The position numbers were made by a program, and so were the translations under genes. Shown here piece after piece: positions 1 through 38,396 of a stretch of 38,396 nucleotides of DNA. Positions within the stretch are counted from its first letter, which is position 1, and the number at the start of each line of letters is the position of its first letter. Under the pieces are notes generated by a model. It saw only the letters and a list, made by a program, of their open reading frames with translations, ran no database searches and was not told where the DNA came from. The DNA is from a virus. The stretch is taken from positions 1-38,396 of the IMG/VR virus record IMGVR_UViG_3300010403_000039; one strand, 5' to 3'.

Positions 1-132
1 CAATATGCTATGCTATCCAACAAGACCATCGGGTTATGGCTTGACAACAAGATCACCATCCCATATAACAACATACTTCGTATCGCTATTTTATTAGACC
101 TTGAAGCAGATGACCTTGTGGAGGTAGTGTGA
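1..132 (+). CDS. C-terminal fragment of a putative helix-turn-helix DNA-binding protein
   Basis: Open in frame 1 from the first base to the TGA at 130-132, giving 43 residues. The pattern (an N-K-T-I-G-x-W-L stretch, then I-P-Y-x-N-I-L-R-I-A-I-L-L-D-L-E) resembles the recognition helix and following helices of Cro/CI-like HTH proteins, where a late 'lriA.lLgld' segment is typical. The N-terminus is outside the window. The stop overlaps the GTG start of the exonuclease gene by four bases (GTGA), so the two are probably co-transcribed. The HTH assignment rests on pattern only; a Met at 10-12 could be an internal start but would leave no complete HTH. Confidence 0.5.
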   Translation, partial: QYAMLSNKTIGLWLDNKITIPYNNILRIAILLDLEADDLVEVV

Positions 133-746
133 AAGCCATATTTCTTGACCTAGAAACAACTGGATTAGATTTTAAGAAACACACCGTTGTTGATGTTGCT
201 GTAAAAGCTGTCAATCTACACGACAACACCGAACTCTTCACATACAACAGTCTCATCAAATGCTTCGAGTGTGAAATCAAGGATGCAGATAAGGAAGCTA
301 TGAAGGTTAATGGTTTGACCTACGAGAAGTTAAGGGAAGGAAAGCACCTCATTCAGGTTAAGTACGAGCTTCAAGACCTGTTGGTTGAACATGGATTATT
401 TCATGAACATGCCGTATTCATCTGTCAGAACCCTTCCTTTGATCGCCCTTTCTTTCAGCAGATTATTGACCAGGAAGAGACCAAAGAGCTCAAGCTACCC
501 TACCATTGGTTAGACCTTGCTTCGATGTACTGGATCAAATTCTATGGCTCTTGTTACCCCACTCCTATAAGAATCAGTCTATCTAAAGACTCAATAGCAA
601 AGTCCTTTGGCATTCCTCCAGAAGAAAAACCTCATTCAGCGTTAAGAGGTGTTGAACATCTCATTCAATGCTACTATGCTGTATCGCATAACATGATATG
701 CAACCCAACAGAGCCAGTCATTTATCAGGATTTCCTTCCCTTCTAA
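129..746 (+). CDS. DEDDh-family 3'-5' exonuclease (DnaQ/RNase T-like)
   Basis: Predicted 205-aa exonuclease of the DnaQ superfamily, which removes nucleotides from 3' ends of DNA or RNA using two metal ions. Exo I is clear: FLDLETTGLD with Asp7 and Glu9. Exo II is QNPSFDRPFF with Asp105. Exo III is PHSALRGVEH, with the general-base His169 present, but the usual Asp five residues later is Gly174. The start is a GTG overlapping the upstream stop. A phage role in DNA degradation, repair or proofreading is inferred; no polymerase is encoded nearby. The altered Exo III motif leaves catalytic activity uncertain. Confidence 0.82.
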   Translation: MKAIFLDLETTGLDFKKHTVVDVAVKAVNLHDNTELFTYNSLIKCFECEIKDADKEAMKVNGLTYEKLREGKHLIQVKYELQDLLVEHGLFHEHAVFICQNPSFDRPFFQQIIDQEETKELKLPYHWLDLASMYWIKFYGSCYPTPIRISLSKDSIAKSFGIPPEEKPHSALRGVEHLIQCYYAVSHNMICNPTEPVIYQDFLPF

Positions 747-801
747 TCTCTTTGCAACAAAACCTCTTTTGTGCTAACATTAAGTTAAGTAGGAGGTACA
801 T

Positions 802-1014
802 ATGGACACGAATAGAATATCCGTTGATCTGGATTCCCATGATCACAAGCTTTTAAAAACTTACTGTGCAAGCATAGGGGTAACAATAAAAGCATTCGTA
901 TTGGATTGCGTTCTACAAACATTAGAAGATAAAGAAAAACAAAAGAGGTTTCAAGATGGACTTAACAATCGTTCTAACAGCAGCAGGAACCGTGATCGCA
1001 ATAATCGGAGCTAA
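802..1014 (+). CDS. Small ribbon-helix-helix-like (CopG/Arc type) protein
   Basis: 70 aa preceded by a strong AGGAGG ribosome-binding site seven bases before the ATG. Residues 4-45 fit a ribbon-helix-helix layout: a short beta strand (NRISVDLD), then two helices containing a turn near GVTIKAFVLDCV, as in CopG/ParD proteins that dimerise and bind operator DNA. The Arg/Asn/Ser-rich tail after residue 48 overlaps the next gene in another frame and is probably unstructured. A regulatory role is inferred from the fold guess and early position. Confidence 0.6.
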   Translation: MDTNRISVDLDSHDHKLLKTYCASIGVTIKAFVLDCVLQTLEDKEKQKRFQDGLNNRSNSSRNRDRNNRS

Positions 1015-1171
1015 CATTGCTTTAATGGCTTGGCTTCGCTCTGATATGAAATCTTTCGAAGGAAAGATCGAGAGCTGGAAAGAGGAAATCTACAAGGAAA
1101 TGAAGGATTTCCACGGAAGGCTTTGCTCTCTAGAAGGAAGGACAAAAAACAAAGAAAGGACTGATCCATAA
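956..1171 (+). CDS. Single-pass membrane protein with C-terminal coiled coil
   Basis: 71 aa. Residues 1-26 form one hydrophobic segment (LTIVLTAAGTVIAIIGANIA and onward), followed by a charged helix, MKSFEGKIESWKEEIYKEM, likely coiled coil. An AAGAGG site sits seven bases before the ATG although the start lies inside the preceding gene. The topology (short N-terminal anchor, soluble helical tail) resembles inner-membrane spanins and other small phage membrane proteins, but no family is recognised with certainty. It overlaps the next ORF start in TAATG. Confidence 0.65.
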   Translation: MDLTIVLTAAGTVIAIIGANIALMAWLRSDMKSFEGKIESWKEEIYKEMKDFHGRLCSLEGRTKNKERTDP

Positions 1172-1419
1172 TGCAAATAGATGGATGGATGGTAAGAGCT
1201 GACGAAAAAGGAAACATGCTCAGACAAAGCCGTGAAAGGCCAGATCACTACGTCATTACTGTCATTAATCGATATGCGATTGATATTGAATTGTCGAAGG
1301 AATTGATTGATAAAATTCCTAAAGACTCTCTTCGAGATCGATTAATCGAAATAGTTAAAGGCGTGATTCAACAACGAGGTAGATTTGAGCCAGAATTTCT
1401 ATCCGCACAAGACCATTAA
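1171..1419 (+). CDS. Hypothetical early protein
   Basis: 82 aa, translationally coupled to the upstream gene through TAATG. The sequence alternates beta-like segments (DHYVITVINRYAIDIELS) with a C-terminal helix (SLRDRLIEIVKGVIQQRG). No family is recognised. Its 3' end overlaps the TTG start of the HNH gene by 35 bases. Confidence 0.6.
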   Translation: MQIDGWMVRADEKGNMLRQSRERPDHYVITVINRYAIDIELSKELIDKIPKDSLRDRLIEIVKGVIQQRGRFEPEFLSAQDH

Positions 1420-1576
1420 AGGAAAGAAGAAATCTGTTCATAGACATGTTATGGAGGCACATCTTGGTAGGGAACTTGAACCCGATGAGCACGTATATCA
1501 TTTGAATGGAATATCCACAGACAACCGACTTAAAAATCTGGTAGTGATTAAAAAGAAATACAGGAATCCAAAATGA
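1385..1576 (+). CDS. Mini HNH endonuclease (HNH_3-like)
   Basis: 63 aa with a nearly complete HNH_3-type core: SVHRHVMEAHLGRELEPDE, then HVYHLNGISTDNRLKNL, giving candidate catalytic or metal-binding residues His19, His39, Asn47 and Asn51. HNH enzymes nick or cut DNA; in phages they occur as homing nucleases or as packaging-associated nucleases. The start is a TTG preceded by GAGG at the right distance; no ATG lies in frame before the motif. No extra DNA-binding domain is present, so a free-standing homing enzyme would be unusually small. It ends in an ATGA overlap with the next gene. Confidence 0.72.
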   Translation: MSQNFYPHKTIKGKKKSVHRHVMEAHLGRELEPDEHVYHLNGISTDNRLKNLVVIKKKYRNPK

Positions 1577-1923
1577 CTATGGAATATGAAGAATCGAATT
1601 TATCTAAAAGCTTTCCTACTAGGTTTGTGCATGACTGTTTTAAGATTTTAGAATGGAAATGGTTTAATAGCAGAAGCTGTGTAGGGGCTGTTCTTGTTTG
1701 GGATCTTGCAGAAAAAAGACTTAAGTGCTTTCTAGGTAGTCCAAAGTACGAAGCAAGTGAAGAAGACCAGGTAAGAGAAATAGCTAATTTAGGCTGTACA
1801 TTGCCTTCAGACATGACTATTGTCATATTCAAAAGATATTTTCAAAGAGAAGAAGTCATTGCTAACCTAGATAAGAGTTTCAAGATGTTTATGGCTTTCA
1901 CAGAACTATTAGATGAGAAGTAA
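1573..1923 (+). CDS. Hypothetical early protein
   Basis: 116 aa, starting in a four-base ATGA overlap with the HNH gene. A Trp/Phe/Cys-containing centre (ILEWKWFNSRSCVGAVLVWD) is followed by helical stretches ending MFMAFTELLDEK. I recognise no family; soluble by composition. Confidence 0.6.
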   Translation: MTMEYEESNLSKSFPTRFVHDCFKILEWKWFNSRSCVGAVLVWDLAEKRLKCFLGSPKYEASEEDQVREIANLGCTLPSDMTIVIFKRYFQREEVIANLDKSFKMFMAFTELLDEK

Positions 1924-1932
1924 GGGAATAAA

Positions 1933-2292
1933 ATGGATGATTATTTAAAATGCGACAATTGTTCTCCAGAAGACCATGATGGCAAGTTTTGCCGTTGTGA
2001 ATCTAGAAATATCCGTATTGCAAAGGAAGCTAGAAGTCTAGGCGAATCAGAATGGAAAAAAGATGGTTTACCAGAACATCAACTACAGCATATGCACAAA
2101 TGTATTATGGACATGTTCTTAGGAGCTTGTGATACACTTGTAAAAGAAGATTTAGATGATCCTTCCTTTCAGTTTTGTTTGGATACAATTCAAAACACAC
2201 TCATATACGTCAAATCTAAAAGGCGTGAAAAACAATTTCAATTATTACAGAGAATGAGAGATATTGATATTCTTAAACCTCCGAGGGAATAA
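1933..2292 (+). CDS. Hypothetical protein with N-terminal Cys cluster
   Basis: 119 aa. Cys7, Cys10, Cys20 and Cys22 (CDNC ... CRC) in the first 22 residues could bind a zinc ion; the remainder is predicted helical and acidic to basic (LIYVKSKRREKQFQLLQRMR). A GGGA sequence lies shortly before the ATG. It directly abuts the next start (stop 2290-2292, ATG 2293). No family recognised. Confidence 0.6.
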   Translation: MDDYLKCDNCSPEDHDGKFCRCESRNIRIAKEARSLGESEWKKDGLPEHQLQHMHKCIMDMFLGACDTLVKEDLDDPSFQFCLDTIQNTLIYVKSKRREKQFQLLQRMRDIDILKPPRE

Positions 2293-2613
2293 ATGGATGA
2301 CATAATGGATAGAGTCCTTTTTGGATTCGACAAGAAGAATGAGATATTTAATCTTTGGTACGAAGTTCACTTCTTAAGGATAGTCCTGAACAGGATTTTG
2401 CAATTGAATCCAACATTGCATGAGAATTTCAAACAGGAAGATCAGGATGCAGCAAGAATATTAGCTCAGGAACTGGTTAACAAACGATTTCCTCATATGA
2501 AAATCAATTTCAATAAACCAGAACCTGACGCAGCTAGCGAAGATCAAAAGGAAGACCAGCCTTGTACTCCTTCAACTCAAGAAGAAGTGCCTCCCGCTTC
2601 TCTAGACCCATAG
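2293..2613 (+). CDS. Hypothetical protein with acidic, disordered tail
   Basis: 106 aa, coupled to the preceding gene (CCGAGGGAATAAATG gives both the ribosome-binding site and the stop). Residues 1-75 look helical; the last 30 are rich in Glu, Asp, Pro and Ser and are probably unstructured. It is the last gene of the rightward early block; its final 80 bases are antisense to the end of a leftward gene. Function unknown. Confidence 0.58.
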   Translation: MDDIMDRVLFGFDKKNEIFNLWYEVHFLRIVLNRILQLNPTLHENFKQEDQDAARILAQELVNKRFPHMKINFNKPEPDAASEDQKEDQPCTPSTQEEVPPASLDP

Positions 2614-2863
2614 AATGAGCCATAAGATCAAGGATGTATGATAACAGCTTGTGAGGCATCATATTGCCCTGTGGGGGCGGAATATTATCAGGAAGGCTAT
2701 GGTAATTCTTAAAATCACTCATTACCTTCATAAAGAATGGCTCATACCTTTGCTTGGGAAGCATTAGTTGATCTGATTCTGTTGAGGTCATATCTTGCAG
2801 CTTCTGCACCTTTTTCGAAACAGTAAGGACAGTGTCGGCTGATTCGTTTTTGTTCGGATTCAT
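2534..2863 (-). CDS. Hypothetical protein (end of leftward small-gene block)
   Basis: 109 aa, mostly helical, Met-rich and soluble. The ATG has an AAAGGAA site six bases upstream. It overlaps the 3' end of the upstream leftward gene by 122 bases in another frame and the rightward gene's 3' end by 80 bases. The good ribosome-binding site and protein-like composition favour a real gene, but such dual overlap lowers confidence. No family recognised. Confidence 0.5.
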   Translation of the reverse strand: MNPNKNESADTVLTVSKKVQKLQDMTSTESDQLMLPKQRYEPFFMKVMSDFKNYHSLPDNIPPPQGNMMPHKLLSYILDLMAHSMGLEKREALLLELKEYKAGLPFDLR

Positions 2864-3026
2864 ACATTTCCTTTAATTGTGATTGTAATACATGGTATCT
2901 GTAGCAAATATACAAGTAATGTCTATAAAAATGATCATCTACTTCTACTACAAATTGGCCGTCATTTTTAACTTCATCCGCAGTAAATACAGGCCATTGT
3001 TCGTCTACATCTATTTTAATTTTCAT
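2742..3026 (-). CDS. Hypothetical protein with CPYC motif
   Basis: 94 aa. The first 55 residues look like a compact alpha/beta unit (MKIKIDVDEQWPVF, GQFVVEVDDHFYRHYLYICY). The tail holds a CPYC pair that could be a half zinc site. It starts four bases inside the stop of the upstream Cys-rich gene. The C-terminal 40 residues share DNA with the next leftward gene, so selection on one frame may shape the other. Function unknown. Confidence 0.6.
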   Translation of the reverse strand: MKIKIDVDEQWPVFTADEVKNDGQFVVEVDDHFYRHYLYICYRYHVLQSQLKEMYESEQKRISRHCPYCFEKGAEAARYDLNRIRSTNASQAKV

Positions 3027-3235
3027 TCATTGCTCCTTCGTGGTAATTCTTTATGAAGTTGATGCTCTCCGCACCAATCTCCTCCATTCATTCCTACGAA
3101 TGAAGCACCTGAAGATTCTCCTTCAGACCAAAATTGAGGGGGGTATCTATGACACTCCCCCCAATTAGTACTTTCGTTTTTTGTTATCCAAAATCGGCAA
3201 TTTAGACAGAATCGGTCTTTTTCGGTGTTTTTCAT
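3023..3235 (-). CDS. Small Cys-rich zinc-binding-type protein
   Basis: 70 aa. Spaced metal ligands are visible: FCLNCRFW, then GECHRYPPQFW, then DWCGEH, that is a CxxC plus CxR.YPP plus WCGEH arrangement shared by a group of short phage proteins. These are presumed to fold around zinc; no enzymatic role is established that I know of. The start overlaps the stop of the upstream lipoprotein gene by four bases. Confidence 0.68.
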   Translation of the reverse strand: MKNTEKDRFCLNCRFWITKNESTNWGECHRYPPQFWSEGESSGASFVGMNGGDWCGEHQLHKELPRRSNE

Positions 3236-3432
3236 TTTGTGATACCTATCGACGAACCAGGCGTGAGAGGTACAGTGACAGTTGGTGAAACGTTGGGTGT
3301 GTTGCTTGCTGTGTCGTCGATGACGTCATCAGCAGTACCTTGAGTGTGAGCCATGCTAACGTTGTATGTACACGATGTCATACAAATTGAAAGCATGGAG
3401 CATAGAAAGACTTTCCGCACGAAACTCTTCAT
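3232..3432 (-). CDS. Small secreted lipoprotein, possible outer-membrane spanin
   Basis: 66 aa. A basic start (MKSFVRK) leads into a hydrophobic stretch (VFLCSMLSICMTSC) ending in Cys21, a lipobox-like site for signal peptidase II. The mature part is short, polar and Thr/Pro-rich (SNTPNVSPTVTVPL), consistent with a lipid-anchored periplasmic peptide. Small phage lipoproteins often serve as outer-membrane spanins in lysis; that role here is inference, as no inner-membrane partner lies next to it. First gene of its leftward block; the control region is the 80 bases before the divergent gene at 3513. Confidence 0.65.
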   Translation of the reverse strand: MKSFVRKVFLCSMLSICMTSCTYNVSMAHTQGTADDVIDDTASNTPNVSPTVTVPLTPGSSIGITK

Positions 3433-3512
3433 AATAAATCCCTTTGTTAAAAATGATCTTGAAAGATCAACCTCTTTATGTCATAAAAAGATAAAGTTTC
3501 CAAGGATTTGTT

Positions 3513-3692
3513 ATGCCATTCAAGTCTAGAGCACAGCAACGCTATCTCTTTGCTAAAGAGCCCGATGTCGCCGAAGAGTTCGCCGAACACACACCGAAAT
3601 CATCTTATAAGAAGATGCCCGAGCATGTAGCTAAAGACAAAAACGGGCTCAAAGCCTACTCAAAAAAGCATAGGAGAAAATCCAATGGATAA
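3513..3692 (+). CDS. Small conserved phage protein (MPFKSxAQxRYLFAKEP type)
   Basis: 59 aa, read directly from the sequence. The ATG at 3513 follows an AAGGA site. The N-terminus MPFKSRAQQRYLFAKEP and the later MPEHVAK are typical of a widespread family of very short, basic phage proteins in which a KSxAQxRYLFAKxP segment precedes a lysine-rich tail. The role is unknown. The last codons overlap the next gene by eight bases. Confidence 0.72.
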   Translation: MPFKSRAQQRYLFAKEPDVAEEFAEHTPKSSYKKMPEHVAKDKNGLKAYSKKHRRKSNG

Positions 3693-3858
3693 AAAAGAAA
3701 AGGGTAAGTACAGCGATTCAAACATGAAACCTGATAAAACTTGCCATTATAAGAATCAAGATATGGGTACACAAGCTAAAGATGCTAAACTACCTGGGCA
3801 AATGTATGTGCCTAAAAAAGACCACAATGAATCTGATTTTGCGGGAGAGATGAAATGA
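3685..3858 (+). CDS. Small hydrophilic hypothetical protein
   Basis: 57 aa, with a TAGGAGA ribosome-binding site ahead of the ATG at 3685. It is strongly charged and Lys/Asp-rich with little hydrophobic content, so probably disordered. It ends in an ATGA overlap with the next gene. Coupling on both sides and a good ribosome-binding site support translation; no family recognised. Confidence 0.6.
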   Translation: MDKKEKGKYSDSNMKPDKTCHYKNQDMGTQAKDAKLPGQMYVPKKDHNESDFAGEMK

Positions 3859-4058
3859 TAGATAAATTTCTTTCGATTTTTGGAATTCACCGAGTTGGTA
3901 TGGTAGTCACCGTTGCTTCGCAAGTCCTTCGAACTTTTGAACAAGAGTTTCAGAAAGACGGAGATGCTAAGAATGCCGCTATTGACGCTTTAGTAGAGAT
4001 ACTACAGGGTCATAAAAATGCTGCTCCAATACATCAAGAAGCACAAAAAGTAGCTTAA
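3855..4058 (+). CDS. Small helical hypothetical protein
   Basis: 67 aa starting in an ATGA overlap. The first 30 residues are amphipathic or hydrophobic (FLSIFGIHRVGMVVTVASQV), the rest an alanine-rich helix (KNAAIDALVEILQGHKNAA). It closes the three-gene unit beginning at 3513, with a terminator 13 bases downstream. Role unknown. Confidence 0.6.
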   Translation: MIDKFLSIFGIHRVGMVVTVASQVLRTFEQEFQKDGDAKNAAIDALVEILQGHKNAAPIHQEAQKVA

Positions 4059-4070
4059 TTCAAGTCTATT

Positions 4071-4110
4071 CCAGGTGCTCTTTTTGAGTGCCTGGATTTT
4101 CCTTTCCTTT
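4071..4110 (+). terminator. Rho-independent terminator
   Basis: Arms 4071-4080 (CCAGGTGCTC) and 4086-4095 (GAGTGCCTGG) form a 10-bp stem with two G-U pairs around a TTTTT loop, followed by ATTTTCCTTTCCTTTT. It ends the 3513-4058 unit. Confidence 0.75.
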
Positions 4111-4138
4111 TATTCAAATAACATTTAATAGTAGAGAA

Positions 4139-4160
4139 GAATGTGTCTGCGGGCGCATTC
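4139..4160 (+). promoter_or_regulatory. Stem-loop in the leader of the isolated 254-aa gene
   Basis: GAATGTG (4139-4145) pairs with CGCATTC (4154-4160) around an eight-base loop, 28 bases before the ATG and clear of the GAGGAG ribosome-binding site. It could protect the 5' end of the mRNA or bind a regulator. I could not place a convincing -35/-10 pair upstream, although TTTAAT at 4124-4129 is a possible -10. Confidence 0.4.
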
Positions 4161-4188
4161 ATTAACACATCAACTCTGAGGAGTTATC

Positions 4189-4953
4189 ATGCCTACCCCT
4201 ACAGTAATCAAACAATTTCAATATTCGGATGCCATTAGCAGAAATATTTGGGATCAGCACTACCAGTATGAAAACTGGGAAACTATTCCAATCACAGCTG
4301 CAAAAGCAGGTGGAGCAACAAGTGCGACGTTAACAAACGTTTTGTATACCCCGAATTTGAATTTAGAATACCAACCATTAGGTGGCGGACAAACAATCCT
4401 AGCCCCAGTTATCATATCCGTCTCCGAAGGTGTCTCGGCACTTAATATCGGTATGGATCAAACGGATAACGATGGTGTTGAGCTTTGCGCTGGAATCATA
4501 AATTCCAACAAGATGGCATTCAAAATTGGTACTTCAGCAGCCTTCTTCTTCCGTGTACGTTTCAGCATTGGAACAGTAGCGGGTACAGATGATTGCGCAG
4601 TTGGATTCAGAAAAGTAGAAGCTTACCAAGCAAACATCGACGACTATGCTGACATGGCGGTACTTAACGTCATTTCAGGTGACATCAAAATTGAAACAAT
4701 TAAGGGTGGAGCTGCTACGGTTACGACAGATACCACACTAAATTGGCTCAACGGAGAAACTCACCAGCTAGAAGTTTTTGTCAACAGCTCAGGTGTAGTA
4801 ACCTACACAGTAGATAACGCAGCACCGACAGTCACCGCAGCCTACACATTCACAGATGCCCTCTATGTCGTTCCATTCATGTACTTCTTGAATGCAGCTG
4901 GCTTAGCGGGAATCGTTGGAATCTTTGAATGGGAATGTGGCTTCCAGTCCTAG
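4189..4953 (+). CDS. Beta-rich structural-type protein (ConA/LamG-like C-terminus), monocistronic
   Basis: 254 aa, Thr/Ala/Val-rich, no signal peptide. The C-terminal half follows a jelly-roll lectin-like pattern: a strand set, LNWLNGETHQLEVFVNSSG, then a VTYTVDN turn and a final IFEWECGFQ strand. This resembles the fold logic of the C-terminal part of the fibre protein at 17536. It has a perfect GAGGAG ribosome-binding site and its own terminators on both sides, so it is expressed separately from the virion operon. It may be a capsid decoration or receptor-binding protein, or an accessory gene expressed on its own schedule. Identity not established. Confidence 0.72.
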   Translation: MPTPTVIKQFQYSDAISRNIWDQHYQYENWETIPITAAKAGGATSATLTNVLYTPNLNLEYQPLGGGQTILAPVIISVSEGVSALNIGMDQTDNDGVELCAGIINSNKMAFKIGTSAAFFFRVRFSIGTVAGTDDCAVGFRKVEAYQANIDDYADMAVLNVISGDIKIETIKGGAATVTTDTTLNWLNGETHQLEVFVNSSGVVTYTVDNAAPTVTAAYTFTDALYVVPFMYFLNAAGLAGIVGIFEWECGFQS

Positions 4954-4988
4954 TTTTTTCATAGCACTCCTTTCGTTTTGGTTTAGGG

Positions 4989-5022
4989 TAGGAGAGGTGT
5001 TAAAGCCTCTCCTATTTTTTTT
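4989..5022 (+). terminator. Rho-independent terminator
   Basis: TAGGAGAGG (4989-4997) and CCTCTCCTA (5006-5014) form a perfect 9-bp stem with an eight-base loop followed by eight T residues. It ends the isolated gene at 4189. The roughly 120 bases from here to 5145 hold no gene; TATAAT occurs at 5036-5041 but without a good -35. Confidence 0.9.
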
Positions 5023-5144
5023 ACTTAGTAAATATTATAATTGACAAATTTGATTGAAATTGACACCTTCATCCTAGTAGAAGAAAGCATTACAGTGCCG
5101 TCTTCTAAAGTTAAAAGAGTACAGTGCAAACACAGGAGACGATC

Positions 5145-5441
5145 GTGCAAACAATGTATCATCCTGAGACCAATATCCTTCTACATAAGGATATTAGGTT
5201 TCATCCCCAACTTACCTTTGGGGAGAAAATGTTCTTAGCTGAAATCCAATCACTCATCAACCAATCCGACAAGAAGAAATTCCCCTTTTCGTCTAGGACG
5301 TTAAGCGAATTATTCGGTGTTTCCCATCAAACAATCCTTAACTGGATTCGTAAGCTCGTGGATATGGAACTCCTGGAAGTTGGGGTTGATTATAACAATC
5401 CTGATTGTCGTCAGTTCATTAAACTAAACAAAAAAAAATAG
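5145..5441 (+). CDS. Winged-helix DNA-binding protein
   Basis: 98 aa from GTG 5145. A longer frame opens at GTG 5124, but CAGGAGACGATC directly precedes the second GTG and decides the start. Residues 52-80 hold a clear helix-turn-helix: FPFSSRTLSELFGVSHQTIL followed by NWIRKLVDMELLEVG, with the wing after it. Such domains occur in phage replication and regulatory proteins. Its place just before the replication genes suggests a regulator or replisome accessory. It converges on the next, leftward, gene with an eight-base gap. Confidence 0.75.
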   Translation: MQTMYHPETNILLHKDIRFHPQLTFGEKMFLAEIQSLINQSDKKKFPFSSRTLSELFGVSHQTILNWIRKLVDMELLEVGVDYNNPDCRQFIKLNKKK

Positions 5442-5448
5442 CCATGAT

Positions 5449-5829
5449 TCATATAAAAACTTCAATGACATCATCGTCTGGTATTAAAGATAAAGTTTTA
5501 CTTTCACCTTTAGAAGTTTTTAATAAATTAATCGCTAACAGTTCCAAATATTCAGGGTCATGAGATGATTGATTGGATGATATTAGCCCTTTGGGGTGTT
5601 GCTGCCTTAGTACCGTTAAAAAGTCCTTTTCAGACACTACTTTTAGTGTCCATTGTAGAGTCGCTTTGGTTTTTTTATTCTCTTTCGAACGGAGAATATG
5701 CCCAAAGTATCCCATTCTTCTTTTACTTTCTGGCGACGGTTGCGAGCTGTCGGAGAATTCGTCAAGAGAGGACACAATGAGAAAAGCATGTTTTATCACG
5801 GGTAGCTTGTATATCCCAATTATTTTCAT
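5449..5829 (-). CDS. Hypothetical protein, lone leftward gene in the replication region
   Basis: 126 aa from the ATG at 5829, chosen because GAAGGAAGATGAG precedes it; an upstream in-frame ATG would add 22 residues but lies before a leader hairpin. The product is mixed alpha/beta with a polar middle (DSSQPSPESKRRMG) and acidic end (SLIPDDDVIEVF). Competing hydrophobic frames on the other strand were judged shadows. It recalls no known family. Lone genes against the operon direction are often accessory (moron, immunity or regulatory) genes, but this is inference. Confidence 0.55.
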   Translation of the reverse strand: MKIIGIYKLPVIKHAFLIVSSLDEFSDSSQPSPESKRRMGYFGHILRSKENKKTKATLQWTLKVVSEKDFLTVLRQQHPKGLISSNQSSHDPEYLELLAINLLKTSKGESKTLSLIPDDDVIEVFI

Positions 5830-5852
5830 CTCATCTTCCTTCGTTGGAACTA

Positions 5853-5876
5853 AACTTCTGAAAGGCATCAGAAGTT
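5853..5876 (-). promoter_or_regulatory. Perfect inverted repeat in the leader of the lone leftward gene
   Basis: AACTTCTGA (5853-5861) and TCAGAAGTT (5868-5876) form a 9-bp stem with a six-base loop, 24 bases before the start codon at 5829. It could be an operator or an mRNA leader structure. The rest of the 5877-6049 gap shows no gene and no good promoter; TATAAA at 5985-5990 and TTGACA at 5994-5999 are not correctly spaced with partners. Confidence 0.5.
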
Positions 5877-6049
5877 CAGTCAAAAAACCAGCCACGCCTT
5901 GGCTTGAATACGAAAACGGATGCTGATGACATGAAGTAGCCCAGCAATGTTTAACGTACCTGATTCGTCAAAGAAGATAACAATTATAAAAATTTGACAC
6001 AAGCACGAAAACTTGAAGGGCTCATTTATCGGTCTCCCGAGGAGAGAAA

Positions 6050-7126
6050 ATGATGGCCTTAGGTTTAAATGGAAGCGCAGTTTTAAATGGAGTCCCTAAA
6101 GAATTGCATTCTAAGGGAATTTTTGCTACAGTGTGCTCAGAAATGAAAAAGCCAGAGTCGCTAAACTCTGGCATGGAAATTAAAATAAATCGAGATTCTG
6201 GCGAATCTGCTGATGGAAACCTGAATAACTCCATCTTAGCAGTTCCGTTGAATTTCTACAACAAGAACGGCACTGCTATGGAATTTTCTGGATATTTTAT
6301 CATCCCTCGCTCCGTCACATCCGATCCCAGGTATCAAGGGGCTCGTCTCAAATATCAAAAAGTACTTCTTGTAATTCTTGAAAATGCAGCCTTTTCAGAA
6401 ACCACTCATGCTATTGGTACTGAAGTCATAAAAATCAACATTGGTCAGTTTTGCGTAGCTGAAAGAAGGTTGGTTGATCTCTGTAATGAAGGTGTCAAAT
6501 TTAAAGAAGATTTAGTGGATAGAAATATTGTAACCAGGGCGGTTCAGTTTTGGTGCAAGTGCCAATACCTGAACCAACAAGTGATCCACGGTAAAACGCT
6601 ATTAACCATCACAATACCAGAGATTTATAAGAAAGAAAAACCACAAGGTGAGCCAACAAGTGATCCTAAAGTGAGCCAGAACCGAGCCACTAAAGAAGAA
6701 GGTAAAGAACTTAAAGAAGATAATATATCTTCGAAGAAAGAAGGAACTTTCGTTCCTTCTGAGTTCGCAACTTCGTTGCTCACTGAATTTTATTCTTCTC
6801 TTTTTTCTTCTATTCCTGATTTTCCAAAAGACAGTGCTCGTAAGACAAAAACTCAATATCAAGCTGCCGATAGAATCTGCAAGAAAGCCAATGGCGACAT
6901 GGATCTCATTAGAAAAGTCATCTCCTATGCTCATGAGCCTGGAGGTTTTTGGCTAGCCCATGTTCACTCGGTGTGTTATCTCGATAAAAAATTCACCAAG
7001 CTAGTTCAGCAGCTAAGAGATCAAGGAAAGAGGCCGATGAATGGCAAAAAGCCTCAACCAAAGTACAACCACGACACTTCTCCGAGCAATCCAAAGAAAT
7101 CTATTAGCTTTGCGGAGGTTGTATGA
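6050..7126 (+). CDS. Phage replication initiator / replisome organiser
   Basis: 358 aa; GAGGAGAG precedes ATG 6050 (a second ATG follows at once). Residues 80-200 look like a winged-helix module, FSGYFIIPRSVTSDPRYQ through the TLLTITIPEIY strand, as in phage O-type or DnaD-like initiators. A charged linker (KEEGKELKEDNISSKKEG) leads to a helical C-terminal domain around residues 230-325. Lambda O-type proteins bind the origin and recruit the helicase loader. Support here is strong by context, since the next gene, overlapping by ATGA, is a DnaC-like loader. Pattern-based; sequence similarity to any single family is not claimed. Confidence 0.75.
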   Translation: MMALGLNGSAVLNGVPKELHSKGIFATVCSEMKKPESLNSGMEIKINRDSGESADGNLNNSILAVPLNFYNKNGTAMEFSGYFIIPRSVTSDPRYQGARLKYQKVLLVILENAAFSETTHAIGTEVIKINIGQFCVAERRLVDLCNEGVKFKEDLVDRNIVTRAVQFWCKCQYLNQQVIHGKTLLTITIPEIYKKEKPQGEPTSDPKVSQNRATKEEGKELKEDNISSKKEGTFVPSEFATSLLTEFYSSLFSSIPDFPKDSARKTKTQYQAADRICKKANGDMDLIRKVISYAHEPGGFWLAHVHSVCYLDKKFTKLVQQLRDQGKRPMNGKKPQPKYNHDTSPSNPKKSISFAEVV

Positions 7127-7806
7127 GCTCTTTCAAGCAATTATCTAACATGTTGGACACCGACAAGTTTAAGCCAGAAGAATCAAAAATGATTCCTTTG
7201 CCTCAACCAACACCTCCCATAATCAAGCCAAAACCAGTTATTGACCATACACTTTGGCAGGAAGCAGCATCTAGAAGCAATATCCAGAGTATTTATAAAA
7301 ATGCCTCTATGGATAATTGTCCGATGCTTCCTCCAGGTATAATAGACCTTGGTAAGAGGTGGCTAAAAGCTAATAAAAAACCCTCATTATACCTTTATGG
7401 AAATACTGGAAGCGGTAAAACCTATTTTGCTACGGCTCTGTATCGAGCTTTGGTGGAAATGAAACTAAGCTGGATGATTTTTGTCAGAAGCGATGACCTT
7501 GACGATGAGTTGTTGAGTGCCATTGAAGAAAAGCAAGAAAAAACCAGAATTATGAAATATTGCGAAGTTCCTATTTTATTCATTGATGACCTGGGTGTAG
7601 AAAGGCCATCAGATCGAATGATAAGGCAATATTATTCTATCATCGACAGAAGGGTAGGAGAGGGATTGCTTACGATTATAACCTCTAACGTTCCTAGAGA
7701 AAATTTACCCCTTGGAGACAGGACAATCTCAAGGTTGGAACATTTCTATGCAATTGAGTTCCCCAAAAAAGACATTAGAAAAACTTTAGATTTACCGCCG
7801 TTATAA
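7123..7806 (+). CDS. DnaC/IstB-like AAA+ replicative helicase loader
   Basis: 227 aa. Walker A is GNTGSGKT at 93-100, Walker B ILFIDDLG at 151-158, a sensor I-type segment TIITSNVP near 184-191, and the box VII-type Arg in TISRLEHF (Arg204). The acidic IDDLG and the ITSN segments are typical of DnaC and DnaI loaders, which use ATP to place the DnaB hexamer on single-stranded DNA. Residues 1-60 probably contact host DnaB. With the upstream initiator it forms a lambda O/P-like pair, meaning that the phage depends on the host helicase and polymerase, none being encoded here. Confidence 0.92.
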   Translation: MSSFKQLSNMLDTDKFKPEESKMIPLPQPTPPIIKPKPVIDHTLWQEAASRSNIQSIYKNASMDNCPMLPPGIIDLGKRWLKANKKPSLYLYGNTGSGKTYFATALYRALVEMKLSWMIFVRSDDLDDELLSAIEEKQEKTRIMKYCEVPILFIDDLGVERPSDRMIRQYYSIIDRRVGEGLLTIITSNVPRENLPLGDRTISRLEHFYAIEFPKKDIRKTLDLPPL

Positions 7807-7823
7807 ACCAAAGGAGTTTACCG

Positions 7824-8144
7824 ATGAAATTCGAATTCGTGGAGTTTTATCCACTAACCGATAAAAACCGAGGCAATTCAAAGAAAAATGCACTGGGCAC
7901 AGTGCATATTTATGCCATCGACTGCGAACTAGACATTCGCGGGATTAATACGTCCTTCAAGGGAAAATCCATATTTTTCCATATCCCTCATTTCTCGGGG
8001 ATAGATCACGAAACTGGCGAAAATGTCAGGTATCCTTTGATTCGTTGGACTAACGAGAAAACTCATAGGGAAATGCTGGATTTCCTTCATCAACACGTCA
8101 AACCAATCATCAGACAGAGGCTAAAAGATGCACGAGGGAAATGA
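7824..8144 (+). CDS. SpoVG-like small protein
   Basis: 106 aa behind AAAGGAG. The order of elements, a strand (LGTVHIYAIDCELDIRGI), a KGKSIFFHIPHF strand-loop with a proline, a conserved-looking polar turn (DHETGENVRYPLIRW), then a terminal helix, parallels SpoVG, a small dimeric nucleic-acid-binding protein. Phages often carry SpoVG relatives beside replication genes. Homology is inferred from layout only. The last 17 bases overlap the next gene. Confidence 0.5.
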   Translation: MKFEFVEFYPLTDKNRGNSKKNALGTVHIYAIDCELDIRGINTSFKGKSIFFHIPHFSGIDHETGENVRYPLIRWTNEKTHREMLDFLHQHVKPIIRQRLKDARGK

Positions 8145-8358
8145 GATAAATCATCCAAGGCATTACCAAGGGAATGGTCTGGAAGCCATCACTGTGATAG
8201 AAGCTTTCAATCTCGGTTTCTCTCTCGGAAATGCCATAAAATATATTTTGCGAGCAGGAAACAAAGGATGTAAAATAAAAGATCTGAAAAAATCTTTATG
8301 GTACATCCAAAGAGAGATTGAAAGCTTGGAATCATCAGAGACCAAACTTGAAAAGTGA
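8128..8358 (+). CDS. DUF3310 family protein
   Basis: 76 aa. Signature elements of DUF3310 are clear: NHPRHYQGNGLEAITVIEAF, LGNAIKYILRAGNKG, DLKKSLWYIQREIE. The family is widespread in phages, sometimes labelled nucleotide-kinase-like, but has no proven activity that I know of. It ends the rightward replication block and converges on the terminase gene with a 24-base overlap. It shares operon position with nucleotide and replication genes. Confidence 0.9.
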   Translation: MHEGNEINHPRHYQGNGLEAITVIEAFNLGFSLGNAIKYILRAGNKGCKIKDLKKSLWYIQREIESLESSETKLEK

Positions 8359-9798
8359 AGTCGAACGTCTTTTCGGGGGGCATGGAATACCCATCTCCCT
8401 GAAAGCGTCGTATTTATCAAAGGGTTTAACCGAGTGAATTGCCATTTTTTCTTGAGAAAAGTACTCGTTGACCATCATTGCCAGAGTGCAGACATGCGGA
8501 TAGTTCTTTTGAACGTCTTTTTCGCTCTCTTCTATCAGCATGTTTTGGCATTCAAGACCAAAATCGGCGATTTCTCGGCTAAAACAGATTTTTTCTTTAA
8601 TCATAAGCTCTCGAAGTAGAGGAATTCCCCGATCTTGCCATTTGATGTCCTTTCGGCACTTGGTAAATCCCGAAATAACATCGGCAAATGAGCCACTTTC
8701 GTCCCAAACGAGATTTCTGATCTTCTTTCCGCAGAAATCTTGCAAAATCTTCACCTTTTCCCCCAATTCGGGGTACATTTCGGAAAAAGCTCGGTTCCAA
8801 ACCTGGGGAAACATAACATGATCCATCACGAATAGCATTTTTCTTGGCAGAAGGACGGCAAGGATGCAACAAACGTAGGTCGGATGAACCGAGACCGCCA
8901 AAATCGGAATTCGATCGCCATAAGCGAAAAGACGGGCCTTCTGATCGATCTCTTCTTTTTCGAGGAATTGGGCGTCGGGCAAAATTCGATCGGAGCTCGA
9001 ATAGCAGAACTCCGCCATGTATTCCCGCAACCAGACGTCTTCCTTTCCTGCTTTAATCAACTCGATTTTCTTATTATCCAGCCAATCTTTCAAGTGAGGA
9101 AGTTTGATATTGTCATAGCTTGTCAGGTGATAACGAGCACCACGGGGATTAGTCCCAACTCGATCCCACCAATCTTCGTAGTGATTCCTCTTTTTGGGAG
9201 GAGTTCCCATGAAAATACACTGGGCATGAGGCTTGGCAGCAAGGTCACTATCCGAAGCCTCAATGTAGTCGGGATTACAGTCCTGGAACTCATCGCACAC
9301 CATGAAGTCGGGTTGCCGTCCCCGACCTCTAGCTTCTGTCCAAGTCCCTACTAATTTAATAAAACTGCCGTTGGCAAAGCGGACTGTATGTTTATTATCA
9401 TCAATTTTTATTACATATTTATCTAACATTGAATCATTTTTTAAATCACAGGTCTGCAATCGTCTTTCATCCCAAACGATGTCTATCCCCGCTGCAATGG
9501 TGGGATAACAGAGGTAAACCACCCGATTGGGGGCTAAATTGGCCGCTTTCCAAGCAGCATCAATCCCCGTGGTGGTCTTTGCTCCCTTACGACCTGATCG
9601 ATAAAAAACATACTGCATTAGGTCTTCAAAGACTGTTTTTAAAACCAGCTTTTGACCCGGGTGTCTATCTCGGCAAGCGTCCCAATCTTCCAGAAACTTT
9701 TTGACATATGTCGGATCATTTTTGACGTCGATTTTTTCTTCGTCATCATCGACAACTTTCTTGCCTTTTTTATAATTAGTTTGTTTTTGAAACGCCAC
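8335..9798 (-). CDS. terL: Terminase large subunit (DNA packaging ATPase)
   Basis: 487 aa from GTG 9798, chosen because AGGGGAGCT precedes it and the longer frame (33 more residues) lies within the upstream gene. ATPase motor: Walker A-like SGRKGAKTT around residues 68-76, Walker B FMVCDE (Asp169, Glu170), coupling motif CIFMGTPP (192-199). The C-terminal RNase H-like nuclease keeps the central aspartate (VWDESG, Asp366). The expected first Asp position reads AVSVHPT and the last DHALDA-type motif reads PHVCTLA, so two metal ligands seem missing. Terminase fills the procapsid through the portal. It is transcribed away from the portal and capsid genes, which is unusual. The translation is otherwise intact. 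Confidence 0.88.
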   Translation of the reverse strand: MAFQKQTNYKKGKKVVDDDEEKIDVKNDPTYVKKFLEDWDACRDRHPGQKLVLKTVFEDLMQYVFYRSGRKGAKTTTGIDAAWKAANLAPNRVVYLCYPTIAAGIDIVWDERRLQTCDLKNDSMLDKYVIKIDDNKHTVRFANGSFIKLVGTWTEARGRGRQPDFMVCDEFQDCNPDYIEASDSDLAAKPHAQCIFMGTPPKKRNHYEDWWDRVGTNPRGARYHLTSYDNIKLPHLKDWLDNKKIELIKAGKEDVWLREYMAEFCYSSSDRILPDAQFLEKEEIDQKARLFAYGDRIPILAVSVHPTYVCCILAVLLPRKMLFVMDHVMFPQVWNRAFSEMYPELGEKVKILQDFCGKKIRNLVWDESGSFADVISGFTKCRKDIKWQDRGIPLLRELMIKEKICFSREIADFGLECQNMLIEESEKDVQKNYPHVCTLAMMVNEYFSQEKMAIHSVKPFDKYDAFREMGIPCPPKRRSTSLFKFGL

Positions 9799-10321
9799 AG
9801 CTCCCCTCATCGATACCAAACATTTCTGGATGTGGAACTGGCCCTTTATCTCCCATTTCCATGCCTGGCGGTGTACAACCGATATTGAAGTCGCCATTTT
9901 TTAACATTTCTTGCACTCTAGGATCTTCATGAAGAAAAAGATGCAACTGAGCTTTTATTAATTTATCATTCTCTTCTTTTAGTTTTTTATACTTTTCGTA
10001 TTCTTCAGACATTAATTGTTTTAATAATCTTTCAACGTCTTTTAACTTTTCTTTAGTTCTATCATGCTCGTCTTTTTCGGATTTGAAGAAATCGTGGTAC
10101 ATTCTTTCTTCATCAGCAGCCTCTTGCTTTCTTTCTTCTTTCTGCTTTTCAAACACATCGTTTTTACATAAAAGTAAGGTTGAGTTTTCCCAGCCTGAGC
10201 GAAGAGATTTGAACCCTTTTTTCTCAAAGAAATTGATGTAATCGAAAGCTTCTTCAATGGTTAAATCTCCGTGAATTTCTACAAAATCGTCTCCTACTTC
10301 GATGGTATATCGGTCATCCAT
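9776..10321 (-). CDS. Coiled-coil protein upstream of terminase, possible small terminase subunit
   Basis: 181 aa. Residues 1-55 look alpha/beta (YTIEVGDDFVEIHGDLTIEE), residues 58-125 form a long, highly charged coiled coil (KEKLKDVERLLKQLMSEEYE), and the tail is Gly/Pro-rich. It overlaps the terminase start by 23 bases, an arrangement typical of small terminase subunits, which are helical DNA-recognition oligomers. No HTH is visible at the N-terminus, so the assignment rests on position. It shares eight bases with the upstream gene. Confidence 0.6.
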   Translation of the reverse strand: MDDRYTIEVGDDFVEIHGDLTIEEAFDYINFFEKKGFKSLRSGWENSTLLLCKNDVFEKQKEERKQEAADEERMYHDFFKSEKDEHDRTKEKLKDVERLLKQLMSEEYEKYKKLKEENDKLIKAQLHLFLHEDPRVQEMLKNGDFNIGCTPPGMEMGDKGPVPHPEMFGIDEGSCGVSKTN

Positions 10322-10598
10322 TCGGATACTCCTTTTGTCTCATTGCTTCGACTTCGATTTTCAATCTTTCACAGACATTCCATGCCGTCTGTTGAGCGAC
10401 TTTCATCCTCTCTTCCAAAATGAATAATTGTTGATGAATTTCTTGAGGGACTTCATTCATTGGAAAGAATTCTTTGACGTGGTTTTTCAAAGACCAAACT
10501 GGCTGAAGGAAATCAAAATTGTGACCCCAAACGGTCATTTCATGTTGGATGTAGTCCAACTCTTTTAAAAACTCTTTGTAAAAACAACAAGAGCCCAT
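10314..10598 (-). CDS. Hypothetical helical protein, first gene of the terminase operon
   Basis: 94 aa, helical with two Cys near the N-terminus (MGSCCFYKEF) and a long C-terminal helix (LFILEERMKVAQQTAWNVCE). AGAGGT lies seven bases before the ATG. The gene starts the leftward terminase operon from the shared intergenic control region at 10599-10692. Function unknown; a packaging role is only suggested by the operon. Confidence 0.6.
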   Translation of the reverse strand: MGSCCFYKEFLKELDYIQHEMTVWGHNFDFLQPVWSLKNHVKEFFPMNEVPQEIHQQLFILEERMKVAQQTAWNVCERLKIEVEAMRQKEYPNG

Positions 10599-10637
10599 CG
10601 CACGAACCTCTGGTTAAAATGTTTATCTAATTTTCTC

Positions 10638-10666
10638 TTGACTAAATACTCCCTGTAAGCTTTAAA
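10638..10666 (+). promoter_or_regulatory. Candidate late promoter for the virion operon
   Basis: TTGACT at 10638-10643, a 17-base spacer and TTTAAA at 10661-10666 match the sigma-70 consensus at nine of twelve positions. It lies 27 bases upstream of the first virion-operon ATG in the divergent 95-base gap. It is the only obvious promoter before about 23 kb of co-directional genes. Confidence 0.6.
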
Positions 10667-10692
10667 TTTAAATTAACACCACAGGCCATTCA

Positions 10693-10962
10693 ATGGAAAC
10701 TTTTTTAAACATTTTATTCTTGACTTTGCTGCCAGTCAGCATCTTCGTGAATATTGCTGTTTTTAAAAAGCTCACACAACTTGAACAATCTCACGAAACA
10801 ATTCGAGCAGAAAACCTGAGTGTTAACGACGAAACACGCCGATCCTTATTGGCCTTGAGAGATATTCTCGAAGCTACTAAACCGATGAAATCAAATAATT
10901 GGGATAGTATTCGAGAAGCTTTTAAAGGGCCAACGAGGATCGAGGTAAATGAGCGAAATTGA
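10693..10962 (+). CDS. Single-pass membrane protein ahead of the portal gene
   Basis: 89 aa. Residues 4-25 (FLNILFLTLLPVSIFVNIAV) form one transmembrane helix, followed by a charged helical segment to residue 60 and a polar tail. The layout of an N-terminal anchor and cytoplasmic or periplasmic helix fits holin-like or membrane-anchored lysis proteins, but nothing is diagnostic. It overlaps the portal start by 14 bases and is the leader gene of the virion operon. Confidence 0.6.
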   Translation: METFLNILFLTLLPVSIFVNIAVFKKLTQLEQSHETIRAENLSVNDETRRSLLALRDILEATKPMKSNNWDSIREAFKGPTRIEVNERN

Positions 10963-13057
10963 ACTCTCAAAGTATTTCCTAACAAAGAAAATACCCTACG
11001 TCAAACCACTTTACAACATCGACATCAAAAAAGAGTCGGAGGTTCTAGATTGGTTCAGAGAGTGCTCGTATGGGCTCACAGAATATTTCAGACCCCTTTT
11101 CAGGGAGCAAAAAGCTAATTTAGCCTTCTTCATAGGTGCGGGAGTAAATCCTAACTGGTCATCCCCCTATACACAAATCTACGCTAATACTTCAGACATC
11201 TTTTCGTCTACAGAGCAAATCTTTATCAACGATCTTTACCGCCTGGTAATGGATCAAGTCACACTTGTAGTATCTCATGAGCTAGTTCCTGATGTTCTTC
11301 CTAACTCGGAAGACTATTCGGACAAAGTGGCTTGTAATGTAGTCAAGGACTGGCTTGAATCCATGAACTACACTCTGGGTACAGAGGAATGGCGTTTTCG
11401 TTGGGAAGTCCAGAAGAAAATGTTCGGCGAATCCTTTGCTATCGTAATGTGGAATCCGCAGATGGGGGACATACACCCTCTAGCGAAGAAGTACGTCGAC
11501 GAAGACATCGACCTGGTGGACGAAGAAGGAAATCAAATTTCCGACATCGGCCAAAACCCAGTGAAACTTCGAAAGAATATGCGAATCGGGGACATCGAAA
11601 TCATCAACCCAATGCCTTGGGATGTTATGTTCGACCCTCAGGTTAACCCCAAAGACAGTAATTGGTTCTATTGGGTGGAATACAAAGACGTCGATTATTT
11701 AAAAAAGAAATACCCAAAATTTTCTTGGGATACCAGAACAGACCGAGGGCCAGACACACAATATGACTTCTACACCAATACAGAGAAAGAGAATCCTAAT
11801 AAACGACTTGTTTACTACCTCTATCACAAGTCACACGAGTTCATGCCCGAAGGTCGATACATTGTGGCGTCGAATGATCACGTATTGGTCAATGAGCCAA
11901 TTACTATGCCCACAATCATCAATAATCAGGACTTACCAATCATTCATTTCAAGGATCTCGATATTGGGATGGGTAACCGTGGGAGCCCAATCTTATTCCG
12001 TAACTGCAAGAACTTGTCAGATGCTAATAATCGCATAGCGAACCAGATTTATAACAACCTAGAGATGGAATCACCCAAGATGTTCGTTCACGAGACATCG
12101 GGTGTAGACGCTCAAAGGATGCCAAATGGTACGACAGCTATTGAATGGCATGGGAATATTAAACCCACTATTGAATGTCCTCAGACGAATACCCCTTCAA
12201 TATTTAACTTCCAGCAGCAAATCCAAAAGAGCATGGATCAAGTGGCTCTTCAAAATCCTCTCGTTAAGGGCGAGACCCCGAATGCTCAGTTGGACAGCTT
12301 CATTGCATTACAATATTTTGAAGACCAGAGGACTCAGCTCGCTGCTCCTAGTATTAAAGGTCACATACGGGGAATGGAACAACTATACCGTTTGATGATT
12401 ACTATTGCAAAAGATAAATACAAACCAGATGACGGTCGATTAATTAAGATATTAGGTAAGCATAATACTTATCAATTAAAATACTTTGACCCAGTTAATT
12501 TACAAAAAAGCTACGATGTTCACATTACTACTACTGGGAATCTTGCAAACTCTAAGGCTGCTCGAAGCCAGATGCTCCTTTCCATCAAGAGAGAATTCCC
12601 GTCGATTCTAACCGATGAAGTCTTTATGGACATGCTCGGATTATCACACTCTAAGAAATTCATGAACGCCATCACTTCAGCCGTTTCAACTGCCGAGGCA
12701 GAAAACCAAGACATGATGAGCGGAAAACCTGTGCTTCCTCCTGCGAGATTCGAAGACCTCATTGCTCACTGGGATGCTCACCGCATTCCGATGCAGACGA
12801 TGGATTTCAAACAATCTCCAATCGAAGTCCAGGATATGTTTATCGGTCACGTCGCAGCGACCGAAAAACTCATGTTCGAACAAGCTGCCGAGAACCCACT
12901 ATTCGGAGACCGATTGGGTCAGCTCAGGCAGTTTCCAATGTTCTACACACCGAAGCCAGTCAATGAACCTGTTCCCCAGCCTATGGGTATGGAGGAAGAA
13001 GGTGCACCACCGCCCCCACCAGAAAATGAACCCAACGAATCAGAGATGATCGCGTAG
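10949..13057 (+). CDS. Portal protein
   Basis: 702 aa, in the size range of podovirus portals (P22 gp1 about 725). The portal is a dodecameric ring at one capsid vertex that carries DNA in and out and docks terminase, then the tail. The N-terminal half has the typical mixed fold with membrane-like conserved motifs such as EIINPMPWDVMFDPQVNP (around 212-229), followed by a helical stem and crown region (residues 350-600) and an acidic/proline tail. The gene is preceded by GAGGTAA and followed in canonical order by scaffold and capsid genes. No frameshift or truncation is visible. Confidence 0.88.
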   Translation: MSEIELSKYFLTKKIPYVKPLYNIDIKKESEVLDWFRECSYGLTEYFRPLFREQKANLAFFIGAGVNPNWSSPYTQIYANTSDIFSSTEQIFINDLYRLVMDQVTLVVSHELVPDVLPNSEDYSDKVACNVVKDWLESMNYTLGTEEWRFRWEVQKKMFGESFAIVMWNPQMGDIHPLAKKYVDEDIDLVDEEGNQISDIGQNPVKLRKNMRIGDIEIINPMPWDVMFDPQVNPKDSNWFYWVEYKDVDYLKKKYPKFSWDTRTDRGPDTQYDFYTNTEKENPNKRLVYYLYHKSHEFMPEGRYIVASNDHVLVNEPITMPTIINNQDLPIIHFKDLDIGMGNRGSPILFRNCKNLSDANNRIANQIYNNLEMESPKMFVHETSGVDAQRMPNGTTAIEWHGNIKPTIECPQTNTPSIFNFQQQIQKSMDQVALQNPLVKGETPNAQLDSFIALQYFEDQRTQLAAPSIKGHIRGMEQLYRLMITIAKDKYKPDDGRLIKILGKHNTYQLKYFDPVNLQKSYDVHITTTGNLANSKAARSQMLLSIKREFPSILTDEVFMDMLGLSHSKKFMNAITSAVSTAEAENQDMMSGKPVLPPARFEDLIAHWDAHRIPMQTMDFKQSPIEVQDMFIGHVAATEKLMFEQAAENPLFGDRLGQLRQFPMFYTPKPVNEPVPQPMGMEEEGAPPPPPENEPNESEMIA

Positions 13058-13103
13058 GACAATTCAAGCCGATTCCACCGTTCACAACCGTTTGTCGATC
13101 ATA

Positions 13104-13119
13104 TCGTTGATGTCAACGA
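13104..13119. repeat. Short inverted repeat before the scaffold gene
   Basis: TCGTTGA (13104-13110) and TCAACGA (13113-13119), two bases apart, in the only sizeable gap (110 bases) between the portal and scaffold genes. The centre is too tight for a good RNA hairpin, so a protein-binding site is more likely. No promoter is visible beside it. Confidence 0.4.
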
Positions 13120-13167
13120 ATTGATCTACACACGAATTTGAAACCTTTTAGCCGTAAGGAATTGGTT

Positions 13168-14268
13168 ATGGATCACGCCTATGAAGCATCGACCGTTGAA
13201 ATGGATCGAACAGGTTACGCCTCTCTAGAGGATCAACTTCTGAACAATAAGGGCGCGAAAGCTGACCCTAATCAGGACATCCGAGAGAAGACAGAATCTA
13301 AAGAAAAAGCACCGTCACAATCGAAGAAATACGTCTTCAAAAAAGGCGATCAGTCGCTTGAACTTGACGACGATTATGAAATCGAGTTCATGGCGGACAA
13401 ACGTCCGACCAAGTTGACGTTGAGAGAATTGAAAGATCGGGCAGCTGGAGATATTGCGGTTAAAAACCGCATGCACTCTCTAGCCGAAGAGAAGAAACGA
13501 GTCCAGTCGACTTTTAAACAGTTTGCGGACTTAGCACGAACAGACCCACTTGCAGCCCTGGAGTTTATCTCCAAGAAAGCAAATGAGTCGGACAGCGAGT
13601 TTGAGTACTCGAAATACATAGAAAAACTCGCAGAGCAGGCGGAAAAGCTCGGTCAAATGAATGACGAGCAACGCAAGGCTTGGGAGCTTGAAAAGAAGCT
13701 CGCGAAGGCAGAACAGGATTTATCTCGTAAAGAGCGGACAGAAGCTGTGGTTCTACGGAAACAGGAGCTGCTCGCCGATTACCCAGAGATAGGGGATCAG
13801 CAGTTCGGCCAGATGGTTGATACGGTTTTGTCAACAGAAGAGCTCTTAGAAGGGCTAGAGAATGAGCACGATGTCATGAACAGAGTCGAAGAATTGATCC
13901 AGGAGACACTTACTCAAAGAGATATTTTGAGTGTAATTCAGGAAATCAATCCCGACTACGCCAACGACAACAAACTCATCTTTTCGCTTTCTGATCAGCT
14001 TAGACAGAACCCCGATTTAGATGAAGAAGATGTGAGAGACATTGTACGTCAACTCATTGGAAACAAGCCTACTCTTCAGAGGGAAGCTCTGCAAAACAAG
14101 CAGATGTCTGACCGACAGAAGGACATTAGGACTTTATCCAATAAAGCAAGGCAGGGAACCCCTGAAAGCAGTTTACGTACACAGAGTGCGACTCCATACG
14201 AACTTCTAACTCAACAACTTTTGGAAAGGAAACAGGAAATTAGCAAAACCCCACTTTATAAGAGGTAA
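13168..14268 (+). CDS. Scaffolding protein
   Basis: 366 aa from ATG 13168, preferred over the upstream TTG because TAAGGA precedes it. The product is highly charged, helical and Gln/Glu/Lys-rich throughout, without Cys, and ends in a basic tail (LLERKQEISKTPLYKR). Scaffolding proteins guide coat assembly into procapsids, then leave or are cleaved; the basic C-terminal helix of the P22 protein binds coat. Position between portal and major capsid gene makes the call. There is no protease domain that I can recognise. Confidence 0.82.
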   Translation: MDHAYEASTVEMDRTGYASLEDQLLNNKGAKADPNQDIREKTESKEKAPSQSKKYVFKKGDQSLELDDDYEIEFMADKRPTKLTLRELKDRAAGDIAVKNRMHSLAEEKKRVQSTFKQFADLARTDPLAALEFISKKANESDSEFEYSKYIEKLAEQAEKLGQMNDEQRKAWELEKKLAKAEQDLSRKERTEAVVLRKQELLADYPEIGDQQFGQMVDTVLSTEELLEGLENEHDVMNRVEELIQETLTQRDILSVIQEINPDYANDNKLIFSLSDQLRQNPDLDEEDVRDIVRQLIGNKPTLQREALQNKQMSDRQKDIRTLSNKARQGTPESSLRTQSATPYELLTQQLLERKQEISKTPLYKR

Positions 14269-14273
14269 ATCAA

Positions 14274-15515
14274 ATGTCTTCAGTTGTAAAACAATTTAGT
14301 TTAACAGACCTGAGCAATCTTTATAGAATTGCTTATGGTGATTTCGAATTAGATGCAGCAGGCTGGGATCACTCAGAACTGATCGGACTCATCCAGAAAT
14401 CTTCCAAATTCGTCGGTAACCGTCTTGAGATGGCTCAATTGGTTGACTGGGGTGGAGGCCAATCTTCTGGTTCATTGCCTAGCTCATCCACAGCTTACAT
14501 CAACCGTCCCTTTATCACAGCCAAGTCCGTTTACGCGACTTCCGTCATCGACTCTCAGTCTATGAAGGCAGCTCGTAGAGCTGGATCGAACTTGGGTGCT
14601 TTCATGGATGCGACAGAACTTTCCATCTTAACGATGAAGAGAGCTTTTGCTGACCAAGTAGCACGTCAATTCTTTGGCGATGGTACAGGAGTCCTTGGGA
14701 TTATCAGCACAGTGACTGCCGTTGGCCCAGGCCAATACCAGTTGCTCATCACGAACGCATCGTGGCTGCAAGCTCCTTGGATGTTGAATGACCTTCTCAA
14801 TATCGACACAGGCACAGATATGTTCCTTGTGACGAACATTGACCTCACCAACCAAATCATCACAGTCAGCCGTCAAACAGGCGTTCAAGTTCCTGCTGCT
14901 GGTCAAAACATCTACAAACAGAAATCACGTAACAACGAGATGTTCGGTTTGAAAGGCGTTTGCGACACTGTTTCAGGTAGCTTGTATGGTGTTCCAGTGG
15001 GTTACCGTTGGGGTGCTCAAAGACTCGCAGCTGCTGGCCAAACTCTTTCCGTCAAATTGATGAGAGAGCTAGACCAACAAATGAGATTCTGGGCCCGTGG
15101 CGACCTTCCTACTGACTACATCATGTCAGCGACTCAGCTCCGTCTGTTTGAAGATGGCGAAGATGCTAAATCCATCATCTACATCCAACCAGAAGTTTCC
15201 CCAGAAAGACAAGCTGGTTCTCAAGTTGCAGCCGTTAAGATCAACGGACGCACAGTGAGAATTCACTGGTCTCCTTACTGCCAAGAAGATCGTCTCTACG
15301 CTATCAACAGGAACAAAGTACATATGTACATACGTCCTGACACAGCTGAGGGTAATGATCCAGGTGGATTCATCGAGAACGGTGATAGCATATTCTTCCC
15401 TCTACAAGTGTCTGGAACACCTTTGGACTCTTATGGATTGTTCTATGCAACATACGCTGAGTTCTACATTAACCCAACATTTACTGGTGTTATCACTGGT
15501 TTAGCAACTTCATAA
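14274..15515 (+). CDS. Major capsid protein
   Basis: 413 aa with GAGGTAA before the ATG, directly after the scaffold gene. The sequence pattern (SQSMKAARRAGSNLGAFMDA helix, TMKRAFADQVARQFFGDGTG, PTDYIMSATQLRLFEDG) matches the spine-helix and axial-domain segments of HK97-fold coat proteins that form the icosahedral shell. No N-terminal delta domain with a cleavage site is obvious. Codons are regular and expression signals strong, as expected for the most abundant virion protein. Confidence 0.88.
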   Translation: MSSVVKQFSLTDLSNLYRIAYGDFELDAAGWDHSELIGLIQKSSKFVGNRLEMAQLVDWGGGQSSGSLPSSSTAYINRPFITAKSVYATSVIDSQSMKAARRAGSNLGAFMDATELSILTMKRAFADQVARQFFGDGTGVLGIISTVTAVGPGQYQLLITNASWLQAPWMLNDLLNIDTGTDMFLVTNIDLTNQIITVSRQTGVQVPAAGQNIYKQKSRNNEMFGLKGVCDTVSGSLYGVPVGYRWGAQRLAAAGQTLSVKLMRELDQQMRFWARGDLPTDYIMSATQLRLFEDGEDAKSIIYIQPEVSPERQAGSQVAAVKINGRTVRIHWSPYCQEDRLYAINRNKVHMYIRPDTAEGNDPGGFIENGDSIFFPLQVSGTPLDSYGLFYATYAEFYINPTFTGVITGLATS

Positions 15516-15525
15516 GGAGATCAGG

Positions 15526-15894
15526 ATGTCTAGACAAACTTTTCCAGTTTTCGTTGATCAACCTGGTTGCACTATGAGGAATTTCGCTGTCGACGGCTCT
15601 GCCGTCGGCGCGAGCCCTGGAACCGCTGGGTTGGATGGCAGAGGTAAATTCCTCTGCGAGATAAGCAAATCGTCCAACGTTGTGACGGTCGATTGGCAAG
15701 TGTCTTTTGGAGACGTACCCTACGTATTTTTCCAAACGGCAGCTGGCCAGGCCGATACTCTCGTTGAGATCTTGACAAACACAGAATCTCAACTGGTTTA
15801 TCAAACGTTTACCGCATCAACTCACGCACCTTTAAACGATGCTGACTTGTATGTGCATGTAGACGGTTACAACACTAACAGCTATGTAAGCTAA
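15526..15894 (+). CDS. Small beta-rich virion protein (capsid decoration candidate)
   Basis: 122 aa with an AAGGAGATC site. Beta-rich and Gly/Thr/Val-rich with few charged helices (RGKFLCEISKSSNVVTVDWQ, PYVFFQTAAGQADTL). Genes of this type right after the coat gene often code for decoration or head-tail proteins. No family is recognised. Confidence 0.65.
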   Translation: MSRQTFPVFVDQPGCTMRNFAVDGSAVGASPGTAGLDGRGKFLCEISKSSNVVTVDWQVSFGDVPYVFFQTAAGQADTLVEILTNTESQLVYQTFTASTHAPLNDADLYVHVDGYNTNSYVS

Positions 15895-15913
15895 AAATCG
15901 GAGGCGATTTCTT

Positions 15914-16237
15914 ATGTCGAATACAGGCAACAGCATAAAGAATGAGGCGATACGAGAAATCGCTGGCGGTTCTGTTACTAGCTCATATCAACCACTGGGA
16001 AGCGTCTTCACAAGAGACGCTTTCCGTATAACTCTCACCAATTGGACGAATGGGGATGTTTACCTATCTACCGATGGGGTGACGGATATGATGAAAATGC
16101 CCTTATTTTCTGCAAGAGTTTTGGATGACAAAACTAATGATATGTACCGCAAGAAGGGTACTCAAATCTATATCCGTTATGACATGACACCAGGCGCACC
16201 GACTGGCTGGGCAACTATGGAGGTTGAATACGTATGA
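15914..16237 (+). CDS. Small beta-rich virion protein
   Basis: 107 aa with GGAGG 10 bases before the ATG. The pattern suggests a small beta-sandwich (AFRITLTNWTNGDVYLSTDG, GTQIYIRYDMTPGAPTGWAT). This type is common near podovirus head genes; a head or fibre-associated role is inferred. It ends in an ATGA overlap with the fibre gene. Confidence 0.62.
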   Translation: MSNTGNSIKNEAIREIAGGSVTSSYQPLGSVFTRDAFRITLTNWTNGDVYLSTDGVTDMMKMPLFSARVLDDKTNDMYRKKGTQIYIRYDMTPGAPTGWATMEVEYV

Positions 16238-17526
16238 GCGGCATATCACTTACAAATAATAACGGAGGGATTACCCCAGTGTCACCAGATATTGAATTTA
16301 TCCAAGGCAATGATGGGATCAACGTGGGGCCAAATCCTACAACTCACATCATTTTATTAGTGGGAGATAACACCCAGGGTGTCGATACGTCTGGTAATGC
16401 GGGTACGTACACCGAAACTATCACGATGTTTGATGCGACGACGGCTCAAAAAGGGGTTACCCTTTTAGCTAGCGATGCGGAAACAATCGCAGGAGCTGTA
16501 ACGACCAAAGCGACAACCCCGAGCAATGTGAAAGCAAAGCTTGGAGCTCAGACGCTTCATGGTCTTGCTTATGGTAATAGTCAGACAGGAGCCGTTCAAT
16601 GGCTAGCTGAAGCGACCGATGGTCAGATCCCAATCGGGGACACTGGCGGAATTCCCATTTTGGGAAATATCACGAGCTTAGACGGCACAGTCACTGTCAC
16701 CAATGGCGCAGGAACGATCGACCTTTCAACCGCCGTTTCCTCTTCAGACATTGCTACTTTGACGGGTAATGATGCCGTAGTTGTTGGCCCAGAGCCAGGC
16801 ACGTTCAATGTAAATATTATTGGCGATACTGCTCAAGGGGTTCATGTCAATGGTAATGCTCTTACTTGGACAGAGGAAATCACGATTGATGATGCGACAG
16901 AGCTTCAAAAAGGGGTAGTCCTTTTAGCTTCGAATGCGGAAGCAATTGCTGGAACCGATACAGGGAAAGCAATCACTGCCGATGACTTAAAAGCAAAGCT
17001 TGGAGCTCAAACTCTTCATGGTTTGGCTTATGGTAATGCGACGACTGGAGCTGTTCAATGGTTAGCTGAAGCGACCGATGGTCAGATTCCAATCGGGGAC
17101 ACTGGTGGAATTCCTATTTTGGCAAACATCACAAGCTTAGATGGGTCTATCACGGTCACTAACGGCCCTGGTTCGATCGATCTTTCATCCACAGCCTTTA
17201 AAGGGACAGCCCAAACAATAGGAGCAGTTACAGCTGATCTTATTACAGTACCTCTTGGAGCTGTTGCGGGAACATTCCAATTCGAAGCTAGAGTTAAAGC
17301 TTTTGAAGCTAGTAATCCAGCGGGTGCGGGATACAACCTTTACGGAACATTCACCACCGACGGACTTGCTGCCACTTTAGTCGGTCAACAACCAATCTTC
17401 AATGAAGACGCTGCATTAAGTGCAGCAGATGCGTACTTTGTTGCTTCTGGTAACAACGCTGTTCTTCAAGTACTTGGTGTTGCTCTATTAACAATAGATT
17501 GGTCAGGCGAGACCGAAAAAACATAA
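16234..17526 (+). CDS. Tail-fibre protein with duplicated 153-residue module
   Basis: 430 aa. A unit starting at Gly25 (GND..VGP) is repeated 153 residues on at Gly178. Each copy contains a Phage_fiber_2-like motif (ATELQKGVVLLASNAEAIAG, T.KAIT..DLKAKLG) and a conserved LHGLAYGN ... AVQWLAEATDGQIPIGDTGG segment. Such repeats form trimeric fibre shafts. The C-terminal 105 residues differ (from TAQTIGAVTADLITVPLGAV onward) and probably form a head or knob domain, beta-rich with an ending LLTIDWSGETEK. The protein probably makes part of the host-recognition apparatus. The two copies are also alike in DNA. Confidence 0.8.
   Translation: MSGISLTNNNGGITPVSPDIEFIQGNDGINVGPNPTTHIILLVGDNTQGVDTSGNAGTYTETITMFDATTAQKGVTLLASDAETIAGAVTTKATTPSNVKAKLGAQTLHGLAYGNSQTGAVQWLAEATDGQIPIGDTGGIPILGNITSLDGTVTVTNGAGTIDLSTAVSSSDIATLTGNDAVVVGPEPGTFNVNIIGDTAQGVHVNGNALTWTEEITIDDATELQKGVVLLASNAEAIAGTDTGKAITADDLKAKLGAQTLHGLAYGNATTGAVQWLAEATDGQIPIGDTGGIPILANITSLDGSITVTNGPGSIDLSSTAFKGTAQTIGAVTADLITVPLGAVAGTFQFEARVKAFEASNPAGAGYNLYGTFTTDGLAATLVGQQPIFNEDAALSAADAYFVASGNNAVLQVLGVALLTIDWSGETEKT
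16306..17223 (+). repeat. Two tandem 459-bp copies encoding a fibre module
   Basis: The DNA of the shared segments is offset by exactly 459 bases (for example AAGCAAAGCTTGGAGCTCA at 16532 and 16991), which keeps the frame. Identity is highest in the middle part and low at the module start, so the duplication is old or the ends have diverged. In-frame copies of this kind can recombine to lengthen or shorten the fibre. Confidence 0.75.
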
Positions 17527-17535
17527 GGATTAATC

Positions 17536-18435
17536 ATGGCTGGAATTCAAAACACCACGTTGTTTTCTCAGGGGGAAAGACTTCAAACTTCCTCAGCTCA
17601 AGATATTTCGGAAATGCAAACAGACGCTACCGACGTTTCAAGGATTAACTATACAGGTAATCCAGAAGGGGTAGTGTCTGCAAATCCGAGCTCTATGAGC
17701 CATGATCCTGTTTCAGGAAACATTTATCAAAAGCAGACTGGTACGGGAAATACTGGGTGGGCACTCATAGGAACTGCTCAAGATTTCAACCCGTTCAAAT
17801 TTGTCAGATTGTTTGATGATTTCTACAGTTCATTCTTAGCTAATGCCATTGATGGAAGATGCGGAGAACTGGGATGGCAGACTTATGGAGGACAATGGAG
17901 CCAAGGAGTCGGAACGGCTGCTAATCCTGGAGTAGCAACTCCAACGAATGGTGGTTTTGCTTCTATGACATTGGACAATTCGGATAACACCGCTTCTGTT
18001 CAGGTTGGAGGAGGCGTCATTACTTTGAGTTACGTGTTAGACCTTGTGGCTCTATCTGCGGTAGCAAATCGATATAACTTTTATTGCGGTCTGGGTGGGA
18101 TTACTCCAAACAATGGGATTTATTTCACTTATTCGGACAACGTGAACTCAGGAAACTGGCAGATCGTTTGTGCGAAAGCAACCGTAGGGACAACGACAAC
18201 AAATACATCAATTGCTGCAACCACTGGTTACCATAAATATCAAATCGTCATAAATGCAGCTGGAAATTCGGTTTCCTTTTACATCGACGGTGTGTTAGCT
18301 GGAACAATTGCCACTGCCAATATACCCACAGCTGCCATCTCGCCTATTGTTTCCTTCGTTCGTTCTTCAGGAGCACTACCAGCAGCATTATTTGACCTTT
18401 TTGTTTTAGAAAACATTTTAACTACTTCGAGGTAA
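17536..18435 (+). CDS. Tail-fibre/spike protein with shared adaptor and ConA/LamG-like head
   Basis: 299 aa. Residues 1-78 (starting MAGIQNTTLFSQGERLQ) are a roughly three-quarters identical copy of the start of the next gene, probably an adaptor attaching to the tail. Residues 90-299 follow the jelly-roll pattern of LamG/concanavalin-like lectin modules (FDDFYSSFLAN, TGYHKYQIVINAAGNSVSFY, IDGVLAG). Such domains bind glycans, so this is a likely receptor-binding protein. Each fibre starts with its own ribosome-binding site, AAGGATTAATC here. Confidence 0.75.
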   Translation: MAGIQNTTLFSQGERLQTSSAQDISEMQTDATDVSRINYTGNPEGVVSANPSSMSHDPVSGNIYQKQTGTGNTGWALIGTAQDFNPFKFVRLFDDFYSSFLANAIDGRCGELGWQTYGGQWSQGVGTAANPGVATPTNGGFASMTLDNSDNTASVQVGGGVITLSYVLDLVALSAVANRYNFYCGLGGITPNNGIYFTYSDNVNSGNWQIVCAKATVGTTTTNTSIAATTGYHKYQIVINAAGNSVSFYIDGVLAGTIATANIPTAAISPIVSFVRSSGALPAALFDLFVLENILTTSR

Positions 18436-18436
18436 C

Positions 18437-20575
18437 ATGGCTGGAATTCAGAACACCATCATCTTTTCCCAAGGGGAAAGACTTCAGGCTTCTTCAGCAC
18501 AAGATGTTGCGGAAATGAAGACGGATGCCACCGACGTTTCAAGAATTAATCATACAGGCAGTCCAGAAGGTGTTATCAATGCGAATCCTAGCTCTCTTTG
18601 CCATGACCCTGTTTCTGGAGTTGTTTATTATAAATCGGCAGGAACTGGAAACACTGGTTGGATTCCTATACCCGATCCAATTGGCCAATTATCCTATTTC
18701 GCAAATGCTGGGGGAGATGCCTACATTACTGCCTTAGGATGGTTAAAGGCTAACGGTCAAGTGGTTTCTCAAGCTACTTATCCAACTCTTTTTGCTCGTG
18801 TGGGTTTAATCAATCCTCCTGGCCAATATTGGGTTAACCAGCTATCGAATACGACAACCAATCTGTCAACCGTGGTTTACGGAAATGGCGTCTATGTAGC
18901 TGGCTCATTTAGTGGAAGCATCCACACTTCAACGGATGCAAAGACTTGGGTGAGAAAAGCCAGTCCTTTGAGCAGTGCTTTCCTAAGCGGAACTTATGGG
19001 GCAAGCAAATATTTTCTTACAGGTTCATCTAGCCAGATCGCTACTTCAACCGATGCTTTGACATGGCAAACCAAGCTTCCCGCCATTGCTTCACCCGCTG
19101 CGAATATGGGTAACATCCTTACTTATTCGAGTGGATTTGTCGCAGGGGGATCAAGCGGTTTGATGGTCACTTCGACTGATGGAAATTTCTGGACAGGTCA
19201 GAATACAAATCTTTTGACGAACATTTATTCGCTTAATCATGGAAACAGCATCTATGTAGCTGGATCAACTCTAGGTCAAATAATTACTTCAACAGATGCT
19301 GTGACTTGGACGGCTAGAACGGCAAGCACGACATCAACTGTTCAAGCTCTAGTTTATGGACTCCAATGGGTACTCGCTGGCCAGGGCGGGATGATAAAAA
19401 CATCCACTGACGCTATAAGCTGGACGGCTCAAACTAGCGGAAGCACATCTTCTCTCTTCTCTTTGACTTACAATGGAAGTCTTTACTTAGCAGGTGGAGT
19501 CGGTGGAGCAATGCTCACATCTACAGATGCCGTCACTTGGACAGCAAGAACAAGTGCAACTACATCAACCATCTCCACAATTACTTTTGGAACTGTTTAC
19601 GCTTATGGAGGTGGAGGAGGAAGGATTGCAAGCTCTACTGATGCCATTACATGGACGAATAGAACTAGCCAAACTACAAGCTCAATTCTTTGCATGATCT
19701 ATGCAAACTCACTTTATGTCTACTCAACCCTAGTAGGTGGTATAGGAACGTCAACTGATGCGACGACCTGGACAGCCAGAACTAGCGGAGTAGGAGCCGA
19801 TTTAGCAGGATTGGCCTGGGATGGAGCTCTTTATCATGCCGTAGGAAATAACGTTCACATTACATCAACAGATGCTATTACATGGACGGCAGCTGTTCAA
19901 TTCCCAGTTCAGCAATCACTCACCGCAGCCTTATTCGCAAATAGCTTATTTGTGGCAGCTGGGACAGGTGGTGTGATGGCAACTTCAACAGATGCCTTTA
20001 CATGGACATCTAGAACCACAGGAACAACCGCCCCGATCAACGGATTGGCGTACGGGGCTGGAGTTTATGCCTTTGCAGCTAATGGTGGAGCTTTAGCGAG
20101 CTCCACAGATGCAATTACATGGACTGCAAGAAGCTCGTTTACTACTCAGACACTATCCGCAATGACTTTTGGAACTTTATTCGTAGCAGCTGGGGCCCAA
20201 GGAACTGTCGTGACTTCAACCGACGGTACTACATGGAGCGGTCAGGCTCCTATAAATGCAGGGATAAACATCTTTGCAGCAGCTTACAACACTAATTTGT
20301 ACGTTCTTGGGGGTGGATCAGGATCTATATACACCTCTACAGATGCTATGACATGGGTAACAAGAAGTTCAAATACCACCTCCTCTATCCAAGCTTTAGT
20401 GAGCGGAGGGGGACTATTCGTGGGAGCTGGGATTGGAGGTGCAATAATCACTTCCTATAACGCTTACCCTTACGATACATCGACACAATTCCAGCTTCCT
20501 AATGATGCTGGAGCAGCAATAACAACCGAAACAGTGCCTAACTTTGCTAGGTCACTTTACATAAAGGCAGCATAA
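18437..20575 (+). CDS. Tail-collar fibre protein interrupted by a multi-repeat beta-propeller
   Basis: 712 aa. Residues 1-78 repeat the adaptor of the previous gene. Residues 98-125 (ALGWLKANGQVVSQATYP and on to LFARVGLI) match the first half of a phage tail-collar domain. Residues 679-712 (YDTSTQFQLPNDAGAAITTE ...) match its second half. Between them are about 13 copies of a 40-45 residue repeat with a Y..G.YVAGG..G.I.TSTDA.TWT.RTS pattern, plus a degenerate 14th, typical of BNR/Asp-box-like propeller blades. Thus the propeller is inserted into the collar fold. It may bind or act on surface sugars, but no hydrolase residues are evident. It follows its neighbour by one base and ends just before a glycosyltransferase. 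Confidence 0.8.
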   Translation: MAGIQNTIIFSQGERLQASSAQDVAEMKTDATDVSRINHTGSPEGVINANPSSLCHDPVSGVVYYKSAGTGNTGWIPIPDPIGQLSYFANAGGDAYITALGWLKANGQVVSQATYPTLFARVGLINPPGQYWVNQLSNTTTNLSTVVYGNGVYVAGSFSGSIHTSTDAKTWVRKASPLSSAFLSGTYGASKYFLTGSSSQIATSTDALTWQTKLPAIASPAANMGNILTYSSGFVAGGSSGLMVTSTDGNFWTGQNTNLLTNIYSLNHGNSIYVAGSTLGQIITSTDAVTWTARTASTTSTVQALVYGLQWVLAGQGGMIKTSTDAISWTAQTSGSTSSLFSLTYNGSLYLAGGVGGAMLTSTDAVTWTARTSATTSTISTITFGTVYAYGGGGGRIASSTDAITWTNRTSQTTSSILCMIYANSLYVYSTLVGGIGTSTDATTWTARTSGVGADLAGLAWDGALYHAVGNNVHITSTDAITWTAAVQFPVQQSLTAALFANSLFVAAGTGGVMATSTDAFTWTSRTTGTTAPINGLAYGAGVYAFAANGGALASSTDAITWTARSSFTTQTLSAMTFGTLFVAAGAQGTVVTSTDGTTWSGQAPINAGINIFAAAYNTNLYVLGGGSGSIYTSTDAMTWVTRSSNTTSSIQALVSGGGLFVGAGIGGAIITSYNAYPYDTSTQFQLPNDAGAAITTETVPNFARSLYIKAA

Positions 20576-20576
20576 A

Positions 20577-21245
20577 ATGACGAAAGTAATGATAGCAACT
20601 CCAGCGTATGACGGTAAAGTTCATGTCCCATACGCTACTTCTTTAGCAGAGACAACCTTCCTTCTTCTAAAGAACAATATTCAAGTGCATTACAACATAA
20701 CCACCTCTGGATCACTTCTGGTTGCCGAAAGAAACCGAATTCTTCAGATGTTCATGGATAGTGATTGTACTCACCTCCTTTGCATTGATTCCGATCTTGG
20801 GTGGCCAGCTAATTGTGTGCCATCTCTTTTGCTTTCTGATAAGGAATTCGTGGCAGGTGTCTATCCTTCCCGTGGAGAAAAATCCTTTACTTTCCGTCCT
20901 TCTGTCAAAGAGGACGATTCGATCATTACAGAGGGAAACCTCTTGAAAATGGAATACATCCCAGCTGGTTTCATGCTCCTTAAGAGAAGCGTGATTGAGA
21001 AGATTAGAGCTAAATTCCCAGAGCTTTATTACGAGCCCAAGCATGAGACAATGAAACATGCCAAGGGCTGGCTATTCTTCAATACAGAGATCTGGAACGG
21101 AGAATTCTGGGGAGAAGATTACACATTTTGCCGTAAGGCTCGCGAAGCTGGCTGTGACATTTGGGTCGATCCAATGATTGAGTTCGACCATGCAGGCCAA
21201 AGAGGAGCTCTTATGAGTGCCTTGACTGATAAAAAATCTGAATAG
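20577..21245 (+). CDS. GT-A type glycosyltransferase
   Basis: 222 aa. The N-terminal half follows the nucleotide-sugar binding fold of GT-A enzymes: MTKVMIATPAYDGKVHVPYA, a helical part with ERNRILQMFMDSDCTHLLCI, and a DSD metal-binding motif at 71-73. A later GEFWGEDYTFCRKAREAG segment around 175-195 is the usual acceptor-side conserved part. The fold transfers a sugar from a nucleotide-sugar to an acceptor. Placement inside the fibre cluster with one-base gap to the fibre gene suggests co-expression with virion proteins; modification of the fibre, host surface or DNA is possible. The target is unknown. Confidence 0.82.
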   Translation: MTKVMIATPAYDGKVHVPYATSLAETTFLLLKNNIQVHYNITTSGSLLVAERNRILQMFMDSDCTHLLCIDSDLGWPANCVPSLLLSDKEFVAGVYPSRGEKSFTFRPSVKEDDSIITEGNLLKMEYIPAGFMLLKRSVIEKIRAKFPELYYEPKHETMKHAKGWLFFNTEIWNGEFWGEDYTFCRKAREAGCDIWVDPMIEFDHAGQRGALMSALTDKKSE

Positions 21246-21256
21246 AGGGAATCATA

Positions 21257-22291
21257 ATGGGACAAACCACACCAGCAATCGGGATTTATATCCCAGCAGC
21301 AGGCGAGACGAACTACGATCAAGCTTTTGCTGCGGGCATGGTAAATATTGACCAGCACGATCATTCGGGTGGGCCCAATAAAGGTTTGCCCATTGCGACC
21401 GAGGGATTGGGCGATTTCTCGGTGACATTCGATAAGTTGAATGCCAACGTCGTCGATCCAACTACTGGTATTGGGGTCAGCGGAGCCTTTCCTAATCAGC
21501 TGGTTATGCTCGACCCTTTAAAAAGTTTATTCCAACAAGCTCCCGCTTCTGGATTCGTCACAATGGACGGAACAAATACCCACATTCGGACTTTCCAGAA
21601 CTCAGCAAGTGTGACTTGGACAAATGCGGACGGTGTTGCTGGAAATCCGTCGGCCACAGTCAACATTACTGGGATTAGCCCTGTTTTGGTGGCCAATGGC
21701 GGAACAGGACGCACATCTTTCGCAGCTTGGGATGTTATTTGTGGTGGAACTACTGCCACAGGAGCTCTTCAGCAAGTTTCTGGGGAAGGTGTTTTGAATC
21801 AATACTTAGGAAGCAATGGAGCTGGACAACTTCCAGGATGGAAGACTCTACCCGCTGCACCTACACAAAACGTTCAGATAGCTTCGATTACTCTTACAGC
21901 TTCTCAAGTTAGAAACCTTTCAGGATCTCCTCAAGTGCTTGTTCCTGCTCAAGGGGCAGGTACAGTCATTGTAGTTTATAGATGCTGGTCTAAATTAAAT
22001 TATGGTGCAGTTGATGCTTTCCACGATGGGTCAAGCGTTAGATTGTATTGGGGAAGTGGTTCGACAGAGGTGGGATTTGTATTTGCAAGTGGGTGTTGGA
22101 AAGATGGCGGTGTTCCCGTTGATACATTTTATTATTCTTCAGACATCACAAATACTGCTAGTTCTACGGGTTATTCAACGTCCACGGTTGAAAATAGAAA
22201 CGTTACAGTTTCAGTGAACAACTCCAACTTTACTGGTGGTAATGGAAATACAGTGTCCGTGTGGTGTTCTTACTCAGTCATGACAATTTAA
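21257..22291 (+). CDS. Tail-fibre protein
   Basis: 344 aa. The N-terminus (DQHDHSGGPNKGLPIATEGL) is typical of the conserved attachment start of phage fibres. Residues 140-200 hold the repeat motif VANGGTGRTSFAAWDVICGG with LGSNGAGQLPGW, frequent in fibre shafts. The C-terminal 150 residues are beta-rich and probably the receptor-binding head (SVRLYWGSGSTEVGF). It differs in its start from the two adaptor-bearing fibres, so it may attach elsewhere. The ribosome-binding site is GAGGGA. Confidence 0.8.
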   Translation: MGQTTPAIGIYIPAAGETNYDQAFAAGMVNIDQHDHSGGPNKGLPIATEGLGDFSVTFDKLNANVVDPTTGIGVSGAFPNQLVMLDPLKSLFQQAPASGFVTMDGTNTHIRTFQNSASVTWTNADGVAGNPSATVNITGISPVLVANGGTGRTSFAAWDVICGGTTATGALQQVSGEGVLNQYLGSNGAGQLPGWKTLPAAPTQNVQIASITLTASQVRNLSGSPQVLVPAQGAGTVIVVYRCWSKLNYGAVDAFHDGSSVRLYWGSGSTEVGFVFASGCWKDGGVPVDTFYYSSDITNTASSTGYSTSTVENRNVTVSVNNSNFTGGNGNTVSVWCSYSVMTI

Positions 22292-22302
22292 ACGAGGTAA
22301 TT

Positions 22303-22581
22303 ATGGTAGACCCAGGAACAGCGATGCTTATAGCCACTGCGGTGGCAACCGCAGCAAAAGGCGCAGGCGACTTCATGTCTGGGCAAAGTGCTGAAAAAGC
22401 GGCCAAACGAAGAGCCAAAGAAACAAAAAGAGAGACCCAGGCGGGAATATTACAAGATGCTCTGCAAAGAAACGCTGAACTATCAGCGCATGGTCTTCAT
22501 AGCAGAGGAAAGCTTGGGAAACGAAGAGGTCAATCACTGCAAGATACGTCCGATTTAGTTAGGGGGGCATTAAGTATATGA
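22303..22581 (+). CDS. Small internal-virion-like protein, first of a paralogous pair
   Basis: 92 aa from ATG 22303, chosen for the GAGGTAA site; the longer frame starts in the fibre gene. A hydrophobic N-terminal helix (TAMLIATAVATAAKGAG) is followed by a basic helical segment (AKRRAKETKRETQAGILQDA). The same layout and scattered identities (AKE.KR.T.A..L..A..RN..L) occur in the next gene. Proteins of this shape are often small ejection or internal virion proteins. Overlap with the next start is ATGA. Confidence 0.62.
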   Translation: MVDPGTAMLIATAVATAAKGAGDFMSGQSAEKAAKRRAKETKRETQAGILQDALQRNAELSAHGLHSRGKLGKRRGQSLQDTSDLVRGALSI

Positions 22582-22889
22582 GTTCACCAGAACCAACAAA
22601 ATCTCAATACGGATCAGCTGAAGACTGGTCAAGAATCATTTCTGGGGCTGGACAAGGTGCAGGTGCTGCCATGCAAGGAGCCTCTGCCAATGCGAGCAGT
22701 AAGCAGGAAGCTAAGGAGGCGAAACGTCGCACCCTGGCCAATCTTATGAGCCAAGCCATGAAGAGAAACCAAGGTCTCTTCCGAGTTGGGCAAGAACATG
22801 CAGATGATATGAATGACTTTCAATCTCAAGCTATGCAGCAAGTCGCAAGGGGATTTGTTGACGCTTTACAAGGATCAACAGGGTATTAA
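22578..22889 (+). CDS. Small internal-virion-like protein, second of a paralogous pair
   Basis: 103 aa. The N-terminus is Gly/Ala-rich (IISGAGQGAGAAMQGASANA), then a basic helix (AKEAKRRTLANLMSQAMKRN) matching the preceding gene, then an amphipathic helix ending GFVDALQG. A small membrane-interacting virion protein is the best guess; I recognise no family. Confidence 0.62.
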   Translation: MSSPEPTKSQYGSAEDWSRIISGAGQGAGAAMQGASANASSKQEAKEAKRRTLANLMSQAMKRNQGLFRVGQEHADDMNDFQSQAMQQVARGFVDALQGSTGY

Positions 22890-22891
22890 AT

Positions 22892-23482
22892 ATGAAGACA
22901 AAAATGTTTGGCCATAGGCTCAAGAAAAGATCGGATTCAGATAGAACTCCAGGGAAACCTTACAACGATGAAGGGTATGACCGTGGAGATGAGAACGAAT
23001 CTGACTACAAATACGTGAAAGGGAAAGACTTTCCTCAGAAAGAAAAAGGCACATCGTTCGGAAGAGACAAAGGTGGGCCCGCAGGATACGAAGGGAAAGA
23101 GCACGTCAAATACAAAGACCCAGGTTATTCCTCCCATCACATCAAATTCCCTGAAGACGAGCCTCATATGAAGAGCAACGTCAACAAGAATGAGATGCAC
23201 GAAATGGAAGACAATTTCCATCAATCAGTGCCCGATCAAACACATTACTCTCTAGAAGCAAAGCTCAAAAGAGCTCGCATGAAGATGGATGCACCTGATC
23301 AGGAAGACCCCGATCCTCTCCGTGGCAACATCGTTCACAATGTTGGATATGAAGGCGAAGAAGACACTTCAGGCGAAGAAGAGATGGGGCCCAATGACAT
23401 GCAATCAGGAATGCCGAAAGAGCATCGTAAAAAAATGATTGTGGCTGTCACAAAGGCGAAGATGAAAAAGGGCAAATACTAA
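22892..23482 (+). CDS. Highly charged, disordered virion-operon protein
   Basis: 196 aa dominated by Lys, Glu, Asp, Gly and His, low in hydrophobic residues, with many short charged repeats (KYVKGKDFPQKEKGTSFG). The last 20 residues form a basic helix (KKMIVAVTKAKMKKGKY). It is probably disordered in isolation and may bind DNA or another virion protein. Three bases separate it from the gene before. Function unknown. Confidence 0.55.
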   Translation: MKTKMFGHRLKKRSDSDRTPGKPYNDEGYDRGDENESDYKYVKGKDFPQKEKGTSFGRDKGGPAGYEGKEHVKYKDPGYSSHHIKFPEDEPHMKSNVNKNEMHEMEDNFHQSVPDQTHYSLEAKLKRARMKMDAPDQEDPDPLRGNIVHNVGYEGEEDTSGEEEMGPNDMQSGMPKEHRKKMIVAVTKAKMKKGKY

Positions 23483-23496
23483 TTCTGGAGTAAAGA

Positions 23497-24774
23497 ATGA
23501 CAATCCCAACTCAAGGGCCTGGAAAAATCCAGTACATGAAAGGTACTCGTAGGATAGACGAGATGGCAGCTAACGCTCGCCAACTCGCCTACCAAGAGAA
23601 CTATTCCTACACGGAAGGATGGGACGACAACACTGTCGGCGAAATCTTCAACCTTGGGCTTAACCAACTTTACGACAAAATCACACAAATCGACAACGTT
23701 GCCAACATTGAAGAATACACCCAAACTGTCTTTGCTGGCGTTAACGAATATGACATCCCTCAAGCCGTAAAAATGGCACTTCAGATTATGAACGTGCGCT
23801 TCCTTTATGGGCCTGAGACCTGGCAGTTCGTGACTCTTGAACAAGGGATGATTCAAGATCGTTTTTCATACCCAACCAACATACCTTCAACGTATTGCAT
23901 TAGAAACGGTAAGTTGATTCTTTCTCCTACCCCGAACATTACTCGGGAAAACTCTTTGATCGTCAACTATCAAAAGAGAATGAGAAAGCTCGACTATCGA
24001 AGAGGTAAGATCACCAATATCATAAGCCCTTATGGAAATATTGTCGGGATTAGCAATGCTAGTCCTTGTGAAATAACCACCGAAAACCCGCATGGGTTGA
24101 GCAATGGAATGAAGGTGGGAATAGGCGGAGAATTCGAACCAGCTGAGTTAATCGATAGCACTTTCATTATCACCGTAACTGGGGCAAGTACCTTCACTAT
24201 TCCTGTTGATACGACATTATCGAATGTCTTTTCGGGTGTAGCTCTTTGGTATCAAAACCCCGTTCAATTCCAGCTCAACTTTACCATCACCTCTCAAAAA
24301 GACGTAAACCTTCAGGCGAATGCAAATAGCATTCTAGACAAAATCGACTGGGTTTGTTTTACAAGCAGAGACGGCGAGCCGATCATCGATGCTATTCCGA
24401 TCAGTGGATACGACATGGTTAACTTTGTTCTGACTTGCGAGCCTAACTTCGTCATTCCTTATCTATCATGGTTGAACTTCCAGGCTTACATAACTAATCA
24501 AGATACCTTCTACGTAGTTGGAGGGGACTTTACATCTACGCATTCTCAACTCGATAGACAATCCGAAGATCTGCTCATTGAATACGTCATCCTGAGATTA
24601 CTTAGATTACAATCTGCTGCTGAACCTACTCAGAATCAATTAGAAGCTGAACAAGCTGTTCTGGATAGATTGGCCATTGCTTACAGAAGATACAGACCGA
24701 GCGTTGTGCCGATCGTCTGGCAACAGAGATTACGGAACCGTAGTTGGTTCTGGGGTGGACGTGGGCCATATTGA
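23497..24774 (+). CDS. Tail gatekeeper / tail-tubular A-like protein with inserted Ig-like domain
   Basis: 425 aa. The N-terminal (GEIFNLGLNQLYDKITQI) and C-terminal (LLIEYVILRLLRLQSAAEPT) helices match the layout of podovirus head-completion or gatekeeper proteins (P22 gp4 / T7 gp11-like role) that close the portal and hold the nozzle. Residues about 179-252 form a separate module, ENPHGLSNGMKVGIGGEF followed by TFIITVTGASTFTIPVD, of the FCCH-like beta type common in phage tail proteins. Position before the large nozzle gene agrees. Assignment of the exact role is inferred. Confidence 0.7.
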   Translation: MTIPTQGPGKIQYMKGTRRIDEMAANARQLAYQENYSYTEGWDDNTVGEIFNLGLNQLYDKITQIDNVANIEEYTQTVFAGVNEYDIPQAVKMALQIMNVRFLYGPETWQFVTLEQGMIQDRFSYPTNIPSTYCIRNGKLILSPTPNITRENSLIVNYQKRMRKLDYRRGKITNIISPYGNIVGISNASPCEITTENPHGLSNGMKVGIGGEFEPAELIDSTFIITVTGASTFTIPVDTTLSNVFSGVALWYQNPVQFQLNFTITSQKDVNLQANANSILDKIDWVCFTSRDGEPIIDAIPISGYDMVNFVLTCEPNFVIPYLSWLNFQAYITNQDTFYVVGGDFTSTHSQLDRQSEDLLIEYVILRLLRLQSAAEPTQNQLEAEQAVLDRLAIAYRRYRPSVVPIVWQQRLRNRSWFWGGRGPY

Positions 24775-24809
24775 AAACTAATTTAGTAGATATTGGTAGG
24801 TTTTAGTAG

Positions 24810-27800
24810 ATGTCTAATAATCATATAATCACGAAGAACATAGGAAATCTGAGAGGATTCTCGACAGATTCTATATTCTTACGTCCGTCTAACGTGGCTG
24901 ATAAAGCGATAAATATCCAAAAGGCTCCTGATGGAACCTTGCAGCTCCGTCGTGGTTATCAATGTCAGATTGCCGACATCGGGGGAATGGGAATTGGAAC
25001 CTTTGATGATCCAGCCTTGGATGAAATCCGAACAGTATGCGTCGGAACTGATGGAATGCTCTACAATAAGCTGACAAAGCAGATAATGCTTTATTATAGC
25101 AACACCGTTTCGGGTGTAATAACAGGTGTCAGCAATACAAATCCAGCCGTCGTTCAAAGCGTTGCTCATGGATTACAAATGGGAGCCATCATCACCATTC
25201 GAAACGTTGGTGGCATGCTCATCCTTAACAACAATCAATTCATTGTAAACACTGTCATAGATGTAGACCATTTTGAAATCTACAATTTAAATGGAACTCC
25301 TGTAGATGCAAGCAATGTAATAAACTACCCTCCTTATACTTCTGGTGGTACTTGGACAATCAGTTTCACAGAAAATAGATACCTGACTTTCTCAATCTTC
25401 GTTGACCCTGCTTTGATTTATAATGGATCGGGTCAGAGCATTAATTGCTCAGTATTGTCTAATCGTTCAGCTCAGATTGTCGGAAATCAAACCCTGGTCA
25501 ACACTATCAATGTTCAGTTCGGCCATGACTTAGCTACTGGGGATGTTGTTAGGTTTTTTAACAATTTAGGGGTTCCTCAAGAAAGAAATGTGACTGGCAC
25601 AACTGCATTCAGTGTCACCGTTGATGGAACTGCTGTTTCTGTCAGCAATAACGCATTCATCAACCAATACTTTGAATTCCCATTTGGTAAAGGATTCGAT
25701 GTATCCTCTCCTTACCTGATTTCTCAATTCATTTCAGCCATTACAAACGTCACGACTGGGGTTCCTGGATTAAAAATCGCAGTGAATGGAAACACAAATC
25801 TACCCGCAGCTTTCCTTCAAATTGTAGAGCCCACGGTCATCGATCAAAACCTGCCATTTATCATGGATTACTGGTATTGGCAGCAGGTTAATTTCACCGT
25901 CAACCCCCCTTTTCCAGGTTCGGCAAACACTCGTTTTCAAAACTCCCCAGATTTCGAAAATGCTTCGATGGCAGTTTTTGATGACGTGATTTATATCTGT
26001 AATGGATGGGATTACCCTCAAAAGTACGACGGTCAAACAGTCTATCGGGCAGGAATGCCAATCGGAGTAAGACCTCCTTTAGTGGCCGATCAAGCAACGG
26101 CCTTATCGATGCCTTTCACGAACACTCAGGTTTATGAATACGCTATTACTTATGAACAAGTAGATGCCCGTGGTCATATTGTCGAAGGAGAAATCTCACC
26201 TGTTAGACAACATACCGTTGGTGGAACTCCTAGAGCAATGGATGTCACAGTCACCAACATTCTTCCAGCGCAAGGAGCTTTTTTAGCCAATAACTGGAAT
26301 ACAAATGGGGCTTTGGCGGTTGCTGGAACAGCTACAGTTTACGGCCCTGATGCCAATGGAAATTACTATGACTTTGTTTCCTTAACTCCTGGCTTTACTC
26401 TCAAAATTGGTGATTCTGCCTATTATGCCGATCAGACATGCGCCGTTATGACAGCTGCGGGAACTAGCAACACAATACCCGTTTCAGCTGGTCATGGGAT
26501 CATTCCTGGAGACACAGTTTATTTCTATGATACAGGGGCTACTCGTACAGTTCAAAGGGTGGTAGAATTAACCACGGCTACCAGTATCACTGTCTTAGAT
26601 GCTCCCGTCACCTTCAATTTTGCCACCAACCCCAATATCATGGCTTATAAAGCTAGCTTGGTATTCGGAGATGTCGCCATTGTCGACGGAACACAAACTA
26701 ACGTGAATAACATTCTTGTATTAACTGGTCACACTGTTCAAGTTGCTGACGTTGTTGAATTCATCGACACTCAAAACAATCTTCAGAGAAGAACGGTCAC
26801 TTTTGTCGATGCCACCCACGTCACAGTTAACGGAATTCCTGTCAATGTAACCACTGGATTCACGATCACCTCAACAAATCAAAGAACTAACGCTTTGAAT
26901 TTCCAAAGACGGAATGCCAATGGAATCACCTTCCAAGCTCAAGCAGCTGCAACCGTTCCTTATGGAAGCCTAGCTATTTCCAATAATCTTCGAATCAATA
27001 TCTATAGAACGTTGGCTGGACAGAGCTTTGGAGTTAATGGAGAACTCTTTTTAGTCGCTGCCATTCCCAACAATTCTCTGGGTGCTGGAACACAACTTTA
27101 TACCGATGGATTGATCGGAACCCCAGGCACACCACCCGTCGAAGAATTGGGCAGACAATTTGATGACCCCGATCAAGCTCCTAATCCCCCTCCTATTTCG
27201 AAGTACGTCAAAGCTTTCGGGAACCAGTTATTTTATGCAGGTGGATTGAGAGGAAATGCAGAGAATTCGGATAGAGTGTTCTTCTCGGATGGTAATGCTC
27301 CCGAAGTCGTGCCTTTAGCAACTAACTTCTTTAATGTCCCGAACGTGGATGATGACATCACGGGTATAGGGGTATCAGGAAGCACTTTTATAACCACCAA
27401 AAACCATTCCTTGTGGGCAGCAACAGGAAACTTCCTCTCTGGTCAGATTGATGTCGTCCAGATTGCCCCAGGTACTAATATAGGATGTGTAGCTCATGCG
27501 ACGATCTGTTCTGTCGGTACTCTTATGTACTTTGTCCACACTAATGGGGTCTATGCGATCACCGAAAACCAACTCTTCCCCACCGACGCATTTGGAAACC
27601 CGATCCCGATCTCGTTGGCTATAGATGCACTTTTCAGGGAGACAAATTTCCTTCCTCAAAACAAATACGTATTCAAACGTGCGGTTGCAGTCAACTACAC
27701 CAAAGACAACCAATACTTATTATTCATCCCATGTGAGGATACACAAACCACGATCAGAGATGCCAACGCCAACTCTGTTCTATTAGCCTATGACTACCAG

Positions 27801-28382
27801 GAAAAAAACTGGTTCACTTGGAACAACATGAATGCAGCGGGTGGAATATTCGTCATTGATGATGATCTCTACTTTCAAGAAAGAAGATTTTCTCGTGTAG
27901 ATGGCAACACCTCCAACCTTTACAAACAACACAGATTTTACAGACTTGTCGACCATGCTGACCATGCAGGTGCTCAAATCTGCGAATGGGCTTCCTCATG
28001 GGAAGACTTAGGTCAACCAGAGGTTAGAAAGAAATTCTGCCGATGCGTTCTATTGATGGATAGGCTTTCCGATCTCTATCAGTTTAATAACCCAAGCATT
28101 GAATTCGCTACCTATCTGAATCGATTGCCCAACCTGAAGAACACAATCGCCACTATCAGCCAGGTAGACAATATCAGAAACTCGTCTTGGTCACTGTCTG
28201 CATGGGGTTGGGGATTCTGGTCAGGGTATCAGGATTCCTTTATCACTGTCAATTTGAAGCAGGGAACCGTAGCTAAATCAATGCAGGTTGGTTTTGTTAT
28301 CAAAGGTATTAATATGGATATTAGATTGGCTGGATTTCAACTAGAAGCAATTCCAGAAAACAGAAAGTCGGTATTAAGATGA
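24810..28382 (+). CDS. Large tail nozzle / tubular-B-like protein
   Basis: 1190 aa. The start ITKNIGNLRGFSTDSIFLRP and the 'APDGTLQLRRGY' part resemble podovirus nozzle proteins (T7 gp12 / P22 gp10 type), as does the later LFYAGGLRGNAENSDRVFFS and the TKNHSLWAATGNF strand set around 860. Four FCCH-like modules are seen near 101-180, 219-280, 543-610 and 620-690 (the recurring GH.l..GDvV.F signature), inserted in an otherwise propeller-like frame. The nozzle forms the hexameric exit of the short tail. GTAG precedes the ATG; no strong ribosome-binding site is seen, which is unusual here. Confidence 0.78.
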   Translation: MSNNHIITKNIGNLRGFSTDSIFLRPSNVADKAINIQKAPDGTLQLRRGYQCQIADIGGMGIGTFDDPALDEIRTVCVGTDGMLYNKLTKQIMLYYSNTVSGVITGVSNTNPAVVQSVAHGLQMGAIITIRNVGGMLILNNNQFIVNTVIDVDHFEIYNLNGTPVDASNVINYPPYTSGGTWTISFTENRYLTFSIFVDPALIYNGSGQSINCSVLSNRSAQIVGNQTLVNTINVQFGHDLATGDVVRFFNNLGVPQERNVTGTTAFSVTVDGTAVSVSNNAFINQYFEFPFGKGFDVSSPYLISQFISAITNVTTGVPGLKIAVNGNTNLPAAFLQIVEPTVIDQNLPFIMDYWYWQQVNFTVNPPFPGSANTRFQNSPDFENASMAVFDDVIYICNGWDYPQKYDGQTVYRAGMPIGVRPPLVADQATALSMPFTNTQVYEYAITYEQVDARGHIVEGEISPVRQHTVGGTPRAMDVTVTNILPAQGAFLANNWNTNGALAVAGTATVYGPDANGNYYDFVSLTPGFTLKIGDSAYYADQTCAVMTAAGTSNTIPVSAGHGIIPGDTVYFYDTGATRTVQRVVELTTATSITVLDAPVTFNFATNPNIMAYKASLVFGDVAIVDGTQTNVNNILVLTGHTVQVADVVEFIDTQNNLQRRTVTFVDATHVTVNGIPVNVTTGFTITSTNQRTNALNFQRRNANGITFQAQAAATVPYGSLAISNNLRINIYRTLAGQSFGVNGELFLVAAIPNNSLGAGTQLYTDGLIGTPGTPPVEELGRQFDDPDQAPNPPPISKYVKAFGNQLFYAGGLRGNAENSDRVFFSDGNAPEVVPLATNFFNVPNVDDDITGIGVSGSTFITTKNHSLWAATGNFLSGQIDVVQIAPGTNIGCVAHATICSVGTLMYFVHTNGVYAITENQLFPTDAFGNPIPISLAIDALFRETNFLPQNKYVFKRAVAVNYTKDNQYLLFIPCEDTQTTIRDANANSVLLAYDYQEKNWFTWNNMNAAGGIFVIDDDLYFQERRFSRVDGNTSNLYKQHRFYRLVDHADHAGAQICEWASSWEDLGQPEVRKKFCRCVLLMDRLSDLYQFNNPSIEFATYLNRLPNLKNTIATISQVDNIRNSSWSLSAWGWGFWSGYQDSFITVNLKQGTVAKSMQVGFVIKGINMDIRLAGFQLEAIPENRKSVLR

Positions 28383-28735
28383 TAATTAGAGTACCTCCTA
28401 AATTAACTAATAGAAACTCTGTAGTGAAATATGTCGAAATTGATTTATGGAGCTGGCTTAAAGAACTATCGATTGGATTGTTAAAAATTGACTTTAAACA
28501 GAATTTTCAGTCCTTTACTGTGGAAAACATATCCATTCCTGCGGGTGTTGAGGTGTCCATTCCTAACCAATTCCGAACTGCTTACCCTGGCACTATTCCC
28601 AGTGGTAGAATTATAACCAGGCAATTGGGTAATGCGACTATTATTGATGGAAACACTTCATGGACAGAAAACCACGTGTATCTTAGAAATCCGTCTGCTA
28701 ATGATGCCGTGATTACAGTGATATTTTTTAAATAA
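28379..28735 (+). CDS. Small tail-associated beta protein
   Basis: 118 aa, ATGA-coupled to the nozzle gene. Beta-rich with a pattern found next to the nozzle gene in many podoviruses: VSIPNQFRTAYPGTIPSGRI, RQLGNATIIDGNTSWTENHV, YLRNPSANDAVITVIFFK. Probably a small tail or fibre-attachment component. Function not established. Confidence 0.68.
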   Translation: MIIRVPPKLTNRNSVVKYVEIDLWSWLKELSIGLLKIDFKQNFQSFTVENISIPAGVEVSIPNQFRTAYPGTIPSGRIITRQLGNATIIDGNTSWTENHVYLRNPSANDAVITVIFFK

Positions 28736-28746
28736 GAGGAACAACA

Positions 28747-29361
28747 ATGTTTGGACACCATAAAGCAAAAAGAGAAAAAAAGAGAGCTAAAAAACGGGAA
28801 ATAGCTTTCGAGAAAGAAAAGCAGGATTTCTATAGCAGTCCTGAAAGAGAGAAGCAGCAAGCCGAGCAGCAAAAGACTCAAGCAGCTGAAAAGACGGCAG
28901 AATCTAAGTCCGAGAGACAGAAATCTCGTGAAGAAGGAAGAGCCGACACAGAAGCTTTCTTAGCTAAAGACATAGAAGGGCTAGACCCTGCAACAAGACA
29001 AGCTTTGCAATATGAAGCCAATAAAGGCATTCAAAGAAGCCATCAATCAGCTAACCGAAAACTCCTGGGAGATCAAGCCTCACATGGAATCGTCGGTAAA
29101 GGCGGGGTTGGTTATGCTCAGCAAAGAGACCTCCAAAAGATGGCCGATGAAGCCTATGGCGGAGCCCGTAGAGACTTGACCAAGCTAGATAGAGACTTAG
29201 CCCTTAAGAAGAAAGCTGCAATCTTTGCAGGCGGTCAAGGTGAAGCATCACAAGCCCAGATTGACAAACAGATGGCTATTGATGAACTCCAACTCGCGGA
29301 CGAGAAGAAGAGACAAAGAAATTTTGAAGATCAGTTTAACAGATTATTTAGCAGGGTATAA
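28747..29361 (+). CDS. Highly charged candidate ejection/internal virion protein
   Basis: 204 aa with GAGGAAC before the ATG. A very basic start (HHKAKREKKRAKKREIAFEK) leads into long coiled-coil-like helices rich in Gln, Glu and Lys, then a Gly-rich patch (GIVGKGGVGYAQQ) and another helix. This is the layout of internal core or ejection proteins, which form a transient conduit for DNA through the host envelope. No family named. Confidence 0.62.
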   Translation: MFGHHKAKREKKRAKKREIAFEKEKQDFYSSPEREKQQAEQQKTQAAEKTAESKSERQKSREEGRADTEAFLAKDIEGLDPATRQALQYEANKGIQRSHQSANRKLLGDQASHGIVGKGGVGYAQQRDLQKMADEAYGGARRDLTKLDRDLALKKKAAIFAGGQGEASQAQIDKQMAIDELQLADEKKRQRNFEDQFNRLFSRV

Positions 29362-29363
29362 AA

Positions 29364-31265
29364 ATGCAAAATTCATCACTCGGTAATGTGATTAGTCGTT
29401 TACAGGGACTCAAGAACGTCTCTGGCAGAAAGGTCATGCCTGGTGCTGAATTCCTGCAAGACCTAGAGGAACCACCATCAGATGTATCTGGAACAGCTCC
29501 ACCACTACCTAACTTTGCGAATTTTCTACCTAATGCACAAAATCAACCAGAACCCGACCTTGGCGGAGAGCTTACACCTCAAAGCTATGATGTTCGTGCT
29601 AATGTTGTAAAACCTCCCGAACAGGAAGAGCAGGGGCCTGGCTTCTGGTCTAGGGTAGGAAGTGCACTGGCTGATTACGTCAATCCGCAGAAAAGACAAG
29701 AGATGTCGGCAAGCAATGAAGCTATGATGAATAGAGGGAAACCAGTTTCTCAAACGCCTCCTATTGAAACAGCTCAAGTAGATACCCAAGAAGGGTTGCC
29801 TCCAGTCACAGCAAGCGAACAAGAGTCCCCTGGATTCTTTGGAGCTCTGAAGAATGAAGCAACAAAACCTTACCACGGAGCAACTCTCGGCGGTGCTTGG
29901 GAAGGAGCTAAAAACTTTGTCAAAGAAAGTCTCACTCCTAAACTCGATCCAATTGTCTATGAGAGAAACCCCAATCTCAAAAAGCCTCCTGAGCTTGTTC
30001 AACAACAAGAACAACAACAACAGACAGACCAAGAGGCAATGAATAAAGCTCAAGAAGACCCTTGGAGTGTCGCAGCTTACGGCGCAACAGACGCCTTTGC
30101 TAATAAGCCTGAGCTCGTTTCCGAATTCGAAACCTACACTGGAACACAATTCGACGAACAGAAACAGGAAATGACTAAGAAGTACGAGCAAATTTTATCC
30201 GACTTAGATAAGGGAAGAGTGGATAATGAGGCTGCTTATGATGAACAGTCAAAGAGAATCCAACAAAGAATTGTCAACAATCAAGCTACGGATGCCGACA
30301 AATACTACATAGGATTGGCTCTGTTGATGCCTTTACTAGTTGGTGGTCTATTCGGTAAGCAGGCGGGACTTGGCGCATTGGCGGGCGGTGCAAAAGGCAT
30401 AGCCGACGTTCTAGGTCAAAGACAGAAAGATATTAGGGCAGATGAAGAAAGCTTAACTGAAATCAATAAGCAAAGAGCAGAGAATCAGGCTAAGAGAGGC
30501 GAGCTCGACATTGAACGCTTGAAAATCCCTGCTGAAGTTAAAAAGAATATGCCTAAAGACGAGTTTGAAGACCTCAAGGGTATGAAAATCCACAGCTTCA
30601 AAGACCCGAAAACAGGAAAAGTAATCGGCGGAGGCCCAGAAGTATTGCCTGACCTTTACTTAGATTTGAACTATGGAAATTCTATAGAGAATAGAAAGGA
30701 TATGCGAAAAACAGCCTCCAAGCTTGAAGAAGAAAAGTCAGCCTTGGAAAGAGCTAACTCAGCCACCTCAGATGTTATCAAGGCAGCTTCTCAGCTTAAA
30801 GACCCTGGCATGTTCTCCAAGATTTTGGCTTATGCCTTATCGGATGATGACAATGGAGCTCTTAAGAAGCTTGTGCGTCAAAACGCACCTGAAATCATTG
30901 TGGATGGTAGAAAGCAAAACTCAGCCGTCTATATTGATAGTAAGATCGAGCAGATGAAAGACGCTTACCGCCGAAACGAGCAGATGAAAGCATTCACCAA
31001 TACAGTGGCTGCCCACATCGGAAACATGGCGGAAAATCCTCAATACTCGGGATTGAAACCTAGTGACCTAATAGACCAGATGTTAATTCTTAGAGATAGG
31101 GGTCAGCAATTCTTCGTTGATCGAGCTGGATCGCAAGGCTTTTTAAAAGAACCGCTTGAAAACAAGTTCGGTAAATTGAATAGAGAGCTTTATAAGGGAT
31201 TGAATAGAAAAGAAGAAAAAAGTCAGCTTGAAAGAGATAAACAATTAATGCACGCAAGCGAGTAA
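29364..31265 (+). CDS. Internal virion / ejection protein
   Basis: 633 aa. Residues 1-200 are Pro/Glu/Gln-rich and probably disordered, including a poly-Gln patch (QQQEQQQQTDQ). Around 312-345 a hydrophobic Gly/Ala/Leu stretch (ALLMPLLVGGLFGKQAGL) could cross or insert into membrane. The C-terminal half is helical with charged amphipathic segments. A single membrane-inserting segment among long helices is a hallmark of podovirus ejection proteins that carry DNA across the inner membrane. Catalytic motifs of lysozyme or transglycosylase were looked for and not found. Confidence 0.65.
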   Translation: MQNSSLGNVISRLQGLKNVSGRKVMPGAEFLQDLEEPPSDVSGTAPPLPNFANFLPNAQNQPEPDLGGELTPQSYDVRANVVKPPEQEEQGPGFWSRVGSALADYVNPQKRQEMSASNEAMMNRGKPVSQTPPIETAQVDTQEGLPPVTASEQESPGFFGALKNEATKPYHGATLGGAWEGAKNFVKESLTPKLDPIVYERNPNLKKPPELVQQQEQQQQTDQEAMNKAQEDPWSVAAYGATDAFANKPELVSEFETYTGTQFDEQKQEMTKKYEQILSDLDKGRVDNEAAYDEQSKRIQQRIVNNQATDADKYYIGLALLMPLLVGGLFGKQAGLGALAGGAKGIADVLGQRQKDIRADEESLTEINKQRAENQAKRGELDIERLKIPAEVKKNMPKDEFEDLKGMKIHSFKDPKTGKVIGGGPEVLPDLYLDLNYGNSIENRKDMRKTASKLEEEKSALERANSATSDVIKAASQLKDPGMFSKILAYALSDDDNGALKKLVRQNAPEIIVDGRKQNSAVYIDSKIEQMKDAYRRNEQMKAFTNTVAAHIGNMAENPQYSGLKPSDLIDQMLILRDRGQQFFVDRAGSQGFLKEPLENKFGKLNRELYKGLNRKEEKSQLERDKQLMHASE

Positions 31266-31267
31266 CC

Positions 31268-33685
31268 ATGCCTAGCAAATTTGACCGACTAAGAGCTGGT
31301 GAAGTCGTAGAGATCGAGCCAGGAAGAAAGGGAAGATTAAACCAAGAAAATAAATCTTTCGAAACTTCAGACGGGCGCACCATGTATGTGGGCGATGACC
31401 CTGATTTCTATCCTGCGGATGATAACGCCTTGGCTTACTCTAGGGAAAAAGAAACATTACAGAGGGACATCAAGAAAGCCCCTGCGGGAGAATTCCTTTA
31501 CCAATTTGGTAATCAAGGAGTGGCGGGAGCTGCAAAGGATTGGTACAACAAGCTCACCAAGAAAGGCGATGACTATCTAAGGACTAAGCAAGTCCATGCG
31601 GATGTCTCTAATCAAATTTCTGAGGAATCTCCTTGGACTTCAGGAGCTGCAACGGTTGCCTCTTTCGTTCCTGATATTGCATTGACTAAGGGAATGAGTG
31701 CAATGAAGGCAGCCCCTGCATTAACCGCCCTTCATGCTGGCCCACGTATATTAGAGGAACCTGGACAAGTCGCAGCTGAGGCAGGAGTTTCCGCAGCTGG
31801 CGGTTTTCTAATCGATAAAGGAGCTAACTTTTTAAACAAGATAGCTCAAAGAAGGGGTCAAGCTAGAGCACTTCCAGGTCAAAAACAGGCAGTAAATGAG
31901 GCCAATGCAGCCCAAACCGAGCAATTTAATGCCCTAAAGCAAAATGTCAAAAGTGTTAATGAAGCCAGATTGCAACAGCATCAAGCCGACTTAAACACTC
32001 GGCAAAATACTATTTTACAGGAGCAAAACGCATATGAACAAAGGAAGCTCCAGCGAGATACTGAAGTTATTCGCCTTAAAAACAAAGCGGAAATGGAAAA
32101 GGCTCAAAGAGCGGCATCAGCTGCACAATCCGACGCCGAATATCGAACAGCCAAAGAAGCTGCCGATCTTGAAAATAAAAGGATGTCGGAAAAGTTTAAA
32201 AATGATCAAGCGAATTACCAACAGGCATTAAAAGAACTTCCTGAAATGCAAAAACGGGCTCAACAGGAATATAGCGAAAACGTCGTTAAGAACGCTGAAG
32301 GCATTGCCAAGGCATTTCCTAAGGATTCTAAAATCTATTCCTCTCAATTTGGAGCGGGTCAATTTATTGAAGATTCCCTGCAAAAGAGCGGGCTCGCTGG
32401 CTCACGCGAAGCGAACCAGGCTACCAGAATCTTAAAATCTCTTTTCCCAGAAGGGGAAATTCTTACTAGCAGTGAACTAGCTTCGAGATACAAGGCTTTA
32501 GAAGGAGCGATTCAGAAAGCAACCCCAGAAGTAAGGGAGGTGTTGAATGAATTCAAGACGTTCATGGGCGATAGATTGCCGACTATCCTGGCGGATAACA
32601 TGGCCTATTCTCGTGTTGTTCCAGCTCTAAAGAAGCAAGTCGAAAGAGAAGTGTTTAGTGTGCTCGATTCAATGGGAATTGCCGAGAGTGGAGTTGCTTC
32701 TCGCTCCTACCTGAAAAACCGAGCATCTACAAATATCAATCAGCTTTTCCGAGAGATGACCCCTGAAGATTTCATTCAGAAAATGCAAACGGGAGAAGTC
32801 AGAAATCTAATTCTAAAAGGCGTTATCAATCCTAATGATTTTTCATCAGGCGGGTTGGCATCCTTAAAGAGCGGAAGAAAGCCCCTGGCTATGTCCAGCA
32901 GTGAACTTGAACGCTTAGGCATTAACATTCCTAATCCGTCTCAAGTTAAGTATGACGAATTCAGCAACCTTTTTATGACTAAACTCGACAAGGCATTAGC
33001 TAAAGCCGAGCTGAAAATGATTGCGACTGACGTGGACGCTTCGACGAAACTAGGGGCGAAAGTAAGGAAAACTTATGGAACGGCCGAGCCAGTTGCTCCA
33101 CCTAATGCACCTATTGCCCCTGAGCCTATGGCTGCACCTCTTCCACCTGGCGAACTCCCACCTATTCCACCCACTCAGCTTCCTCCTCCTGTGGCTCCTC
33201 CACTCGCTCCGCCTATGCCTGGCAAACCAAACTTAATGGCTGAGCCAGGGGCTCCGATGCCTATTCCTGAGCCTATGTTACCAGGTGCTCAAGGTATGGC
33301 AGAAAGAGCGGGCGATATGCTAGAAAAACCTTTGCTACAAGGTGGCGGGGGTCAAATGAATAATTTGATGAAGTTGGGTGGATTGAAGTACTTGTTAGGA
33401 AAGGCAGCATTGCCAGCAGAGGCAGCATATTTGGGAATGAAGGGATTGACATCACCAACCGCAGCGGGCGAAGTTGCACGCATGTCATTCAAACAAGGAG
33501 GGATTCAAGCTATCGAGATGTGGGCTCAGAAGTACCCCTCGTATCACAATGGCATCCTTGAGAATCCTCAGGAAAGGCGATCGCTTACTAAAGAGGTTGA
33601 AGATGATTTTGAGATACCTATTGAACAAAAGGCAGTCATCCAGTCTAAAATTAATAGAGGGAAGCCCCTGCAAGAGAGGCTTTAG
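31268..33685 (+). CDS. Large internal virion / ejection protein with proline-rich hinge
   Basis: 805 aa, last gene of the virion operon. Residues 1-120 are mixed; 200-340 form one long coiled coil (NTRQNTILQEQNAYEQRKLQ, KEAADLENKRMSEKFKNDQA); a helical domain follows. Around 600-665 the chain is extremely proline-rich (PLPPGELPPIPPTQLPPPVA), then about 140 C-terminal residues are helical. Long coils joined by flexible hinges suit conduit-forming ejection proteins. Sequence does not identify a family. Its stop overlaps the end of a leftward tiny gene by four bases. Confidence 0.65.
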   Translation: MPSKFDRLRAGEVVEIEPGRKGRLNQENKSFETSDGRTMYVGDDPDFYPADDNALAYSREKETLQRDIKKAPAGEFLYQFGNQGVAGAAKDWYNKLTKKGDDYLRTKQVHADVSNQISEESPWTSGAATVASFVPDIALTKGMSAMKAAPALTALHAGPRILEEPGQVAAEAGVSAAGGFLIDKGANFLNKIAQRRGQARALPGQKQAVNEANAAQTEQFNALKQNVKSVNEARLQQHQADLNTRQNTILQEQNAYEQRKLQRDTEVIRLKNKAEMEKAQRAASAAQSDAEYRTAKEAADLENKRMSEKFKNDQANYQQALKELPEMQKRAQQEYSENVVKNAEGIAKAFPKDSKIYSSQFGAGQFIEDSLQKSGLAGSREANQATRILKSLFPEGEILTSSELASRYKALEGAIQKATPEVREVLNEFKTFMGDRLPTILADNMAYSRVVPALKKQVEREVFSVLDSMGIAESGVASRSYLKNRASTNINQLFREMTPEDFIQKMQTGEVRNLILKGVINPNDFSSGGLASLKSGRKPLAMSSSELERLGINIPNPSQVKYDEFSNLFMTKLDKALAKAELKMIATDVDASTKLGAKVRKTYGTAEPVAPPNAPIAPEPMAAPLPPGELPPIPPTQLPPPVAPPLAPPMPGKPNLMAEPGAPMPIPEPMLPGAQGMAERAGDMLEKPLLQGGGGQMNNLMKLGGLKYLLGKAALPAEAAYLGMKGLTSPTAAGEVARMSFKQGGIQAIEMWAQKYPSYHNGILENPQERRSLTKEVEDDFEIPIEQKAVIQSKINRGKPLQERL

Positions 33686-33795
33686 AATCTTTGAAAAAGC
33701 AATGTCAAAATAATTGCCATTGTCATTCCAAGCATAATAAAGAGGGTGATAATAATACTTATCAACCCTCTAACAAAATCATCATAGTCATACAT
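33682..33795 (-). CDS. 37-residue single-pass membrane peptide
   Basis: Read directly: Met at 33795 down to TAA at 33682-33684. An acidic start (MYDYDDFVRG) is followed by a long hydrophobic helix (LISIIITLFIMLGMTMAIIL) and a basic end (FQRF). AGAGGAA lies just before the ATG, overlapping the upstream resolvase stop, a coupled arrangement. The peptide-like hydrophobic helix argues it is translated, perhaps as a holin-like or regulatory membrane peptide. Against it, a hairpin (33741-33771) lies within the frame. Confidence 0.5.
   Translation of the reverse strand: MYDYDDFVRGLISIIITLFIMLGMTMAIILTLLFQRF
33741..33771 (-). terminator. Strong hairpin at the convergent operon ends
   Basis: AGAGGGTGATAA (33741-33752) pairs with TTATCAACCCTCT (33759-33771), 12 bp with one bulge around a six-base loop. 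On the minus strand it is followed by TTTATT, so it can stop the leftward operon; on the plus strand no T run follows. It lies inside the 37-residue frame, so either the peptide is spurious or the terminator is partial. Confidence 0.55.
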
Positions 33796-33796
33796 A

Positions 33797-34333
33797 CTAT
33801 TCCTCTAGGTAATTATTCCTAATCCACCATAAAGCCATGCTAGCAGCATCTAGAATGTGTTCCATATACTTTTCAGACTTAACCCTATTCTCATAATGCC
33901 ATTTGTCAGCATTGCCAAGGAAGGCCACCGTTTGATTGTGGGTGACTTCTTTCTTGCGCGTTTTGTTCCATTCATTCGGTCTAAATAAATGTGCCTTCTC
34001 AATACCGAATAGAGCCACCGCACCCCCTGATATGTGTGCTATAGAGGCTATTGCTCCACCGCTCCAACTCTTATTAAACATGACTGGCGGGGATTCAATA
34101 ATCACATAGTCGGCGTCTAGGTAACAATCTTTCAAAGCTTCCTCGTTCAGCATGTCAAGCATGTTTAGAATGGCCTCAGTGCCTGTATATTTGGCGGGAT
34201 TAACCAACACTTGGCAATTAGAAACGGCGAAGGCTGCGGGGTTGCTAGCAGGCATTTCGGCGTTGTAGGTAATCAAAGACAATCCCGTATTTCTTAAAGA
34301 AGGGTCTACCCCTAGAATTCTAACTTTTTCCAT
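33797..34333 (-). CDS. RuvC-like Holliday junction resolvase
   Basis: 178 aa. RNase H-fold catalytic residues are visible: Asp10 in ILGVDPSLRNTG, Glu80 in YVIIESPP, and Asp162 in MEHILDAASMALWW with His159. RuvC enzymes cut four-way junctions by paired nicks; phage versions resolve recombination intermediates and branched DNA before packaging. It follows the ssDNA-binding-like gene in a TAATG overlap, typical of a recombination pair. Confidence 0.88.
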   Translation of the reverse strand: MEKVRILGVDPSLRNTGLSLITYNAEMPASNPAAFAVSNCQVLVNPAKYTGTEAILNMLDMLNEEALKDCYLDADYVIIESPPVMFNKSWSGGAIASIAHISGGAVALFGIEKAHLFRPNEWNKTRKKEVTHNQTVAFLGNADKWHYENRVKSEKYMEHILDAASMALWWIRNNYLEE

Positions 34334-34863
34334 TATGAATTCTCCTTAGGGTAATAGTAGATACATGAAGGCTTGAAGCTTATGCCGTGTTCGGTCTTCA
34401 TGGTATTTTTCTTCGTGTATCGGAGAATGTCATAAACGACGACAATTCTTTCACCCCTGGCCAATTCATCTTCTAAATCCATAATTGGCGGGGTATGTGG
34501 GGGCTCAACTGTATTAACTGCTAAATAAACGGGAATTATATCTTTACTTTGAAACTTTAATAAAACATTCCCTGTATTTGTATGGCTGTCATTGTCCTTA
34601 ACCGTCTCATTCTTAATTACAGTTTCAACCTTTTCATCTCTTTCTATTGTCTGTATTCCCTTCAAGAATTCCTTATGCAATTCAGGATTAATGACGCAAG
34701 TCACTGAATATCTGGGAACAGTGGGCGAATTTGGATAACGGAAAGGATTAACTAAGTTACAGAATTTAACTTCTAAGAGCGGGGTTTTACATCCCGAGCT
34801 AATAGTTGTTATTAAGGGCTGACCTGGTTGGGGGTTTTTATAGACTTTACGCACTTGAGTCAT
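34333..34863 (-). CDS. Putative single-stranded DNA-binding protein (gp2.5/DUF2815-like)
   Basis: 176 aa from ATG 34863, chosen for its CAGGAGAAAATT site rather than the ATG eight codons upstream. The order of strands recalls T7 gp2.5/DUF2815 OB-fold proteins: CKTPLLEVKFCNLVNPF, TVPRYSVTCVINPELHKEFL, then ELARGERIVVVYDILRYTKK, and a final GISFKPSCIYYYP strand. No acidic C-terminal tail is present, unlike typical SSBs. Pairing with RuvC suggests a recombination or replication role. Pattern-level call. Confidence 0.55.
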   Translation of the reverse strand: MTQVRKVYKNPQPGQPLITTISSGCKTPLLEVKFCNLVNPFRYPNSPTVPRYSVTCVINPELHKEFLKGIQTIERDEKVETVIKNETVKDNDSHTNTGNVLLKFQSKDIIPVYLAVNTVEPPHTPPIMDLEDELARGERIVVVYDILRYTKKNTMKTEHGISFKPSCIYYYPKENS

Positions 34864-35115
34864 AATTTTCTCCTGGTTTTGAAGCAAATAAAATTGCCAA
34901 AAAGCAGTAGAAAACTAATTCGGCGATACGGCTTATTTCGTTTTGCTACGGCATTTTTTGGCGGTGCGTGTAAAAAAAACTTGCAAAACTAAAGAAACTT
35001 GACATATCTTGAATTTACAAGTGTTTCGCACGAACACTCTTTTTCGTGGGGGGGACGGCCTGTGGTAGGAATGTCCCTCCTTTATTTTCTTATTTGTTCA
35101 TATACCAAGAGAGGG
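34864..35115. other. Intergenic region with hairpins, no gene seen
   Basis: 252 bases without a supportable frame. AGTGTT (35020-35025) and AACACT (35033-35038) form a 6-bp stem followed by CTTTTT on the plus strand; a longer imperfect stem joins GGGGGGAC near 35050 and GTCCCTCC near 35076. TTGACA at 34999-35004 has no matching -10. It probably holds the promoter of the leftward ssDNA-binding/RuvC unit, but I could not locate it. Confidence 0.5.
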
Positions 35116-35355
35116 TTAGTTATCAACTTTTTTCTCTACAGTTGGTTGCGCTTCTGCCACTTCTGGAATTTTACCCACTTTGAAACTGCATACATTGACG
35201 TTATCTTCTTCCCTCAAGCCTAGTCCCATCATGACCGCATGAGCGAAAGATTGAATCAAGTGCATATGTAATTGTGGGTTCTTTTCTATGGCGTCTTGAA
35301 ACTTCTTTTCAACGGAGTCCTCACCGTTTATAATCATTGTGAAGTGCATTTTCAT
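35116..35355 (-). CDS. Hypothetical early protein
   Basis: 79 aa, starting four bases inside the stop of the upstream zinc protein. An N-terminal strand (MKMHFTMIINGED), a central helix (LHMHLIQSFAHAVMMGLGL) and a polar tail ending EAQPTVEKKVDN. Soluble; no family recognised. Confidence 0.6.
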   Translation of the reverse strand: MKMHFTMIINGEDSVEKKFQDAIEKNPQLHMHLIQSFAHAVMMGLGLREEDNVNVCSFKVGKIPEVAEAQPTVEKKVDN

Positions 35356-35735
35356 TTTTTACCCCCTTTAATTTTCTTGTCTAAATCCTTTTTGTTAACA
35401 ACAAAATCGGGCTTTCCTTCTGGCTTAGGATTAACTAAAATGTCTTTCCAATCAGGGCCCTTTTTAAGATCTTCTTTGAGCTGCATATTTTCTCTATGAA
35501 GTCCTAGAAAATACTTGGTGAAATCGACGCCCTGATTAATACAGTGCTCTTCAATTTCAATTTGAAGATCTCTCGGACATGTAATTAAAATATCGACATT
35601 CGACATTTTGGTTTCTCCTTTATTGGTTCGCTTATCTTCTCTAATAGAGCAGTTATGGCAAAGTTTTGGGGCTTCTGGGTCATTTGTGGGCCTCATAAAA
35701 TTATGGCCACAATGGGCACAAGGAATAGGAGGCAT
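35352..35735 (-). CDS. Zinc-ribbon protein with second internal start
   Basis: 127 aa. Residues 1-35 carry two Cys pairs, CAHC at 6-9 and CHNC at 26-29, a zinc ribbon. The remaining 84 residues begin MSNVDILITCPRDLQIEIEE and look like a separate helical domain with a lysine-rich tail. A perfect AAAGGAG sits eight bases before Met44 (35606), so a short product without the ribbon is likely made as well. Possibly nucleic-acid binding. The start abuts the previous stop. Confidence 0.65.
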   Translation of the reverse strand: MPPIPCAHCGHNFMRPTNDPEAPKLCHNCSIREDKRTNKGETKMSNVDILITCPRDLQIEIEEHCINQGVDFTKYFLGLHRENMQLKEDLKKGPDWKDILVNPKPEGKPDFVVNKKDLDKKIKGGKK

Positions 35736-35926
35736 TATTTACCCCCTATAATCTTGTTTATTTCTTCATTCATCAAATTGTCAAAAGCTTCCTCTACTTC
35801 TTTGTGAAAGGGTTTATGAAAAACCCTATCTTGAATAACTTCTTGGACACTCTTCTTTTCCATTATCGCCTCAAACCTAAGCTTTTCATAGGTTGCGTCG
35901 CTAATGTTCAGCACGATTTTTTTCAT
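35735..35926 (-). CDS. Ribbon-helix-helix (CopG/Arc-type) regulator
   Basis: 63 aa. MKKIVLNISDATYEKLRFEA and the following KKSVQEVIQDRV fit a strand-helix-turn-helix RHH fold, which dimerises and inserts a two-stranded sheet into the major groove. GGGAG precedes the ATG. The 100-base region ahead of it holds paired direct and inverted repeats at helical spacing, so autoregulation is likely. It probably controls the leftward genes 34333-35926 as the first gene of that sub-operon. Confidence 0.72.
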   Translation of the reverse strand: MKKIVLNISDATYEKLRFEAIMEKKSVQEVIQDRVFHKPFHKEVEEAFDNLMNEEINKIIGGK

Positions 35927-35947
35927 GGGGCTCCCTAGTGTTTATGT

Positions 35948-35983
35948 CGTGGTAGTGACATTATAGGCCGTGGTATTGCCTAT
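35948..35983 (-). promoter_or_regulatory. Candidate operator and promoter for the RHH regulator
   Basis: CGTGGTA occurs at 35948-35954 and 35969-35975, exactly 21 bases (two helical turns) apart. ATAGGC (35963-35968) and GCCTAT (35978-35983) form an inverted repeat interleaved with them. ATTATA at 35960-35965 reads TATAAT on the minus strand, a consensus -10 lying between the repeats; the matching -35 is weak. The layout suits repression by an RHH dimer pair. Confidence 0.6.
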
Positions 35984-36023
35984 ATTTTTGCGCACGAATT
36001 CTCTTTTTCAATTACTTCAAAAA

Positions 36024-36545
36024 TCATTTCTTCAAGGCTCCCTTAAGCAAATTCCAAAAGGCGTAACCCGTAGAGGCTCCCGTATATGTGACGGGTCTTA
36101 TTTCGCTTGTTTCATTCAAGAAAACTTGAATCCTAAACATGCGATTATGCTTTTTGCTAAATCGGATTGTTAAAGTGTTCTCCCCGTTTTTAAACTCAAT
36201 CGAGTCGATAAGTTCTAAGTCTTTTGACTTCTCTACCTGTTCGGGAATATCTACATAACCGCCCGTTTGTTCTTCTTGTGGTAAACTCATATGTTCCTTT
36301 AATGTTGCTTCTAGAGTCTCCATTACTTTTTTAGGTAGTTGCAACTCAATACCGTCGCTTTCCTCGTTGTTGTCCTTAACGTTCGCCGAATGTGAGGGGT
36401 TGGCTATAACTCGCCCCTCATCACCGCTTTCATGTCCTGAAGTGTCCAATAACTCGCTCTTAATCTTTCCTCGCTTGTTTCCCTTAGCGAACGGACGGCC
36501 CCTAGGCTTAGGCTTTTCTCTTTTGCTAGGTTCTCGATATACCAT
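36024..36545 (-). CDS. AT-hook-like DNA-binding protein
   Basis: 173 aa from ATG 36545, chosen because TAGAGGAACAAAT precedes it; a 30-residue longer frame has no such site. Residues 10-25 (KPKPRGRPFAKGNKRGK) contain an AT-hook core, RGRP, also seen in phage proteins with a GRPFxKGN start. A long acidic, helical middle and a beta/helix C-terminus follow (ENTLTIRFSKKHNRMFRIQV). The role is likely DNA binding. The N-terminal 47 residues share DNA with the next gene upstream. Confidence 0.65.
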   Translation of the reverse strand: MVYREPSKREKPKPRGRPFAKGNKRGKIKSELLDTSGHESGDEGRVIANPSHSANVKDNNEESDGIELQLPKKVMETLEATLKEHMSLPQEEQTGGYVDIPEQVEKSKDLELIDSIEFKNGENTLTIRFSKKHNRMFRIQVFLNETSEIRPVTYTGASTGYAFWNLLKGALKK

Positions 36546-36598
36546 ATTTGTTCCTCTATAAATTCGTTTAGGTTGTTTAGTTGTTCTTGTGCTTGCAC
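36404..36598 (-). CDS. Small helical protein overlapping the AT-hook gene
   Basis: 64 aa from GTG 36598, preceded by AAAGGGGGC. The sequence is helical and protein-like (LNNLNEFIEEQIWYIENLAK, GAVRSLRETSEERLRASYWT). It overlaps the AT-hook gene by 142 bases in another frame, an extensive overlap that may be real in a compact operon. No family recognised. Confidence 0.5.
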   Translation of the reverse strand: MQAQEQLNNLNEFIEEQIWYIENLAKEKSLSLGAVRSLRETSEERLRASYWTLQDMKAVMRGEL

Positions 36599-36682
36599 GA
36601 ACGCCCCCTTTGTGGTAGTTGGTGGGGATGCACACTTATACATAAACGTTGTATTTGTGTGCAATCCATATGTTTAAGTAAA

Positions 36683-36698
36683 GGGGGAATAACCCCCC
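36683..36698 (-). terminator. GC hairpin, possible partial terminator
   Basis: GGGGG (36683-36687) and CCCCC (36693-36697) with an AATAA loop. On the minus strand it is followed by TTTACTTAAA, a weak T run. Lies between the stop at 36703 and the start at 36598, so it could reduce read-through. Confidence 0.45.
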
Positions 36699-36702
36699 AT
36701 TG

Positions 36703-36945
36703 TTAACAGTTGTGTTTTATCATGCACTCGGCTAAGTGCTTTAAGTAGTCCACTATTGAAGCATTGTTAAAATCCAACCGAAAAAGCGTGCCAGCGATTT
36801 TGTTCCTTTCAACCCCTTGAGAGGCCAGAATTGCTTCAATAACTGTTTCGCTATCGATGAAATGAGTTTGCCCATTGTGTTCTATCTCCCATGTTGTAAA
36901 TGGTATCTCTTTCTCTTCAAAGAATTTTTGTAAATCCATCATCAT
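36703..36945 (-). CDS. Hypothetical early protein
   Basis: 80 aa; the ATG overlaps the upstream stop as ATGA, and two more ATGs follow it directly. Begins with a helix (LQKFFEEKEIPFTTWEIEHN), includes a HFIDSETVIEAIL segment and ends in a Cys-containing helix. Soluble; no family recognised. Confidence 0.6.
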   Translation of the reverse strand: MMMDLQKFFEEKEIPFTTWEIEHNGQTHFIDSETVIEAILASQGVERNKIAGTLFRLDFNNASIVDYLKHLAECMIKHNC

Positions 36946-37229
36946 GCTACGACCACCCTTCCTTGTATCAAATCTTTCATTTGATCATGGCTTAAGAGTT
37001 GAAAAGAAGCTATTGGAGCGCATTGCGTTAATTGCTTGCTGGTTGATGAACTGTATTTTTCTATGTTTTTAAACCAACGTTGTTCCGCATAGCTATAAGC
37101 TAGCAACGGATACCAACCATAGGAATACACAATATAGAAATGGTTATCGCTTATGGCGTGAAGATTGTTGGCTTGGAAGGGTTTTAAATCTTGTACGAAT
37201 GATCTTGCTTTTGCGTTAGTTGTTCTCAT
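36942..37229 (-). CDS. Small conserved phage protein (DUF8033-like)
   Basis: 95 aa. The core FYIVYSYGWYPLLAYSYAEQ, RWFKNIEKYSSSTSKQL fits a widespread phage family with a Y.VySYG..P....W..N..kYS.TTSkH layout. It is a small soluble protein of unknown function. Recognition is from memory of the pattern, so moderate. Confidence 0.65.
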   Translation of the reverse strand: MRTTNAKARSFVQDLKPFQANNLHAISDNHFYIVYSYGWYPLLAYSYAEQRWFKNIEKYSSSTSKQLTQCAPIASFQLLSHDQMKDLIQGRVVVA

Positions 37230-37260
37230 ATAATTACCTTGTAATTAGTGTTAATTTAAG

Positions 37261-37288
37261 GGCTAGGGAAGCTCGAATTTCCCTAGTC
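37261..37288 (-). promoter_or_regulatory. Stem-loop between early genes
   Basis: GGCTAGGGAA (37261-37270) pairs with TTCCCTAGTC (37279-37288), 10 bp with one G-U, around an eight-base loop. It lies in the 68-base gap between two leftward genes. On the minus strand only a short T run follows, so a processing site or weak terminator is more likely than a full stop. Confidence 0.45.
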
Positions 37289-37297
37289 CATCTTTAC

Positions 37298-37717
37298 TTA
37301 TCTTTTAATGTCGCCGTGCTCATCAAGTATGCCTGATTCAGTCAGCTTGACTTGCTTTTCGCTCCATTCGTCGCCAATAAAGGACTCTACAAGCCCCCTA
37401 ATGTCGTAGTAATATAGGAAATTGTCCCATAGTTCATAAGCAATCAAGGCGAATGGGTTGCCATGAGGGGAAGATTTAACAATGTTCATTTCCCCCGTGA
37501 CTTCATTCATATACTCATCAAATTTCACCTTAACGGCTTCATCAGCCATTTTTTCAAGTCGTCGGTATGTTGCCCCTATTGTCGTATCGTTCGGGCTTCC
37601 TTGGTCACATACTTCTTTAAAAACTCTATCAAAATTCTTATCGCATATTTCTTGAGTGATACACCCAACCATTTTGGTCAGGTGTTTGTTAATTAATTCT
37701 TCAGATAATTTCATCAT
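37298..37717 (-). CDS. Hypothetical early protein
   Basis: 139 aa with AAAGGAG eight bases before the ATG (a second ATG follows). Mostly helical and acidic (LSEELINKHLTKMVGCITQE, ATYRRLEKMADEAVKVKFDE), one Trp-rich part near DNFLYYYDIRGLVES. No family recognised. Confidence 0.62.
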   Translation of the reverse strand: MMKLSEELINKHLTKMVGCITQEICDKNFDRVFKEVCDQGSPNDTTIGATYRRLEKMADEAVKVKFDEYMNEVTGEMNIVKSSPHGNPFALIAYELWDNFLYYYDIRGLVESFIGDEWSEKQVKLTESGILDEHGDIKR

Positions 37718-37730
37718 TTCAATCTCTCCT

Positions 37731-38021
37731 TTATGCTATTTGTTCTTTGTATTGGTTTAGGGCTTCCTCTGCTGATTCGGCATGTATGCCCCAAAGAGAA
37801 TCCTTTTCGCTCCACATGCAGCAACACTTGCACACTTCCATTTTAACAACACCAAAAGCGTACAATTCTTCTTTGATAAACTTATTCATATAAGCTTGCT
37901 TTTCTTCCTCTGATTCAAAGTCTATTGCGGACTTGCCTTCGAAGGAATGAAAGAAATCGTCTTGATCAAAAAACACTTCGAACCTTGTTTCACCTTCATA
38001 AGCCTTTAACACTGGTTCCAT
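37731..38021 (-). CDS. Hypothetical Cys-containing early protein, first gene of leftward operon
   Basis: 96 aa; AGAGGTG precedes the ATG. Acidic alpha/beta protein with a CKCCC cluster around 64-68 and a following CMWSEKDSLWGIH segment, which could bind metal. It stands first behind the control region at 38022-38396, so probably expressed immediately after infection. Function unknown. Confidence 0.6.
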   Translation of the reverse strand: MEPVLKAYEGETRFEVFFDQDDFFHSFEGKSAIDFESEEEKQAYMNKFIKEELYAFGVVKMEVCKCCCMWSEKDSLWGIHAESAEEALNQYKEQIA

Positions 38022-38067
38022 TTTACACCTCTTTGTTGTTGTTGCTAACGTTGTTGTTTATGTCTAC

Positions 38068-38097
38068 ATTCTAACACATGCACACAATATTATGCAA
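38068..38097 (-). promoter_or_regulatory. Candidate leftward early promoter
   Basis: On the minus strand TTGCAT (38092-38097) and TAGAAT (38068-38073) with an 18-base spacer, 47 bases upstream of the first leftward gene. The first iteron overlaps the -35 and spacer, suggesting repression. Confidence 0.5.
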
Positions 38098-38231
38098 TAC
38101 AACAATGCAACATTTATTTCCTCCCTCTAAATTATTTCTCTTGACATTAACGCACAAGATATTATGCAAAACAACATTGACAAATAAAAGTGCTTGACAA
38201 ATAAGCGCACATTACGTTATGCAATCATGCA
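38080..38231. repeat. Three iterated 25-bp motifs (operator or iteron candidates)
   Basis: Copies at 38080-38104, 38152-38176 and 38207-38231 share GCACA, then TTATGCAA at fixed distance; the first two agree at 22 of 25 positions. Each is an imperfect palindrome (GCACA ... TATGC). A fourth weaker relative is at 38340. Spacings are 72 and 55 bases. Confidence 0.65.
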
Positions 38232-38319
38232 AACTTTCCCTTCAATAACTAGGTGTGAGCGGGCTTCGTGGGGTATGTGTGAGAGTGTTGACAAAGATGC
38301 AAGGCATATCAGATTGTGC

Positions 38320-38348
38320 TTGACAACAAATACACCCGTGCATACAAT
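38320..38348 (+). promoter_or_regulatory. Strong rightward sigma-70-type promoter
   Basis: TTGACA at 38320-38325, exactly 17 bases of spacer, TACAAT at 38343-38348: eleven of twelve consensus positions. It reads toward the window end with no gene behind it inside the window. Confidence 0.7.
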
Positions 38349-38396
38349 AATGACATAAGGTTTTTTTTACTTGACACCATATATATTAAACATATA

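Follow-up and report, generated by a model that had tools for sequence, protein, structure and literature searches.

In the phage tail fibre analysed here, three domains appear to be nested like dolls at one fibre tip: a small tail-collar domain is split by a predicted seven-bladed propeller, into which a second seven-bladed propeller would in turn be inserted. The gene lies in a window of 38,396 nucleotides (the whole stretch of DNA that was analysed, positions 1 to 38,396 of IMG/VR virus record IMGVR_UViG_3300010403_000039). From its position and architecture we infer that the protein forms a modular, exchangeable receptor-binding tip, and we put the probability of this at about 0.72. The features on which the argument draws are these:

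18437..20575, + strand: whole tail-fibre gene, 712 amino acids (anchor, split collar and predicted nested double propeller)
18437..18676, + strand: N-terminal anchor, residues 1-80, with a near copy in the upstream gene
18677..18814, + strand: tail-collar first half, residues 81-126 (strand, helix, strand, helix), from Pfam PF07484 and the model
18815..19072, + strand: predicted outer seven-bladed propeller, part 1 (closing strand 132-136 and blades 1-2), residues 127-212, border approximate, from the models
19073..19876, + strand: predicted inner seven-bladed propeller (blades 3-9), residues 213-480, from the alignment with 4bh6_H
19877..20467, + strand: predicted outer seven-bladed propeller, part 2 (blades 10-14), residues 481-677, from model alignments
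20468..20572, + strand: tail-collar second half, residues 678-712 (TQFQLP strand and C-terminal SLYIKA strand), from the joined-end match, profile comparison and model
20577..21245, + strand: predicted GT2/GT-A-like glycosyltransferase, PHROG 1574, 222 amino acids, co-inherited partner gene
17536..18435, + strand: sibling fibre that shares the N-terminal anchor but ends in a LamG/ConA-like half (weak Pfam hits), outside the cassette

The insert between the collar halves comprises 549 residues, in agreement with the insertion of some 550 residues in a collar loop that the first-pass annotation of this DNA had proposed, and it holds 14 STDA.TW repeats. The count given there, 13 clear copies and a degenerate one, proves exact: 13 copies conform to S-T-D-[AG]-x-x-W, the remaining one reads SYNAYPY, and the copies are spaced 38-42 residues apart, with number and spacing identical in the nearest relative, L001. 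The repeats are not Asp-boxes, as the seven-residue S-T-D-[AG]-x-T-W differs from the eight-residue Asp-box consensus, S-x-D-x-G-x-T-W. They are covered by DUF6242 (PF19755), a propeller-like repeat family of Pfam that also takes in BNR-like propellers from bacteria and from tail genes of a Limnohabitans phage and cyanophage; the examples of these that we examined differ from the fibre in being without a collar.

Two AlphaFold models were built, one from six sequences and the other from 21 sequences over residues 81-712. The first had confident blades, a low-confidence collar and the same outer-ring span as the second, which reached a mean pLDDT of 88.4 and a pTM of 0.81 (all five models 86-88). 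The predicted blades are four-stranded, with about 39 residues per repeat, and close into rings in the model. Seven-bladed propellers from the PDB align about 271 residues of the outer ring over model positions 51..597 (window residues 131-677; Z 30, rmsd 2.4), and 4bh6_H aligns 262 residues of the inner ring, contiguously, over model positions 133..400 (window residues 213-480; Z 28.0, rmsd 2.6). The simplest reading of these models is that the outer ring is interrupted after blade 2 by the inner ring (blades 3-9) and resumes at blade 10; its last blade would be completed by the strand at residues 132-136. These borders were tested on models of the window's protein, and gaps in the alignment hint that they may differ in more distant relatives. 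The two seven-bladed propellers suggested by the first-pass annotation are thus recovered as two rings of seven, but its description was incomplete, the rings being nested in the models rather than sequential.

Evidence for the split collar comes from several directions. The intact protein matches Pfam Collar at residues 101-123 (profile positions 14-36 of 57) with 25.5 bits, against a gathering cut-off of 24. When the ends are joined, a comparison that had been suggested beforehand, the match to PF07484 widens to profile positions 14-56 (37.1 bits, E 3e-9) and beats that of the first half alone. The first half had originally been placed at 98-125, which accords with the Pfam match, but structure prediction and the relatives put its true start nearer residue 81, at the beta strand IGQLSYF; the second half, placed at 679-712, was correctly located (678-712), though it is the weaker part by sequence. 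Joining the ends raises the Collar score in six of six members tested, adding only 1.4-6.7 bits in the five other than the window. Profile-profile comparison (hhalign) of the second halves alone gave P = 0.003, a value equalled by one of 100 column shuffles (approximately p 0.01, which is weak). Under a narrower, home-made collar HMM the window tail clearly outscored every control (200 shuffled tails and 103 slid ones), those of L001 and L004 scored narrowly above the control tails, and those of four members did not. The TQFQLP...SLYIKA motif (T-Q-F-Q-L-P and S-L-Y-I-K) does not vary among the seven closest members, and collar strands and helices are modelled on both sides of the insert in the expected order, with a pLDDT of only 53-80. 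Fold-match lists were filled by propellers, without collar structure matches, and are uninformative on the collar; an alignment that included ordinary collars put their second halves in the wrong place and was left out of folding. At the level of sequence and model we take the observation of a collar domain split by the propeller insert to hold, with weak sequence support and mixed controls for its second half.

The alternatives to this architecture can be weighed on the same data. Long regular repeats of tail fibres are often beta-solenoids, but four strands per 39-residue repeat, propeller matches throughout and repeat numbers of 7, 14 and 28 leave a solenoid with almost no credibility, and the original interpretation of the repeats as propeller blades is borne out by the AlphaFold models, to which solved seven-bladed propellers fit with Z of about 30 and an rmsd of 2.4. 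It is also very unlikely that the rings are sequential (blades 1-7 and 8-14), as they often are in known double propellers, or that all 14 blades make up one ring. Sequence alone cannot discriminate among these arrangements; the models argue against them, since the outer-ring alignments span 131-677 while using half the residues, one alignment covers 213-480 without a break, and a 14-blade ring could not fit seven-bladed rings at an rmsd of 2.4 over 271 residues. That the collar is unsplit, with a partial collar before the propeller and an unrelated short tail as C-terminus, seems slightly less remote in view of the weak second half, yet still improbable given the higher joined score in every member tested, the invariant C-terminal motifs and the order of the predicted collar strands.

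Parts of the split collar with its nested rings are known separately, namely loop-inserted collar fibres, propeller receptor-binding proteins and domains between propeller blades 2 and 3; it is the combination of collar and nested propellers that is new here. In T4 gp12 and other PF07484 fibres the collar is C-terminal, and one loop of its small core accommodates a large insert (PMC3004832). The present fibre is similar in having a collar in its C-terminal part with a big loop insertion, but differs in that the insert consists, by the models, of two complete seven-bladed propellers before the F-x-L-P strand. At the corresponding site ordinary collars carry an FGAGDG loop; TTFNLPDLRG comes next, then a variable knob that is often rich in His, and last a ETRPRNIALLACIKY strand. 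In the fibre family the propellers stand in place of the FGAGDG-type loop, and the usual knob between PDLRG and the C-terminal strand is down to about a dozen residues; the bulky insert therefore occupies a different collar loop than in ordinary collars. The trimeric receptor-binding protein Gp45 of Staphylococcus phage phi11 likewise has a propeller, the last blade of which is completed by an N-terminal strand (PMC4901313), the same kind of closing strand that our model predicts; however, Gp45 has five blades in one ring between a helical stem and a tower, with no collar and no nesting. The nozzle of SU10 and T7 is a propeller of seven blades, interrupted between blades 2 and 3 by other domains (PMC9509320), as we propose for the fibre, but it is a structural nozzle rather than a fibre tip, and its inserts are Ig-like rather than a second propeller. 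AIP1 (1pgu) also has fourteen blades in two rings, but it is an actin-binding protein of the WD40 sequence family and does not interrupt another domain.

A genome scan with the single fibre protein as query returned no relatives, whereas a scan with the alignment returned one family member (L056, from a Verrucomicrobia assembly) together with many secreted bacterial propellers without a collar. In all, the viral-contig and genome scans gave six close relatives (L001, L004, L005, L006, L007 and L056), which match the window fibre from approximately residue 81 to the end. Ahead of that point the relatives depart from the window sequence and, for the most part, from one another, L007 and L056 being a close pair. 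Residues 1-79 of the anchor, which is absent from the relatives, are 75% identical in amino acids to the N-terminus of the upstream gene. That sibling fibre shares the first 75-79 residues, with 77% nucleotide identity over 225 bases, and L006 and L005 contain counterparts of its C-terminal half. In an annotated phage collection no match covered 80% of the fibre query or held most of the protein, and no DNA similarity to annotated phages was found; a predicted-structure library does contain unnamed viral proteins of similar fold. We found no direct precedent in the open literature for collar-inserted propellers or glycosylated phage fibres.

The gene following the fibre is, on sequence grounds, a predicted GT2-like (GT-A) glycosyltransferase. 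Its match to a PHROG glycosyltransferase profile is weak (2.7e-4) and a Pfam search gave no GT family match; DxD, GEFWGED and a terminal His are invariant in 17 aligned glycosyltransferase sequences. The gene follows the fibre in seven of seven close members, with copies 67-82% identical to that of the window. The two genes lie close together, from a 4-base overlap to a gap of about 30 bases. Nucleotide similarity between the window and L001 runs from 18692, within the collar, to 21232, at the end of the glycosyltransferase gene. The settings around the two genes include baseplate-J genes in L001 and L007 and a tape-measure-like protein in L004. Collar, propellers and adjoining glycosyltransferase gene are thus, as far as sequence can tell, a cassette common to phages with otherwise unrelated tail modules. 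The linked enzyme gene, the mobility of the pair and the N-terminal anchor that the fibre has in common with the upstream gene had escaped the first-pass annotation.

With the enzyme alone as query and clusters set at 90% identity, a propeller fibre is directly upstream in 29 of 34 glycosyltransferase clusters, a proportion biased upward because the search began from propeller-linked enzymes. The remaining five have bladeless fibres as neighbours, which means that the enzyme does not go with propellers exclusively. More propeller fibres came from a second scan, which also yielded loci where the adjacent gene carries no blades (L187, L192), and cyanophage ACG-2014f has a distant homologue among tail-collar genes. 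In L134, L135, L136, L138 and L141 this glycosyltransferase family lies next to genes that lack propeller blades, several of which end in a shared C-terminal motif, RNGK.I...SEDL.LD...L.Y.

Codon comparison of the window with L001 gives 264 synonymous and 123 replacement codons for the propeller region, and this overall excess of synonymous changes implies a protein that is maintained under constraint; an overall excess of replacement changes was sought and not found. Synonymous and replacement codons number 143 and 32 in the inner ring, 29 and 37 in the first outer part, and 92 and 54 in the second outer part. The inner ring is therefore kept most strongly in this pair, but it is not the better conserved part between L007 and L056.

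Blade number was counted in readable complete proteins found through the neighbouring glycosyltransferase gene. L108, L118 and L171 (the last closely related to L118) have seven blades, the window and some 20 further proteins have 14, and L114 has 28. Apart from these, L115 has a degenerate array in which 27 blades are detected and the true number is less certain, and an incomplete protein (L110/L156) has at least 40. For several proteins the automatic count deviates from 14 by one (13 to 15 hits), and insert lengths of 544-586 residues support 14. Blade-to-blade similarity is about equal at every offset (63% in L114), so the blades seem to have been amplified singly; single-blade copying has been described for propellers in general (PMC9218822). 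Duplication of whole rings was considered and is unsupported, blades being equally alike at all offsets bar a slight rise at 14 in L114. If blades were indeed multiplied one by one, totals held at multiples of seven would reflect folding. As most 14-bladed members share ancestry, the pattern of blade numbers rests on few independent changes; the natural series of 7, 14 and 28 nevertheless offers material for asking why propellers close at seven. The 28-blade fibre of L114 (1468-4983), with blades about 63% identical to one another, was apparently amplified recently and lies beside the same glycosyltransferase family.

The gene's place in the tail-fibre region, an anchor that is also present in the sibling, the collar at the tip and the example of phi11 Gp45 together point to a role in host recognition. 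The N-terminal 80 residues probably fix the fibre to the tail, since the upstream fibre has nearly the same segment, and the small collar domain would be the scaffold of the tip. Both propellers would sit in the collar loop that joins helix 2 to the F-x-L-P strand: the chain would enter the outer ring, forming the closing strand and blades 1-2, go on to build blades 3-9 as the inner ring, then complete the outer ring with blades 10-14 and return into the collar. The T4 gp12 collar is trimeric; were this fibre trimeric too, six rings would be turned toward the host surface, with glycans the most likely ligand. The collar-propeller part and the glycosyltransferase gene are probably swapped as one cassette onto different anchors, and the most likely substrate of the enzyme is the Ser/Thr-rich fibre itself. 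As a tentative generalization, which we think has somewhat over a third of the weight on its side, the collar loop could be a general socket for arrays of seven-blade units, copied blade by blade, kept at 7, 14 or 28, and spreading across tail types with the glycosyltransferase that sugars them. If so, one two-gene cassette would hold both an adhesin and its modifying enzyme. At the least, a compact exchangeable host-recognition cassette can now be named, and the partner enzyme makes fibre glycosylation directly testable.

Two other views of function compete with a receptor-binding tip decorated by its partner enzyme. Phages do carry enzymes that modify host surface sugars, and the linked glycosyltransferase might act there, blocking further phages, rather than on the fibre. 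The five clusters beside propeller-free fibres fit such a role, but the short, soluble-looking protein, the tight coupling of its gene to the fibre gene and its movement with the fibre between unrelated tail modules make it a minority view, if one with appreciable weight. Less likely again is that the propellers are a spacer or a depolymerase-like enzyme and that host recognition falls to the LamG-like sibling fibre (17536-18435). Phage propellers can be enzymes, as in the endosialidases (PMC4901313), and the weak Pfam hits give the sibling a ConA-like lectin fold; against this, the fibre matches no glycosidase family, its repeats are regular and without a special catalytic blade, and the propeller device replaces the fibre tip in all complete members.

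Elsewhere in the window, the fibre protein encoded at 16234-17526 contains an internal direct duplication, about 100 residues long, and weakly matches tail collar fibre families, while 24810-28382 encodes a protein of 1190 residues whose match to the E1_FCCH domain lies close to the threshold.
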